Shown: positions 1 through 57,101, numbered from the stretch's first letter. The stretch is 57,101 bases of DNA from Cyanobacteriota bacterium (GCA_026389265.1 JAPLIE010000112.1:1-57101), one strand, 5' to 3'. Numbers and translations: made by a program. Notes: a model not told the origin generated them from the letters alone.

Positions 1-519
1 GAGGTTGTAGCCCACCACCGCCGGGCCACCGGCTTCCTCCAGCTCCAGCAGGCGCTCCAGCAGCGCCTCCTCCGGCAGGTCGCCCGCTTCGAGGCGCACC
101 ACGGAGCGCTGCTCGAACAGGTAGCTCACGCAGCCGGTTTCGCCGAGATTGCCGCCGTGCTTGCTGAAGGCCAAGCGCAGGTCGGCGGCGGTGCGGTTGC
201 GGTTGTCGGTGAAGGCCTCGATCAGCACCGCCACCCCACCGGCTCCGTAGCCCTCGTAGCGCACCGCCTCGAACTGATCGCCCTCCCCGCCCGCCTGGCC
301 GGAGCCCTTGGCGATAGCCCGCTCGATGTTGGCGTTGGGCACGCCGGCCGCCTTGGCCTTCTCAATCGCGGTGCGGAGCTGGAAGTTGCCGGCAGGATCG
401 CCGCCTGCGCGGGCCGCCACGGTGATCTCGCGCCCGAGGCGGGTGAACACCGCCCCTCGCTTGGCGTCGACCACCGCCTTGGTGCGCTTGATCTGGGCCC
501 ATTTGCTGTGGCCGGCCAT
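1..519 (-). CDS. yebC: YebC/PmpR family DNA-binding regulator, C-terminus cut by window edge
   Basis: The minus-strand reading frame starts at ATG 519 with [20 protein letters not shown], the signature N-terminus of the YebC/PmpR family, and runs open for 173 codons to the left edge. Family members are about 245-250 residues, so roughly 75 residues are missing. The typical [10 protein letters not shown] segment and the Gly-rich [11 protein letters not shown] segment are present. Known family roles are DNA-binding transcriptional regulation and, in recent work, relief of ribosome stalling at proline stretches; neither can be told from sequence. It lies downstream of truB on the same strand with an 88-base gap, so it may be the last gene of the rplU-rpmA-truB run. 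The call is firm; the exact cellular role is not. Confidence 0.93.
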
Positions 520-607
520 TCAGGGAAACAGAGGAAATCGGAACGGGGTGGCGGAGTCGGAAGGCTCCGGGTGAAGTGGGACGGACAGCTCTGGAGGGCT
601 GCCATCT

Positions 608-1732
608 TCAACCGGCGGCATCGAACACCAGGCGGGGCCGAAGCAGCCCAGCGAGATCGAGCCGAGCGATCCCGGCCAGGCTGCCATCCGGGTGGAGGAT
701 GGCGTAGGCGGGGCCTTCCGGGGTGTCCGAACCGGCGGAGCTATCGGAGGCGACGGCCCCAGTGGGGCCATCGAGAGCAGCCGAGCCGGAAGAACCAACA
801 GGCAATCCAGCGGCACTGGCTTCGCGAATGGCCTCGATGGGGGTGGCGCAGGAAGGCAGGCCCAGCCCTTCGACGGCGCCCGGGGAGGTGCAAGCGGGGG
901 TGCCCAGCACTTCAGCGATGGAGCGGGCCACGGCCCGCAACGGCAGCGCACGCCCGCAACGCCAACTGGGCAGTTCCTCCGCCAACAGCTGGCGCCGCTC
1001 CAGGTGGCCCAGGGCCAGTAGGGGATCCAGCAGCGGCGGCAGCGGGCCGCTGGCCAGCCGCTCCAGGTCCACGGCCGTGGAGAGATCGAAGCCGAGCGTT
1101 TCGGTGCGGCGCAAACGGGCCAGGGCAGCGCCGCAGCCCAGATGGTCGCCGAGGTCGCGGGCCAAGGAGCGGATGTAGGTGCCGGCTGAACAGCGCACCT
1201 CAAGCTCCAGGCGCGCTTCGGCCGAATCCCAGCCGAGCAGCTGCAGGCTGTGGATCGTGACGGGTCGGGGCGGCAACTCCACCACCTCGCCCCGCCGGGC
1301 GCGGGCATAGGCCCGCTCGCCTCCCACATGCACCGCCGACACCGCAGGCGGACGCTGCAGGATGTCGCCGCGAAAGCCGGCGAGGGCCTCCTCGAGTGCG
1401 GCTGTGTCCAAAGCCGGTGGGGACCGGCGCTCCAGCACGTCCCCCTCCAGGTCATCGCTGCTGGTGCGCACGCCCAGCTGCACCACGGCCCGGTAGAGCT
1501 TGTCGCCCCGCAGGTAGGGGAGCAGACGGGTGGCCGGCCCGAGGGCGATCGGCAGCACACCGGTCACGGCGGGATCGAGGGTGCCGCCATGGCCCACCCG
1601 CTTGAGGCCGTAAGCCCGCCGCACCGCCGCCACGCAGCCATGGGAGGTGGGACCGGCGGGTTTATCGATCACCAAAAAGCCGCAGAGTGCCGTGGGACAC
1701 TCCGCGGGGGCTGGGGAGAGGATTGCTGCCAC
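608..1732 (-). CDS. truB: tRNA pseudouridine(55) synthase TruB
   Basis: TruB isomerises U55 in the T-loop of tRNAs. The 374-residue protein starts with a short tail followed by GFLVIDKPAGPTSHGCV and GHGGTLDPAVTGVL, the family motif holding the catalytic aspartate (D53). The later motifs RDLGDHLGCGA and LRRTETLGFDL also fit. It is longer than E. coli TruB (314 residues); the last 120 or so residues contain a low-complexity Ala/Ser/Gly-rich stretch (about residues 290-345) before a conserved-looking C-terminal AILHPDGSLAGIARL segment. It follows rpmA after 21 bases and was probably co-transcribed with rplU and rpmA. I am sure of the family; the long C-terminal insertion is likely lineage-specific. 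Confidence 0.95.
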   Translation of the reverse strand: MAAILSPAPAECPTALCGFLVIDKPAGPTSHGCVAAVRRAYGLKRVGHGGTLDPAVTGVLPIALGPATRLLPYLRGDKLYRAVVQLGVRTSSDDLEGDVLERRSPPALDTAALEEALAGFRGDILQRPPAVSAVHVGGERAYARARRGEVVELPPRPVTIHSLQLLGWDSAEARLELEVRCSAGTYIRSLARDLGDHLGCGAALARLRRTETLGFDLSTAVDLERLASGPLPPLLDPLLALGHLERRQLLAEELPSWRCGRALPLRAVARSIAEVLGTPACTSPGAVEGLGLPSCATPIEAIREASAAGLPVGSSGSAALDGPTGAVASDSSAGSDTPEGPAYAILHPDGSLAGIARLDLAGLLRPRLVFDAAG

Positions 1733-1753
1733 AGGCCGCTGCCCTGGTGGGCT

Positions 1754-2017
1754 TCAGCCCACCGCCACGTTCACCCGTTTGCGGTTGCGCAGGCCGCGCT
1801 TGATCGATTCGAAGTTCACCACGCCATCCACCAGGGCATAGAGAGTGTCGTCGGAGCCACGACCCACATTCACGCCGGGAAGCACGGAGGTGCCGCGCTG
1901 GCGAATGATGATCGAACCGGCGCTCACCACCTCACCGCCGAAACGCTTGACGCCGAGGCGCTTGGAATTGGAGTCGCGGCCGTTGCGGGTGGAGCCTGTG
2001 CCTTTCTTGTGGGCCAT
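1754..2017 (-). CDS. rpmA: 50S ribosomal protein L27
   Basis: The 87-residue protein begins [20 protein letters not shown], the hallmark N-terminus of bacterial L27, and contains [20 protein letters not shown]27 sits in the large subunit with its N-terminal tail reaching the peptidyl-transferase centre. Length is normal for cyanobacteria. There is no N-terminal cleavage extension of the kind seen in Firmicutes. It follows rplU after 51 bases and precedes truB by 21 bases, the usual rplU-rpmA pairing. Confidence 0.98.
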
Positions 2018-2068
2018 GGGTGCTGCGAAAAAAGAGGGAAAAAAGAAATGATCGAGCCCGAAAGGCGA

Positions 2069-2506
2069 TCAGGCGATGGGCTTACCAGCCACCTGAATCG
2101 ACTTGACCAGCACCCGAGTGAGTTCCTGGCGGTGGCCATTCTTGCGCCGCGTCTTCTTCTTGGGACGCATCTTGTACACCAGGATCTTGGGACCGCGGCG
2201 GTGGGCCAGCACCTGCAGCTCCACTGTGGCTCCCTCCACATAGGGGGCGCCGAGGGTGGTGCCCTTGCCATCCTTCACCAACAGCACCGTCTCGAGGGTC
2301 ACGGTGCTGTCCACCTCGGCATGGAGCCGATCGATGTCGATGTAGCGGTCGGGCTGCAGCCAGAACTGCTGGCCGGAGGCCTCCACGATCACGTAGGGAC
2401 CCGGGCCGGACGGAGCCGAGGAGGAGGCTGGAGCGGCGCTCTCTGCGGTGCTGCTCGGAGCGCTTTCGCTCGGGGCGCTCGCCGCGGGGGTGGTGGTTTC
2501 GGCCAT
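2069..2506 (-). CDS. rplU: 50S ribosomal protein L21 with Ala/Ser/Pro-rich N-terminal tail
   Basis: The conserved L21 body (YVIVEASGQQFWLQPDRYID through KKKTRRKNGHRQ) occupies about the last 105 residues. I place the start at ATG 2506 (MAETTTPAA), since the codons upstream to 2551 look non-coding. This leaves a 35-40 residue tail rich in Ala, Ser, Pro and Glu before the ribosomal domain, longer than in E. coli L21 (103 residues). Similar low-complexity tails occur in picocyanobacterial L21. It is the first gene of the minus-strand rplU-rpmA-truB run and is divergent from kaiA; the 149 bases between them must carry both promoters, though I see no clear consensus boxes. Confidence 0.95.
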   Translation of the reverse strand: MAETTTPAASAPSESAPSSTAESAAPASSSAPSGPGPYVIVEASGQQFWLQPDRYIDIDRLHAEVDSTVTLETVLLVKDGKGTTLGAPYVEGATVELQVLAHRRGPKILVYKMRPKKKTRRKNGHRQELTRVLVKSIQVAGKPIA

Positions 2507-2655
2507 GGGACTCAGGGCACGGCCAGGCTGGTGGCAGGGATCTGCCCCCATTCAGCCTGGCGCGTGGCAATCGAAAGACAAACAAAGACTTTCCCATTCC
2601 GGGCCGCCATCCGTCAAGATTCGGGCACCCAGCAGGGTTTCCCTCCGTTCCGGCA

Positions 2656-3540
2656 ATGCCAGGACAGCCGCTCACGATCGTGTCGCTGCTGCGCGACCCC
2701 GCGCTCGCCCAGGCCTGTGGACAGTGGCTGCGGGAGGGTTTCTACCGGATGGAGGCGCTCGACCCGCGGGCCGATCCGGTGGAGATGCTTGAAGGGAAGC
2801 CCGAATCCTTCGACGCGGTGCTCCTGGAGCAGGGCGTGCTGGCTCCAGAGAGTCGCCAGTCCCTGATCGAGCGGGGACTGCTGCTGCCGGCCGTGGTGAT
2901 CGGCGAAGTGACCGGCCAAGTGGAGCTCCACGACGCAGAGGTGCATCTGCCCCCCGACCAGCTTGAGCAGTTGAGCTACAGCCTCGATGCGGCGGTTTCA
3001 CGCTTTCTGCATCGGGGCCTGCCCAGCTCGGCCAGCCTGGGCCCGGCAGAGGTGGCTGGCGGCGCAGCCGCGGCCAACCCCAATGAGGGAGGCGAACGCT
3101 GGAAGCTGACCAACCGCCTGCGGGGCCGGCTCGGCTACCTGGGCGTCTACTACAAACGGGACCCCGCCCGCTTCCTGCGCAACCTGCCCAAGGGCGACCG
3201 GGAGGAACTGCTGCGTTCCCTGACCCGCACCTACCGCGATCTGCTGCTCAGCTACTTCCGCGATCCAGCCAGTGCCAATCAGGCGCTTGAGAGTTTTGTG
3301 AACACCGCCTTCTTCAGCGATCTATCGATCACGAACACCGTGGAGATCCATATGAATCTGATCGACGGTTTTGCCAAACAGCTCGAACTGGAGGGCCACA
3401 AGTATGCCTTTCTTCAGGATTACCGCCTTGCCCTACTGGATGTCATGGCCCATCTCTGCGAGATGTATCGGCGCGCCGTTCCCCCCGATCCGCCCCTCAC
3501 CAGCGCGACCGTGCCGGGATCGAGCGAACCCCCCGCCTGA
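2656..3540 (+). CDS. kaiA: Circadian clock protein KaiA
   Basis: KaiA promotes KaiC autophosphorylation by binding the KaiC C-terminal tail. The 294-residue protein is full length compared with 284 in S. elongatus. Residues 1-135 form the pseudo-receiver domain ([10 protein letters not shown] at the start, [20 protein letters not shown] in the middle). A Gly/Ala-rich linker sits near residues 130-150, and the C-terminal four-helix domain carries the conserved [16 protein letters not shown] and [19 protein letters not shown] segments. Retention of kaiA separates this organism from Prochlorococcus, which has lost it. kaiB follows after 61 bases, so kaiA shares the operon or at least the direction of kaiBC. 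Confidence 0.96.
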
Positions 3541-3601
3541 ATCACCGCCCCGAGCTTTACCCCAGCCCGCTTCATCGATTTCACCCCCAAGAGCCACCGC
3601 G

Positions 3602-4012
3602 ATGCCCGCCCGCAAGACCTACATTCTCAAGCTCTATGTAGCCGGCAACACGCCCAACTCGATGCGGGCGCTCAAGACCCTGCGCAACATCCTGGAAACG
3701 GAGTTCCGTGGTGTCTACGCTCTCAAGGTGATTGATGTGCTCAAGAATCCCCAGTTGGCCGAAGAAGACAAAATCCTGGCCACCCCAACCCTCGCCAAGA
3801 TCCTGCCACCACCGGTGCGGCGCATCATCGGCGACCTCTCGGACCGCGAGCGGGTGCTGATCGGCCTCGACCTGCTCTACGAAGAACTCAGCGATGAAAC
3901 CTACGGATTCGAGGAGGAGGGCAACGACCTCACCAACGGTCCGCAGGACCCGGAACCGATCAGCAGCGGCGGGAGTGGTGTTGGTGGTGGTGGTGTTTCG
4001 CCCCATCTCTAA
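3602..4012 (+). CDS. kaiB: Circadian clock protein KaiB with Gly-rich C-terminal extension
   Basis: The start is ATG 3602 ([20 protein letters not shown]), giving 136 residues. The thioredoxin-like fold-switching KaiB core is complete: YILKLYVAG, the [20 protein letters not shown] segment and the RVLIGLDLL helix are all present. S. elongatus KaiB has 102 residues; here about 34 further residues follow, acidic (EEEGNDLT) and then Gly/Ser/Val-rich, ending SPHL. Acidic KaiB tails are known in cyanobacteria, but the poly-Gly end looks like local expansion of GGT repeats. KaiB binds the KaiC CI ring at night and sequesters KaiA. It lies 77 bases upstream of kaiC. Confidence 0.96.
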
Positions 4013-4089
4013 GCATCAGGTCTGAGCCTCAGGCCCGCTCACCTTTCCGCCTTCATTCTCAACCCACCGCGTTCTCGAGAGCTCCTTCG

Positions 4090-5637
4090 ATGCAGGACCC
4101 CAGCCTCACCAGCCCCGCCACACCGCTGATGCAGGTGCAGAAACTGCCGACCAGCATCGAGGGCTTCGATGACATCTGCCACGGCGGCCTGCCGATCGGC
4201 CGATCGACGCTGATCAGCGGCACCTCCGGCACGGGCAAGACCGTCTTCTCGCTCAACTTCATCTATAACGGTATCCGGGATTTCAACGAACCGGGCATCT
4301 TCGTGACCTTCGAGGAATCACCCCTCGACATCCTGCGCAATGCCGCCAGCTTTGGCTGGAATCTTCAGGAGATGGTGGAGCAAAATAAGCTCTTCATCCT
4401 CGATGCATCACCCGATCCCGATGGCCAGGATGTGGCCGGCAGCTTCGATCTTTCCGGCCTGATCGAGCGCATCAACTATGCGATTCGTAAATATAAAGCC
4501 CGCCGGGTGGCGATCGACTCGATCACGGCGGTGTTCCAGCAATACGACGCCGTTTCGGTGGTGCGCCGCGAAATCTTCCGCCTGATCGCCCGGCTCAAGG
4601 AGATCGGCGTGACCACAGTGATGACGACAGAACGCATCGATGAATACGGTCCGATCGCCCGCTACGGCGTGGAAGAGTTCGTGAGCGACAACGTGGTGAT
4701 CCTGCGCAACGTGCTCGAGGGCGAACGGCGACGGCGCACCGTGGAGATTCTCAAACTGCGCGGCACCACCCACATGAAAGGGGAGTTTCCCTTCACCATG
4801 GGTGCCCACGGCGTGAACATCTTCCCCCTGGGCGCCATGCGGCTCACCCAGCGCTCCTCCAACGTGCGGCTGAGCTCCGGCGTGCCAAAGCTGGACGAGA
4901 TGTGCGGCGGTGGCTTCTTCAAGGATTCAATCATCCTGGCCACCGGCGCCACGGGCACGGGCAAGACGCTGTTGGTGAGCAAGTTCATCGAAGATGCCTG
5001 CCGCAGCAAAGAGCGGGCGATCCTGTTCGCCTACGAAGAATCCCGAGCCCAGCTGCTACGCAACGCCACCAGCTGGGGCATCGACTTCGAGCAGATGGAG
5101 CAGGATGGTTTGCTCAAAATCATCTGCGCCTATCCGGAATCCACCGGGCTGGAGGATCATCTCCAGATCATCAAAACCGAGATCAGCGAGTTCAAGCCCT
5201 CACGGATGGCGATTGATTCCCTTTCGGCCCTGGCCCGTGGCGTCAGCCACAACGCCTTCCGCCAGTTCGTGATCGGGGTGACGGGCTACGCCAAGCAGGA
5301 GGAGATCGCCGGCTTCTTCACCAACACCTCCGAGGAGTTCATGGGGAGCCATTCGATCACCGATTCCCACATCTCCACGATCACCGATACAATCCTGATG
5401 CTGCAGTATGTGGAGATCAGGGGTGAGATGGCCCGGGCATTGAATGTGTTCAAGATGCGCGGCTCCTGGCACGATAAGGGCATCCGTGAATTCGTGATCA
5501 CCAGCAACGGTCCGGAGATCAAGGATTCCTTCTCAAACTTCGAGCGAATCATCAGTGGTGTGCCTCACCGCATCAGCAGCGATGAGCGCAGTGAGCTCGC
5601 CCGTATCGTGCGGGGAGTGGCCTCCGAAGACAGTTGA
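4090..5637 (+). CDS. kaiC: Circadian clock ATPase/kinase KaiC
   Basis: The 515-residue protein has the tandem RecA-like CI and CII domains. CI carries Walker A GTSGTGKT (44-51) and catalytic glutamates in FEESP (E75, E76). CII carries Walker A GATGTGKT (286-293) and the phosphorylation pair in DSHISTITD, S429 and T430, matching S431/T432 of S. elongatus. The C-terminal A-loop and tail (FERIISGVPHRISSDE) that bind KaiA are present. KaiC oligomerises as a hexamer and is the oscillator core. All key residues are intact, so the clock should be functional together with the adjacent kaiA and kaiB. I see no strong terminator in the 238 bases downstream. Confidence 0.98.
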   Translation: MQDPSLTSPATPLMQVQKLPTSIEGFDDICHGGLPIGRSTLISGTSGTGKTVFSLNFIYNGIRDFNEPGIFVTFEESPLDILRNAASFGWNLQEMVEQNKLFILDASPDPDGQDVAGSFDLSGLIERINYAIRKYKARRVAIDSITAVFQQYDAVSVVRREIFRLIARLKEIGVTTVMTTERIDEYGPIARYGVEEFVSDNVVILRNVLEGERRRRTVEILKLRGTTHMKGEFPFTMGAHGVNIFPLGAMRLTQRSSNVRLSSGVPKLDEMCGGGFFKDSIILATGATGTGKTLLVSKFIEDACRSKERAILFAYEESRAQLLRNATSWGIDFEQMEQDGLLKIICAYPESTGLEDHLQIIKTEISEFKPSRMAIDSLSALARGVSHNAFRQFVIGVTGYAKQEEIAGFFTNTSEEFMGSHSITDSHISTITDTILMLQYVEIRGEMARALNVFKMRGSWHDKGIREFVITSNGPEIKDSFSNFERIISGVPHRISSDERSELARIVRGVASEDS

Positions 5638-5875
5638 CCAAGCGACCTTTTTGCCTGAGGAAGGTGGTGACCATGGGCACACGGCTGGGGAAGGCGACAC
5701 CACTAGGTGATTGGATGCCATATTTAAGCTTGCGCTGAATCTACCTCGAATCAATGGGGATAAAAGCAATACTTCGGATCACTGCAGATTATAAGTATGC
5801 ACTCTATGAGGCATCCATCTCAGCTGGCTATGTGGCAGTTCGGCGAGCCACGCTGGGCAGTTCTGCCACTTGGCT

Positions 5876-8674
5876 TCAATCGATGACGTTCACCTGCACC
5901 GCAACGCCGCCGACGATCTGCTTGCCCACCCGTTGCACCACATCAAGGATGAAGCGTCCGCCCTTGGGAGCATCGGCCGGCAGTTGGAAGCGCAGGGCCA
6001 GGCGCGTGGGTTCCTGCGGCCGAAGCCGAACGGGCACCTCGGCCCGTTCTCCCTGGGCCAGCGGCAGCTCGATCGCGCCGGCAAATTCCAGCTCAAACCG
6101 CTGGCTTGCCGCCATCGTGGGCACTGGCCGCGTCGGCTGGCGTGGGGCGAGGATTTCGCTGGCGCCACCGCAATCAAGCCGCATCACCTCGCGCTCCGCC
6201 GGAACCCCCTCCGCCTCGGCGCGGGGGGTGGCCACCAGCCGTCCGGATTCGAGCTGGGCTGCGCTGAGCACGCTCTTCGGGACGATCAGTCTGGCCTTCA
6301 GCGCCGCGAACTTGGCCGGCCGCAGCAGCTCGATCGTCGCCTGCTCCAGGAGCCTCGGCTTCACCAGCACCGCCACAAAGGGGAACACAAACCACTGGTC
6401 GCGCCTGAGGTTGACGATCGTCAGGTTTTTTTGGGCCAGGTTGTTCTGTTCCCAAACCCTCTGGTCGGGAGCCGGCGCGTCGAAACGGCTGAACACCGCC
6501 GCGAGCAGGCACGGATGGGTTCCCTCCACTGGCACCTGCGCCCGTGGCCAGCGCGCTTTCAGGATGCGCGTTTCGCCAGGGCCCACATCAAAGGCCACCG
6601 CCGCCGTGGTGGCTGGCAGCCAGTCCGCCGGATAAACGAACTGGCTGCCGGCGAAAAACTTGGTGTTGAAGCTCAACACCAGATGCCGCGCCACGGCATT
6701 GGTCGCCCTGTTGCGCACCCGGGCGTAGAGCCAGTTATCCTGGCCGGACTCCGGGTTCTGGTGCGTCAGGCCCCCGTCGTCGGCGTTACGCACCCACAGG
6801 TCCGGGCTGTCCCAGAAGCGGCCAGAAGCGGGAACCGTGCCGGTGTCGCTGTCATTGTCGCGAAGCCACAAATCGGGGAGCGGCGCAGGATCCGGCAGGC
6901 CGTAGACGAATCGATGGAAGGCATCCACCACCTCGCTGCGGCCCGTGCTGGCAAGCAAATGCGCTTCGATCTCCTCGGTGGTCACCGGCCTGCCGTTACG
7001 GGCGGCGAAGAACGCGTTCATCTGCGCCACCAACGTGGGGCCCCCCACCACCGCCGCCAGACCCCGCCACAACCGTTCGCCGGAGGTGTAGCTCGCAGAT
7101 GGCGTCACCCGTACCCAGGGATTGCGCGCTGAGAGCGTCACCGCCGGGTTGCTGAAGTTGAACGCCAGCGCACCCGACGCTCCGTTGTCGTGGTAGGTCG
7201 TCCACGCTTCGTCAAACCAGCCGTCGGCCTGGGAGGCCGGTTTGAGGCCCCGTCCCCACCAGCTGTGAAAGCATTCGTGGCGCAACGCTGCCTGGCCCGT
7301 GGTGGTCGCCCCGTCGTACTCCATCCCCCCCACGTTCATGAAGGCGGTGAACTGATTGCCATGCAAATAGCTGCCGCTGGAGCTTTCATTGCTGGCCAGG
7401 TGATTGCCGATCGACACCGCCAGCGCCGCCACGTCGGACGTGCTGCTGGTTGGCTTCCAGGCCGTCACGGTGACCGTCGCGCCGGATTGCGGCAGTACCT
7501 GGTTGTGGGTGGCGCTCGCCAGTGTGTCTGCCGCGCGCAGCTCCAGCAGGGGTGAGAAGGCGGTGGAACGGGCAGAGAAGTCGATCCGCCAGTGGTTGGC
7601 GCCGAGCGTCGTCACGGTCCCATTGGTGATGGGCTGGTGCACCACGCTGGTGCCGTTGAGGCGCAGCTCCAGCGCCAGTTCGAATTGATCGAAGATCAGG
7701 TTTGCCGGGATGAAGGATTCCAGATAGCGGCCCGGGGCAGTGTCGGTGAAGCCGAAGTTGAAGGTGAGCCGAGGACCCGCGCTCCAGCTCAGTTGCGGCA
7801 GATAGCTGCCCACCATCGGCGCCTGCGGCAGCCCCACCGGGTAGCTCACGCTCAAGGTGTGGTTGGTGCCGGCATCGAGCACCCGCGCCAACACCCTCAG
7901 TTCGGCGCCTGTCCCTCCTCCGAAGTCGTGGGCCGCGATGTCGGCGACCGGCACGACCGCGCCATCGAGCTCCACGGCGCTCGGCGTCTGGCGAAGATCA
8001 AAGATGGGACAGCCAGCGTGGCGGCCCAGGCGAAACTGCAGAGTCGCCTGACCCGTCGCGCTCTGGGTGGCGGCGTCAAAGAGGATCGTGGCATCGATGC
8101 GCGAGATGTCCACTGGCACCGCCCACAGCCCATCGACGAGCCGGGGGGGTGGGGCGATCGCGAAATTGGTGCCAGCTAGCGCCGCTCTGCTCGCCCGAGA
8201 TGGCAGCAGGCTCAGGAGCTCGCTCAGGGATGTGGCGCACTCGCCGTCTGCTGCGCCACAGGCGCCCACCCGCTTGATCAAGGCGGCGCGCCAGCCGAAT
8301 CCCCGGGCGGCGCTGACGTGGGCCATCTCCTCGGTCACAAACATGGCCTCGGCCGGGGTGGCGCCAAGGCCGGCTTTCGTCAAGGCCAGATCGTAAATTG
8401 GCCTGGCCGGTTTGCCGATGTTGCCGCTCAACTCCGTGGAGATCGTGATCAAGGCCGTCTCCACATAGCGCCCGATCCCCAAGACGGCAAGTCGGGCCTG
8501 CACCTGCGCCACGGTGGTTCCCGCGCTCTGGTTGGAGAGTAGCCCGATCCGCCAGCCCCGCTCCTGCAGCACCTGCAGGACATCAAGCGTGTCGATGAAG
8601 CGCTCGCGCCCGCCGGCCGCGTTGGTGAATACCAGTGTGTCTCCAAAATCGAAGAAGACGGTGGCAATGGGCAT
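5876..8674 (-). CDS. HAD-like domain fused to M1-type (gluzincin) metallopeptidase
   Basis: A 932-residue protein with two recognisable parts. Residues 1-160 look like a HAD hydrolase: motif I is FFDFGDTLV (D9), motif II is LLSNQS (S48) and motif III is IGKP (K88). Motif IV reads VTEEMAH where GDD is usual. The aspartate two positions after the nucleophile is Gly, so phosphatase activity is doubtful. Residues 180-620 look like an M1 aminopeptidase: GGMEY (449-453) resembles the exopeptidase GxMEN motif, and HECFH (466-470) is followed 18 residues later by E489 in WFDEAW, the exact HEXXH-X18-E zinc site. The last 300 residues seem to be beta-rich domains. There is no signal peptide. An AGGAG ribosome site precedes ATG 8674. 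It lies downstream of two genes for exported proteins on the same strand. The fusion is read directly from one uninterrupted frame. Confidence 0.8.
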   Translation of the reverse strand: MPIATVFFDFGDTLVFTNAAGGRERFIDTLDVLQVLQERGWRIGLLSNQSAGTTVAQVQARLAVLGIGRYVETALITISTELSGNIGKPARPIYDLALTKAGLGATPAEAMFVTEEMAHVSAARGFGWRAALIKRVGACGAADGECATSLSELLSLLPSRASRAALAGTNFAIAPPPRLVDGLWAVPVDISRIDATILFDAATQSATGQATLQFRLGRHAGCPIFDLRQTPSAVELDGAVVPVADIAAHDFGGGTGAELRVLARVLDAGTNHTLSVSYPVGLPQAPMVGSYLPQLSWSAGPRLTFNFGFTDTAPGRYLESFIPANLIFDQFELALELRLNGTSVVHQPITNGTVTTLGANHWRIDFSARSTAFSPLLELRAADTLASATHNQVLPQSGATVTVTAWKPTSSTSDVAALAVSIGNHLASNESSSGSYLHGNQFTAFMNVGGMEYDGATTTGQAALRHECFHSWWGRGLKPASQADGWFDEAWTTYHDNGASGALAFNFSNPAVTLSARNPWVRVTPSASYTSGERLWRGLAAVVGGPTLVAQMNAFFAARNGRPVTTEEIEAHLLASTGRSEVVDAFHRFVYGLPDPAPLPDLWLRDNDSDTGTVPASGRFWDSPDLWVRNADDGGLTHQNPESGQDNWLYARVRNRATNAVARHLVLSFNTKFFAGSQFVYPADWLPATTAAVAFDVGPGETRILKARWPRAQVPVEGTHPCLLAAVFSRFDAPAPDQRVWEQNNLAQKNLTIVNLRRDQWFVFPFVAVLVKPRLLEQATIELLRPAKFAALKARLIVPKSVLSAAQLESGRLVATPRAEAEGVPAEREVMRLDCGGASEILAPRQPTRPVPTMAASQRFELEFAGAIELPLAQGERAEVPVRLRPQEPTRLALRFQLPADAPKGGRFILDVVQRVGKQIVGGVAVQVNVID

Positions 8675-8722
8675 GATGCTTCTCCTCTTCGAGAGTTGGA
8701 TTACGGTGGAGCAGATTGCCCA

Positions 8723-9370
8723 TCATTCGGAACCGGGCACCGCAGCCGGCAGGCAGCGCAGGCCCGGCGCGTGGCTGGCCTGCTCGGCCCCGGCGAACAG
8801 CGTCCGGTTGAGGCGCGATGCCCGCGCCAACTGCGCTCGTTTTGCTGCTCCGCAAGTCAACGTGGCGGTGTAGGTCAAAGGGCCCGTCATGGTCCAACGG
8901 GTGCACGCCTGCACATCCCTGATGGCCGGGAGAATGGCATTGAGCGTCGGCACGGATTCGCTGTAGCCGGGGATCGCCACGGGCAACTGGGGCAGCCTGC
9001 CCCCTTTCACCCACACCAGGCCGCTGCGGTTCGGCCCGGCAAGCCCCCAGGCCCCTCCCCTACTGGCAGGTGCTCGCCTCAGGAACAGCAGGGCTGTGCC
9101 CCTTCGCGCCATGGCTTGCCCGTCCCAGCGGGAGCGGATCGACACCGACGTGCCGGCCATGGGAGGCGTTCCGGCGACGCTCTCCCGCACGGCGCCGAGC
9201 TTGAGCCAATCGCCTTCCGCCGCAACATCGGCCACCACAATGCTGTCAGATTGGGCCAGCATGCAGAGCAGTGGCGGCTGCCCGTAGTCGAGCGCCGCCA
9301 CCGGCCCCGCGGCCAGAAGGCACGCAAAGGCGCTAGCGAAGCCGGGGCTCAGCCTCATCCGGAATGCCAT
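8723..9370 (-). CDS. Exported protein of unknown function
   Basis: I place the start at ATG 9370 (MAFRMRLSPGFASAFACLLAA), which gives about 215 residues with a clear signal peptide: basic residues, a hydrophobic core and a probable cleavage after AAGPVAALD. The start overlaps the last 38 bases of the upstream metzincin gene, which suggests translational coupling. The mature protein holds four or more cysteines (LLCML, QACTRW, TLTCGA, LRCLP) that could form disulfides. I do not recognise a domain. Its position between two metallopeptidase genes suggests a related extracytoplasmic role such as substrate, inhibitor or accessory factor, but this is inference only. Confidence 0.7.
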   Translation of the reverse strand: MAFRMRLSPGFASAFACLLAAGPVAALDYGQPPLLCMLAQSDSIVVADVAAEGDWLKLGAVRESVAGTPPMAGTSVSIRSRWDGQAMARRGTALLFLRRAPASRGGAWGLAGPNRSGLVWVKGGRLPQLPVAIPGYSESVPTLNAILPAIRDVQACTRWTMTGPLTYTATLTCGAAKRAQLARASRLNRTLFAGAEQASHAPGLRCLPAAVPGSE

Positions 9371-11129
9371 TGCGGTTTCGATCCATCGATGTCTTTGATC
9401 GGATGTCGAGGAGGTCATCGACGCCATTCTTGTTGAAGTCGGGTTTGAAGCCGGCGATCTGGTAAAAGGTCTTCAACTCCAGCGGTCCGGTGATGAAGCG
9501 CTTGAGCTTCCGGTTCCAGACCTTGGCGCTCGGATCCACCATCGTGGCCACCAAGTAGGAATAGGTGGCAGGGAAAAGGCTCAGATCTGTGCCCCTGCGG
9601 CAATACTTGAGTTCGCCCCGGTTGGAGTCACCCGCTCCAGCCAGCCGAAGGCGCCTCGGCTCCTTACCGATGCTGCCCTTCGGGCAATCCTCAGGTCCAT
9701 AGGTGACATCAAGGGTGCGCGGTCCGGCCAGATTGCCGATGCGGATCGGCAGGGTTTCCTTGATCACCCTCTCCTTGCCATCCTGGCCTCCCTTTCCGAT
9801 CAGGATTTCCGGCTTGGCGCTCAGCGGCACCCTGTTGAGCCCGCTGATCCGCGCTCCGGTCACCATGGTCTCCAGGTCAATCATGCGGGGGACGCGCACC
9901 AGTTCCAGTCGCCGCAGGATCAGCGGGCCACTGGCGGGCTGGAGATTGAATAGGCGGATGTTGAAATCACCGTTGGCCATGTCTGCCGCACCGGCGTCAA
10001 ACCCGAAGGTGCGCGGAAACAGAGCGAGCGCGGTGGCGCCATTGAACAGCCTTGCCTCCGCCACAACGAGCGGATTGGACTGGGTGAAGCTTGCCCCCAC
10101 ATGGAATTTCACCCCCGCCGGAGCGATGCCATCCCCTCCACCACTCCAGCTTTTCGGCGTCGCAAACTCCAGCCGGTACACGTTGTAAGTCGTGCCCTGG
10201 AAGGATTCGGTCGTGCCGGTGTTGGTGATCGTGGGATTGGTCCAGGGGCTCAGCGAGCCGTTGTAACTCCAGGCGATCGTCAGGCTGGGCGCCGTGCTGA
10301 GGATCTTGAGCACGAGCCGGTTGGCATTGGTGCTGTTGGGATTGACGAAATCCCAGTTCCACAGGGTTTTGGCATTCAAGCCCACGCCGTGCGCAAGAGT
10401 CTCATATTCTCGATCGGAGAAGTGGCGATTGCGGCCCGCCCGGATCTCGCCGGTGAGGCCCGTGCTGCCGGTGGCCATGATGTGGTTGTTCTGCTGGTCT
10501 TCACCGGGACGCGGTGCTGAATCGCTGTGGGCGGCTCCATAGTTGTGGGCAGCCTCATGGGAGGTGGTGCCGGCGATGGCCGTGGCCCACCGTTCCAGGG
10601 TGGAATTGGCGCCGTTCAGCGCCCCACCGGCGCCGCCATACTCCTGGCCAAAGGTATCCGCCCAGACCCGCGCAAAATCCTGAGGGTCGGCATTGTTGGT
10701 GTCCACCGCCTGGGCTTCGCCAAACAGCCCGACACCGCTGCCATCCGAGCCCACCCCCACAATCTGCCAGCGGGGATCGGTCTGGGGGGGCGTGGTCGTG
10801 GTCTGGACGACATTAATGCTGAATTCGCAGTAGTCATCCGTCACAAGATCAAAGATCCTGTTTCGCAACTGGGCGGTGGTGCCGATGCCGCTATCCAGAT
10901 CGCTCACATTGAAGGCCGCCAGGGGCGAGGTGGCCACCCCAAAGGTTCCATGTTCCGGGTAGCTGGCTTGCGCTGTCGTGGGAAACCACAGAAAAAGCCG
11001 ACTGTTCTTAGCTGTGGCGAGGGCCCCTGCCGGACAGGCTGCCTGGGCGGCCACCGGTGCGACGATGGAGAGAGCGCTCAAGCAGAGACCTACGCATAAC
11101 GAACCGGGTGTGTTTAGCCTTGACATCAT
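9333..11129 (-). CDS. Exported metzincin-type zinc metallopeptidase with C-terminal calcium-binding-like repeats
   Basis: The 598-residue protein begins with a signal peptide (SLCVGLCLSALSIVAPVAAQAA) and has an AGGAG ribosome site. The zinc motif HEAAHNYGAAH at 191-201 matches HEXXHXXGXXH of metzincins, and IMAT near residue 217-220 fits the Met-turn. The catalytic domain spans roughly 40-260. The middle region appears beta-rich. The C-terminus carries two Asp/Asn-rich loops, DFNKNGVDDLLD and DRNRNGIPDEAE, resembling thrombospondin type-3 or dockerin-like calcium sites. The protein should act outside the cytoplasm. It overlaps the next gene by 38 bases. Family level is well supported by the motif; a specific subfamily and the substrate are unknown. 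Confidence 0.8.
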   Translation of the reverse strand: MMSRLNTPGSLCVGLCLSALSIVAPVAAQAACPAGALATAKNSRLFLWFPTTAQASYPEHGTFGVATSPLAAFNVSDLDSGIGTTAQLRNRIFDLVTDDYCEFSINVVQTTTTPPQTDPRWQIVGVGSDGSGVGLFGEAQAVDTNNADPQDFARVWADTFGQEYGGAGGALNGANSTLERWATAIAGTTSHEAAHNYGAAHSDSAPRPGEDQQNNHIMATGSTGLTGEIRAGRNRHFSDREYETLAHGVGLNAKTLWNWDFVNPNSTNANRLVLKILSTAPSLTIAWSYNGSLSPWTNPTITNTGTTESFQGTTYNVYRLEFATPKSWSGGGDGIAPAGVKFHVGASFTQSNPLVVAEARLFNGATALALFPRTFGFDAGAADMANGDFNIRLFNLQPASGPLILRRLELVRVPRMIDLETMVTGARISGLNRVPLSAKPEILIGKGGQDGKERVIKETLPIRIGNLAGPRTLDVTYGPEDCPKGSIGKEPRRLRLAGAGDSNRGELKYCRRGTDLSLFPATYSYLVATMVDPSAKVWNRKLKRFITGPLELKTFYQIAGFKPDFNKNGVDDLLDIRSKTSMDRNRNGIPDEAEPRLR

Positions 11130-11314
11130 AATTACTCCTGGGTGATTTAGGGTTGCAAAAAATGAGATAGACGCCGCAGCTGCACCACCAAGCCAATCAG
11201 GCTTTCGTCATGGTAAACCCCCAATCAGGCGCTGTAGCTCTTGGGGCTGTGCATTGCTGCAGCATTGCATGATTTCTTCGTCAAAGTTAATCGTCATTTT
11301 CGACAGATCCGCGC

Positions 11315-11801
11315 TGTCTGTAAGGGCCTCGGCCGACTTGCCCCCGCTGGGCAGCGGCGCTGGGCGTCTGGTGCCGCTGCTGACGCTCACGGCCTTGGCG
11401 GAGGAGGGCGGATTGCCCATTCGCACCGCGGTGGTGGAGGTGCCGGTGTGGAAGCTGCCGTTGCCGCAGGCTGAGCAGCTAGAGCTGGTGATGGAGCCGG
11501 CGGGGGTGTACGGGACCTCCTCGCCGTAGCAGGAGGCTGATCGGGATGTTTATACCCAATTTCGGCAGACGTGCGACGGGTGCAGCTGGAGGGCTTTGCC
11601 CTGGTACGCCATCCGATCACGCAGGCCCAGTGGCGAGCGGTGGTGAAGGGTGTGCCTGGCGCCCCGCCAGCGGCGCTGTAAAAAAGCCCTTGCACCTTTG
11701 AGCCGAAAGACCTCTGGCAGCGCTACGGCCAGCCGGGCGCCCTCTCGGTGGACAACGTGAGCTGAAATGCCTGCCAGGAGTGGCTGCAGCGCCTCGGTTA
11801 A
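11315..11801 (+). pseudogene. Broken SUMF1 / formylglycine-generating-enzyme-like gene
   Basis: Pieces of a cyanobacterial SUMF1-family (FGE-sulfatase) protein appear in order in different frames. LELVMEPAGVYGTSSP at about 11480-11526 is followed by TAG. Then, in the same frame, comes QEADRDVYTQFRQTCDG. The next frame has VQLEGFALVRHPITQAQWRAV at about 11580-11642, followed by a stop. Finally DLWQRYGQPGALSVDNVS is followed by TGA where Trp of the SWN motif is expected (11763-11765), and NACQEWLQRLG then ends at TAA 11801. The whole C-terminal half of the domain is missing. Upstream codons from about 11315 (LPPLGSGAGRLVPLL) may be part of the same gene. It stops 14 bases before the end of hypE, which is convergent with it. 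Confidence 0.75.
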
Positions 11802-11814
11802 GTCTTCTGAGTCT

Positions 11815-12804
11815 TCAGCAGATGCGCGGCAACAGCTCACCGCTGGGGGGCACCAGCAGCCGTTCGCTGCCGAAGGGCGTGCGCAGCAGCACCCGGGCTG
11901 GCCCCTGGCGCACCGTGCCGATCCAGCTGCCGCCCAGCGGTTCGAGCACCGCCAGGGTGGCCTCCAGGTCGGAGGGGGCGACCACCGCCACGAAGCGCCC
12001 CTCATTGGCCAGCTGCAGCGCCTCGAGGCCCAGCAGCTCGGCACTGCGGGCCACCGCCGCCGCCACCGGAATCCGCGCCTCTTCGATCCCCAGCTCCACC
12101 CCGGCGGCCGTGGCCAGCTCGTGCAAAGCGCTGGCCAGACCGCCGCGGGTCAGGTCCCGCAGGCAGTGGGGCCGCACGCCGCGGCGCAGCAGCTGCTGCA
12201 CGAGGGGCCAGAGGGGGGCGCAATCGCTCTGCAGCGGCGGCTGCAGGGCCAGCCCATGGCGGGCCGCCAGGATCGCGATGCCGTGGCGGCCCAGGTCGCC
12301 GCTCACCACCAGCTGGTCGCCGCTGCTGATGGCGGCCGGATCGATCGGCGCTTCCAGCTCCCGCAGGCCGATGCCGCTGGTGGTGAGGAAGGCCCCATCG
12401 GCCTTGCCCCGCTCCACCACCTTGGTGTCGCCGGTCACGACCCGCACGCCGCATTCGGCCGCCGCCTGCCCCACCGCCGCCAGCAGCCGGCGCAGCACGG
12501 CCAGCTCCAGGCCCTCCTCCAGGATCAGCCCCAGACTCAGCCACAGGGGCCTGGCGCCGGCCATGGCCAGGTCGTTGGCGGTGCCCACCACCGCCAGCCG
12601 GCCGATGTTGCCGCCGGGGAATTCCAGGGGGTGCACCACGTAGCCATCGGTGCTGAAGGCCAGCCGCCCGTGGGGCAGGTCGAGCCGGGCGGCATCGTGC
12701 AGGGGTGCGGCCGGATCCGGCAGCAGGGGCCGCAGCTCGGCATCGATCAGCTGCTGCATCAGGGTGCCGCCCCCGCCATGGCCCAGCAGGATGCGCTCGC
12801 TCAT
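11815..12804 (-). CDS. hypE: Hydrogenase maturation protein HypE
   Basis: HypE dehydrates the carbamoyl group carried on its C-terminal cysteine to make the cyanide ligands of [NiFe]-hydrogenases. The 329-residue protein begins ILLGHGGGGTLMQQLI and contains FSTDGYVVHPLEFPGGNIG and the purM-like GDTKVVERGKADG segment. It ends in PRIC, the conserved carbamoyl-accepting cysteine tail. Everything needed for activity is visible. Its ATG overlaps the stop of hypD (ATGA), so the two are translationally coupled. Its function depends on HypD, which is interrupted here. Confidence 0.97.
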   Translation of the reverse strand: MSERILLGHGGGGTLMQQLIDAELRPLLPDPAAPLHDAARLDLPHGRLAFSTDGYVVHPLEFPGGNIGRLAVVGTANDLAMAGARPLWLSLGLILEEGLELAVLRRLLAAVGQAAAECGVRVVTGDTKVVERGKADGAFLTTSGIGLRELEAPIDPAAISSGDQLVVSGDLGRHGIAILAARHGLALQPPLQSDCAPLWPLVQQLLRRGVRPHCLRDLTRGGLASALHELATAAGVELGIEEARIPVAAAVARSAELLGLEALQLANEGRFVAVVAPSDLEATLAVLEPLGGSWIGTVRQGPARVLLRTPFGSERLLVPPSGELLPRIC

Positions 12805-14168
12805 GGCGCTGTGGGGGCGCTGCGGTAGCGGTGGTAGGCGGCGCAGGCGCCCTCGCTCGAGACCATCGGAGCGCCGAGGGGATGCTCTGGCGTGCAGCGA
12901 CGGCCGAAGGCGGGGCAGTGGGAGGGCAGGGCCCGGCCCCGCAGGATGGCGCCGGCGATGCAGGGATCGTCGCCCGGATCGTTGTCCGCCAGAGCGGGTC
13001 GCTCGGCCGGCGGGGGGGCTTTCGGCAGGGGGGGCGCCGGCGGGGGGGGATCGGTGGGGGCTGCGGCTGGGACGGCGGCTGAGGCAGCGGCAGCGGGGGC
13101 AGCGGTCTGGGCAGCGACAGCGAGAGCGTCAGTGGCAGTGGCAGTGGCAGCGGCCGGGGCTGGGGCGGCAGCGGCGCGGTCTTCGTCCTCGGGCAGGCCG
13201 AAGCGGCGGCGGGCCTCCAGGGCCGCGAAGGGACCTCGCAGCGCCAGCCCCCCGCCGGCGATCATCCCCAGACCCCGCCAGGGCCGGTCGACCACGGTGA
13301 ACACCTCCTCCAGCAGGGCCCGGGCCGCCGGGTTGCCGCCCTCCCGCACGGCGCGGGGGTAGGCGTTGAGCAACGCGGCTTGGCCCGCCTCGAGTTGCCG
13401 CACGCAGGCCAGCACACCCCGCAGCAGGTCCAGCGGTTCGAAGCCCGTGACCACCACCGGTACCCCGCGGGCCGAGATCCGCTGGCGCAGTTCGTCGGTG
13501 CCCACCACCGCGCAGACATGGCCAGCAGCCAGGAAGCCCTGCACCGCGGGCGCGGCGGCGGGGTCCGCCTCGGGGGCCAGCAGGGCCTCCATGGCCGGCG
13601 CCACCCGCACGTGGGCCGTGAGGATCGCGAGGTTGGCCAGGCCCTCGGCCAGGGCGCTGCGGGCCAGCAGGGCCGTGGCCGGCGCCGTGGTCTCGAACCC
13701 CACCGCCAGCATCACCACCTGCCGCCGGGGGTGGGCGCGGGCCAGCTCCAGGGCCTCGATGGGGGCGGTGATCAGGCGCACATCGGCGCCGGCGGCCCGG
13801 GCGGTGAGCAGGCTCGACCCGCCGCTGCCGGGCACCCGCAGCATGTAGCCGTAGGATCAGAGGATCACCTCCGGCCGCCGGGCCAGGGCCTGGGCTGCAT
13901 CCAGGGTGGCGGCCGGGGTCACACACACCGGGCAGCCGGGGCCATGGATCAGGCGCAGGCCGGGGGGCAGCAGCTGATCGAGGCCCCAGCGCAGGATCGC
14001 GTGGGTCTGGCCACCGCACACCTCCATCAGGGTCCAGGGCCGGGTGGTGACGGCGGCAAGTTCGGCCGCCAGCTCGGCCACAGCCGCCGCAACCGGGTCC
14101 GGGATCCCCGCGGCTGCGGGCTGGGCGGCGATCGGCGCTGTTGAGGGGTCCACGGGGGACGGTGCCAT
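12801..14168 (-). pseudogene. hypD: hypD, hydrogenase maturation protein, interrupted by in-frame TGA
   Basis: HypD is the iron-sulfur scaffold on which the Fe(CN)2CO group is built. One frame from ATG 14168 to the stop at 12801 encodes the complete protein except for a TGA at 13859-13857. Upstream are [11 protein letters not shown] and [10 protein letters not shown]; downstream are MLRVPGSGGSSLL, AVGFETTAPATA and the C-terminal cysteine segment ending SSEGACAAYHRYR. The TGA falls between EVIL and SYGYM, exactly where HypD proteins have Cys (E. coli EVIFCTFGDAMRVPG). The conserved Asp of that motif is also changed, to Tyr. A second anomaly is an Ala/Pro/Thr-rich insert of about 70 residues before the last cysteine cluster. 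Treated as a nonsense-interrupted gene; a sequencing error remains possible. Confidence 0.85.
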
Positions 14169-14309
14169 CGGGATCTCCGGGACGATCGGGCGCCATGGCC
14201 ACCATGGCGCCTTCGGCCCGCGGCGGGTACCGGCGCCGGCGGGGGGCGATGGTTTCAGCTCTTGGCGGAGCGGCGATGGCCCCGGCTGGCCGCGCCATCC
14301 TGCCTTTAG

Positions 14310-15587
14310 TTGCTCCGATCGATCGCCATGGGTGTTTGCAACGGCCGCCGCGCCCGATCTGCTCCCGCCGCGGGCCGGCTGGCCAGATTCGTCTGTGGGG
14401 TGGGGTTCCGGGGTGGCCCGGGGGCGCGGATCCTGCCGCTGGGGTTGGCCCCGCTGGGGCTGGTCCCCCTGGGGCTGGCCTTGCTAGGGGTGGTCCTGTT
14501 GGGGCTGGGGCTGCCGCCTGCTGTGCTGGCCGCCCCAGGGAAAGCGCCGGCTCCGGCGACGGCCAGGGATGCCGCTGCCAAGGCGCTGGCCGGGGCGCCG
14601 GACGGGGTGGTGCACAGCGGCCCCTGCGATGCCTCCGCGGCCATCCCGTTCGGCAACGGCCTGTTCGTGGTGGTCGACAACAAGGCGAAGCCGCCGGTGG
14701 TGCTGCGGATCTACCGCAGCGGCCAGGCGGGGCCGGCTCTGGGCAAGGGGGTGATCCCAGCGGATGCCGTGGCACCCGTGGACGATGGCCATCCGGCGCT
14801 GGATCTGGAGGCTGCGGCCCGGATCGGCCCGCTCGTGTACTGGATCGGCTCCCATGGGGCCGGGGCGCCAGCGGCGAAGGGCAAGGGGGCCGGCGAGCTG
14901 GGCGAACCCCGGCCCAACCAGCGCCGCCTCTTCGCCACCAACCTCGGCCTGCGGGTCGGTGCCGATGGCACCTCGATGGAGCTCTCGGTGGAGCCGGTGG
15001 GGCGGCCCTACACCACCTTGATCGACGATCTGGCCGCCGATCCCCGCTACGCCCGCTTCGAGCTGGGGGCCGCCGCCACCCGGCCGGACAAGGCGAAGGG
15101 CGGGCTCTCGATCGAGGGCCTGGCGGCCACGCCCAGCGGCGCCCTGCTGATCGGCTTCCGCAATCCGCTGCCCGGCGGCAAGGCCCTGCTGGTACCCCTC
15201 ACCAACCCCAATGCGGTGCTGGGGGGCGAGAAGGCGCGGTTCGGCGATCCGGTGCTGCTGGATCTAGGCGGGCTCGGCATCCGCAGCCTGGAGATGGTGA
15301 ACGGCGGCCTGCTGATCGTGGCGGGGCCGGCCGAAGGGCGGAAGGGAACCGCCACCCCTTCGGTGCTCTACCGCTGGAGCGGCCAGTTCGAGAGCCCGGC
15401 CGTACGGCTGCGCAGCTTCCCCTCGGTGGGAGGGAGGCCCTTAAACCCGGAGGCCCTAGTGATCGATGGCAACAGCCTGGTGGTGCTCAGCGACGACGGC
15501 AAGCTGGAGGGGCTCGATGCGGCCTGCGGCAAACGGCCCAAGGAGAGCGAGGGCTTCCGGGAGCTGAGGATCACGCCGGTGCCGTGA
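14310..15587 (+). CDS. DUF3616 domain protein, exported or membrane-anchored
   Basis: The 425-residue protein starts with a basic stretch followed by a long hydrophobic segment of repeated PLGL units (about residues 40-75) ending PAVLAAPG, which reads as a signal peptide or anchor. The start could be ATG 14310 or 14328. The body has the features of DUF3616 proteins: [39 protein letters not shown], a [20 protein letters not shown] segment and a C-terminal [10 protein letters not shown] cytosolic-looking paralogue lies at 26965-28056. The fold is probably a beta-propeller related to phytase-like esterases; the substrate is unknown. It is divergent from hypD. Confidence 0.8.
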
Positions 15588-15592
15588 CCTGG

Positions 15593-15615
15593 CATGGGCG
15601 AGGGTCCCTCCCATG
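15593..15615 (+). terminator. Possible hairpin terminator after the DUF3616 gene
   Basis: Six bases after the DUF3616 stop, CATGG and CCATG enclose GAGG and CCTC, so the transcript can fold into a near-continuous stem with a small loop. No clear U-run follows, so this is only a structural candidate. Confidence 0.35.
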
Positions 15616-15688
15616 TTGCGAAATGCGAATAGGGTCGCGGTGATCAGTATTTTCCAACATCCTGATCAGGAATGCTTTTGGTTCGAAG

Positions 15689-15856
15689 ATGAGGCTGAGC
15701 TGGCCCCAACACCTGCAGGCCTCCCGCACCCTGGAGCTGGCCGGTGAATCCCAGCAGGGCATGGCCCTAGCCCTGATGGGCATGTCGCTGCTGATCCTGG
15801 CCGAAGACCTTCTGCAGTCCGAGCAGGCCGCCAGCGACTCCAAGCGGCAGGCCTGA
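15689..15856 (+). CDS. Small protein of unknown function (55 residues)
   Basis: A short frame starts at ATG 15689 (MRLSWPQHLQASRTLELAGE) and ends at TGA 15856. It is predicted to be largely helical, with a hydrophobic stretch MALALMGMSLLILAEDLL that could be a membrane-associated helix, followed by a polar end. Codon usage and the absence of interruptions favour a gene, but there is no domain I recognise. It sits between the DUF3616 gene and the convergent membrane iron-sulfur protein gene. Small proteins of this kind are common in picocyanobacteria. Confidence 0.45.
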   Translation: MRLSWPQHLQASRTLELAGESQQGMALALMGMSLLILAEDLLQSEQAASDSKRQA

Positions 15857-15957
15857 GCCTCACTCGCCTAGGCCCGGCTCTGAACCATCAGCGCTGGCAC
15901 AGCCACCGCAGCACGGAATTTCCGTGATCAGACCTCCGGCTCACCTGGCTGCAGGGC

Positions 15958-18780
15958 TCAGACGGTGGAGTGGCGCGTGATCCGTTGCAGCTGAGAGGTT
16001 TCCAAGGCCAGGACGCGGCGGGCGAAGTCGGGATCACGTTCCAGCGTGGTGTCGAAGCAATCGACCGGCACGGCAAGAACGCGGGTGCCGCTGGTCTCCG
16101 CCACGATCGTGTTCTCGGTGGTGCCGTGGCTGAGCACCTCCAATTCATCCAGCACCTCGCCGGGCTGCATGCGGCTGACTCGCAGGCCTTCGTCGCCACG
16201 CACCTCGACGCGGGCGACCCCCTCGATCAGCAACAACAACTCCCGGCAGGTGTCGCCCGCCTCGGTGATGGCCGCGCCAGGCTCGTAGCGGCGGATCTCG
16301 GACTGATCCGCCAGCAGATCGAGGGTGTCGGCCCAGGTGCGCCGGAAGAAGTCGCTCGTGGCCAGCACCACCCGTTTCTCCAGATCAGGCAGATCCGCCA
16401 GCGCCGCTGGAGGGCTCAGGGCCAGCAGCTGGTCCACCGTGCGGCCAAGCCAGGCAGGGGTTGATGGCCTGCGAAGGCGAGCGCTGCAGGCCTGCCCCCG
16501 TTGAGGATCGAGGTCGCTCAACAGCACCAGAGCAGAAGCAGCCACACTGGGCTCGGGATCCTCCACCAGCTGCTCCAGCTGCGCCAAGGTCTGGGCTCGG
16601 GAGGACTGCTGCAGGGCAGGTTCCAAGGCCGCAGGCTGACGCCGCAGCGTGGCCAGCAGGTCGGCGGGCAGGCTGTCGCGCCAACGCGGCTCGGCCAGCA
16701 GCGGCTCAAGGCAGTCGAGGGTCAGTTGCTGCAGGCGGTGCACTTGTGCCTCCCGATCCGATCCCGCTGGCATCAGGGCGAGGGAGCGCAGGATCCCCTC
16801 CAGGCAAAGCTCCTCGCGATGGCGCAACCGCTCTTCAAGCAGGGACACGAGCAGCGGCTGGTGTTGCAGTTCCGCTGCGGTCATGGCCCGCAGGCTGAGA
16901 TGCAGCGGCGCCAACCTGTCGAGAAGAAGGTCGGCGCGGTGGGCCGCTCCGCTGACGGGGTCGAGGATCTCGATGGCTTCGGCTTCCTCAGCGGCAGAGA
17001 TGGAGAATTGGCGCACCAGCGCAGCGAGCTCGTTCTGAGCGCTGGTGCCGCCGTCCTGGACCATGTCCGTGGTGCCCGCCCCAGCAAACTGCTGTTGCAG
17101 CCGCAGCACCCGCTCGAGCGAACGGCGGTAGCCGCTCAGGCGCACCTGGTCCTCCAGGCTGCGGCGCTGGTCCGGGTCCAACAGGGATGGATCCTCGACA
17201 CCCAGTTCCTCGAGCAGGAGGCGATGTTCATCATCAGAGATGCCGAGCTCCTGGCGCATCCGCCGCAGAACGTCGAGGCTGCTGGCGATGTTCACGTAGC
17301 CCTCGGCCAGGGCGTCGCGCACCACGCCTTTGTAGGCCTCATGCCGCTGGTCGTTGCCGAACTCGGGCAGCACCCTGGCGAGCACGTACAACTCGTCGGG
17401 GTTGAGATCGCTGAGGCTGCGGCCCTCCAGGAAGCGCCCCAGGTTGAGGCTGAGCTTGGCGAGCTGCTTGCGGAAGCGCTCCGCCAGGTTCTCACGGCTG
17501 TAGAGCGCCGGACTGCGATGCCAGTTGCGCACCAGCCACAGGGAGCTCGTCGCCACCAGGGCCATGTCGAACAGGTACTGCACCCAGGCCGGCGTCAGCA
17601 GCAACAGCGGCCGGCCGGCGAACAGAAAGAAAACGTTGAACACAAGGAAGGTGGCCGCCAGGAAGACCCGATGGCGGATCAGGGTCTTGTCCGGCTCGGA
17701 ACCCTGACGGCGCGCCCGATGGCGCATCCAGGCCTCGATGGCCCGCCCGGCCAGCCAGCCGAGCCAGGTGAACAGTCCGAGCACCAGCGGCACGGCCACC
17801 AGCCGCGGCAGCGGAATCGGCTGGCCGAAGAGAAACAGCCCTGGGCTGAGCAGTTGCGCCAGCTGATCGCTCTGGCGGACCCAGGCGCCGGAGAAGTAGT
17901 AGTCCCAGTTGCCGGCGTAGAGGTAGTAGTACAGGAAATAACCGACCACCAGGCCCACATAGCCGTAGCGCTCGAAGCGGAAGGCCGGGCTCTGCAGGCG
18001 TTCCCAGTACATGCGCTCCGCGTCGATATCGATGCAGGGCTTCTGGCAGGCGACGCAGGCGCTCTGCTCCTCGCCGCCACCATCCTGTGTGCGGCACATC
18101 GACTGAGTGATCGGGGTGTCACTCATGTGGGCGCGACTGCCCAGCAACCCACCCGGTGTGGAATAGATCGCCTGTACGGGTGCCATCGGGCAGAAGTACT
18201 GGCACCAGGCCTTGCCGCCATAGAGCCAGCCCACGGCAACGGCCGCTGCAATCGTGAACAGCAGCCAGCCGGCCAGCACCAGGCGATCGGCGTTGAAGAA
18301 GAGGATGCGGCCGCACAAGCCCACAAACAGCCAGCCGAACTGAAGTGCCGGATAGTGCCTGGCCAGCCAGGAGTCGGGCGGTACCCGCGCCAACTGGGGG
18401 CGGTGCTCACCGCTCTTGGGATTGCGCTTCTGGGTCTGGCGCTGCCAGCCCAGAGCCCGGGGGATCTGGGAGAGGAAGGAGAGCGGGCAGATCCGCCGCC
18501 AGAGCTCATGGCCGAACACCAGCAGGATGAAGATCGCCGCCGGCACCACGGCACCCCAGAAGATCGTTGTGCCCAGGGGGTAGGGGGCTTCCACCAGGCA
18601 GCGACCCTGCACCTCCACGCAGGTGAGCGGCAGCCGCAGCGGGCTCCAGGGGTGCTCCGGACTGGTGAAGCGGGCCGTGAACGGATCGAAGAACAGCGAA
18701 CCGATGATCAGTAGCCAGCCGGTGGTGAGCAGCCACCTCAGCCAGTGCATGCGGGTCTCGCTCAACCGCGAACCGGCCAT
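15958..18780 (-). CDS. Membrane 4Fe-4S (NapH/CcoG-like) protein fused to a cyclic-nucleotide-binding domain
   Basis: I prefer ATG 18780 (MAGSRLSETRMHW), giving 940 residues; an upstream ATG at 18819 is in frame. The N-terminal half has about eight hydrophobic segments and cysteine motifs of the NapH/polyferredoxin type: RICPLSFLSQIP, CQYFCPMAPVQ and CVACQKPC. These suggest one or two iron-sulfur clusters near the membrane. Residues from about 480 to 780 are soluble and helical, with HEAT-like leucine-rich stretches. The last 130 residues form a Crp-type cyclic-nucleotide-binding fold (RYEPGAAITEAGDTCRELLLLIEGVARVEV). The expected role is membrane redox chemistry gated by a nucleotide or another ligand, but this is inference. 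It is a single gene with no close same-strand partner except the interrupted GGDEF-EAL gene upstream. Confidence 0.8.
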   Translation of the reverse strand: MAGSRLSETRMHWLRWLLTTGWLLIIGSLFFDPFTARFTSPEHPWSPLRLPLTCVEVQGRCLVEAPYPLGTTIFWGAVVPAAIFILLVFGHELWRRICPLSFLSQIPRALGWQRQTQKRNPKSGEHRPQLARVPPDSWLARHYPALQFGWLFVGLCGRILFFNADRLVLAGWLLFTIAAAVAVGWLYGGKAWCQYFCPMAPVQAIYSTPGGLLGSRAHMSDTPITQSMCRTQDGGGEEQSACVACQKPCIDIDAERMYWERLQSPAFRFERYGYVGLVVGYFLYYYLYAGNWDYYFSGAWVRQSDQLAQLLSPGLFLFGQPIPLPRLVAVPLVLGLFTWLGWLAGRAIEAWMRHRARRQGSEPDKTLIRHRVFLAATFLVFNVFFLFAGRPLLLLTPAWVQYLFDMALVATSSLWLVRNWHRSPALYSRENLAERFRKQLAKLSLNLGRFLEGRSLSDLNPDELYVLARVLPEFGNDQRHEAYKGVVRDALAEGYVNIASSLDVLRRMRQELGISDDEHRLLLEELGVEDPSLLDPDQRRSLEDQVRLSGYRRSLERVLRLQQQFAGAGTTDMVQDGGTSAQNELAALVRQFSISAAEEAEAIEILDPVSGAAHRADLLLDRLAPLHLSLRAMTAAELQHQPLLVSLLEERLRHREELCLEGILRSLALMPAGSDREAQVHRLQQLTLDCLEPLLAEPRWRDSLPADLLATLRRQPAALEPALQQSSRAQTLAQLEQLVEDPEPSVAASALVLLSDLDPQRGQACSARLRRPSTPAWLGRTVDQLLALSPPAALADLPDLEKRVVLATSDFFRRTWADTLDLLADQSEIRRYEPGAAITEAGDTCRELLLLIEGVARVEVRGDEGLRVSRMQPGEVLDELEVLSHGTTENTIVAETSGTRVLAVPVDCFDTTLERDPDFARRVLALETSQLQRITRHSTV

Positions 18781-18848
18781 CGGTTGAGATCGGAAGGAGT
18801 CGAACGTTAACCAGCCCACCGCAGGCCTGACTGGGCTGATCCGATGGC

Positions 18849-21104
18849 TCAGGCTGGGTGGTTCACCATCGCCTCGGCCATCACCTGCGCAAAGGGCTCG
18901 GGGCGGTGCAGGTGATAGCCCTGGGCGTCATGCACGCCGATCTGGCGCAGGCGCTGCAGCACCGCCTCCGACTCCACGAATTCGGCCACGGTGCGCAGAC
19001 CGATCACCTCGGCCACCTCGACGAAGCAGCGCACCGCCACATCGTCGAGGGGGTTATCGATCACGCCGGTCACGAACTGGCCGTCGATCTTCAGGTAGGT
19101 CACGGAAAGGTTCTTGAGGGTGCCAAAGGAGGCCATGCCCGAGCCGAAGTCATCGAGAGCCACGGTGCAGCCATGGCGACGGGCGATGGTAATGAAGTCC
19201 ATGGCGGCCGCCACGTTGGTGATGGCGGCGGTTTCGGTGATCTCAAAGCACAACCGGTGGCTAATGGCGGGTCCGGCGTCGGCCAGCGCCCCATCCAGCA
19301 CCTGCACAAAGCTCGGATCCACCACCTACAGACCCGACACATTCAGGCTGATCCGGTCGATCCCCTCCAGGGAAGCCTGGGCGGCCAGCAACGCAATCGT
19401 TTTCTGCAGCACCCACTGGTCGAGGCGGGTGATCAGCTGAAACCGTTCGGCCGGCGGCAGGAAGGCCCCCGGCAGCACCAAGGCACCGTCGGGCTCGCGG
19501 ATGCGCAGCAGCAGTTCCGCCCGCAGGGCATCGCCATCGGCGGGGTTGAGGGGCACGATCCGCTGGGCATGGAGTTCGAGGCAGTCGTCGTCGAGGGCCC
19601 GCTGCAACCGGGTCACCCAGCGCATCGCCTGGTTGCGGCTGATCAGGTCCGCATCGCCCTCACCCCGGGTGTGCCAACGGTTGCGGCCCGACTCCTTGGC
19701 CGCGAAACAGCTGGTGTCGGCAGCCTGCATCACAGCATCGGGATCAAAGCCTTGGCCCACCAGGGGCACCACACCGATGCTCACGCCGATGCGGAAGCGT
19801 TGTTCCGCCCCCAGAAAGCGGAAGTCCTCAAGCGCCCGGATGATCCGCCCGGCGATCGCCTCGGCCTCCGCCACCGTGCAGTGGGGTAGGAGCAGGCCGA
19901 ACTCATCCCCACCCAGACGGGCCAGACTCACCTCGGGGTTGCAGAATGATTCCAGGAGCCGGGCCACCTGCACCAGCAGGCGATCGCCAGCGGCATGGCC
20001 GGCGGCGTCGTTGATGATCTTGAATTGGTCGAGGTCGATATAGAGAAGCGCGTGGCCCGGCTGGCCCGGCTGGCCCGGCTCGGGCGGCAGCTGCAGGCAC
20101 TCGCTGAGGCAGGCATCGAAGGCCCGGCGGTTGAGCAGCTCGGTGAGGGCGTCGTGGCTGGCCTGGTGCAGAAGCTCAGCCCGAAGGGCCACTTCGGTGG
20201 TCACGTCCTGAACGAAACCGAGGAAACCGGTGATCGCTCCGGATGAATCCCGCAAGGCCTTGGCCTGGGAATGCACGTTGATCACACTGCCGTCGCGGCG
20301 CAGCAGCCGAAAGCCCATCTCAAAGTCCCGCGCTTCCTCCGCCGCCTGGATCCACTTGGCAAACACCGGGGTCTGATCCTCCGGATGGATGGTGTCGGCC
20401 CAGCCGCTGCCCAGGCTCTCCTCCTGGCTGAGGCCGAAGATCTCCTGCCAGCGCGGATTGGTGAAACTGCAGGCTCCCGCGCCATCGGTGGCGTACAGAC
20501 CGATCGGCATGCCGGAACTGATCCGCTCAGCCTCCTGCCGCAACTCCGCCTCCGCCAGCAGGGCACGCCGCCCCTCCAACAGATGCACGGCGGTGCGGCC
20601 GAGCTGGCGCAGCACTTGGCGCTGCTGATCACTGAGCCGAAGCGGCTGACGGGCGATCACGCAAAGGGTGCCCACGGCAGCACCATCGGCCAGGTGCAGG
20701 GGGGCACCGGCATAGAAGCGGATGTGGGGATCGCCCGTGACCAGGGGACTGCTGGCGAAACGGGGATCGAGCAGGGCGTCCTCCACCACGAAAAGGTCGG
20801 GCTGCTCGATCGCGTGGGTGCAGAAGGAGATGGCCCGGGGGGTCTCGCGCACCCCCTCCAAGCCCACATTGGCCTTGTACCACTGGCGATCGTGATCGAT
20901 CAGGCTGATCAGGGCGATCGGCGTGCAACAGATCGCCGAGGCCGCCAGCACCAGGCCATCGAAGGAGGCCTCCGCCATGCTGTTGAGCACATTCAGCCTG
21001 TCGAGGCTTTGCTGCCGGCTGGCCTCACGGTCCACGTCTGTCTCTTGAGGCTCCTCAGGCACGGAGGTGATCTGATCGTTGCTGGATCCCTGGCCCAACA
21101 TCAC
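18849..21104 (-). pseudogene. GAF-PAS-GGDEF-EAL cyclic-di-GMP enzyme gene with in-frame TAG in the EAL domain
   Basis: The first part (21104-19326, 592 residues) holds a GAF domain (about 40-175), a PAS domain (about 195-305) and a GGDEF domain with intact GGDEF at 398-402. It then runs into an EAL domain with AELLLRI as the EAL motif, and stops at TAG 19328-19326 after SLNVSGL. The same frame resumes at once as VVDPSFVQVLDGAL and continues to 18849 with the EAL core, including FEITETA and LDDFGSGMASF. No ribosome site precedes the second part. As written, the cyclase half could still be made, with a truncated phosphodiesterase half. Either a real nonsense mutation or a base error; the full product would be 751 residues. 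Confidence 0.82.
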
Positions 21105-21748
21105 ACGATCTAAAGATATTGTACAGGAAGGAAGCAGGAACGCTACTGGTCTTTACAGGAGGCAAACCAAATAAGAACTTAAACAAAGGCAAGGGAAGTT
21201 TCAAGACCTGGGATTGATCGGGGCCGTTGATACTGGAAATTGTTTTGCAACTGATTCCGAAATCGCCTAGACATTGACGCGGCACAGATGACGATCGATT
21301 GCAAAGGCAGCCAACAACGAGCTTCCGTAAACCAAAATCTTTTGCAAGTCACTCTTTCCCACTTTAGCTCCCGATGACGGATGTTGGCACCTCAAGCCAT
21401 CAACCTCCGTTTCCAATAAACACTCTGAGAAGGCTGCCCGCCAGGCCCGCGGCGGCTGAATGCGCAGACCCGCTGAAAGGCGCTGAGCCCCACCGCCCGG
21501 ATCAGTGGCCGCGCACGCGGTAACCGGGATCACCACAAGCCCTTGGCAACTGGAGCCCGGCCCTCCTGCACCATGAGCGACGGTTCCAGGTGGTGGCCCG
21601 GGCTCCAGCCGGGAACGCCCTGCCCCGCTCCTGGACCGCCGCCAAGCTCGCCGGCGTCCCCCAGGTCTTCACCAGCCAGGGACCGACGCCGTCATCGCCG
21701 CGGAGGAGTTGCCGAGACCGACCAGAAGGGGACAGACAATGAGTGTTT
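21105..21748. other. Intergenic region without a supported gene
   Basis: This 640-base stretch has only short frames without recognisable protein. From about 21570 to 21690 the plus strand reads RRFQVVARAPAGNALPRSW followed by TAAKLAGVPQVFTSQG in one frame, which looks protein-like and may be the remnant of a lost gene, but I cannot assign it. The first 250 bases are AT-richer and may include the promoter of the GGDEF-EAL gene. Confidence 0.5.
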
Positions 21749-23727
21749 CTAAAGCTTCAAGCCGCTTTGGAGAAGCTGACGCCTTAGCTCAGGGCCAAGT
21801 TGCTGAGCTGCCCCAGGGAATAGATGACTTTCATCTTGATAGATGGGCGTGCCATCATCGAGTTTTCGTGGGCATTGCTCAACGGGGCACAATTGATTAC
21901 GGATCGAGAAGTGATACACATTAGAATTCCCCTCCATGAGCGATGCAATAAACTGATCGTAACGCAATAGGCTCTGATAATTCCTGGAATGGCGCTTTAT
22001 GATTAGACATGCTGCATTACTTGCTTTTTTTGAATGCCAAGCCTATAGGGCAGGAGCCCATCTTTGCATGCATTATCGTTGGCTTGGGCCAGGTATAAGT
22101 CATCCATGAGTACCAGCTTGGCGTCGCGATTGGCCAGACTGCTTGCCAGGGTTGAGATATGGTCTTTTAGCTTTGGGCTAACTAAGGCATCACTTACTAT
22201 AAACCCAAGAAAAACAAGGTCGTTGCCTTGAATATTACTTTCAATAAAGTTTTTGACCTCTTTTCCATAGATATGGCATCCCTTTTTCTTTGATGTTTCG
22301 TCTGTGGTTGCAGAGGGTTCGTAGCTGCAGCCCCACATGGTCAAATAGTCAACATCCCAATCTGGCAGGGCTGCTCGAATGGCAGGAGTGTACTGCTCCG
22401 AATGGCTGTTACCGATGATGACTGCGTGGCGGCGATTGGGCGCAAGAGTGATGCATTGCGCAATTTTGTTACCTATACTTGCTTGGGTGACTACTGAGAC
22501 GTGACAGGGCTTTCTGGTTGAGCCAATCCAGTTATGCTGCCTGAAGAGCTCTTGCTGTTGGGCGGGATAGATGGAAAGGATAAGACGTTGAGATATTGCG
22601 ATAACGCTGATTAACACTGCTGGGATTGCAATGCCTTTGCCCAGGATGCTGGCATTCGTCCCCCCCCCCCCCCCCACTTGGCATGCCTGAAGGGGCTCTC
22701 AATATAACGATAACTTACATATCCAACCACCAGACTTACGGTCACAATGGCAACTTCATTCAGCCAGCCTTGATGGAGACCAAGCGATCGAGCAATGTAT
22801 AGGATTGACCAGTGCCATAGATAGAGTGAATAGGAAATTTTTCCTAAGAAGATGGAAGGCCTGAACAGAAGTGGATTGAGGTGTGGATAACTTGTCTGTC
22901 CAGCAAAAATCAATGCCGAAGTCGTCGCGACGACGACGGGAGTCATTTGACCAGCTTTGGCCAGGGGGGCGAACAGGCTGGCCAGAAGTGCGATTACAAG
23001 CACTGGCTGTGCAGCCGCCATCAAGCGAGGCCAGCGCATGGTGAGTTGACGTTGGCTCAACGCCAGACAGGTGAGAACACCAGCACCAAGCTCCCAGAAA
23101 CGAGATGGCATCAGGAATAAAGCAGCCCAATAATCCGTTTTCGCTAGATAAACGTAGTTGACAAAAGACAGGCAACTGAGAACGGAAATAGCAATGAAAA
23201 TCTTGCTGACTCGATAACCATGAAATCGAAGCAGTATCCAAAGAATACCTGGAAATAAAAAGTAAAATTGCTCTTCAACTCCTAGAGACCAAGTCTGGAG
23301 AAAAGCATTGGCGCCCGCTTCGGCAGCATTGTAATTTGTGCCAATATTATAGAGATATACATTGGAGAAGCCGACCAGCGCGAATCTGCCGGTAGAGAGT
23401 GAATCCTGGGGCGAAATCGAAACACAAATGACGATCAGGCTCGTTATCGCTACGCAAGCCGCCAAGGCTGGCATTAAGCGCTTGATGCGACGGCTATAAA
23501 AATCAGCCAGAAATTTCTTGAATCCAGCACCAGGGTTTACTGCGTGGTATCTGAATAAGGAAAGAGTGATGACGAATCCAGAAATGACGAAAAAAATGTC
23601 AACGCCAAGGTGCCCGCTGCTAAGCAGTGATGGATTAACATGATTGATGATCACTGCCACAACGGCAAGCGCTCTCAATGCCGTCGATATCAGCTCGGTA
23701 AGAAACGTTGTTTTGCTGCGTGGACAT
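21749..23727 (-). pseudogene. OafA-type O-acyltransferase with SGNH domain, frame broken three times
   Basis: The gene starts at ATG 23727 (MSTQQNNVSYRADIDGI). A one-base shift near 23680 leads to RALAVVAVIINHVNPSLLSS and a typical multi-helix acyltransferase-3 domain ending YIESPFRHAKW. A run of 16 C on the plus strand (22660-22675) then breaks the frame. The SGNH part continues in another frame with HAVIIGNSHSEQY (catalytic Ser motif). A third shift near 22010-22020 leads to RYDQFIASLMEG and the closing IYQDESHLFPGAA, which holds the catalytic Asp-His pair. Acyltransferases of this family acetylate cell-surface polysaccharides. The whole gene is visibly AT-richer than its neighbours, which suggests transfer. 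Frames broken by single indels could be real decay, phase variation at the C tract, or assembly errors. Confidence 0.82.
22660..22675. repeat. Homopolymer tract of 16 C (poly-G on the coding strand)
   Basis: Sixteen consecutive C bases lie inside the acyltransferase gene at the boundary between the membrane domain and the SGNH domain. Tract length decides which frame is read across this boundary, the layout of a slipped-strand contingency locus. No other mononucleotide run of this length occurs in the window. Confidence 0.9.
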
Positions 23728-24110
23728 TTTCGGTGAATCCGCTAAAGAAAAACCTGCGCTGTGGGCAACCGCTTTGGGTGGCATTGAGTCTGAATTCATT
23801 TGGTCGTCAATGACAGCAGATCATGATTTGTTCACTGCCAACCCGTTGCCTGAGCAAAGACGTGTTTCAGAATGAATCGCGATCAACAGATTTCAAACAA
23901 TATCTTAACTCAAACCCAACTTCGCTCCGCCGCTAGATCTTCAAGGCTGGCCACGCCGTTCAGCCGACTCGGTGCAGCTTCCGTTCTCGTGCCACCTGAT
24001 GCAGGGCACCGGCGCCAGAGCTCCCTCAACGCCACCCTGATCGAACAGATCACCAGCCCCCTGCTGCACTGAAGGAACTGGCCGGGGCGGCGGGGCCATC
24101 CCGAGCGCCT
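23728..24110. other. Intergenic region without a supported gene
   Basis: About 380 bases upstream of the acyltransferase gene. A 66-codon frame at 23872-24072 on the plus strand has no recognisable features and I do not call it. The part next to the acyltransferase start is AT-rich and probably holds its promoter. Confidence 0.5.
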
Positions 24111-24155
24111 AACCAAAGGAGCGAGGGCACTAGAAACCAACGGAGCGAGGGCACT
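24111..24155. repeat. Two 21-base direct repeats with 24-base period
   Basis: Copies at 24111-24131 and 24135-24155 share GGAGCGAGGGCACT and the preceding AACCAA, with a single mismatch over 21 bases. They lie 45 bases downstream of the stop of the hypothetical gene at 24201, in intergenic DNA. No function can be assigned from the sequence. Confidence 0.7.
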
Positions 24156-24200
24156 CACGACGGGAGCGGGTCTGAGGCAAACGAAGACATCGGTAGAACC

Positions 24201-24746
24201 TCACCCCTCCACCAGCCGGCAGCGCAGCACCGCCAGCGCCTCAGCGGGAAGCCCCAAAAAGCGGTCCAACCAGGCTTCGCCGGTGGGCTCCACCACAGCC
24301 ACCCCCACCAACACCCCCCGCCCGTCGCGATCGAGCGGCACACCCACGGCGCTATGGCGCTGCCCCCGCGCCTCAGCGGTGACCAGCCGGGTGCCCACGA
24401 TCAGATCCGGTGCCCGATAAAGGCCAGCAACGGCAAACACAAACCGCGCCAAAAACTCCAGCTCCACCGCTCCGCTTTCCTGCTGCCAGCGCCCCTCCAA
24501 CCGTTGCGGCGTGATGCTGATCGAGAGCCCCGGCGGCAGGGGCAGCCCCAGCACCCGCGTGGTGCGCCAGGTGAGCGGCGGAATGGTGAGGCCCTCCGGC
24601 GCGAAGGCCAGCGGCCGCCAGCCCTCGCCATCCGGCGCCTCCAGCTGGCCGGTGCCGCCGCCGCCGCGGGCGTCGTAGCGGAAGCGGGGATAGCGGCCGA
24701 TCGCCAGACCGCAGCCGGCCTCCGTGGTGAGCTGCAAGGAGAGCAT
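24201..24746 (-). CDS. Conserved-looking hypothetical protein (181 residues)
   Basis: The frame runs from ATG 24746 (MLSLQLTTEAGCGLAIGRYP) without interruption. The protein has no signal peptide and no clear membrane helix. It is rich in Arg, Pro and Gly, with short hydrophobic beta-type stretches (LEFLARFVFAVAGLY, VLVGVAVVEPTG). I do not recognise the family. Single-copy cyanobacterial hypothetical proteins of this size and composition are common next to SnoaL-like genes. It is divergent from the SnoaL-like gene at 24962, and the 215 bases between them should hold both promoters. Confidence 0.6.
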   Translation of the reverse strand: MLSLQLTTEAGCGLAIGRYPRFRYDARGGGGTGQLEAPDGEGWRPLAFAPEGLTIPPLTWRTTRVLGLPLPPGLSISITPQRLEGRWQQESGAVELEFLARFVFAVAGLYRAPDLIVGTRLVTAEARGQRHSAVGVPLDRDGRGVLVGVAVVEPTGEAWLDRFLGLPAEALAVLRCRLVEG

Positions 24747-24961
24747 GGCGGCGAGCCGACGACTCGGCGATTCAACCGCAGATCAGCCAAGGCAGCGCTG
24801 GAGGCAACGCACCGCTCCCAGCACCGATGCCAGGCACCGAGGCCATCAACCATGCCCGTCGGCTCATCGACTTGCAGGACCAAGCCGCTGCGCCAGGCAG
24901 CTGAGCCACGGACAGTCCCCGGTTCCGATGAAATGGAACTCCCCCCATTTGTCGCCCAGCC

Positions 24962-25381
24962 ATGGATGCCGCCAGCCTGCGTGCCCTGTTCACCAAGCCC
25001 TACGGCGCTCCGGCCCCCACCGCCGAGCAATGGCGCGCGTTCTATGCGGATGATGTGCACTTCCAGGACCCCACCCAGGAACGCCAGGGCCTCACCGCCT
25101 ACCTCGAAGCCCAGGAAGGCCTGATCAAGCGCTGCGACGACGTGTTTCTCGAACCCGGTGCGGTGGCGATCGAGGCCAACACCGCCTTCATCGAATGGCG
25201 GATGGGCCTGAAGATCAAGGGCATCGAGTTCATCTACCCCGGCACCAGCCGCCTACTGTTCAACAGCGAAGGCAAGATCAGCGACCACCGCGACTACTTC
25301 GATTTCGTGGGTCCCACCTTCGAACCGGTTCCGGTGGTGGGAGGCTTCGTGCGCTGGCTATATGGGCGGTTCGTGGCCTGA
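24962..25381 (+). CDS. SnoaL-like / NTF2-like fold protein
   Basis: The 139-residue protein has the pattern of nuclear-transport-factor-2-like proteins: an N-terminal helix (SLRALFTKPYG), then WRAFYADDVHFQDPTQ, the helix YLEAQEGLIKRCDDV, and a beta-sheet ending with GKISDHRDYFDFVGP. The segment DHRDYFD is typical of SnoaL-like members. These cone-shaped folds bind small hydrophobic ligands or act as isomerases or hydrolases; the specific role cannot be read from sequence. Length is normal and no signal peptide is visible. Confidence 0.82.
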   Translation: MDAASLRALFTKPYGAPAPTAEQWRAFYADDVHFQDPTQERQGLTAYLEAQEGLIKRCDDVFLEPGAVAIEANTAFIEWRMGLKIKGIEFIYPGTSRLLFNSEGKISDHRDYFDFVGPTFEPVPVVGGFVRWLYGRFVA

Positions 25382-25433
25382 GGGCGGCGGGCGCTCCATA
25401 GGGTTCCCCAGCTCTCACCAGGCTGTTCCGGGA

Positions 25434-26426
25434 TCAGATCCCCGAACCCAGAACTACAGCGATTCGTTCACTGCCCCGGGCCAGCATTATGGCCTGCTCA
25501 GCGCGGCGTATCAGCGACTCCACCACCTGATCGCCAGAGGTGAACATGGTGAGGCCACCACTGGCCTGACGGCGATGTCCCGAGGCGGTGAACACCCCCT
25601 GCAGCCCACTCACCGCCTCCCGCAGAGCTTCCACCCTGAGCATGGCCTCGTCGTAATCCACATCCACCAGCAGCACCGCAAGAGTGTGGTGAGTAAGACG
25701 GCCCACCAGGTCCGGGGTCCGCAACTGGTCGAGCAACGTGGTCGCCAGATCGCGCAACCCCTGATCACCGGCGACATAGCTCCAGTTCTGGTTGGTCTGT
25801 CTTAAGTGGTCGAGATCAAGCAGCAGTAGCGCCATGCCCCGGCCGGCCTCGTTGCAGCGCAACAGTTCCCGCTGCGCCTGCTCCAGAAAATCGGCACGGG
25901 TGCACATGCCGGTGGTATCGCTGTGCACGCTCTGCCGGCGCAGTTCCATCTCTCGCTCCACCAGACGGGCCAGGTCCTGCAGGGTTTCCACCACAGAGCG
26001 GCTGACCCGGCGCGGTACGCGATCGATCAAGCAGAGGGTGCCCAGGCTGTGGCCCTCCGGACTCACCAGCTGGGCCCCTGCATAGAAACGGATCGAGGGA
26101 GGTCCGGTGACCAGCGGATTGGTGCAGAAGCGTGGGTCCTGGCTGGCATCGGGCACCACCAGGGGCTCGGCCTGGCAGATCGCATGGGCGCAGAACGCCA
26201 TCTCACGCGGGGTCTGCTCTGCATCCAGCCCATAGCGGGCCAGAAACCACTGGCGATCGCCCTCCACCAGCGAAATCAGGGCGATCGGAACCTCCAGCAC
26301 ACGGGCCGCGAGTCTGACAATCCGGTGAAAATGCTCATCTTCCGCTGTATCGAGCAGCCCGAAACGTTCGAGATTGCGCTGACGTTGCAGCTCGTCAGCT
26401 GGAAGGGGATAATCGGGGTAAGGCAT
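25434..26426 (-). CDS. GAF domain protein with degenerate GGDEF domain
   Basis: I place the start at ATG 26426 (MPYPDYPLPADELQRQRNLE), giving 330 residues; an upstream ATG at 26498 is in frame. A GAF domain occupies about residues 20-165 (FHRIVRLAARVLEVPIALIS through GHSLGTLCLIDR), close in sequence to the GAF of the GGDEF-EAL gene at 18849-21104. The following domain aligns with diguanylate cyclases (MALLLLDLDHLRQTN), but the active-site loop reads RLTHHTLAVLL where RLGGDEF is expected. It therefore cannot be a normal cyclase and may act as a c-di-GMP or GTP sensor, or be decaying. The frame is intact. Confidence 0.82.
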   Translation of the reverse strand: MPYPDYPLPADELQRQRNLERFGLLDTAEDEHFHRIVRLAARVLEVPIALISLVEGDRQWFLARYGLDAEQTPREMAFCAHAICQAEPLVVPDASQDPRFCTNPLVTGPPSIRFYAGAQLVSPEGHSLGTLCLIDRVPRRVSRSVVETLQDLARLVEREMELRRQSVHSDTTGMCTRADFLEQAQRELLRCNEAGRGMALLLLDLDHLRQTNQNWSYVAGDQGLRDLATTLLDQLRTPDLVGRLTHHTLAVLLVDVDYDEAMLRVEALREAVSGLQGVFTASGHRRQASGGLTMFTSGDQVVESLIRRAEQAIMLARGSERIAVVLGSGI

Positions 26427-26500
26427 CGACAGCTCCTGCACAGATCGACAGTAGAACTGGATATCGATCAGAGCCTGGCCATACGGTGCGTCCATCACAA

Positions 26501-26617
26501 CTCCACATCCTGGAGGGGAGCAAACTGGTCGCGGCCTCGCTGGAGCGTTACGAGAACACCTTCCGACTCTCCGGTAAGCCTGGCCAGAAGGTCAGCTGGA
26601 GGGTGGAGCAGCGGTAG
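26501..26617 (+). pseudogene. Possible C-terminal remnant of an unidentified protein gene
   Basis: A 38-codon stretch reads LHILEGSKLVAASLERYENT, continues FRLSGKPGQKVSWRVEQR and ends at TAG 26615-26617. The GKPGQKVSW segment resembles the end of a beta-rich cyanobacterial protein, but there is no start codon and the rest is missing. Between here and 26815 I see no further gene. Confidence 0.3.
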
Positions 26618-26814
26618 GGCAGCGGCGGCGGTGCAGCCAACACGGGCGGGTTCTCACCATCTCGGTTTCTTGACTGAACACTCCCATTTGTCTCATGCCT
26701 TCGGCAGTGACTGGTTCGCCAAGGGAGCAGAAAGTTTTGCTCGCTTCTTTTTGTACCCCATTCTTTCTGATTACCCAGTCGGCAATTGCGGTGGGGGGTG
26801 ATGGCGACTTCCGA

Positions 26815-26885
26815 GAATGTGTAGAGACCTTGAGCCGTAGCCACCGCGGGCCATGGGGCAGAGCAACTGCACCTGGGCGATCGGA
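26815..26885 (-). pseudogene. Short fragment of a RecD-like helicase gene
   Basis: The minus strand reads AQVQLLCPMARGGYGSRSLH, which matches the start of the C-terminal RecD2 segment also found at about 37310 (AAQVLCPMARGGCGSRSLN). Only about 24 codons are preserved and both sides are non-coding. This is a second, more decayed relic of the same gene family. Confidence 0.45.
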
Positions 26886-26964
26886 TCGAGGCCGAATCCG
26901 GCGGGGATGCCACGATCCCATAGTGGCCCGTTGAACCACAGGGAACACCCCGCCCGCCCTCCAA

Positions 26965-28056
26965 GTGCCCTTTCCCGAAGCCGACCTTCCCCTGGCCACA
27001 ACGACCCAGCAGCGCATCCTCGAACTGGGCCCCTCAGATGACAAGGATGCCCAGGAACTGACGCAAAATCTCTCTGCCCTGGCGGCTCGCAACGGGCTTC
27101 TCTGGCTGGGCGGTGATGAGGGCCGCAGCCTCTACCGGCTGCAACGCCTTGGCGACCACCGCTATGGCGACCTCCGCCCAGTGAAGCTCCATGACTTCGG
27201 CCTGGCCGGCGGCAAGGACGACGGCGAATCGGATATCGAGGGCCTGGCGCTCGACGGTGATCGGCTCTGGCTGGTGGGCTCCCACAGCCGCAGGCGCCGC
27301 AAGCACGACGACGACAAGGGAGAACCCTTAAGCCTCTTTGAAAAGGACAAACAAAGCCGCAACGCCCATGTGCTGGGCTGCCTACGGCTAGACGTTGAGG
27401 GGCTGCCAGTGGCCGGGCAGCGGTTGGCCTTCGATGCAGCGGCTGGCCGCGATGCCCTCACCCAGTTCCTAGCGGCCGACCCGCTGATCGCCCCCTTTCT
27501 GAACATCCCCAGCAAGGAGAACGGCCTCGACATCGAGGGCATCGCCGCCCGGGGTGAGCGGCTGCTGGTGGGACTGCGAGGACCGGTGTTGCGGGGCATC
27601 GCCATGGTGCTCGATCTGCACCTGGACGGCGTCGAGGGGGACGGCAGCTCCACCCTCACCCTTGCCGCCCAGCGCTTCCGCTATCTGCAGCTCAAAGGCC
27701 TGGCCGTGCGTGATCTGGCCATCGTTCCCGGCAGTGACGCTGTGCTCGTGCTGGCCGGTCCAACGATGACTGTGGCGGGCCCCTGTTACCTGTACCGCTG
27801 GCGCAACGCCCTCCGCCCTCAGGAAACAAGGAGCGGCGCGGGGATCACAGTGGAGGAAGCGGAGCCGCTGCTTTGGATCCGCGACGCCCGTCCCGGCCGA
27901 CCGGGTCAGGGCAGTGACAAGCCGGAAGGCCTGGAGGTCCAGAGCAAGGGGGGCCGCCTGCTGGCCTGGGTGGCCTATGACGACCCTACCGAGGCCCGTC
28001 GGGGAGGGGGTCAGGGGGTCCGAACCCGGCTGGATGGGTTTGTGGTGCCGGATTGA
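26965..28056 (+). CDS. DUF3616 domain protein, probably cytoplasmic
   Basis: The 363-residue protein starts with GTG 26965. The DUF3616 features are plain: LLWLGGDEGRSLYRLQRL at the N-terminus, SDIEGLALDGDRLWLVGSHS, then NGLDIEGIAARGERLLVGLR and GLAVRDLAIVPGSDAVLVLAG, and KPEGLEVQSKGG near the end. The repeated EGLA/EGIA-type blades suggest a beta-propeller. Unlike the paralogue at 14310-15587 it has no signal peptide. It lies upstream of a glycosyltransferase gene with a 116-base gap; any functional link is unproven. Confidence 0.85.
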   Translation: MPFPEADLPLATTTQQRILELGPSDDKDAQELTQNLSALAARNGLLWLGGDEGRSLYRLQRLGDHRYGDLRPVKLHDFGLAGGKDDGESDIEGLALDGDRLWLVGSHSRRRRKHDDDKGEPLSLFEKDKQSRNAHVLGCLRLDVEGLPVAGQRLAFDAAAGRDALTQFLAADPLIAPFLNIPSKENGLDIEGIAARGERLLVGLRGPVLRGIAMVLDLHLDGVEGDGSSTLTLAAQRFRYLQLKGLAVRDLAIVPGSDAVLVLAGPTMTVAGPCYLYRWRNALRPQETRSGAGITVEEAEPLLWIRDARPGRPGQGSDKPEGLEVQSKGGRLLAWVAYDDPTEARRGGGQGVRTRLDGFVVPD

Positions 28057-28172
28057 TTGCCGCAGTGGAGCAGGGCCCTATCCCAGTGCTCGCTTGGGGT
28101 AAGCCTGTGCTGGCTGGTCCCGCCGCGATCGAGCCGGGCCACGATGGGCGAAACGCTCCTGAGGGCTAAGGA

Positions 28173-29492
28173 ATGGATCCGGCCACGGCCCTCGCCTGGA
28201 TACTGCTGTCGCTGGCCGCCGCCGCCGCCCTTGGCCTGGTGATCCTGATCGCCGGCCTGGCGCAAGTGTTTGCGCAGGCGCCCAGGCTGGCGGAGCTGCA
28301 GGAATCGAGATCTGATGCGTCCGCGACCGCGACCGCGACCGAGTCCGCCTCCGAGTCTGCGTCCGAGTCCGCGTCCGCGCCCGTAGCCCTGGCCCTGGCC
28401 AACACCTCGCTCACGGTGGTGGTGCCCGCTTACAACGAAGCGACCAACATCGCCGCCTGCCTCACCAGCCTGCTGGGCAGTGAGACCCCCTGCGTCGACT
28501 GGCGGGTGCTGTTGGTGGACGATCGCTCCAGCGATGCCACGGTGGCGATCGCCCTAGAGGCGGCAGGGGTCTGCGGCGCCACGGAACCCCGTTTCTCGCT
28601 GCTGGATGCCGGGCCCCGGCCGGTGGGCGAGCGTTGGGTGGGCAAGAACTGGGCCTGCAGCCGCGCCATGGAGCAGGTGATGAGCGAATGGGTGCTCTTC
28701 GTGGATGCCGATGTGCGCCTGCAGCCGGCCACCCTGCGTCGTGCCCTGGCCCAGGCGAGCGCCGACGGGGCGGACCTGCTCAGCCTGGCGCCGCGGCTGA
28801 GCTGTGGCTGCCTGGCGGAGTGGCTGGTGCAGCCGATCATGGCCAGCCTGCTGGGGCTCGGCTTTCCGATCGAAGCCGCCAATGATCCCGCCAGTGCTGT
28901 GGCGTTCGCCGCCGGGCCGTTCATGTTGTTCCGCCGCAGCGCCTACGTGGCGATCGGCGGCCACCGGGCCCTGGCGGCGGAGGTGGTGGAAGACCTGGCC
29001 CTGGCGCGGCGGATCAAACAGGGCGGCCATCGCCTCCGCTACCGGCTTGCTCTGGATGCGCTTGAGCTGCGAATGTACAGCGATTTCGCCTCCCTCTGGG
29101 AGGGTTGGACCAAGAACTGGCTGCTGGGCCTCGACGGCGATGTGGCCAGGGCCCTGGCGGCCTCGTCGGTGGTGCTGCTGATGTTCAGCGGCCCCTGGTT
29201 GCTCGCTCCGGCTGCGGCACTCCTCGCTGCGGGGCTCGCACCTATGGGGCTGGCCCCTGTGGGGCTGCCTGGTCAGCGGCTGGTGTTGCTGGCCGCCCTG
29301 GCTCTCGCCTTGGCGGGCATCGGCCTGCAGCTGGTCCTGCGCCTGTGGATCCGCCGCCAGTTCCAGCTGCCGATCAGGTTCTGGTGGCTGATGGGAGCCG
29401 GTGGCTTGGTGGTGGCCGCGATCGGCCCGGTGTCGGTGTGGCGCACCCTCAGCGGCCGCGGTTGGACCTGGAAGGGGCGGCCGTTGGCCTGA
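28173..29492 (+). CDS. Membrane-bound family 2 glycosyltransferase
   Basis: The 439-residue protein begins with a membrane helix (residues 5-35), then a low-complexity Ser/Ala/Thr/Glu linker (45-70) encoded by GC-rich hexamer-like repeats. The GT-A catalytic domain follows: LTVVVPAYNEATNIAACL, the VLLVDDRSSDAT nucleotide-binding segment, VLFVDADVRL (DxD) and the acceptor-side EVVEDLALARRIKQGGH with the ED motif. Three further hydrophobic segments lie at the C-terminus. The architecture resembles cyanobacterial glycosyltransferases acting on lipids or carotenoids, for example CruC-like or hopanoid enzymes, but the substrate cannot be read from this. A TAAGGA ribosome site precedes ATG 28173. 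Confidence 0.88.
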   Translation: MDPATALAWILLSLAAAAALGLVILIAGLAQVFAQAPRLAELQESRSDASATATATESASESASESASAPVALALANTSLTVVVPAYNEATNIAACLTSLLGSETPCVDWRVLLVDDRSSDATVAIALEAAGVCGATEPRFSLLDAGPRPVGERWVGKNWACSRAMEQVMSEWVLFVDADVRLQPATLRRALAQASADGADLLSLAPRLSCGCLAEWLVQPIMASLLGLGFPIEAANDPASAVAFAAGPFMLFRRSAYVAIGGHRALAAEVVEDLALARRIKQGGHRLRYRLALDALELRMYSDFASLWEGWTKNWLLGLDGDVARALAASSVVLLMFSGPWLLAPAAALLAAGLAPMGLAPVGLPGQRLVLLAALALALAGIGLQLVLRLWIRRQFQLPIRFWWLMGAGGLVVAAIGPVSVWRTLSGRGWTWKGRPLA

Positions 29493-29656
29493 GCCGTTGG
29501 CATGATCGGTGGCGCCGAATCCAGCGGCAGCCCTCGCCTGGTGGGTGAGGTCGACGTTGGGTTGACGCGCTTCTGATCCAGCCGAGGGCGGTGGGCGGCG
29601 GACTGGTCGAGCGAATCGATCACGGACTCTCCGGCTTCGAAGCCTCGATCATCCAT

Positions 29657-29738
29657 GGGGGCAGGGGGACTTGAACCCCCACAACGTCGCCGTCTGCGGA
29701 TTTTAAGTCCGCTGCGTCTACCATTCCGCCATGCCCCC
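29657..29738 (-). tRNA. trnL: tRNA-Leu (UAA), without intron
   Basis: Read on the minus strand, a 7-base acceptor stem GGGGGCA pairs with TGCCCCC. The anticodon arm GCGGA-CTTAAAA-TCCGC gives anticodon TAA. A long class II variable arm precedes a normal GTTCAAG T-loop. The discriminator is A, as required for leucine; CCA is not encoded. In many cyanobacteria this gene carries a group I intron between the first and second anticodon bases; here the anticodon is contiguous. Confidence 0.96.
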
Positions 29739-29917
29739 TTAGTCACCGCAACGCCTTTCGAGGATTCGTGGCGTCCGTGTCTGCCGGAAAGGGCAGACCT
29801 GGCAAACCTCAAACCAGAATCTGCGAAACGGTGGGAGTATCCTATGGGTCTTGGCGCAGGGTCTTGCAACCAGGCCATAGACACCGCCCGTGGTGGAGCG
29901 TTGCCGCCGCGATCGGC

Positions 29918-30646
29918 TCAGTTCAGGGAGAACAGGCTGTCGTACTGGTAGTACTGAGGCTTGTTGCGCCCATCGTGTTGGAGCATCCTGCGCAGCCGAA
30001 TGATCTCCTGGCGCTGCGCCACGATGATCGCGCGCGCCAGGCGCCGGATGGTGGGAGTGCGGCTCTTGGCAAGGGCGTCATGGGCCATCAGCAGCGCCCC
30101 GCCATGGTGATGGAGCATTCCCTCCAGGAACCAGGTCACCCGGGTGGCGGCGGTGGGAGTTGAGCCCATCATCTGCATCGCCTGGATCTGGGCCGGATCC
30201 ATCCGGATCAGGTCCGCCAGCGCATCAGGATCGCCTCCGGCTCTCAGGGCCAGCGGCCCCACAGGGGCCTCGGGAAACCAGGCCTTGCGCCACTGGCCCA
30301 TCGCCTTGATCTCAGCGGCCTGATCGCGCCAGATCTCCTTGGCGAGCGATCCCACCCCCGGCGAGCCGATGTCAAACACGAACTCGCTCATGCGCAGCGC
30401 GCCCGTGTGGTGCACCGCCATGGCATCCAGCCAGCGCAGGTCGTAGGTGCGCCCTGCCGGGCCGACATCGTGGCTGTGGGAATGGACGTGAGCGCTGTGG
30501 TCGATCGGCGCCGCCGGGGCCGCACCCGCCGCCGGAACATCAGCCGGCGTCAGCAGCGGGCGATGGTGCTGATGGGGATCCACCTGGGCCTGGACCCCCG
30601 CTGTCAACAGAGCCACGAAGACCAGGGCACTCAGGGCGGCGCGCAT
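29918..30646 (-). CDS. Exported DUF305 protein
   Basis: The 242-residue protein has an N-terminal signal peptide (LSALVFVALLTAGVQAQ) followed by a His-rich segment (DPHQHH, HSAHVHSHSHD). Two DUF305 helical repeats follow, each with its HH-containing motif: MAVHHTGALRMSEF and MLHHHGGALLMAHDAL. The DUF305 fold is ferritin-like and its conserved His/Met residues suggest metal binding, with copper often proposed. The His-rich linker fits that idea. The likely location is the periplasm. It is a single gene between tRNA-Leu and the GH57 gene. Confidence 0.88.
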   Translation of the reverse strand: MRAALSALVFVALLTAGVQAQVDPHQHHRPLLTPADVPAAGAAPAAPIDHSAHVHSHSHDVGPAGRTYDLRWLDAMAVHHTGALRMSEFVFDIGSPGVGSLAKEIWRDQAAEIKAMGQWRKAWFPEAPVGPLALRAGGDPDALADLIRMDPAQIQAMQMMGSTPTAATRVTWFLEGMLHHHGGALLMAHDALAKSRTPTIRRLARAIIVAQRQEIIRLRRMLQHDGRNKPQYYQYDSLFSLN

Positions 30647-30704
30647 CGAGAAACGATCGAGGGTGCATGACCGACGTGAAGCATCGCGCGCGGCAGCTCA
30701 CCCG

Positions 30705-32201
30705 CTAGGTAAAGAGCAGCTGCTCAGGCCTGGCTGACGATCCCACCAGCTCAACGCCACGCCGCTGGATCTCGCGGGCGTAGTCGGTCCAGGTGCCCTG
30801 GCCCCAGTAGCGGAAGCAACTGGTTTCGAGCAGCAGCAGGTGAAGCAGGGCCTGCTGATAGGGCTCGCTGCTGGTGACCGAGGGATCCGCCGCCACCAGC
30901 GGGTCGTAGACCCGGTGGAACTGGGCGCTGAGCTGGTTCATCGGCTCGAGCACGTTGGCGTAGCCCTCCACCCAGCTGAGGTTGTTGGTCCAGGAGGCAC
31001 CGGCCATCGAGAAGCCGGGGTCGGCGGCCTGGAGTGCGGCAATCGCCGCCTCCACCGCTTCCGGGCTGCTCGCACCGCCCACCTGCTGCCAGAGCCTGTG
31101 CTGCCCCACCGCCTGAATCGGTGCGAAATCAGGGCAGCTAATCCCGCTCGCTTCCAGAAGCTCCAGATACTCCGTGCCGTTGATCGCCACCGTGCCTCCA
31201 CGGGCTCCACCGCCTCCGCCCCCTTCGCCAGCGATGCGCTGGTTGGCCTGAAGGAAGGCGGAGGGGAACTCATTCATCATCACGCCGCCGTTCTCGCCGT
31301 CAGCGATCTGGGCCACGATCGCCGGCACGGTGGTGTTGCCCAGCGGCTGCCGGCCCAGCCCCATGGCCTCGTAGCAGGGCTGCATCTGGCCCACCAGCTT
31401 GGTATCCGAACCCTGGGTCTTGATCAGGGCGGTGATGCTGATCTCCTCGCCGCGGGAACTGCGTGCCACCAGCTGATTCGGCACGAACTTCTGCTCCTGG
31501 CGCAGGCCGGAGCCATCGGGGTTCTCGACGCTGTGCTCCTGCACCAGCAGCCAGCGGTAGCCGCACTCCCGCAGGGCCCTCACCAGTTCATAGAGCGTGT
31601 CGGGATGATTCGGCAGAGCCATCTCCGGCGGTGAGAAGCCCTTCACCCGCTGCAGGGCTGCATCGCCGAACAGGGCGGCGAAATGGTGCTGCCAGGCCAG
31701 GAGCTGCAGCTTCAGATCCGGGATCGGCGTGGAGGGTGCCACCGCATGACTCCAGAAGCTGCCGAGCCACTCCACATGGGGCTGAACCGAGGGATCGGTG
31801 GCCAGGAACCTGAGGGCATCGAGGATGTCGCGGCGGCCCATCTGCTCGAAACCCCAGAGCAGATTGCCGGAGTAATCCAGCATGATGCGCGGATCGCAAC
31901 CCTCCGCGATCAGCTGGGGAAGGAGATCTGCGAGGCGCCGGTAGCAGTGGGCGAAGGGTTCGGCGTTGTGGTTATCGCCCTCTTCCCGATGCTCCAGCAT
32001 GTACTGGAGATGGGAGATCAGCGCGCCGTTGGCACCGGCCGGAATCGTGGGCTGGTGCATATGGAGCGCGCAGGCAAAGCTTGAGCGGAACGCCTCAAGC
32101 TTCCGCGTCGTTCGCGGCAGGAACACCGGCGCGTCCGGCTGCATCAGCTCGAGGATCGCGGCTTCGCGGCCGGCGATCGGCGGCAGGGGGTGGGGGGGCA
32201 T
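30705..32201 (-). CDS. Glycoside hydrolase family 57 protein
   Basis: I place the start at ATG 32201 (MPPHPLPPIAGREAAILELM), giving 498 residues; upstream codons to 32303 overlap no useful sequence. The GH57 conserved regions are visible: ALHMHQP, LLWGFEQMGR, GFSPPEMAL (region with the catalytic Glu) and IADGENGGVMMNEF (region with the catalytic Asp). The protein is shorter than alpha-amylase-type GH57 members but contains the complete barrel. A Gly-rich run (EGGGGGGARGG) lies in a loop near the middle. Family members act on alpha-glucans such as glycogen. It is followed upstream by ppk2 on the same strand, 58 bases apart, so both may be one transcript. Confidence 0.88.
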   Translation of the reverse strand: MPPHPLPPIAGREAAILELMQPDAPVFLPRTTRKLEAFRSSFACALHMHQPTIPAGANGALISHLQYMLEHREEGDNHNAEPFAHCYRRLADLLPQLIAEGCDPRIMLDYSGNLLWGFEQMGRRDILDALRFLATDPSVQPHVEWLGSFWSHAVAPSTPIPDLKLQLLAWQHHFAALFGDAALQRVKGFSPPEMALPNHPDTLYELVRALRECGYRWLLVQEHSVENPDGSGLRQEQKFVPNQLVARSSRGEEISITALIKTQGSDTKLVGQMQPCYEAMGLGRQPLGNTTVPAIVAQIADGENGGVMMNEFPSAFLQANQRIAGEGGGGGGARGGTVAINGTEYLELLEASGISCPDFAPIQAVGQHRLWQQVGGASSPEAVEAAIAALQAADPGFSMAGASWTNNLSWVEGYANVLEPMNQLSAQFHRVYDPLVAADPSVTSSEPYQQALLHLLLLETSCFRYWGQGTWTDYAREIQRRGVELVGSSARPEQLLFT

Positions 32202-32259
32202 CGGCGGATCTCCTGGGGGGCCTGCGCCGGCGATGCCTGCCTGGCGTGTCAGCTCCGGT

Positions 32260-33165
32260 CTAATCCGTCTTGGGGTTGAGGGGGGGGCGCTGGTAATCGC
32301 CACTGCCCTTGCGGGGAGGCAGCTCGATCGCCTCCGGGGTCATGTCCTCATAGGGGACCTTGCTGCGCAGGTGGCGGATGCAGTTCAGACGCGCCCGGCG
32401 CTTGTCGTTGGCCTCCACGGTGAACCAAGGCGCTTCAGGGATGTTGGTGTGGGCGAACATCTCATCCTTCGCGCGCGAGAAGTCGACCCAGCGATCGCGG
32501 GATTCAAGATCCATGGGGCTCAACTTCCAGCGCCGGGCGGGATCCTGGAGGCGTGAGCGGAAACGGGCCTCCTGCTCGTCGTCGCTCACTGAGAACCAAT
32601 ACTTGAGCAGCGTGATGCCGCTGCGCACCACCATCCGCTCAAACTCCGGCGCCGAGAGCATGAACTCCTCCACCTGGGCGGGGGTGCAGAAACCCATCAC
32701 CTTTTCGACGCCGGCGCGGTTGTACCAGCTGCGATCAAATAGCACGATCTCGCCAGCCGAGGGGAAACTCTCCACATAGCGCTGGAAGTACCACTGCGTC
32801 TTCTGCTGATCGGAAGGGGTACCGAGGGCAACCACGTTGCAGCCTCGGGGATTGAGGGGCTCGGTGATGCGCTTGATGGTGCCCCCTTTACCGGCCGCAT
32901 CACGTCCCTCGAAAAGAAGGATCAGCCGGTAGCCCACTTGCTTGATCCAGTACTGCATTTTCACCAGCTCAACCTGCAGTTCCTTGAGCTCGCTTTCGTA
33001 GAACTTACGATCCAGTTTGATCCTCGCCCCCTCTGGCTGTGCCTCGAAATCATCGAAGATCGGAGAGGGGCGGTAGGCGTCGCCGGGATCCAGCCCCCCA
33101 CTGTTTTTGGCAGAGTGATCGGAGTGCTTGTCGGCCCGTTTGGTTTTGTGTTGATGTTTGCCCAT
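32260..33165 (-). CDS. ppk2: Polyphosphate kinase 2 (PPK2)
   Basis: The start is ATG 33165 (MGKHQHKTKRADKHSDHSAK), giving 301 residues. Walker A GRDAAGKGG is at 87-95 and the Walker B/lid segment FDRSWYNRAG at about 143-152. The RWKLSPMDLESRDRW and EAPWFTVEANDKRRARLN segments are diagnostic of PPK2. The enzyme transfers phosphate between polyphosphate and nucleotides, most often making GTP or ATP. The N-terminal 30 residues are Lys/His-rich and probably disordered. It is upstream of the GH57 gene on the same strand. Confidence 0.95.
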   Translation of the reverse strand: MGKHQHKTKRADKHSDHSAKNSGGLDPGDAYRPSPIFDDFEAQPEGARIKLDRKFYESELKELQVELVKMQYWIKQVGYRLILLFEGRDAAGKGGTIKRITEPLNPRGCNVVALGTPSDQQKTQWYFQRYVESFPSAGEIVLFDRSWYNRAGVEKVMGFCTPAQVEEFMLSAPEFERMVVRSGITLLKYWFSVSDDEQEARFRSRLQDPARRWKLSPMDLESRDRWVDFSRAKDEMFAHTNIPEAPWFTVEANDKRRARLNCIRHLRSKVPYEDMTPEAIELPPRKGSGDYQRPPLNPKTD

Positions 33166-33259
33166 GACGGCATTGCAAAAGAATGGATTTGTTCTAGGCC
33201 AGCCGACACACCAGAGCGGCACCACGGCTAGCAGCCGTTTCCCGTCCGGCAGGTCGCGC

Positions 33260-34171
33260 TCACCCCAGCTCCAGGCAAGCCAGCCCATACACATCCGCCA
33301 GGGACACCACCGGTGTTGAGCCCCGATACATGCGCAGTGTTTGGGAGAGGGGCACAAACCCCAGCTCCTCCAGCAGCGGCGCCGCCTGGGGATTGGCCCC
33401 TGGCCCATCGATCAACACCGCACCGGCGTGGCGCTGGAGCAAGCTCTCCATCAGGGCCCGCGCGGCCCCGGGGTGGTCCGCCACCAGCGGACCGATGCGC
33501 CAGCCCTCGCCACGCTTGAGCAGACAGGGACGGATGCGGCCAAAGCCGTGGCAGGTGCCCTCCCGATCCAGCAGGGCGTGCACCGTTCCGGCCGAATGGT
33601 GCAGCCACTGGTGGAGAAAGTGGGGCCGGGGGGAGGGCTCCCGCAGGGCGTCAAAGCGCTGCACGGCCGCTTCCGGGATGGCCTCGCCCGCCAGCACGCA
33701 CCAGGTGGGCTGGGAGCTCGCCTCCGTTGGCGAGGCGGATCGCACCGGTGCCAGGGATGGGGGGGCCGTGCCATCCCCGAGGCGTTGCCAACGGGTGGTG
33801 GGGGAGGCGGCTGCGAAGCCCCAGCCGGCATATTCCTCCACCCGATCTGGAGCGGCCTCCAGGCCGACGCAGGGCAGATCGGCTAGGTGCTGCAGGGCAT
33901 GGCGCCAGAGCTGCAGGCCATAGCCCTTCCCCCGATGATCGGGCACCACCAGAAACAAGCCGACGAAACCATAGGCGGCGTTGTAGCGCACGCCAGCAAT
34001 GCACCCCACCGGCTCCTGATCTAACCAACCCACCCAGAGTCCCTGGCGGTCGGTTTGACGGTAGATGGCCACATCGCCAACGCCGGGGGTGAAGCCCTCC
34101 TGCCGGGCCCAGGCCATCACGGTGGGGATGTCGTGCGCGGTCAGCGGGCGGATGGTCAAGGGGGTGGGCAT
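33260..34171 (-). CDS. GNAT family N-acetyltransferase with extended C-terminal GNAT-like domain
   Basis: The 303-residue protein has an N-terminal GNAT domain: LTIRPLTAHDIPTVMAWARQ, VGCIAGVRYNAAYGFVGLFL and the acetyl-CoA loop VVPDHRGKGYGLQLW. A second half from about residue 155 (PEAAVQRFDALREPS through LLEELGFVPLSQTLRMYRG) resembles the C-terminal domain found in tandem GNAT proteins. The acceptor is unknown. It starts 24 bases from the divergent GNAT gene at 34196, so both promoters overlap the two coding starts. Confidence 0.88.
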   Translation of the reverse strand: MPTPLTIRPLTAHDIPTVMAWARQEGFTPGVGDVAIYRQTDRQGLWVGWLDQEPVGCIAGVRYNAAYGFVGLFLVVPDHRGKGYGLQLWRHALQHLADLPCVGLEAAPDRVEEYAGWGFAAASPTTRWQRLGDGTAPPSLAPVRSASPTEASSQPTWCVLAGEAIPEAAVQRFDALREPSPRPHFLHQWLHHSAGTVHALLDREGTCHGFGRIRPCLLKRGEGWRIGPLVADHPGAARALMESLLQRHAGAVLIDGPGANPQAAPLLEELGFVPLSQTLRMYRGSTPVVSLADVYGLACLELG

Positions 34172-34195
34172 CAGGAATCATGCTGATCAAGGTCC

Positions 34196-34777
34196 ATGGG
34201 CCCAGCCCTCCAGACGAAGAGCAGCGCTCTGGGCGCCGCCCCATCTTGGTCGGCCCCCCGTGCCGGCGGGAGAATCACCGCACCTGGCCCCCCTCCCCTG
34301 GCAGCTCCGACGCCACCTCTTCAGATCCGCCCCTATGAGCCAGCCGACTGGCCCCAGGTATGGACGTTGCTGGAGCCGGTCTTCCGCGCCGGGGAGACCT
34401 TCCCTCACGATCCGGCGATCACAGAAGACGGGGCCCGGGCGGCGTGGGTGAAGCAGAGCCAGGCGGTGATGGTGGCCGCGGATGCGGCCCTCGGCGCCCA
34501 TGTCGCCAACGCCGGCTATGTGGTGGCTGAACGTTGCCGCAGCATGGGGATCGGCAGCCGCCTCTGCCAGCACTCCCTACAAGCGGCGAGGCGGCTGAGC
34601 TTCCGGTTGATGCAGTTCAACCTGGTGGTGAGCACCAACACCGCCGTACTTCGCTGCTGGCAGCGCAATGGCTTTCAGGTCGTCGGCACCCTGCCGGGGG
34701 CCTTTCACCAACGGCAGCTGGTCTACGTCGATGCCCTGGTGATGATCCAAAGCCTGATCGAGGAAGCGGTGCGATGA
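34196..34777 (+). CDS. GNAT family N-acetyltransferase, shortened in the core
   Basis: The frame from 34196 is open for 193 codons, but the first 40 or so are low-complexity; the GNAT domain starts at LQIRPYEPADWPQVW. The acetyl-CoA region AERCRSMGIGSRLCQHSLQA and the last strand CWQRNGFQVVGTLPGAF are intact. Between AVMVAADAALG and AHVANAGYVV the central strand carrying the usual GTYxLRPN-type segment is missing, which looks like a deletion of about 15-20 codons. Activity is therefore uncertain. It overlaps the following PPC relic by four bases. Confidence 0.72.
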   Translation: MGPALQTKSSALGAAPSWSAPRAGGRITAPGPPPLAAPTPPLQIRPYEPADWPQVWTLLEPVFRAGETFPHDPAITEDGARAAWVKQSQAVMVAADAALGAHVANAGYVVAERCRSMGIGSRLCQHSLQAARRLSFRLMQFNLVVSTNTAVLRCWQRNGFQVVGTLPGAFHQRQLVYVDALVMIQSLIEEAVR

Positions 34778-34976
34778 AGGTGGTGCCGCTGGGGTTGCTG
34801 CCGGGTGACGACCTGAGCTCGGCTTTGGAGGCTTGGATGGCTCAGCAGCAGGAGCAGGCCGGCTGTGTGATCAGCGGGTACCCACCTGCACATCGCGGTC
34901 GCCGGTGCGCACCACCGCCGAGCTGGTGCTGGGGCTGCTGCCGGAGTGGCAGTTCAGACGAGAGCTGGGTGTCTGA
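34774..34976 (+). pseudogene. PPC/DUF296 DNA-binding-protein gene remnant
   Basis: The start reads MKVVPLGLLPGDDLSSALEA, the N-terminus of PPC (DUF296) proteins, up to AGCVISG. A large deletion follows. The pieces HLHIAVAG and then VRTTAELVLGLLPEWQFRRE with a stop at 34976 belong to the C-terminal half but lie in two different frames. At least two internal deletions are needed to explain this. The ATG overlaps the GNAT stop, so the two genes were once coupled. Confidence 0.65.
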
Positions 34977-35303
34977 ATCTCAACATCTGCGCATCCCCGG
35001 CCGGCGGAGGTCACGTGAACATTCGGCTGAATTGTCAAGCAACTTGCTAACCCGTGGCCACCTTGGGTCCTGGCACTGATGCTGTTGCCGATCCAGAAGG
35101 GCTAACGGAGGCCCTGTTATCAGCAGCATCAACGTAAGCAACTGTTCGACGACGTTTAGCTAGGCGGGTCTTCTGGCGCCACGGCCCAGGTCCTGGGTCT
35201 CCACTCTGTGCTCCAGTGGTGATCGCCCGCTGGTTTTCTTCTCGGCCCGCATCAGCTGACGTGACCCTCACGGCAGCACCAGCAACAGCAGGCGAGCGAC
35301 CGA
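34977..35303. other. Intergenic region without a supported gene
   Basis: About 330 bases with only short frames on both strands. I find no recognisable protein, repeat or RNA. The composition falls from GC-rich to AT-richer toward the methyltransferase gene. Confidence 0.5.
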
Positions 35304-36437
35304 TCAGGCATGGGTAAGCAAATAATTTCCATTTCCATTGAACTCACCGTCGCAACTTGCAAAGATTGTTCCTAGCAACAAAAGGTAAAAGCGCCAGATG
35401 CGACGAAATCTTGCATAGTCCATGCCATAATCAAGTCCGCTCACTAGGTGCTGACTTTCATCAAATCTTGTCAGCCACTCAGTCAGGGTCTTGTGATAAT
35501 TGTTGCCATTTATATACCAGCGATCAATCGTTTTCATGTCCTTGTTGCGACTTGGGATTGCGTCATGATTCCAGTATCTTCCATGTGGAAAAATGTACTT
35601 ATGGGTGAACCCCGATGACATGTTGTTTGGAATTCTTACTGTGATGATGTGGATCAGCGCCTTGCCGTTGCTGTTGAGTAATTGAGAAAATCTCTGAAGT
35701 AAAGCCGTTAGGTTGCCGACGTGGCAAAGGACTCCTACGGTGATTATCTTGTCAAATTTTTCCGTAAATGGAACTTTATTCAGATCACCCTCCACCAACT
35801 GAAAGCGTCCACTACTGAGCTGGCTGCGGGGATCCTTCATTTTTTGCCGCATATATTCGCATTGTAGGTGGCTGAGATTGACACCGGTGAAGCGCACGTT
35901 CGGAAATTTGGACAAGATGGTATTGGCAACGCAGCCCCAGCCACAACCAAAATCAAGAATATGGTCTCCATCTTCGATCTCAAGACGTTCAATCATTTGG
36001 TCGATATGATGTTTTTGCGACTCCTCTAGATTATGGGCGCCATTATCCCAAAGCCCCATGCTGTACTTGGGGTAGATGGGCTCCCAATCGCCAAGCATAT
36101 GATTAAGAAGGATTTGGGGGCGATCGTATTGAATCTCCATCAGCTCTTGTGATGATTCGGCAATTTCATCCGATTCGTTAAGGACCCATTCGTAAGGAGC
36201 CAATAGCTGAGGCCAGCTTTTGAACAGCGTTGGCATCGATTGATTGATCAGGTTGCGAAACAACGAGTCGGGAATTTCCAGGCCATTGATATAGGCTTCT
36301 GCCAGCCCCATTTGGACGCTGTTCAGCAGGCTTGCCATCAGGCGCGTGCTCTGGTAACCAGGGCCATTGGCTGGTGCGTGCAAAAAGTTGCTAGGGGTAA
36401 AATTGTGGAGGTCTGCTCCCGCACTCGTAATGGTCAT
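35304..36437 (-). CDS. Class I SAM-dependent methyltransferase of the cyclopropane-fatty-acid synthase type
   Basis: The 377-residue protein contains HILDFGCGWGCVANTIL (SAM-binding motif I) and the preceding YSMGLWDNGAHNLEESQ segment, typical of CFA/mycolic acid cyclopropane synthase family members. Further motifs are FTGVNLSHLQCEYM and FDKIITVGVLCHVGN. Such enzymes methylate unsaturated lipids or related substrates; related cyanobacterial and algal members act on other small molecules, so the substrate is open. The gene is clearly AT-richer than its neighbours and its codon use differs, which suggests recent acquisition. It stands alone, flanked by gene debris. Confidence 0.85.
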   Translation of the reverse strand: MTITSAGADLHNFTPSNFLHAPANGPGYQSTRLMASLLNSVQMGLAEAYINGLEIPDSLFRNLINQSMPTLFKSWPQLLAPYEWVLNESDEIAESSQELMEIQYDRPQILLNHMLGDWEPIYPKYSMGLWDNGAHNLEESQKHHIDQMIERLEIEDGDHILDFGCGWGCVANTILSKFPNVRFTGVNLSHLQCEYMRQKMKDPRSQLSSGRFQLVEGDLNKVPFTEKFDKIITVGVLCHVGNLTALLQRFSQLLNSNGKALIHIITVRIPNNMSSGFTHKYIFPHGRYWNHDAIPSRNKDMKTIDRWYINGNNYHKTLTEWLTRFDESQHLVSGLDYGMDYARFRRIWRFYLLLLGTIFASCDGEFNGNGNYLLTHA

Positions 36438-36663
36438 TTTCTGAATCTAATATTTAGCTAAATGATAGCACCTGTATTCGTTCAGTGGTCGGGGGAGTTA
36501 GCATAACGATACTTCTGATCTCGGAACGGCGTCGCAGGGCTGTTGAAGGCCCTGCGCATCCTGGTCTGGCCCCCCAATATCCGTATCTTTCACCACAATC
36601 GGGAGTTCGCCAGCTCAGTCCCTCAGGCAAGCATTGTCTTCACCTGGCTGATGATCCCGTCGG

Positions 36664-37272
36664 GAGTGGGTGCCCAGATAGCAATACCGGGGGGTAAAGC
36701 CAGGCTCCAGCAGCCAGGAGCCGAAGCGGCTGCCCAGGCCGGTACGTCGGTTGAACGCTTCCACCACCAGCACGAACGGTGAGCGACCCACCTTGGTGAT
36801 CATCGCTTCATCCACCACATTCAGGGTCGCATTGTTGATCAGACCCACGTCGATCTCCTCGGATTGCAGCCGTTCCACCGCATCAAGGGCGCGAAAAAGG
36901 CTTTCGCCATAGCTCACCACATAGCCAGCAGCTTGAATGGGCGGCGCGATATTGCATTAACGCTTCGGCCGTCAGCTGACCCCGCAGCACGCTGAACAGA
37001 TACTGGGTGGCCACGCGATGGCCGGCCTCATCGAAGAACACCGGCAGGAAACGATCCAGTGCGCCGCGGAACAAGGCATCGAGGATCATGACTTCCGGCA
37101 CCGTGTCATACGGTCCACCGCTATGACCGCCAACCCCACGGGCTGCACCGGTGGCCGTGAAGAAAATGATCGCGTCTCGGCAGAGCTCGATGTTGGCCTG
37201 CAGGGTCGCCTTTTGGTCGGGGCTGAGGTTGGGGAGGGTTTGCCCCGGCCGAACCAAAGGCAACGAAGGATC
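36664..37272 (-). pseudogene. Transketolase-like gene, large internal deletion
   Basis: Two pieces of one transketolase-family gene lie next to each other. The 5' piece (37272-36934) reads LRDAIIFFTATGAAR-like ThDP-enzyme sequence, with GPYDTVPEVMILDALFRGA and FFDEAGHRVATQYLFSVLRG. The 3' piece (about 36930-36664) is in another frame: VVSYGESLFRALDAVERLQS, then TLNVVDEAMI and VEAFNRRTGLGSRFGSWLLE, breaking off after YLGTH. The middle of the protein and both ends are missing. The upstream edge abuts the RecD-like fragment at 37273 in the opposite direction, so this is a rearranged junction. Confidence 0.72.
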
Positions 37273-37287
37273 TTGACCAAGCAGAAG

Positions 37288-37690
37288 AGCAAGGCGGCGC
37301 AGGTGCTCTGTCCGATGGCCCGCGGCGGCTGTGGGTCGCGCTCGCTCAACATCGAACTGCAGCAGCTGCTCAATCCCGACCCCGTTGAGCAGGTGGAGCG
37401 TTTCGGCTGGCGGTTTGCGCCGGGCGACAAGGTGATGCAGATCGCCAACGACTACGACAAGGAGGTGTTCAACGGTGATGTCGGCACCATCGATGCCATC
37501 GACGCCGACAACAGTGCGCTGGGGGTGCTGTTCCCCACCAGTGAGGCCGGGGTTCAGGGCAGCCGGGTGGTGGTCTACGGCTGGGGGGAACTGGATCACC
37601 TGGTGCCGGCCTATGCCTGCACGATCCACAAGAGCCAGGGCAGCGAATATCCCGCCGTGGTGATCCCGCTGCTCACCCACCACCTGGGCC
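37288..37690 (+). pseudogene. C-terminal fragment of a RecD2-like helicase gene
   Basis: The plus strand reads AAQVLCPMARGGCGSRSLN, then ELQQLLNPDPVEQVERFGWR, FAPGDKVMQIANDYDKEVFN and VPAYACTIHKSQGSEYPAVV. These are the SH3-like and helicase motif V/VI regions of RecD2/exonuclease V alpha proteins. The segment ends after PLLTHHLG, just before the expected motif VI with the arginine finger. No start codon or N-terminal ATPase domain is present. A shorter relic of the same region lies at 26815-26885. Confidence 0.75.
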
Positions 37691-37789
37691 GCAGGCGTTA
37701 CACCAAGCTGGGGGAATGGCTGGCGCCAGCGGATGCCACAACAGCACCATTGGCAATTAGAGTTAGTCCATCATCTCAAGCCATTCACC

Positions 37790-38158
37790 ATGCTCACCGG
37801 AACTGAACTACTCGCCAAGGTCAAGGAACTCGGCGATGTCTCGAAATCCGATCTGGTTCGCTCCGCCGGTTATGTCAGCACCAAAAAGGACGGCACGGAG
37901 CGCCTCAACTTCACCGCCTTCTATGAAGCCTTGCTGGAGGCCAAGGGCGTCAGCTTTGGTGACGGCGGTGGCAGTGGCGGCAAACGGCGGCCTGGCCGCA
38001 GCCTGAGCTTTGCCACCAAGATCCAGTTCAACGGCAACCTGATGGTGGGCAAGGCCTATACCGCCCAGCTGGGCCTGCAGCCCGGCGATGAGTTTGAGAT
38101 CAAGCTGGGCCGCAAGCAGATCCAGCTCATCCCATTGGGCGCTGCTGAGGAGGAGTGA
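37790..38158 (+). CDS. Cyanobacterial AbrB-type transcriptional regulator
   Basis: The start is ATG 37790 (MLTGTELLAKVKELGDVSKS), giving 122 residues. The N-terminal half holds LVRSAGYVSTKKDGTERLNF, typical of cyAbrB proteins. The C-terminal half is the AbrB-like domain (KIQFNGNLMVGKAYTAQLGL, PGDEFEIKLGRKQIQLIPL). In cyanobacteria the DNA-binding domain is C-terminal, as here. Known relatives regulate nitrogen and carbon metabolism and hydrogenase genes. A strong hairpin lies about 190 bases downstream of the stop. Confidence 0.93.
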   Translation: MLTGTELLAKVKELGDVSKSDLVRSAGYVSTKKDGTERLNFTAFYEALLEAKGVSFGDGGGSGGKRRPGRSLSFATKIQFNGNLMVGKAYTAQLGLQPGDEFEIKLGRKQIQLIPLGAAEEE

Positions 38159-38343
38159 GGGGCTCCTGAGCTCAGCGGAGGGACCTCTACGCGGATGGCG
38201 CTGCCGTGGCCGGGCCGGTCTGGCGCTTGGTCTGCTCTGGGCGTTCTGTTGCGTTCGCCGTGGTCTATCTGGCCACCCTGACCCCGTACCGGATGCTGAT
38301 GACCTGGGTCTTTTCTCGGACCGGAAGCCTGCCTCTGCGAAGC

Positions 38344-38373
38344 AGAAGAGCGCCCGACACGGGGCGCCCTTCT
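38344..38373. terminator. Imperfect long hairpin, probable bidirectional terminator
   Basis: AGAAG-A-GCGCCC and GGGCGC-C-CTTCT form an 11-pair stem with one internal mismatch and a 6-base loop. A mixed T-rich stretch (TTCTCATT) follows on the plus strand. It lies between abrB and the convergent merR gene, the right place for a shared terminator. Confidence 0.6.
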
Positions 38374-38444
38374 CATTGGAGCCTTCTAGCAACCTTCCTG
38401 TTGCAGCGCATCGAGTCCGAGGAGCTTTTGGGATTCCGTTGTGG

Positions 38445-38617
38445 TGCCATGCCCGCGCAGGTGGGCATGGCAAGCGTTTGGACAATGCCGGCGGGAGAAC
38501 AATGCCGCGGCCTGGAGTTGCTCGCCGCGGCATCGAGTAGCAAGGCCCCGGCACCGAACGGTTCATGGCGCGGCGGAACCTGCATCGTGGCGCCTAGGTG
38601 CAGAGCGGGCCTAGGCG
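38445..38617. repeat. Three perfect inverted repeats in the abrB-merR spacer
   Basis: Stem 1: TGCCATGCCC at 38445-38454 pairs with 38463-38472 across an 8-base loop. Stem 2: ATGCCGCGG at 38502-38510 pairs with 38525-38533. Stem 3: CGCCTAGG at 38591-38598 pairs with 38610-38617. All three are perfect. No coding frame explains them. Apart from these hairpins and the one at 38344 I see nothing else in the 490-base spacer. Confidence 0.75.
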
Positions 38618-38649
38618 GTCGGAGCGGCGGAAGCGGAAGCCCATGGCAA

Positions 38650-39060
38650 TCAGCGATCGGGCTTCAAGCCACCGCAGTCCTGCCAGCTGCCCAGAAGCCG
38701 CGCCAGCTCCTCCTTCATGGCGGCCAGCTCAGCGATGCGCAGGTTGATTGATTCCATCTTGGCCGCAATGCTGTCTTTCAGAACAGAGCAGTTGCAGACA
38801 CCGGCTCGCCGCACCTCCAGGATCCTCGCCAACTCGGGAATCGATACATCCATCGCCCGCAGGGAGCGAATGATCGTCAGCTCAGCGAGATTCTCTTCGT
38901 CAAACAATCTGTACCCAGATTCGGAGCGAGCCCTGGGCTGGAGCAATCCCTCATCGCAGTAATAGCGGATCGTCTTCACCGGCAGGCCAGTGCGCCTGGC
39001 CACCTCGCCAATGCGCAGGCTGGGAGTGGGTTTCGCTGACACAGATCCCTGGCGGGCCAA
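38650..39060 (-). CDS. MerR family transcriptional regulator
   Basis: The 136-residue protein starts with a short tail and then LRIGEVARRTGLPVKTIRYY, the MerR winged-helix domain. RSESGYRLFDEENLAELTII completes the DNA-binding part. A long dimerisation helix follows from about residue 95. Cysteines in VCNC (C89, C91) and near the end (C129) sit where metal-sensing MerR proteins hold their ligands, so a thiophilic metal or redox signal is likely; the exact ligand is not given by sequence. It is divergent from the three small Cys/His/Met-rich protein genes at 39211-40070, and the 150-base spacer should hold its operator. Confidence 0.9.
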   Translation of the reverse strand: MARQGSVSAKPTPSLRIGEVARRTGLPVKTIRYYCDEGLLQPRARSESGYRLFDEENLAELTIIRSLRAMDVSIPELARILEVRRAGVCNCSVLKDSIAAKMESINLRIAELAAMKEELARLLGSWQDCGGLKPDR

Positions 39061-39067
39061 GGCAAGA

Positions 39068-39088
39068 ACCCTCTACCGGGTGGAAGCT
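39068..39088. promoter_or_regulatory. Candidate MerR operator
   Basis: ACCCTCTACCGGGTGGAAGCT is an imperfect dyad (CTTCCACC against GGTAGAGG, six of eight pairs on the complementary strand) resembling MerR-type operators. It lies eight bases upstream of the merR start codon and about 120 bases upstream of the first divergent gene. No clear extended -35/-10 pair with 19-20 base spacing could be fixed by eye. Confidence 0.35.
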
Positions 39089-39210
39089 TTCCCACACTAG
39101 GCAGGCCAGGCCGCGACACCTCCCTTCCTTACTCTCCAGTGATTGGGGGTTGCTGGAGGCATTGGCTAGGGTGGGCGTTCAGCAGCCCCCCTGCGCTCGC
39201 CCCCTGTCCC

Positions 39211-39450
39211 ATGTCGATCCACCCAAGTCCGTGGCCAACCCGAGTGGCAGTCGCGATCGGGGCCAACCTGCTGTTTTCCGCCGCCGGCCTGGCCGCTCCT
39301 GGCGGCGTTCCCGCTCTCTATCCAACCCAGGCAGAAGCGGAGAAGGCCGCCAAGCTCCACTTCAACTGCACCGGCGCCCACAAGATGGGAACCCAGTGGA
39401 TGCCCTGCGCACAGCATGGTGGCGCCCAGGGCTCCTCGCACTCCCACTGA
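39211..39450 (+). CDS. Exported DUF3721 protein
   Basis: The start ATG 39211 (MSIHPSPWPTRVAVAIGANL) gives 79 residues with a signal-peptide-like hydrophobic segment ending LAAPG. The DUF3721 core follows: ALYPTQAEAEKAAKLHFNCT, then GAHKMGTQWMPCAQHGG, closing with SSHSH. The pattern Cys-x-Gly-x-His-x-Met-Gly-x2-Trp-Met-Pro-Cys-x2-His is shared with the next gene. These residues look like a soft-metal site, but no function is established to my knowledge. First of three genes divergent from merR. Confidence 0.82.
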   Translation: MSIHPSPWPTRVAVAIGANLLFSAAGLAAPGGVPALYPTQAEAEKAAKLHFNCTGAHKMGTQWMPCAQHGGAQGSSHSH

Positions 39451-39464
39451 GGCCGGGCACTCCC

Positions 39465-39869
39465 ATGGCCCATTGCGGCGACAAGCCCAAGCGGTTCGCC
39501 TTCGGGGTGGCACCGCTAGGCATCATCTCGATCGGCATCGTGCCGATGGGGGTGGTGAGCATCGGCGTGGTGCCGATGGGGGTGATCAGCATCGGGGTGG
39601 TGGGCATGGGTGTACTCAATGCCTGCGTGGTGGGGATGGGGGTGGTGGTGGCCGGTGTCCATGCCATGGGGATCTGGTCGCTGACCCCAGGCAATGACCA
39701 TCAACACCACAGCAGCGGGGCTGCGCAGCAACAGCTGCTGGCCTACCCGAGCCGGCAGGTGGCCCTTCAGAAAGCGCGTGAGCTCGGCTGCGAGGGCGTG
39801 CACGCCATGGGCAACCTCTGGATGCCGTGCTCAGAGCATCCAACGCAACATTCCACACACCAACACTGA
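39465..39869 (+). CDS. DUF3721 protein with Gly-patterned hydrophobic repeat domain
   Basis: The start ATG 39465 (MAHCGDKPKRFAFGVAPLGI) gives 134 residues. Residues 12-68 repeat a hydrophobic unit with Gly about every third or sixth residue (SIGIVPMGV, SIGVVPMGV, GMGVLNACV), dense enough to enter a membrane or to stack as a glycine-zipper or solenoid. The C-terminal part is a DUF3721 domain: LLAYPSRQVALQKARELGCE, then GVHAMGNLWMPCSEH and a His/Thr-rich tail. It begins 14 bases after the preceding stop, so it should be the same transcript. Confidence 0.8.
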   Translation: MAHCGDKPKRFAFGVAPLGIISIGIVPMGVVSIGVVPMGVISIGVVGMGVLNACVVGMGVVVAGVHAMGIWSLTPGNDHQHHSSGAAQQQLLAYPSRQVALQKARELGCEGVHAMGNLWMPCSEHPTQHSTHQH

Positions 39870-39872
39870 TTC

Positions 39873-40070
39873 ATGAGATCAATGCGCAACCTCAGCCTGG
39901 CTCTGGTTCTTACTCTGCTGGCCTCCACACCGGAAGCCCTGGCCTGCGGCGGCGGCGGCTCCGGCAGCTATCGCAAACCCGCTCGTCCTAGCCAGCACCA
40001 GCATCAACACACCCCTGCGGTGCCATCCACCCAGCCGGAAACCACAACTCCCCCAGTCGCCCCCCGGTAG
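39873..40070 (+). CDS. Small exported Cys/His-rich protein
   Basis: The 65-residue protein starts MRSMRNLSLALVLTLLASTP with a clear signal peptide, probable cleavage at EALACGG. The mature part has one cysteine followed by a Gly-rich stretch, then SQHQHQHTP and a Thr/Pro-rich end. A lipobox is not evident, although LACGG comes close to one. It begins three bases after the stop of the preceding gene, so the three small genes form one operon. I do not recognise a family. Confidence 0.65.
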   Translation: MRSMRNLSLALVLTLLASTPEALACGGGGSGSYRKPARPSQHQHQHTPAVPSTQPETTTPPVAPR

Positions 40071-40119
40071 GAGGGCTTGGGGGAGCTGTGGATTGCGCTC
40101 TGCGCAGACGAGCCTGGGA

Positions 40120-41733
40120 TCAGAAGCGGAAGGTTGTCTTCACCAGGCCGCCGAACTGACTGAAGCTCTCGCCAGCTGGCGTCACCTGCCCGAAGGGGCG
40201 GCTCAAATAGATCAGTGCTGGTGTGACCGTGATGTTATCGGTCACCTGAATCTTGTACCACCACTCCCACACGTAGTTGCCGTCGTTGGGAGTCACGCCA
40301 TCGTTGAGAGCGGTGGCAAACACTGGTTGGGCCACAGCGAAGCCGAAGTCATTGCCTTTCTGGAACACATCGGTCCACTGCAGACCCACCATCCAGGACT
40401 GGCTGGTGCTGAGGCTGCCGAGGGGTTGGGGTGTGCTGTAGGTGGTGCTGTTGATGCCCCATCCCAGGCTCAGAGAAGGCAGCCAACCGCTGCGCAGGGG
40501 TTGCCAGAACGCGCTCAGGCCCCAGGCATTGTTGGCGGCATTGAGGTTGTGGTCAATGGCGCTATGCGTGAACGGGGTGGTTCCCGGAACGAACTGGGTC
40601 TCTGGTTGCACGTAGGTCCAGATCGCAGCCAGACCCCATTGCTCCTGCTGATAGCCCAGCTGCACACTGCCGGTGGCGCCGGAATTCCTGTTGCCAAGAC
40701 CACCGCCACCGTCCTCCACCGACACACTTGGATTGCCGCTGTCGCCATTGGCGGCCACGTAATTGGTACTGATGCTGAAGCCGTTGCCCTGCCACCACAA
40801 CCCAGCACCAGCGCCGAGATTCTTGCTGTAGGCCGCCGGCGCCCCATTCACCGTCATCACGTTGAGGATGGTGTCAGAGGGATAGACACTGGGCCACAGC
40901 GCCAGCATGTCTTCCTGCCCCACGCGGGCACCCAGGGTGGCCGTGAAGCCGCTGCCGATGGGCCATTGGTAGAAGAGCTTGTCGATGCCAACAAAATTGG
41001 GCCCGGCATCTTCCTCAAAGGCCACTTCCAGGGTTGAGAGCGCCAGAGAATGGGGCTCACCGCCAAACACGCTGCGGCCGAAGTTGCCGGCCCGCAGGTT
41101 GGTGCGCAGCAGATCCTTGCCGTTGAAGCTGGTGTCGAGCGTCAGCTGCAGGTCGTCGTTGAAGGTTGTGGCATTGGGCAGGGGTACGGGCGTTCGCGGG
41201 CGACCGCTGAATTCATTCGGTGCCCGATTGACCGTGTTCGCCGCTGTGTTGATCGCCGATCCTGAGAAGGCATTGGCTCCCACCACAAAGGTGGCCAGAC
41301 CGGAGAGCTTGGTGGTGGTGGAGAACTGGTTGGCTTCCAGCTCACCGACGCGCGCCTCAAGGCCATCGACACGGCCGCGCAGCACGGCGAGTTCCTTCTG
41401 GAACTCCTTCATCAGCCGCTTGAGCTCGTCGGTGGTCTCGGTGACGCGATCGAGGCAGGCGTTCAGCAGGGCCGCCGCTTCATAGCGGGTCATCGACTGG
41501 CCGCCTTTGAAGGTGCCGTTGGGATAACCAGCCACGCAGCCGTAGCGGTCCACCAGGTTGGAGAGGGCCTGGTAGGCCCAGTCGGTGGGCTTGACATCAG
41601 AGAACTGGGAGATGCTGGTGACCTGCTCCTGGCTGGCGTATCGGTTCACACCCTCCAGGTCGAGGTTGGCGGCGTGGGACGCCAGCGGAGCCGCCAGACC
41701 GAGAACGATGTACGTGGAACGCAGACGAAGCAT
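40120..41733 (-). CDS. Cyanobacterial SLH-domain porin (iron uptake porin type)
   Basis: The start is ATG 41733 (MLRLRSTYIVLGLAAPLASH), giving 537 residues; codons upstream to 42081 are not part of the gene. A signal peptide ends near SHAANLD. An SLH domain follows at about residues 45-105 (SQFSDVKPTDWAYQALSNLV, GCVAGYPNGTFKGG, TRYEAAALLNACL), then a coiled coil (about 108-150) and a beta-barrel ending in Phe (GLVKTTFRF), as required for outer-membrane assembly. Such proteins are the major cyanobacterial outer-membrane channels; the iron link is from family annotation. A single gene with no operon partner. Confidence 0.95.
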   Translation of the reverse strand: MLRLRSTYIVLGLAAPLASHAANLDLEGVNRYASQEQVTSISQFSDVKPTDWAYQALSNLVDRYGCVAGYPNGTFKGGQSMTRYEAAALLNACLDRVTETTDELKRLMKEFQKELAVLRGRVDGLEARVGELEANQFSTTTKLSGLATFVVGANAFSGSAINTAANTVNRAPNEFSGRPRTPVPLPNATTFNDDLQLTLDTSFNGKDLLRTNLRAGNFGRSVFGGEPHSLALSTLEVAFEEDAGPNFVGIDKLFYQWPIGSGFTATLGARVGQEDMLALWPSVYPSDTILNVMTVNGAPAAYSKNLGAGAGLWWQGNGFSISTNYVAANGDSGNPSVSVEDGGGGLGNRNSGATGSVQLGYQQEQWGLAAIWTYVQPETQFVPGTTPFTHSAIDHNLNAANNAWGLSAFWQPLRSGWLPSLSLGWGINSTTYSTPQPLGSLSTSQSWMVGLQWTDVFQKGNDFGFAVAQPVFATALNDGVTPNDGNYVWEWWYKIQVTDNITVTPALIYLSRPFGQVTPAGESFSQFGGLVKTTFRF

Positions 41734-42243
41734 GGAACTGAGTCTCCAGAGCACCGCCGGGCCGACGGCTAGCTCGACATCATCAACCATGTCTCCACCA
41801 AGTCGCGAGCACTGGAGACTATGATCATGGTTTGGACACCACAGCCACCCGTCGCCATTCAAGTGGGCGGCAGCTGGACCATCGCCTCCTCGCTGCAGAT
41901 GCTCGGCTGGCTGGTCCGCCATCCGCAGGAATGCCCCCGCAGCAGCTATCTGCGGCGGCGTGGCGGCCCTGGGGCCGATCAGCCTCCTGGTGCGCTGAGC
42001 CGGCATCGGGCTGCAGCAGTGCCGGTGAGTGAGAGCGAAGCTGTCGCATCTGCTGGGCCAACGGAAATCGCCAAGAATCATCTCCGGCTTGCGGATGGCG
42101 ATCTGCCCATGCGATCTGACCTATCAGCGGATCAGGGGAACAGCGGGTGGCGCTACAGGCTGAGCCACCGGACAGGAATTCTTCTGGAAGTTGCAGGTCT
42201 GGATCGTTGGTTTCTGCCAGCTGAGTGGGATTTCCAGCAAACT
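41734..42243. other. Region upstream of the porin without a supported gene
   Basis: About 500 bases. Long frames exist on both strands but their translations are shadow-like (mixed Arg/Pro/Ala) and I recognise nothing. The part next to 41733 should carry the porin promoter and leader. Confidence 0.45.
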
Positions 42244-42383
42244 CCTGCTGCCGCTCATCCCTTGGCCCAGAAAGAGCAACGCCTCCAGCACATTGGCACG
42301 ACCGACCCCAGCAGCACCAGCCCTAGGCGGCCAGGCCCCCTTGAAAGGCTGGCCTGCCCCAGTCGGCTGCAGGAGTCTGCGGT
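42244..42383 (-). pseudogene. Possible remnant of an AAA-type ATPase gene
   Basis: The minus strand reads PFKGAWPPRAGAAGVGRANV and continues LEALLFLGQGMSGSR, resembling the first lines of AAA (SMC/OLD-like) ATPases, which have PNGxGKSNVLEALLFL. The Walker A lysine is lost (GVGRAN) and the frame ends soon. It may be part of the same decayed defence gene set as the neighbours. Confidence 0.35.
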
Positions 42384-42506
42384 TCATCGGGCCGTTGGCA
42401 TCACCACCGGTGGCGGCAGGTTGAGTTGGCGGATGCACCGGGCAAAACCTCGATCATCGAAGGAGGCGATCAGCTCGCAGTCGCGGCAACTGGCGTTCAC
42501 CACCGA
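42384..42506 (-). pseudogene. C-terminal remnant of a PIN-domain (VapC-like) toxin gene
   Basis: The minus strand reads CRDCELIASFDDRGFARCIR followed by QLNLPPPVVMPTAR and a stop at 42384. The segment C-x2-IASFDDR-x-FAR is the last catalytic part of PIN-domain nucleases. The N-terminal two thirds are absent: a stop precedes the piece at about 42507. Its first bases overlap the end of the phytase-like gene. Confidence 0.5.
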
Positions 42507-43555
42507 TCAACAGCGCCATTCGTCTCGCCCCATGGCCTGCAAGCGGCAGTGCGTCGGGGCGCCAACTGGACCAAGTGATTGTCCTGTGAAGAGCTGAAGT
42601 TGTCGTCAGCGGCGAGCAGCAGGGTGGGGCGCCCATCCTCAAGCGGAGGGCCAGGAGTGATGGCTTCCCAATTGTCCGGCGTCAGGCCTAGGGCCTTGAG
42701 GTCCCAGGACATCAGGGGGGTCAGTGGAGCAGCATTCCCCGCCGCAGTGATCGGCTTGGGCAAAGGGTAAAGAACAAGGCGATTGCTCCATTGATCCGGC
42801 GCCTGGAATCGTCTTTGCAGCCCGAGCAGGGGTGCCTCAAGGGGGGCCTCGGGCAAGGCCAGGAGGTCGGTGAGGCCCCAGCCATCACCCTGGGGGAGTC
42901 GCAGAGGCTGCAGTGGTTTGGGGTCGCCGGCCGGTGACTCCATGCTGGTGCCGAGGGTCCAGCCCAGGACACGAACCTGGCCAGGGGGATCCTGTAGCAG
43001 GGCGGATTCGGCCGCCATCAGCAGCACCGCTGGCTTGCCCTGCCGCTGCAACAGGGTGAGGGACTCTGGACCCTTGTTGGAGTCGAGTCCCTGGCCTGGA
43101 GCTGGCTGCCACTCGGCAGGCATGGGAAGAGCCAGCTCCAGCTCGCCGCTGCGCCGGTCGAAGCGCAGCAACTGGGGGGGACGCTCCGGGATGCGACGGC
43201 CCTCGCTCACCACCCAGGCCCGCTCCCCCTTAGCCACCAGGCCCTCTCCATCGATGCTCTCCGGCAGGGTGGCGCCCACACCACTGCGCAGACCCACCAC
43301 CCCCAGCGGACGGAGCGGCGACTTGCCGAGCTTGCCGAGTCCGCTCCATCCGACCAATTGGCCCAAGGGGGCGTCACTCAGCAGCCAGAGCTCATCCCGG
43401 TCGGCGCGATAGGTGGCCGCGGAGAAGCCTCCGGAAGGTTGTCCAGCGCCATCAAGCCTCGGCAGACGCACCTCGGCCACCTTGTCCCAACCCGCCGAAA
43501 GCGGACACGGCAGCAGGGGGGGTGGCGGGGCTTGAACAACCATTGCTGGAATCAT
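42497..43555 (-). CDS. Phytase-like esterase (beta-propeller) domain protein
   Basis: I place the start at ATG 43555 (MIPAMVVQAPPPPLLPCPLS), giving 352 residues. The phytase-like esterase family pattern is visible: VAEVRLPRLDGAGQPSGGFS, ATYRADRDELWLLSDAP, SIDGEGLVAKGERAWVVSEG, GLDSNKGPESLTLLQRQGKP and the closing PDNWEAITPGPPLEDGR with LLLAADDNFSSSQ. The hydrophobic N-terminus could be a weak export signal but is short. The end after LAPRR may be slightly extended by loss of the original stop, since it runs into the PIN relic. Substrate unknown. Confidence 0.82.
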   Translation of the reverse strand: MIPAMVVQAPPPPLLPCPLSAGWDKVAEVRLPRLDGAGQPSGGFSAATYRADRDELWLLSDAPLGQLVGWSGLGKLGKSPLRPLGVVGLRSGVGATLPESIDGEGLVAKGERAWVVSEGRRIPERPPQLLRFDRRSGELELALPMPAEWQPAPGQGLDSNKGPESLTLLQRQGKPAVLLMAAESALLQDPPGQVRVLGWTLGTSMESPAGDPKPLQPLRLPQGDGWGLTDLLALPEAPLEAPLLGLQRRFQAPDQWSNRLVLYPLPKPITAAGNAAPLTPLMSWDLKALGLTPDNWEAITPGPPLEDGRPTLLLAADDNFSSSQDNHLVQLAPRRTAACRPWGETNGAVDRW

Positions 43556-43821
43556 TCCCCCCAAAAAACCATAGCTCCGATCCAGTGTCCTTGCGCTTGG
43601 ACGCGCGACACTCACGGGATGTCGAAGGCCCCAGTGCGCTGTGCTCTTCCCAGCAGCCTGCGGTAGAACAGCGGTGTGAAAGCGGCAGCGTGGGTCAGCG
43701 CCAGGGATGAGCACCATGCGTCAGGCAGCCAAAACCAGCGCCCGACTCGCTATCCATCGGTGCGGCTGGCCTCTCGCCTGCGGCCAGGACAGCGATCAGC
43801 AGCAGCAAGGAGGTGCATCGC

Positions 43822-43965
43822 GTGCCTGAAGCCGTCCTCGCCCCCGGCGCCCGGATCGAGTGCCGCAGCGCCGAGTGGCTGGTGCGCGGCCTTGGCCGCA
43901 GCTCCGATGGTCAGCAGGTGGTGGATGTGGTGGGGGTGTCCCCCGTGGTACGCCTCCGAAGGTGA
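43822..43965 (+). pseudogene. N-terminal fragment of a SNF2-type helicase gene (DISARM/DrmD-like)
   Basis: A ribosome site AAGGAGG at 43807-43813 precedes GTG 43822. The codons read VPEAVLAPGARIECRSAEWL then VRGLGRSSDGQQVVDVVGVS and stop at 43965. This is the opening segment of large SNF2-like helicases found in phage-defence systems. Only about 45 of roughly a thousand residues are left, fused by deletion to the DUF5615 remnant in another frame. Confidence 0.5.
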
Positions 43966-44090
43966 TCTGGCTGGTGGTGGGCAACACCAGCACGGCGGAG
44001 ATTCTGCGGATCCTGTTGGCTCACGCCACCGCGATCGAGAAGTTCATCACCGAACCGATCACTTCCCTGCTCACGCTGCGCAAGCCCTGA
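43953..44090 (+). pseudogene. C-terminal fragment of a DUF5615 (PIN-like) protein gene
   Basis: The frame PPKVIWLVVGNTSTAEILRI followed by LLAHATAIEKFITEP matches the end of DUF5615 proteins, the PIN-like toxins paired with DUF433 antitoxins (IPPKVIWLRxGN pattern). No N-terminus is present. It overlaps the helicase relic in a different frame and ends at TGA 44090. Confidence 0.6.
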
Positions 44091-44093
44091 CCC

Positions 44094-44240
44094 ATGGCCC
44101 TCCCCGGCATCAGCAACGTCAACGAGTTCTATTCCGCCCAATACCTCGAGAGTGTGCTAAAGAACGACATCAAGAAGGTGCGCGAGCGCTGGGCGGAGGA
44201 GGCCAAAGCGCAGCTGGAGGCGGATCCAACCGGGGGATGT
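44094..44240 (+). pseudogene. N-terminal fragment of a defence DNA-methyltransferase gene (DrmMI/PglX-like)
   Basis: ATG 44094 opens MALPGISNVNEFYSAQYLES, then VLKNDIKKVRERWAEEAKAQ up to EADPTGG. The ISNxNEFYSxxYL opening is characteristic of large class I N6-adenine methyltransferases of DISARM and related systems. After about 48 codons the similarity ends and an unrelated reading frame runs to 44309. Confidence 0.55.
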
Positions 44241-44345
44241 GTCCACGCCGGAAGCACAGTTCAAGGCGCTGCCTGCGTGGTTCGACCATTCTCACCTGGC
44301 ATGAAGTGATGCAGAAACTGCATAATCCTGGGGGCCGCCAGCTCA

Positions 44346-45092
44346 TCAGACCGTTGGTTGTGGCAGCTCTCCATTCACTTCGAATTGCTGGCGCCGGAAA
44401 TGGTGCACCGTGTTGTCATCCAAGCAACGGATCGAGACTTCCTTGTTGTTGGCTTCCAGCTGCACCTCCACCTGATCAAACGGTGTGCTGGTAAATACAC
44501 AGCAACTGATAGCTCCCACCTGAACCACATCCTCAACGCTGCGCGCCGAGTGGTATTCAAAGGCCTCAATTCCAGCTTCGCGCATTTGCCGGCCAATGCC
44601 CTGGCAGAAATGGCTGTCCACAGGATCACGCAACATGGCCTGAAGTTCTCTGCTGCCATGGCCCTGCAATTTCAGGCCCCTTGCGGTGCGCACCTGCACG
44701 TGGAAGAGGGTCTTTCGCATCGCGCTGCTGCGGGGAAAGGGCCGCTCGGGCCCATCCTGAAACACCAGTTCGTAGTACGCCCCCTCCAGCAGACAGCCGA
44801 ACCGACTGCGGGACCCATAGAACAACCCCCGCTCCCAGCGTGTGGCAAACCGCGATCCGTGGCGCTTCCGATAGCGAAAGGGAGTGAGCAGCAGGCGATG
44901 TCGCACCGCGCACTCCTCGGCGCTGGGTTGCTCTGGCTTGCTGGCCTCCAGAAAGTCCTCCAGCCAGGCCTGCTCATCCAGGCTGTCCGTCGTCCGGCGG
45001 GTGGCCTGAGCGCCCTGTTGTTCCACCAGCCGCAGCACCACCCCATCCAGCTGGGCAAGAGCCGTGAGATCCACATGGGCTCGCTGGCTCAC
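44346..45092 (-). CDS. RES domain toxin of a type II toxin-antitoxin pair
   Basis: The start is GTG 45092, overlapping the antitoxin stop by four bases (GTGA), which gives 248 residues. The RES fold is visible: LLLTPFRYRKRHGSRFATRW, ERGLFYGSRSRFGCLLEGAY (conserved Arg/Tyr/Ser/Glu region) and VGAISCCVFTSTPFDQ near the end. Related RES toxins degrade NAD+ by phosphorolysis. Length is normal and no frame break is seen, so this pair appears intact, unlike the surrounding relics. Confidence 0.85.
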   Translation of the reverse strand: MSQRAHVDLTALAQLDGVVLRLVEQQGAQATRRTTDSLDEQAWLEDFLEASKPEQPSAEECAVRHRLLLTPFRYRKRHGSRFATRWERGLFYGSRSRFGCLLEGAYYELVFQDGPERPFPRSSAMRKTLFHVQVRTARGLKLQGHGSRELQAMLRDPVDSHFCQGIGRQMREAGIEAFEYHSARSVEDVVQVGAISCCVFTSTPFDQVEVQLEANNKEVSIRCLDDNTVHHFRRQQFEVNGELPQPTV

Positions 45093-45469
45093 GGCCGGCC
45101 ACGCATGGCATCGAGGTAGTGCACCAGCTCCACCAGCTGCTCTGGATCCTGCAGCTGCTCCCGTGGTAGGCCTCCCGTGTGGCGGTTGGCTGTATTGATC
45201 CAGTGCCGCATCAATTCGGTGTCGTCGCCCACCAGGGCCGAGAGGCTGCGATGCAGGCGCAGCACCAGGGCAAGCATCCGCTGGGTGTGCAGGTCGATGC
45301 GACTGTGCGCCCTTGCCTGCTCGAAAAAGGTGCGACTCTTGCCGATCGCCTGGGCCGTCTCCTGGGCCGACAGCCCCAGTTCCTCCCCAGCGCGCTGCAG
45401 CGCCTTGCGCAGCACCAGGTTTCCGTTGACCCCGCTGGCGGCCGCACTCGTGAGCTCCTGTACCTCCAT
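45089..45469 (-). CDS. MbcA/ParS/Xre-type antitoxin
   Basis: I place the start at ATG 45469 (MEVQELTSAAASGVNGNLVL); an upstream ATG at 45496 is in frame. The 126-residue protein has a Xre-like helix-turn-helix (KALQRAGEELGLSAQETAQA then IGKSRTFFEQ) and the C-terminal MbcA/ParS toxin-binding domain (MLALVLRLHRSLSALVGDD, HWINTANRHTGGLP). It should neutralise the adjacent RES toxin and repress the operon. Its stop overlaps the toxin start. Confidence 0.87.
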   Translation of the reverse strand: MEVQELTSAAASGVNGNLVLRKALQRAGEELGLSAQETAQAIGKSRTFFEQARAHSRIDLHTQRMLALVLRLHRSLSALVGDDTELMRHWINTANRHTGGLPREQLQDPEQLVELVHYLDAMRGRP

Positions 45470-45554
45470 GACCCTCACACCATCTCTGGGTATCATGCCT
45501 CAAAAGCGGCAGCAAAGGCAATGCAGCCTCGATCGAGGCGCGGCCTGCACGGGC

Positions 45555-45586
45555 GCCGCCTCGGCGGTGGCCGCCGCCGAGGCGGC
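45555..45586. repeat. Perfect 13-base inverted repeat
   Basis: GCCGCCTCGGCGG at 45555-45567 is complementary to 45574-45586 with a 6-base spacer. It lies upstream of the antitoxin gene in otherwise non-coding DNA. It could be a very stable RNA hairpin or a protein site; no U-run follows. Confidence 0.7.
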
Positions 45587-45713
45587 CGTTGGTCGCACCG
45601 GGAAATGGCTAGATCTGGCGGCCACGCCCCTCTCCTGTGCTGCGGATCAGCACATCAGCGGGCAGGTCAAAGTTGTCCACCAGCTTGCGGATCATGGCCA
45701 ACGACTATTGCCG

Positions 45714-45803
45714 ATCACGCCCTTCCGCTTTCACACCCGTTCACGGCTGATCGTGTTGGGCTGGGTCAACGACACCGACAGCAAGCACGCCTACGAGAGC
45801 AAG
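45714..45803 (+). pseudogene. Fragment of a YhaV-type toxin gene
   Basis: The plus strand reads ITPFRFHTRSRLIVLGWVND then TDSKHAYESK, the central FRFxxxxKxIVLxWVND(E)-type segment of YhaV/RelE-superfamily toxins. Start, N-terminal half and the end are missing. The rest of the 45.5-46.1 kb interval shows no other gene apart from the inverted repeat at 45555. Confidence 0.5.
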
Positions 45804-46134
45804 ATCGCCATGGCCCCGATCCCGGCGGCTCGCGGCTCCTCTCCTGGCGGGCCCTGGATCCCTGGGAGGCCAAAAATACGCTCTTGGAGCTGAGGCGCTT
45901 GGCCCTCCCCCTGCAGCCCTTAAACTGGATTGCCCTTGGGCTACCCAATGGACAATGCAACTTTTATGCATTGGCTATGCGTTGGCTGCAGTGCTTTGTC
46001 CTAGATCTGACTGATTTCCGAGCTAGCCCTACCAGCAGCAGCTCGATTCCGCACTCCATCAAGGTCCACTGTCCAACAAGGTCCACCACAACTGCAAAAG
46101 ACGTTTCCCATGCTGGATCCCTCGCGGCCTTGTC

Positions 46135-46407
46135 ATGGCAAGAGCTAAGCCGATAACCATCAAAACAGCCTGCGGCTACACCCTCTTAGCTCTGTCATTC
46201 CTTGCTTGGGGTGCAATTCTTGCTCTGCCTCTCTTCCAGATTTCAGTTGGACTAGCCGCGGCACTGACGACTGGACTGATCATTGCTGGCGAGGTAACCT
46301 TCTATCTCGGAATCGCCCTGTTAGGCAAAGATGTTTGGGACAAGATCAAGGCATTCTTTAGTATTAGACGCGGACGTGGACGTGGACGTGAACCGTCTGA
46401 AGACTGA
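46135..46407 (+). CDS. Two-helix membrane protein, transporter-suffix domain
   Basis: The 90-residue protein starts MARAKPITIKTACGYTLLAL and has two membrane helices (about 10-35 and 38-64), with GEVTFYLGIALLGKDVWDKI after the second. This matches the small transporter-suffix domain proteins of cyanobacteria. A basic tail RRGRGRGREPSED closes it, encoded by a GGACGT repeat. Function unknown. The gene is AT-richer than its neighbours. Confidence 0.75.
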   Translation: MARAKPITIKTACGYTLLALSFLAWGAILALPLFQISVGLAAALTTGLIIAGEVTFYLGIALLGKDVWDKIKAFFSIRRGRGRGREPSED

Positions 46408-46583
46408 TTCGTTCGCCGTTTCTCATGCACCCGCCATGGCTGTGGGGCCGGGCTGGCCCTGGTGAGCCTCTCCGTCGCCTTCCTGTTCTGAGCAGCCTGT
46501 TGTTCTGAGCAGCTGCATGGACCCATGGCTACGCAGTGCCGGCTGGGATCCGACATCCTTGGCTCCACTCCTAGTGACGTTGG

Positions 46584-47921
46584 TTGCCCCTCGATCCCGC
46601 CACCCTTCGGCCCCTGCCGAGCACACCAGCGCTAAGCGGAGTGCTCGAGACCCTTGCCTTCTTTCGCGATCCTGATTTCGCCCGCTCCCGCTTTGAGCGC
46701 TACGGCGATGTCTACGAAACCAGCCTGCTGGGGCAAAGGACCGTGTTTATTCGCGGCGGCCAGGCGATCGGCGACCTGTTCGCCCAGGGCGATGCGGTAG
46801 TGGGCTGGTGGCCAGACAGTGTGCGCGAGCTGCTGGGGCCCCTGTCATTGGCGAACCGCAACGGTGCCGACCACAAGGCCCGCCGCCGGGTGGTGGGCCA
46901 GCTCTTCGCCTCGGCTGCCCTCAAGCGCTATAGCCCCACGATCGTGGCGCTGGTCAACGAGCTCAGCCAGGAGCTGATCGCCTCAGAAGGGCCGGTGGCC
47001 CTGGTGCCAAAGCTGCGGCGTTTTGCCTTCAGCGTGATTGCCAGCACGGTGTTGGGGCTGGACCCCGTCGATCGCGATGCCCTGTTCGTGGATTTCGAAA
47101 CCTGGTGCCAGGGTCTCTTCTCGCTTCCAGTCGCGTTGCCCGGCAGCCCCTATGCCCGGGCCCGCCAGGCCCGCCAACGTCTGCTCAGGCGCTTGGGCGC
47201 GGTGCTCAAGAAGGCGCAGGCCGCCATGGCTTCCGGAGCGCCCATCGCCGCCGGCGGCCTTGATCTGCTGGCCGGTGGCCTGGATGAAGCCGGTCTCCCC
47301 CTGGGCGACGACGATGTGGCGGAGCAGCTGCTGCTGCTTCTGTTTGCCGGCTACGAAACCACCGCATCCGCCCTGAGCTGCCTGCTTCTGACCCTGCTCC
47401 AACACCCAGCTGAGCTGGCCTGGCTGCAGGAGGAACTGGATGTCTTGGCGTGGCCGCCTGAGGAGGGGGAGGCTGGGGCCGCCACCGACGCCCTGCGAGC
47501 CCCGCGGCTCGATGCGGTCGTGAAGGAGGTGATGCGGCTAACCCCGCCGGTGGGAGGGTTCTTCCGCCGCACCCGGGAGCCCATTGCCCTGGCGGGTGTG
47601 CTGGTGCCAGCCGATCGGGTGGTGCAGGTGAGCATCGCCGCCAGCCAGCGCCATGGGGCTGATCCGGAGGATCTGGCAATCTTCCGGCCGCAGCGGCATT
47701 TGGACGGTGACACCACGGTCACCTTGCTGCCGTATGGGGGCGGTGAGCGGGTGTGCCTGGGCAAGGCGCTGGCGGAGCTGGAGATCCGGCTGCTGGCGGT
47801 GGGGCTGCTCAAACAGCTGACCTTGGCGCTGGAGGCGGATCAGGACCTGACGCTCAGGGTCATTCCCAGCCCCTCGCCGGCGGATGGCCTGCTGGTGCGC
47901 GCCTATTCCAGAGCCAGCTAA
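46584..47921 (+). CDS. Cytochrome P450
   Basis: The 445-residue protein (TTG start at 46584) carries all P450 landmarks: the I-helix AGYETT at 255-260, the K-helix ExxR in EVMR (315-318) and the heme-binding PYGGGERVCLG at 383-393 with proximal C391. The N-terminus (LPSTPALSGVLETLAFFRDP) lacks a membrane anchor, so the enzyme is soluble or peripheral. The pattern resembles the CYP120 group of cyanobacteria, whose known member oxidises retinoids; substrate here is inferred at most. Reductant partners are not in the window. Single gene. Confidence 0.92.
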   Translation: MPLDPATLRPLPSTPALSGVLETLAFFRDPDFARSRFERYGDVYETSLLGQRTVFIRGGQAIGDLFAQGDAVVGWWPDSVRELLGPLSLANRNGADHKARRRVVGQLFASAALKRYSPTIVALVNELSQELIASEGPVALVPKLRRFAFSVIASTVLGLDPVDRDALFVDFETWCQGLFSLPVALPGSPYARARQARQRLLRRLGAVLKKAQAAMASGAPIAAGGLDLLAGGLDEAGLPLGDDDVAEQLLLLLFAGYETTASALSCLLLTLLQHPAELAWLQEELDVLAWPPEEGEAGAATDALRAPRLDAVVKEVMRLTPPVGGFFRRTREPIALAGVLVPADRVVQVSIAASQRHGADPEDLAIFRPQRHLDGDTTVTLLPYGGGERVCLGKALAELEIRLLAVGLLKQLTLALEADQDLTLRVIPSPSPADGLLVRAYSRAS

Positions 47922-48069
47922 GCCTCCAACCTCACCAGCACCGGGGCCTCGGATGGGTACCGTGCCGCTGTTCTGGTCAAAACGGGGAGATGGACAGCAT
48001 GGGTTCGGGGAACCGTGGTCAACGATTAACATTTCTTTGCACTAGGGTGACAGAAAGAGCTTTCCACCC

Positions 48070-48297
48070 TTGAACGACCTGCTGGCTGCTGTCTATCTGA
48101 TCTTCTTTGTGCTCATCGCCGGTGGAGCATTTGCCTTGATGAACCAGAACCTGCGTGGCTCGGCTTCGCTGGCTTCTGGCCAGACACGCGGCTCCACAAC
48201 TAGGCGCCATCCCGAAGCTCCCGAGCCCGGTGAGGAAGTTCTCTACGTCGACCTCAGCCGGGAACGGCTGGAGGAGCTCTATCAACAGGCGTCGTAA
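48070..48297 (+). CDS. Small membrane-anchored protein of unknown function
   Basis: The 75-residue protein starts with TTG 48070 (MNDLLAAVYLIFFVLIAGGA). One N-terminal membrane helix is followed by a soluble part, QNLRGSASLASGQTRG, and an acidic end, PGEEVLYVDLSRERLEELYQ. The clean frame and conserved-looking C-terminus support a gene, and small proteins of this shape are widespread in marine and freshwater Synechococcus. An AT-rich segment just upstream (AACATTTCTTTGCACTAG) may hold the promoter. Confidence 0.65.
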   Translation: MNDLLAAVYLIFFVLIAGGAFALMNQNLRGSASLASGQTRGSTTRRHPEAPEPGEEVLYVDLSRERLEELYQQAS

Positions 48298-48458
48298 ATC
48301 GATCGGTTCCTCATTGTCCCGGTCCATTGGCGAATCATGCCGTGGCTCACATGCTCGCCGAGAGCCTCCAGCCCAACTGAACGTCTCCTTGGTCGACTAC
48401 AAGCCTTGTACCTGCAAGTTCCGCAACCCTGATCAAACCTCGGCTGATGCCCAGGACC

Positions 48459-48876
48459 TCACGGCAGCGGGCTGGGGCGGATCCGGTCGAAGGCCGCCCA
48501 GTTGATCCGGCGCGGCCGACCCTTGCCGGCGCCACTGGGTTGGTCTTCCAGGATGTCGGCGAAGCAGTAGCCGAAACGCAGCTGCTCCACCGGCCAGTGG
48601 ACCTGGGCGTCGGATGCGGGCATTGCTGCGCGCGAAGCGGGCGAAGGCCAGCCCGGTGGTGATCGCCACGAACAGCAGGCCTCAGATCGATTCGGCCGTC
48701 ACCAGCAGGTTGGCGTAGAGACTCACGGGGTGGAGAACGCCGAAACCGATCGAGCCCAGGGTTTGCACGCTGAAGAAGAACGCCTCTGCGAAGCTGGCGC
48801 GAGGCCCGGCGCCGCCGCCGATCCCGGCCGGATCGAGCCAGTAGAGAGCGATACGCATGACGTCTTCATGGCTCAT
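48459..48876 (-). pseudogene. Kir-type inward-rectifier K+ channel gene, decayed
   Basis: From 48876 the minus strand reads RASFAEAFFFSVQTLGSIGF then GVLHPVSLYANLLVTAESI, the pore helix, a SIGFG selectivity filter and the start of TM2. A TGA follows at 48684-48682. The same frame continues GLLFVAITTGLAFARFARSN, the rest of TM2. After another shift only the end of the cytoplasmic domain is left: LRFGYCFADILEDQPSG then RRINWAAFDRIRP with the stop at 48459. TM1 and most of the cytoplasmic domain are deleted. Confidence 0.72.
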
Positions 48877-48928
48877 CTGCCAATCAAGTCGTGCTGATGG
48901 TGGCGTTGGTGCTGTCGTCCGCGCGACC

Positions 48929-49270
48929 TCAACCGGCCGCCAGGCTCTGCAGCTGTGCCTCCAGGCGCTGCCGAAGCCGGTTCTGCACAAGGGCGCAGAG
49001 ATCATCGACCAGATCGTTGTCGGCGCTCCAGATGGTGCGCACGCCATCGCGCTCACAGCTCACCAGGCCGGCACGCTGCAGCTGGCCCAGTTGACGGCTG
49101 ATGTGCGACTGGGAGAACCCGGTGGCCTCGATCAGGCCGGCGACATCCATGGAGCCGCTGTGCTTGAGCTGACAGAGGAGCTGCAGGCGAGCCGGCTCGC
49201 TCAGCAGGCGGAAGAACTGGCTGAATTCCTCCAGCAGCTGCGGACTGGGCATCGAACCTGCGGCACCCAT
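48929..49270 (-). CDS. ArsR family transcriptional regulator, probably of the sulfur module
   Basis: The 113-residue protein holds an ArsR winged helix: EFSQFFRLLSEPARLQLLCQ, then IEATGFSQSHISRQLGQLQR and AGLVSCERDGVRTIWSADND. Cysteines are at 33, 72 and 92. The pair in LLCQL (C33) and LCALV (C92) sits in the helices where BigR/SqrR-type persulfide sensors hold theirs, although the spacing is shorter. It is divergent from the persulfide dioxygenase gene, which supports a role as its repressor. A start at ATG 49252 is also possible. Confidence 0.88.
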   Translation of the reverse strand: MGAAGSMPSPQLLEEFSQFFRLLSEPARLQLLCQLKHSGSMDVAGLIEATGFSQSHISRQLGQLQRAGLVSCERDGVRTIWSADNDLVDDLCALVQNRLRQRLEAQLQSLAAG

Positions 49271-49461
49271 GCTGAATGGTGTATGACGATGAAAGCATTA
49301 TGCGGTCTCTGCGCCCTTGACGGGGCGCGCCACGCGATGGCTGAGCAGCCCATCAACGCGCGCTCCATCGCAGTGAGTGGGCTGTCGCCGCGGACAGGAC
49401 CGCGTCACTTGCCAATTCGTCGTTATGCGCATACACTCATAAAAGCTGGTTAAGCACGTTC
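49271..49461. promoter_or_regulatory. Divergent control region with inverted GTGTATG / CATACAC sites
   Basis: GTGTATG lies at 49279-49285, just before the arsR start, and its complement CATACAC lies at 49430-49436, 25 bases before the persulfide dioxygenase start. Flanking bases are also similar (ATG before the first; TCATAA after the second). One copy next to each divergent gene is the layout expected for an autoregulated ArsR operator pair. Confidence 0.4.
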
Positions 49462-50580
49462 ATGGTCGCCACCTCCGCTTCTCCCCTGTTGCAGGCGGCC
49501 GCTGGTGGCGGCGCCCTGCTCTTCCGCCAGCTGTTCGACGCCCCCACTGGCACCTTCACCTACCTGCTGGCCGATGTGCGCTCCGGCGAGGGGGTGCTGA
49601 TCGATCCGGTGTTCGAGCAGCACGAGCGCGATCTCTCGCTGATCCGCGAGCTGGGCATCGAGTTGGTGGCCTGCCTCGACACCCATGCCCATGCCGACCA
49701 CGTCACCGGTAGCTGGCTGATGCACGAGGCCACCGGCTGTGCCATCGCTCTGTCCGCCGCCGCCCGCGCCGAGAACGTCACCCAGCCCCTGCAGCACGGC
49801 GACCGCGTCAGCTTCGGCGGTCGCCATCTGAAGGTGCGCAGCACTCCCGGCCACACCGATGGCTGCGTGAGCTTCGTGCTCGACGACGAATCGATGGCCT
49901 TCACCGGCGATGCGCTGCTGGTGCGGGGCTGCGGCCGCTGCGACTTCCAGCAGGGCAATGCCCACACCCTCTGGCGATCGATCACCGAGCAGATCTTCTC
50001 GCTGCCGGAGGCGTGCCTGCTCTATCCCGGCCACGACTACACCGGCCGCAGCGTCACCTCGGTGGCGGAGGAGAAGGCCTTCAACGCCCGCCTCGGCGGC
50101 AGCGCCAGCGAACGCGACTTCGTGGGGCACATGGAGAACATGAAGCTGCCCCACCCGGGCCGGATCGCTGAGGCCCTGCCCGGCAACCTGCGCTCCGGCA
50201 AGCCGCGTGACGGAGTCGCGCCTGTGAGCTGGGCGCCGCTGCAGCGCAGCTATGCCGGCCTGCCCGAACTGCTGCCCGACTGGGTGGCCGAACACCTTGG
50301 AGCCCTCACCATCCTCGATGTGCGCTCGGCCGAGGAATTCAACGGCCCCGATGGCCGCGTGCCCGGCAGTTTGCTGCTGCCCCTGGCGGAGCTGGAGCAG
50401 CGCAACGGCGAAATCCCCCCGGATCGGCCGGTGGTGGTGGTCTGCCATTCCGGCAGCCGCTCGGCGCTCGCCACCCAGCAGCTGCTCAAGGCCGGCCGCG
50501 GCCAGGTGGCCAACCTGCGCGGCGGCCTCAGCCGCTGGGGCGACGAGGGCTACCCGCTCGAGAGCGCGACCGCCCGCTGA
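49462..50580 (+). CDS. Persulfide dioxygenase-rhodanese fusion (MBL fold)
   Basis: The 372-residue protein has an ETHE1-like metallo-beta-lactamase domain (1-240) with THAHADH at 74-80 and further ligands in STPGHTDG, FTGDALLVRG and LLYPGHDYTG. A rhodanese domain follows (about 255-365), with ILDVRSAEEF and the active-site loop VVVCHSGSRSA. Such fusions oxidise glutathione persulfide to sulfite and transfer sulfane sulfur. First gene of the module divergent from arsR; a second rhodanese follows after 38 bases. Confidence 0.93.
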   Translation: MVATSASPLLQAAAGGGALLFRQLFDAPTGTFTYLLADVRSGEGVLIDPVFEQHERDLSLIRELGIELVACLDTHAHADHVTGSWLMHEATGCAIALSAAARAENVTQPLQHGDRVSFGGRHLKVRSTPGHTDGCVSFVLDDESMAFTGDALLVRGCGRCDFQQGNAHTLWRSITEQIFSLPEACLLYPGHDYTGRSVTSVAEEKAFNARLGGSASERDFVGHMENMKLPHPGRIAEALPGNLRSGKPRDGVAPVSWAPLQRSYAGLPELLPDWVAEHLGALTILDVRSAEEFNGPDGRVPGSLLLPLAELEQRNGEIPPDRPVVVVCHSGSRSALATQQLLKAGRGQVANLRGGLSRWGDEGYPLESATAR

Positions 50581-50618
50581 TCACCGCCCAGCCAACGTCA
50601 TTTCCTTCCTTTCTCATC

Positions 50619-51188
50619 GTGGCCAATCGCTCCCTGAATCGTCCCGCCCTCCACAGCACGAGCACCACCAGGCCTGAATGCATCAGCGCCCAGGACCTGG
50701 CCGAACAGCTCGAAAGCAAGCGCGTCACCGTGATCGACGTGCGTGAACCGATGGAATACGCCTCCGGCCACATCGCCGGCAGCCTCAACGTGCCCCTGGC
50801 GCGCCTGCACCAGGCCGACCTGCCCCAGTGCCCGCTGGTGCTCGTCTGCCAGAGCGGCAACCGCAGCGCCAAGGGGGTGCAGACCCTGCTGCGGCAGAGC
50901 CATCCCCACCCCATCACCGATCTAGAGGGCGGGATTCCCAGTTGGCAGCAGGCCGGCCTGCCGGTGCACAAGCTCAAGAACGCGCCCCTGCCATTGATGC
51001 GCCAGGTGCAGATCGCCGCCGGTTCGCTGGTGCTGCTCGGCCTGATCCTCAGCCACGTCGCGGGCCCGGCCTGGATCCTGCTCAGCTGGTTCGTCGGCGC
51101 CGGACTGGTGTTTGCGGGTGTGAGCAGCGGCTTCTGCGGCATGGCCCAGCTGCTGGCGCTGATGCCCTGGAACCGGGAGAACCGCTGA
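50619..51188 (+). CDS. Rhodanese-like protein with two C-terminal membrane helices
   Basis: The 189-residue protein starts with GTG 50619. The rhodanese domain has VIDVREPMEYASGHIAGSLN and the active loop LVCQSGNRSAKG with its catalytic cysteine. The last 60 residues hold two hydrophobic helices (VQIAAGSLVLLGLILSHVAG and ILLSWFVGAGLVFAGVSSGF), a DUF2892-like tail that anchors the protein in the membrane. It should pass sulfane sulfur near the membrane, in line with the preceding gene. Its TGA overlaps the next ATG by one base. Confidence 0.9.
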   Translation: MANRSLNRPALHSTSTTRPECISAQDLAEQLESKRVTVIDVREPMEYASGHIAGSLNVPLARLHQADLPQCPLVLVCQSGNRSAKGVQTLLRQSHPHPITDLEGGIPSWQQAGLPVHKLKNAPLPLMRQVQIAAGSLVLLGLILSHVAGPAWILLSWFVGAGLVFAGVSSGFCGMAQLLALMPWNRENR

Positions 51189-51688
51189 TGGACCCCGCAA
51201 CCCTTGCTTTGCTCACCGCCGGCGGTGGACTGATCGGCCCCATGACCTCCCGCACCTTCCACTACCGGCTGCGCAGCAGCCACGCTGGCCCCGACCTCAC
51301 CAGCCAGTCCGTCGTGGTGGAGCGACGGAGCGAGGAGGGGGAGTGGCAACCCCAGAACCCCAGCCTCAACACACCGCCGTTCCGTCTCCACCTGATCGCT
51401 CTGCTGCTGTGTCTGCACTTGCATCTGGTCAGCGAGGCTCGCGAACGGCAAATCCCCCTGCAGCAGGTGGTGGCTGATCTGAGCGTGACTGTCTCCAACA
51501 GCTGGGATCTGGAGGCCGTGGTGGCCAGTTTCCAGCTGCGGCTGGATCCAGGCGCTTCGCCCGAGGCACGGGCTGGCGCCTCTGATCAAGCGATCAGTGC
51601 CATGCGGGAACGGATGCAGCACAGCCCAGTGCCCCGCAATCGGCCAGCAGCGGTGCCTCTGACCCTGAACATCGCGCTGCAGAACTGA
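51188..51688 (+). CDS. OsmC family protein with leader derived from a TauE/SafE exporter
   Basis: The frame opens at ATG 51188 with a good GGGAG ribosome site and overlaps the rhodanese stop (TGATG). The first 18 codons, MDPATLALLTAGGGLIGP, look like the start of a TauE/SafE sulfite exporter. The OsmC domain begins at the internal ATG 51242 (MTSRTFHYRL): PPFRLHLIALLLCLHLHLVS contains the conserved cysteine helix, and VVADLSVTVSNSW follows. OsmC/Ohr proteins reduce organic hydroperoxides or bind thiols. I read this as a deletion that removed a tauE gene and placed osmC under its start signals. Confidence 0.75.
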   Translation: MDPATLALLTAGGGLIGPMTSRTFHYRLRSSHAGPDLTSQSVVVERRSEEGEWQPQNPSLNTPPFRLHLIALLLCLHLHLVSEARERQIPLQQVVADLSVTVSNSWDLEAVVASFQLRLDPGASPEARAGASDQAISAMRERMQHSPVPRNRPAAVPLTLNIALQN

Positions 51689-51768
51689 GGCAACGGAGCC
51701 AATCACCACTGCCAGGGCTGCTTCGGGCGCATTCGCGGCATGACATCGTGGCAGCACCGGCGGCCGGC

Positions 51769-51963
51769 TCAACCCATTGCTGGCAGCTGGGGCGGATGCC
51801 ATAGAGGCGCTGTGATCTGCCAACCCTTCTTGCGCTTCTCAGCCCAGAGCTTGAGGGCCTCCTCCCGGCTGAGCTCGTGGCGCCGCTACCGCTGTGCGGA
51901 AGGCTGCGCCTAGAGCAGCGGCACCGGCTGTCCCGGCAGCAGCTCCCCCACCGTGAGCGGGCC
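51769..51963 (-). pseudogene. DUF1651 protein gene remnant
   Basis: The minus strand reads GPLTVGELLPGQPVPLL followed by a stop, a second stop, then ELSREEALKLWAEKRKKGWQ with ITAPLWHPPQLPAMG and the final stop at 51769. The REEALKLWxExxKxGW pattern is the core of DUF1651, a small cyanobacterial family. Two internal stops make it inactive. It lies just downstream of the response regulator gene. Confidence 0.55.
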
Positions 51964-51966
51964 TGA

Positions 51967-52617
51967 TCACCCGACTCGCTCGCGGGCCTCCAGCCAGATC
52001 AGCGCAGCCTGGGTGCGATTGTTCACCTGCAGTTTCTGCAGCAGCACATGCACATGGCTGCGCACGGTGCCCTCGCCGATCCCCAGCTCCAGGGCGATGG
52101 CTCGGTTGTTGTCGCCAGCCGCCAGGCAAGCCAGCACCTGGCGTTCGCGTTGGGTGAGGTCATCCAGGAGCGTCCGCTGGTGCCCGGCCTCGCCGCACAG
52201 TGGCGACCCGGCTGATTGCAGGGCAACCGTGGCCGTGTGATCCCACCAGCTGGCCCCCGCCAGCAGGGAGGCCAGGGCCAGATCCACCTGCGCAAAGGCC
52301 CGTTGTTTGTGCAGGTACCCCCTGGCCCCGGCCTGCCAGATCTGCCGCACCCATTGCGGGTCGTCCTGGCTGGTGAGAATCAGCACGGGGATGGCCGTGG
52401 TGGCGGTGATCCGGCGGCATGTGGCCAGCCCTCCCATCCCCGGCAGCACCAGATCGAGCAGCACCAGATCCGCGCCAGGGGCCTGCAACAGTTCCAGGCC
52501 CTGTTCGCCATCGCCAGCCACTTGCACCTGCGCCACGCTCGGCAGCCGCTGCAGGTGGCTCGCCATCGCCAGCTGATAGGACTGGTCGTCCTCGATCAAT
52601 AACAGACGCACGGTCAA
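51967..52617 (-). CDS. NarL/FixJ-type response regulator
   Basis: The 216-residue protein has a receiver domain with acidic DD in LLLIEDDQS, phosphoacceptor D55 in LVLLDLVLPGMGG, and LTSQDD and LHKQ positions for Thr/Lys. A LuxR-type helix-turn-helix follows at the C-terminus (LTQRERQVLACLAAGDNNRA, then GEGTVRSHVHVLLQKL). Start is TTG 52617, overlapping the histidine kinase stop by four bases, so the pair is co-translated. A Kdp regulator is normally OmpR-type (KdpE); this one is not. Confidence 0.92.
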   Translation of the reverse strand: MTVRLLLIEDDQSYQLAMASHLQRLPSVAQVQVAGDGEQGLELLQAPGADLVLLDLVLPGMGGLATCRRITATTAIPVLILTSQDDPQWVRQIWQAGARGYLHKQRAFAQVDLALASLLAGASWWDHTATVALQSAGSPLCGEAGHQRTLLDDLTQRERQVLACLAAGDNNRAIALELGIGEGTVRSHVHVLLQKLQVNNRTQAALIWLEARERVG

Positions 52618-53612
52618 CGTTCCGGCTGCGGCAACTGCACCACGACCCTGGCACCCCCGTCCGGGTCGTTGCTGGCCGTGATCGTGCCGCCGTGGGCCTC
52701 GCTGATCAGCCTGCAGAGGTAGAGACCGAGCCCCACTCCGGCAGAGCTGCTGCCGCTGCGTGCAAAGCGCTGAAACACTCGCGGCAGATCATCCGTCGCG
52801 AACCCGATGCCGCCATCGCGCACATCGATCAACCAGGACGTCCCTTGCCCACGCAGCTGCAGCCACACCCGCTGACCGCGCGGACTGTGATGCAGGGCAT
52901 TGAGCAGCAGATTCTCCAGCAGCCGCTGCAGTAGCGAGGGGTCCGCCAGCAGCTCCATCCGCCCAGAGGGTTCCTGCCTCAGCACCAGGCTGATCTGACG
53001 TTGGCTGGCGATCGGTTCCATCGTGCGCATCGCCTCCTGGGCAATGGTCAGCAGCTGGCAGGGTTGCAGGTGCAGCTGCAGGCCCTCCTGCTCGGCCCGG
53101 AACACCTGCAGCAGATCGTCAATCAGCCGCAGGCAACGCTGCTGACTGGCGCGGATGGCCTCCACCGCCACTCCGCCCTCCAGCAGGGCGAGGGAGGCGA
53201 GAGTTCCCAGCACCGGGGTCTTGAGGTCGTGGGCGAGAGTGGCGATCACATCGCCGCGCAGCTGGGCCCGGGCGAGTTCGACATCCTGGGCCGTGCGCCC
53301 GGCCTGCAGCTGCTGGTTGTGGATCAGCAGCGTGGTGGTGACCACGAGAGCCAGACAGACCAGCAGGCGGTCGATCAGCACCGCGGCCAGGTTCTGATGC
53401 ACCGGCAGGGGCACCAGCAGATTGAGCAGGGTGGAAGCACAGCAGATCAGCAGAAACCGCCAGGCCTGAGCGGGCGTGCGCTGCGACGCCCCCAGCAACA
53501 GCGGCACCACATAAAGAATGCCGAGCACGACCGCTGGTGGCGTGGCCAGCTCCAGCAGCAGGATCAGCAGCCAGATCGCCCACACCAAACCGATCGGAAG
53601 TTTGGTGAGCAT
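52614..53612 (-). CDS. Membrane histidine kinase, partner of the NarL-type regulator
   Basis: The start is ATG 53612 (MLTKLPIGLVWAIWLLILLL), giving 332 residues. Four membrane helices lie in residues 5-100, similar in layout to the KdpD membrane domain. HisKA follows with the H-box ATLAHDLKTPVLG (H128), then an HATPase domain with N-box ENLLLNALHHSP, DVRDGGIGF and GVGLGLYLCRLI. No PAS domain. The start overlaps the kdpD stop by one base, so sensing and kinase parts of KdpD seem to be made from two genes. It therefore likely responds to K+ or turgor, by inference. Confidence 0.9.
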   Translation of the reverse strand: MLTKLPIGLVWAIWLLILLLELATPPAVVLGILYVVPLLLGASQRTPAQAWRFLLICCASTLLNLLVPLPVHQNLAAVLIDRLLVCLALVVTTTLLIHNQQLQAGRTAQDVELARAQLRGDVIATLAHDLKTPVLGTLASLALLEGGVAVEAIRASQQRCLRLIDDLLQVFRAEQEGLQLHLQPCQLLTIAQEAMRTMEPIASQRQISLVLRQEPSGRMELLADPSLLQRLLENLLLNALHHSPRGQRVWLQLRGQGTSWLIDVRDGGIGFATDDLPRVFQRFARSGSSSAGVGLGLYLCRLISEAHGGTITASNDPDGGARVVVQLPQPER

Positions 53613-54715
53613 CAGATTCGACTGTCCTCCGCGACCTGGGGCGGCAGGCCGTCGGAGATCAGGTGCAGATCGATGCAGAGGCCGCGCAGCTGGTGCTGCA
53701 GTCGCTCCGACAACGGCCGGCGGAGTAGGGCCTTGAGGCGTGAGCGCATGGTCTGGCCCAGCACGATCTGGGTGATGCGCCGCTCCTGGGCCACCCGGGC
53801 GATCGTGGGAAGGATCTCGGCGCTGTCCTCGCGCAGGAAGGTCCCACCCACGTCCTCGCACAGCTGGCGGCATTCCTCCTGGATCAGCAATTCTTCGCGG
53901 CTGAGAAAGCGGTTCGGATCCTGCACGGTCAACATCAGCAGCGGCGCGTCCATGGCGGCGGCCAGGCGGGCGGCACGGCGCAACAGGCGCTTGCTGGTGG
54001 GGTGGTGGCCGAGGCAGACCATCACCCGCTCGCGCAGGGGGGTGATCGCGGGAAGGATGTCGTTATCAACCCGATCGGCCACTTCCCGCAGCGAAAGCTC
54101 CCGTAGGGCCACGAGATGGCGCCGCTGAAAGAAGTTGGTGAGCGCCTGGCCCACCTTTTCAGGCGCGTAGACCTTCCCCTCCTTGAGCCGCTCCTGCAGC
54201 GTCTCCGGTGTCACATCCACGAGCACGACCTGATCGGCGAGCTCCAGCACGCGGTTGGGAATGCGCTCGCGAACCACCACGCCGGTGAGCTGGGCTACCA
54301 GATCATTGAGGCTCTCCAGATGCTGGATGTTGAGGGTCGAATAGACATCGATGCCTGAAAGCAGCAGCATCTCCACGTCTTGCCAGCGTTTCTCCCGCTC
54401 GCTGCCTGGCACGTTGGTGTGGGCGAGTTCATCGACGAGCACCAGTTGCGGATGACGGGCCATCACGGCGGCCACATCCATTTCCTCGAGGTCCACCCCC
54501 TGATAGTGGAGGCTCTTGCGGGGAATCTGCTCCAGGGATTCAGCCTCGCGGACGGTGTCCTTGCGGCCGTGGGTCTCCAGCAGACCGATCACCACATCGG
54601 TGCCCTCCCGCAGCGCCTCCTTTCCCTCCTGGAGCATGCGGCAGGTCTTGCCTACGCCAGGCGCCATACCGATGAACACCTTGTGGCGGCCGCGTCGGTG
54701 GGTGGAACGAATCAT
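53612..54715 (-). CDS. kdpD: KdpD N-terminal sensor protein (KdpD + USP domains, no kinase)
   Basis: The 367-residue protein begins HKVFIGMAPGVGKTCRMLQE, the KdpD domain with Walker A (GMAPGVGKT) and VLVDELAHTNVPGSEREKRW. A universal-stress-protein domain follows from about residue 228 (ERVMVCLGHHPTSKRLLRRA). The membrane and kinase parts of E. coli KdpD (894 residues) are absent, as is known for cyanobacterial KdpD. The next gene supplies a kinase. The ATG overlaps the kdpC stop (ATGA). Confidence 0.93.
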   Translation of the reverse strand: MIRSTHRRGRHKVFIGMAPGVGKTCRMLQEGKEALREGTDVVIGLLETHGRKDTVREAESLEQIPRKSLHYQGVDLEEMDVAAVMARHPQLVLVDELAHTNVPGSEREKRWQDVEMLLLSGIDVYSTLNIQHLESLNDLVAQLTGVVVRERIPNRVLELADQVVLVDVTPETLQERLKEGKVYAPEKVGQALTNFFQRRHLVALRELSLREVADRVDNDILPAITPLRERVMVCLGHHPTSKRLLRRAARLAAAMDAPLLMLTVQDPNRFLSREELLIQEECRQLCEDVGGTFLREDSAEILPTIARVAQERRITQIVLGQTMRSRLKALLRRPLSERLQHQLRGLCIDLHLISDGLPPQVAEDSRI

Positions 54716-55287
54716 CGCCCAGCGGGGACCGGCGGGCTTGGCGTGGTGGATGAAGAAGCCAGTTGGTCGAGGGCCAGATTGAACGCGAGCACGTTCACCA
54801 CAGGCTCGATCGCCTGCAGTCCTAGGGGGCCTTCTTGGTGCTGGGGGATGAGGCTCTCCAGCTCAGCCAGCGGCAGCTGGCGTTCGCGGGCCAGGCGGGG
54901 CAGCTGCTGGCGCGCGGCCGCCAGGCTGATGTGCGGATCAACGCCGGAGCCGGAATCCAGCAGCAGATCGGCGGCGGCTTGGGCCACCCCGGCGCTCTGC
55001 CAGCGGCGGGCGGCGGCGGCCACCCGGGTCGCCAGCTCAGGATTGCTGGCGGCCAGGTTGGGGGCACCGGCTGGACGGCCCTGCAAGTAGCGCGCCGAGC
55101 TGAAGCCTTGACCGATCAGACGCGAGCCCACCACCTGGCCATCGCGGCGGATCAGGCTGCCACTCGCGGCATCGGGTGCCACCAGCCGGGCCAGGCCGAG
55201 CAGCGGCAAGGTGATCACCACCACGGTGAGCAACCAGAGCACCAGGGTGAGGCGAACACCACGCCAGAGTTGGGCAGCGATGGACAT
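54712..55287 (-). CDS. kdpC: Potassium-transporting ATPase subunit KdpC
   Basis: The start is ATG 55287 (MSIAAQLWRGVRLTLVLWLL), giving 191 residues. One N-terminal membrane helix is followed by GSLIRRDGQVVGSRLIGQGF, ARYLQGRPAGA, a GSGVDPHISLAAARQQLPRL segment and VNVLAFNLALDQL near the end, all KdpC landmarks. It stabilises the KdpA-KdpB complex. Stop and start codons overlap those of the neighbours by one to four bases, showing tight coupling. Confidence 0.94.
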   Translation of the reverse strand: MSIAAQLWRGVRLTLVLWLLTVVVITLPLLGLARLVAPDAASGSLIRRDGQVVGSRLIGQGFSSARYLQGRPAGAPNLAASNPELATRVAAAARRWQSAGVAQAAADLLLDSGSGVDPHISLAAARQQLPRLARERQLPLAELESLIPQHQEGPLGLQAIEPVVNVLAFNLALDQLASSSTTPSPPVPAGR

Positions 55288-55475
55288 CAGAATTTCTCCG
55301 GTTGGGCGATCACGGCGAACAGGTAGCCCGACAGGGCGACGGTGCCACAAAGCAGTAGCGCCAGGGTGTGACTCTGGAGCGGTGGTTGGCTATGGCGCAA
55401 CTGAGGAGCCACTACCAGGGTGCCGGCTACGAGCAGTAGTGGTAGCCAGAAGCGGATGGGCAGAATACGGGCCAT
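55287..55475 (-). CDS. KdpF/KdpG-like small membrane subunit
   Basis: The 62-residue protein (MARILPIRFWLPLLLVAGTL) has two membrane helices and ends LSGYLFAVIAQPEKF, matching the KdpF pattern YLxxxLxxPEKF. In cyanobacterial kdp operons a small gene between kdpB and kdpC is usual. Its TGA overlaps the kdpC ATG by one base. It probably stabilises the complex. Confidence 0.75.
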   Translation of the reverse strand: MARILPIRFWLPLLLVAGTLVVAPQLRHSQPPLQSHTLALLLCGTVALSGYLFAVIAQPEKF

Positions 55476-55546
55476 GGGATGGTTGAGGGCGGGAATAGCT
55501 GAAAACGAGAAACGCTGAGAATGGGGAACGGAACAGGCAGAAGCCG

Positions 55547-57101
55547 TTAAACCAGCCTCAGGGCGCCGAGGGCCAGATCGATCAGCTTGATGCCCACAAA
55601 AGGAGCCATCACACCCCCGGCGCCGAACACAAGCAGGTTGCGCCGCAGCAACTGTTCGGCATTAAGCGGCCGGAACTGCACTCCCTTAAGGGCCAGGGGC
55701 ACCAGGGCGGGAATGATCAGGGCGTTAAACACCATTGCCGAAAGAATCGCCGATTGGGGTGAGGCCAGCCTCATCACATTCAGCGCCTCCAGGCCCGCCC
55801 CGGCGAACAGGGCCGGCAGGATGGCGAAATACTTGGCGATGTCGTTGGCGATCGAGAAGGTGGTGAGCGCCCCGCGGGTGATCAGCAACTGTTTGCCGAT
55901 CGTCACGATGTCGATCAGCTTGGTGGGATCGCTATCGAGATCCACCATATTGGCCGCCTCCTTGGCGGCCTGGGTGCCGGAGTACATCGCCACGCCCACA
56001 TTGGCCTGGGCCAGGGCCGGGGCGTCGTTGGAGCCATCACCGGTCATCGCCACCAACTTGCCGAGCTTCTGCTCCTCTTGAATCACGGCGATCTTGTCCT
56101 CGGGAGTGGCTTCGGCGATGAAGTCATCCACGCCGGCCTCGCGGGCGATCACACTGGCGGTGATCGGGTTGTCGCCAGTGAGCATCACGGTGCGGATGCC
56201 CATGCGGCGCAACTGGTCGAAGCGCTCGCGGATGCCCGGTTTGATGATGTCCTTGAGGTAGATGACGCCGAACAGCTCGGCGCCTCGGCATACCGCCAGG
56301 GGCGTACCTCCCAGCCGGGACACCTGCTCGAAGCAGCTATCGAGCTCCGCGGGCACCGTGCCGGCGCGGGAGCGCACGAAACCCTTGATGGAATCCACGG
56401 CCCCCTTGCGGAATTCCAGGCCCTCGGGCGCGTCAGTTCCGCTCATGCGGGTGCGGGCCGAGAACTCGATGCCGCTGGCGCTGGAGGGATCAAAGGGCAA
56501 CGCCGCACCCAGTTTCTCGGCCAGCCGCACGATCGAGCGCCCTTCCGGGGTTTGATCGAAGCAACTCGCCCCTAGGGCCGCCTCAGCCAGTTCGGCGCTG
56601 CTGTGGCCGCCCACCGGTAGAAACTCCTCAGCCAGCCGATTGCCGAGCGTGATCGTGCCGGTCTTATCGAGGATGAGAGTGTTCACATCGCCGCAGGCCT
56701 CCACGGCACGCCCTGAGGTGGCGATGACGTTGAACTGGGCTACCCGGTCCATGCCGGCGATGCCGATGGCGCTCAGTAGGCCGCCGATTGTGGTGGGGAT
56801 CAACGCCACCAGCAGGGCCACCAGGGTGACCACCGAGGGGGCCTGATTAAGGAAACCGGCCACGGGCGAGAGGGTGGCCACGGCGATCAGGAACACCTGG
56901 GTGAGCACCGCTAGCAATACCGTGAGGGCGATCTCATTCGGGGTCTTGCTGCGTTCGGCGCCCTCCACCAAGGCGATCATGCGGTCGATGAAGCCCTTGC
57001 CCGGATCGGCGCTGATCCGGATGGAGAGCTGATCGGAAAGGATGCGGGTGCCACCCGTGACCGATCCGGCGACGTCCGAGCCGGCCTCCTTGAGCACCGG
57101 A
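55547..57101 (-). CDS. kdpB: Potassium-transporting P-type ATPase KdpB, N-terminus cut by window edge
   Basis: The frame is open from the right edge to TAA 55547 and covers about 517 residues of a protein of about 680-700. The phosphorylation motif LDKTGTIT is present, as are [13 protein letters not shown], the hinge [20 protein letters not shown] (nucleotide domain) and the last membrane helices. The missing part holds the first membrane segments and most of the actuator domain. It is upstream of the small kdpF-like gene; kdpA and the operon promoter lie outside the window. Confidence 0.97.

Follow-up and report, generated by a model that had tools for sequence, protein, structure and literature searches.

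A single gene of the cyanobacterial window (the whole 57,101-nucleotide stretch of DNA that was analyzed) encodes a protein of 932 amino acids that joins a cap-less HAD domain, a compact M1-like gluzincin domain, and a reusable beta-rich C-terminal module (5876..8674, minus strand, like all features of this protein given below) and for which full-length homologues exist. We find the combination to be rare and conserved, and within the reach of our searches it has not been described. Its parts are known and their arrangement is new. We infer its function from the sequence, and the reading that we favor, with slightly more confidence than doubt, is that of a zinc-dependent peptidase whose HAD-derived head would act in regulation or binding, the gene having probably spread horizontally. 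The initial annotation of this stretch had described a HAD-like domain fused to an M1 aminopeptidase-like protein. Its HAD assignment, M1-like site, and frame held up, but not the inference that it drew from a glycine in the first HAD motif. Absent from it were the C-terminal module of 335 residues, the Pseudomonas relatives with their three-gene cassette, and the odd spacing of the M1 site.

The gene, its setting, and its relatives

The reading frame runs without interruption over 932 codons from an ATG at 8674 to a stop at 5876-5878 on the minus strand, which had not been given earlier, and all residue positions that had been reported (D9, G11, S48, K88, GGMEY at 449-453, HECFH at 466-470, and E489) proved exact. 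A sequence-predicted Shine-Dalgarno motif, AGGAG, lies 7 nt 5' of the start codon (8682..8686), and the stop-to-stop open frame measures 948 codons, 16 more than the 932-aa protein. Because just these 16 open codons precede the ATG, there is no hidden upstream signal peptide and, judged by its sequence, the protein has no Sec signal, as had been proposed. The upstream genes were said to encode exported proteins, and the two on the same strand indeed start signal-peptide-like by eye: a 234-aa frame with no family match (8723..9427, minus strand) and a 598-aa metzincin-like protein with the motif HEAAHNYGAAH and weak M12/M66 matches (9333..11129, minus strand), the frame of which overlaps the start of the former. 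Both may belong to the same system as the fusion.

On its other side, the fusion gene faces a gene that we take, by our own reading of the sequence, to be kaiC (4090-5637, plus strand), within a run of kaiA/kaiB/kaiC-like genes at 2656-5637 (plus strand). Copies of kaiC from the same genus are 91-96% identical to the one in the window. The GC3 of the fusion gene (0.83) is near that of kaiC (0.81), and it is therefore not compositionally foreign. The region past kaiC differs between the window and eight same-genus genomes, so that the clock genes have a variable flank on this side; neither the fusion nor the tested neighboring genes of the window were present downstream of kaiC in eight same-genus genomes, in which up to 8 kb beyond kaiC was covered (1 kb in one genome, L050).

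A search for the same domain order across bacteria, as the initial annotation had suggested, recovered seven further full-length loci with 58-60% identity and identical domain order from a collection of one genome per species, all of them labelled Pseudomonas or gammaproteobacterial. With a profile of the eight sequences, the fusion was detected in 2 of 299 genomes of the genus Pseudomonas, one of which is G386 itself, and the full gene was found among cyanobacteria in the window's own genome only (386, then 151 genomes searched). From this patchy distribution, horizontal transfer follows as the best reading, and we infer that the gene probably moved between Pseudomonas-like and cyanobacterial genomes. 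Viral contigs, scanned with A1, A2, and the stand-alone L016 HAD (described below), yielded no relatives, and neither did phage records. Among plasmids, a single Mesorhizobium record matched, by its C-terminal module only, and the PADLOC defense and PHROGs libraries gave no match to the fusion beyond a weak HAD one. A targeted but limited search of open-access full text found no description of the HAD-M1 domain order, in line with the earlier statement that no described enzyme shows it.

These relatives also bear on the suspicion that the apparent fusion is an artefact of assembly, frameshift, or misannotation. Some members do lie on MAG or draft contigs, but a stop or frameshift between the two halves was looked for and is absent in eight genomes, which carry one continuous frame with the same order and include large Pseudomonas contigs. 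Because full-length relatives keep the domain order, we regard the fusion as genuine and the chance of an artefact as negligible. Identity is highest in the M1-like part (65-66%), followed by the HAD (54-60%) and the C-terminal part (51-55%). Between Pseudomonas homologues, dN/dS amounts to 0.01-0.27 in the catalytic part and 0.03-0.30 in residues 174-394, compared to 0.12-0.40 in the HAD and 0.11-0.35 in the C-terminal module; all parts of the fusion are under purifying selection, the catalytic part most of all.

In Pseudomonas, the fusion is the last of three genes that stay together while their flanks change, in the order of a 707-aa protein with a matrixin-type motif, a protein of ca. 99 aa, and the HAD-M1 fusion (5230-10766 of locus L004 and the same region in L005-L010). 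Similarity between loci with different surroundings spans about 5.26-10.77 kb, and the members of this cassette may act together. The 707-aa protein matches PF00413 with an E-value of 0.00019, under the cut-off. Orthology between this Pseudomonas metzincin and the metzincin-like neighbor of the window finds no support (hhalign, 0.4%), and a search of the window's genome, run without a positive control, found no copy of it.

The N-terminal HAD domain

Residues 1-164 (8183..8674) form a HAD domain, as had been recognized from its motifs. All eight homologues match PF00702, the window protein with a score above the curated cut-off (28.5 vs 26.4 bits), and an AlphaFold2 model of these residues built from the eight-sequence alignment (pLDDT 80.3, pTM 0.79) matches HAD structures with Z-scores of up to 18.9. 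The top match in VIA-align is the L-2-haloacid dehalogenase 1jud (Z 18.9, rmsd 2.5 over 146 residues), tied with the HAD phosphatase 4ygq (Z 18.8), and the best match in Foldseek is 3ib6 (176 alignment columns). The top NCBIfam match is haloacid dehalogenase type II (TIGR01428, 2.8e-8), with a score of 34.0 bits that is far below the curated cut-off of 125.4. A derivation from a haloacid-dehalogenase-like branch is the best explanation for the domain. Because just 39 residues separate D9 from S48, the HAD half has no C1 cap, and this spacing and the model together point to a cap-less domain. The closest stand-alone relative that we found is a lone 151-aa HAD with DLGDTL as motif I and TEN as motif IV (L016, 1498-1953).

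Motif I (8642..8650) reads D9-F-G11-D-T-L with the predicted nucleophile D9 and a glycine at +2, and D9, G11, D12, and T13 are invariant in the eight homologues, as is Lys88 of motif III (8411..8413). At motif II, most homologues share S48 with the window protein, and L006 has Pro. The motif IV region, FVTEEMAHVSAARGFGW (residues 112-128, 8291..8341), aligns ungapped over FVSSNGFDVGGAKNFGF of the L-2-haloacid dehalogenase 1qq5. Its E115 is invariant, and its second position, H119 in the window protein, is His in seven of the eight homologues and Asp in L009. The residues described for L-2-haloacid dehalogenases are Asp10, Thr14, Arg41, Ser118, Lys151, Tyr157, Ser175, Asn177, and Asp180, of which Asn177 and Asp180 are important by mutagenesis (PMC4899344). 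By position, D9, T13, S48, K88, Y94, and T114 fit this set, which is not found as a whole: E116 and H119 take the positions of Asn177 and Asp180, and Y94 is Phe in the Pseudomonas relatives. Arg41 sits in the cap, which the HAD of the fusion is without.

From Gly11 in place of the general acid/base Asp, the initial annotation had argued that the HAD half may be a binding or regulatory domain. This argument does not carry, since a Gly at +2 is also found in solved HADs such as ST2620 (2zg6; DFGNTL) and the E. coli phosphatase YihX (2b0c; DLGNVI), and an L-haloacid dehalogenase functions with the first Asp only (PMC7614388). Because active HADs without the second Asp exist, the glycine alone is no proof of inactivity. 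Motifs II and IV are degraded, and a non-catalytic binding role is therefore somewhat more likely, by our estimate about twice as probable as a catalytic one.

It is possible, yet on balance unlikely, that the protein is bifunctional, with a phosphatase- or dehalogenase-like HAD hydrolase and an M1-like peptidase working on one modified peptide substrate, for example if a phosphate or another group is removed either ahead of trimming or afterwards. D9, T13, K88, and E115 never vary among the eight homologues, which speaks against decay and fits a HAD that has kept some of its chemistry; YihX and 2zg6 are HADs with Gly at +2, besides the dehalogenase that works without the second Asp; L-2-haloacid dehalogenases and a HAD phosphatase are nearest in fold; and HAD fusions with two activities exist, as in drimenol synthase (PMC9128629). 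Against this weigh the loss of the motif II Ser in one homologue, the His that mostly takes the place of the motif IV Asp, the absence of the Arg41-bearing dehalogenase cap, and the lower conservation of the HAD half compared to the M1-like half. We see a smaller chance that the HAD recognizes or removes a phosphate, halogen, or other group on a peptide or amino acid and thereby gates trimming by the peptidase. Similarly doubtful is that such a gated HAD-peptidase, which would be the first of its type to be described, travels between phyla in peptidase cassettes. If the protein is instead a peptidase with a HAD-derived head, as we favor, the HAD half would no longer turn over a substrate and would bind a ligand or protein partner to position or regulate the peptidase. 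Both steps are less certain than the peptidase step, and regulation by the HAD is suggested, with this lesser certainty, by analogy to AtITPK4 and PcrP.

The M1-like half and the C-terminal module

The compact M1-like zinc peptidase domain spans residues 395-600 (6875..7492) and is supported by hhalign and by alignment to 6a8z. Compared with 12 M1 proteins from cyanobacterial genomes, including the separate M1 enzyme of the host itself, hhalign gave a probability of 87%, a P-value of 4.1e-6, and a score of 54.6. Among the controls, 20 column shuffles scored 12.9-23.6, reversed profiles 16-20, and metzincin and M36-like alignments 14-21, the last two kinds together spanning 13.8-21.2; the other parts of the fusion scored 15 (HAD) and 18 (C-terminal). 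Homology of the core to M1 is well supported by this score, which is far above the controls. The alignment pairs GGMEY with GGMEN, the two HExxH motifs, the distant Glu, Y529xxG532 with YEKG, and the stretch behind. The match to Pfam M1 (PF01433), in contrast, is no more than suggestive, with an E-value of 0.0058 and 16.7 bits, under the cut-off of 27.7. The best solved profile relative is Deinococcus M1dr (6a8z, E 0.031), aligned via the same residues.

The gluzincin site that had been noted earlier is present. It comprises the exopeptidase-type motif GGMEY (residues 449-453, 7316..7330), HECFH with predicted zinc ligands and general base (466-470, 7265..7279), E489 as predicted third zinc ligand with 18 residues between it and H470 (7208..7210), and, in addition, Y529 as the candidate catalytic Tyr of a Y-x-x-G motif (7088..7090). 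None of GGMEY, HExxH, E489, and Y529 varies among the eight homologues, and the chance expectation in this protein is 0.0006 for HExxHx18E and 0.003 for GGMEx. The published M1 signatures, GXMENX22-38HEXXHX18E and HEXXHX3G[DENQ]X6WX6E (PMC2241622), are found in part. The zinc site HEXXHX18E is there, with H466, E467, H470, and E489 in all eight sequences, but GXMENX22-38HEXXH is replaced by GGMEY at 12 residues before HExxH (8 of 8), and HEXXHX3G[DENQ]X6WX6E breaks down at G474-R475 and then at Q482 in the Trp position, with Ala at position 474 in the Pseudomonas relatives. The distance from E489 to Y529 is 40 residues vs 60-61 in the twelve M1 proteins. Because the published signatures are partly found, the peptidase half is, by its sequence, a compact and divergent M1-like lineage, and strict membership in M1 is not supported. 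The place of the M1 N-terminal domain may be taken by a beta-rich region at residues 174-394 (7493..8155), for which a poor full-length AlphaFold2 model from eight sequences (pLDDT 44.6) has strands at 189-381 and hhalign gave no profile match to M1.

Two other origins were considered for the peptidase half. An M61 source was raised by the pattern HExFHxW...KP, but the 18-residue spacing and GGME favor M1; no M61 sequences for comparison were found in the nine Pseudomonas genomes searched. A metzincin origin has no support (hhalign, 0.1%).

In the reading that we favor, the peptidase half is active and would work like an M1 aminopeptidase and trim short peptides: zinc would be held by H466, H470, and E489, E467 would activate water, Y529 would stabilize the transition state, and E452 of GGMEY would grip the free amino end of the substrate. 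This activity is not assured because the spacing of the zinc site is unusual. With published M1 signatures failing in part and the HAD motifs degraded, it could be that neither half is catalytic and that the protein serves in binding or has a structural role. We consider this quite improbable given that the zinc ligands, the general base, the Glu of GGME, and the candidate Tyr do not vary across two phyla and that no other part of the protein is as conserved or as constrained as the peptidase, and we keep to the reading as a peptidase.

The beta-rich C-terminal module (residues 598-932, 5879..6883; PDLW...HQNP...GQDN, then QRxGKxxGG) has 19 invariant columns in an eight-row alignment and recurs elsewhere at 19-27% identity. 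It lies behind a CHAP/DUF7689-like head in the cyanobacterium G237 (L002), behind heads with HEFGH/HEMGG-type motifs and no signal peptide by eye in Mesorhizobium and Paracoccus (P0002, P0004), and, in Photobacterium, behind a metzincin that starts signal-peptide-like (P0005), while in Phyllobacterium it is found at an S8 peptidase with a signal-peptide-like start and is apparently split over two frames. Pfam gave weak CARDB and NEW3 matches only, and a search of 349 Pseudomonadota and 339 cyanobacteria found carriers only in G386, the window's genome, G237, and G278. Most simply, this would be a reusable binding module of peptidases, and in the fusion it may bind the substrate or a partner, again with less certainty than the peptidase step. 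In L002, the module-bearing CHAP/DUF7689-like protein (657-2174) directly precedes a gene for a C13 (legumain-like) peptidase (2231-3181). On a Mesorhizobium plasmid (L017, 6282-11635), a module-bearing peptidase-like protein adjoins a phosphoglycerate mutase family protein and an M28 peptidase, another pair of a peptidase and a phosphatase-type neighbor.

A peptidase exported or delivered without a Sec signal, with the module as delivery or anchoring part, would be compatible with the other readings and seems unlikely to us. The signal-peptide-like starts of the Photobacterium metzincin that carries the module and of the Phyllobacterium S8 peptidase beside it point this way, as do the secreted look of the neighboring genes in the window, but the frame of the fusion leaves no room for a signal, the carriers P0002 and P0004 show none by eye, and no secretion gene adjoins the fusion in the loci examined.

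Comparison with known systems

The M1 metallopeptidases (PepN, LTA4 hydrolase, and M1dr 6a8z; gluzincins of clan MA) share HExxHx18E, GxME, the Tyr in Y-x-x-G, and the following helices with the fusion. They differ from it in that the fusion has GGMEY instead of GxMEN, no G[DENQ]x6W, 12 instead of 22-38 residues to HExxH, and 40 instead of 60-61 residues from Glu to Tyr, as well as a beta-rich module that replaces the helical domain and a HAD added in front. If the peptidase is active, the M1 core would thus tolerate a zinc helix flanked on either side by ca. 20 fewer residues, together with a different C-terminal part. For the HAD half, L-2-haloacid dehalogenases (TIGR01428, 1jud, 1qq5) are the nearest fold by Z-score (18.9) and align over the motif IV region without a gap, but the domain of the fusion is without their cap, has E116 and H119 for Asn177 and Asp180, and is part of a larger protein. 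The top Foldseek match, an uncharacterized small HAD of Listeria (3ib6), is similar in size but stands alone.

Three further proteins are comparable in architecture or role, and these analogies are no evidence of membership. The bacterial drimenol synthase AsDMS combines an N-terminal, reportedly catalytic HAD-like domain with a second enzyme domain (PMC9128629), though its partner is a terpene synthase and not a peptidase. PcrP (PA2803) of P. aeruginosa is a non-catalytic, protein-binding member of the HAD superfamily (PMC12632274) that resembles the fusion in its proposed role but has no known peptidase fusion. Arabidopsis ITPK4 carries a cap-less HAD-like domain without the second Asp, N-terminal to an unrelated enzyme (PMC7614388), and is likened by architecture, while its partner is an inositol phosphate kinase and it is a plant protein. 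The fusion changes no known pathway yet, and it points to a small transferable peptidase group in Pseudomonas. It likewise points to several families of peptidases that have one C-terminal module in common use. Provided that its peptidase is active, it would be a bacterial counterpart to the unexplained cap-less HAD of plant ITPK4, with a degenerate HAD kept as an appendage of an enzyme.
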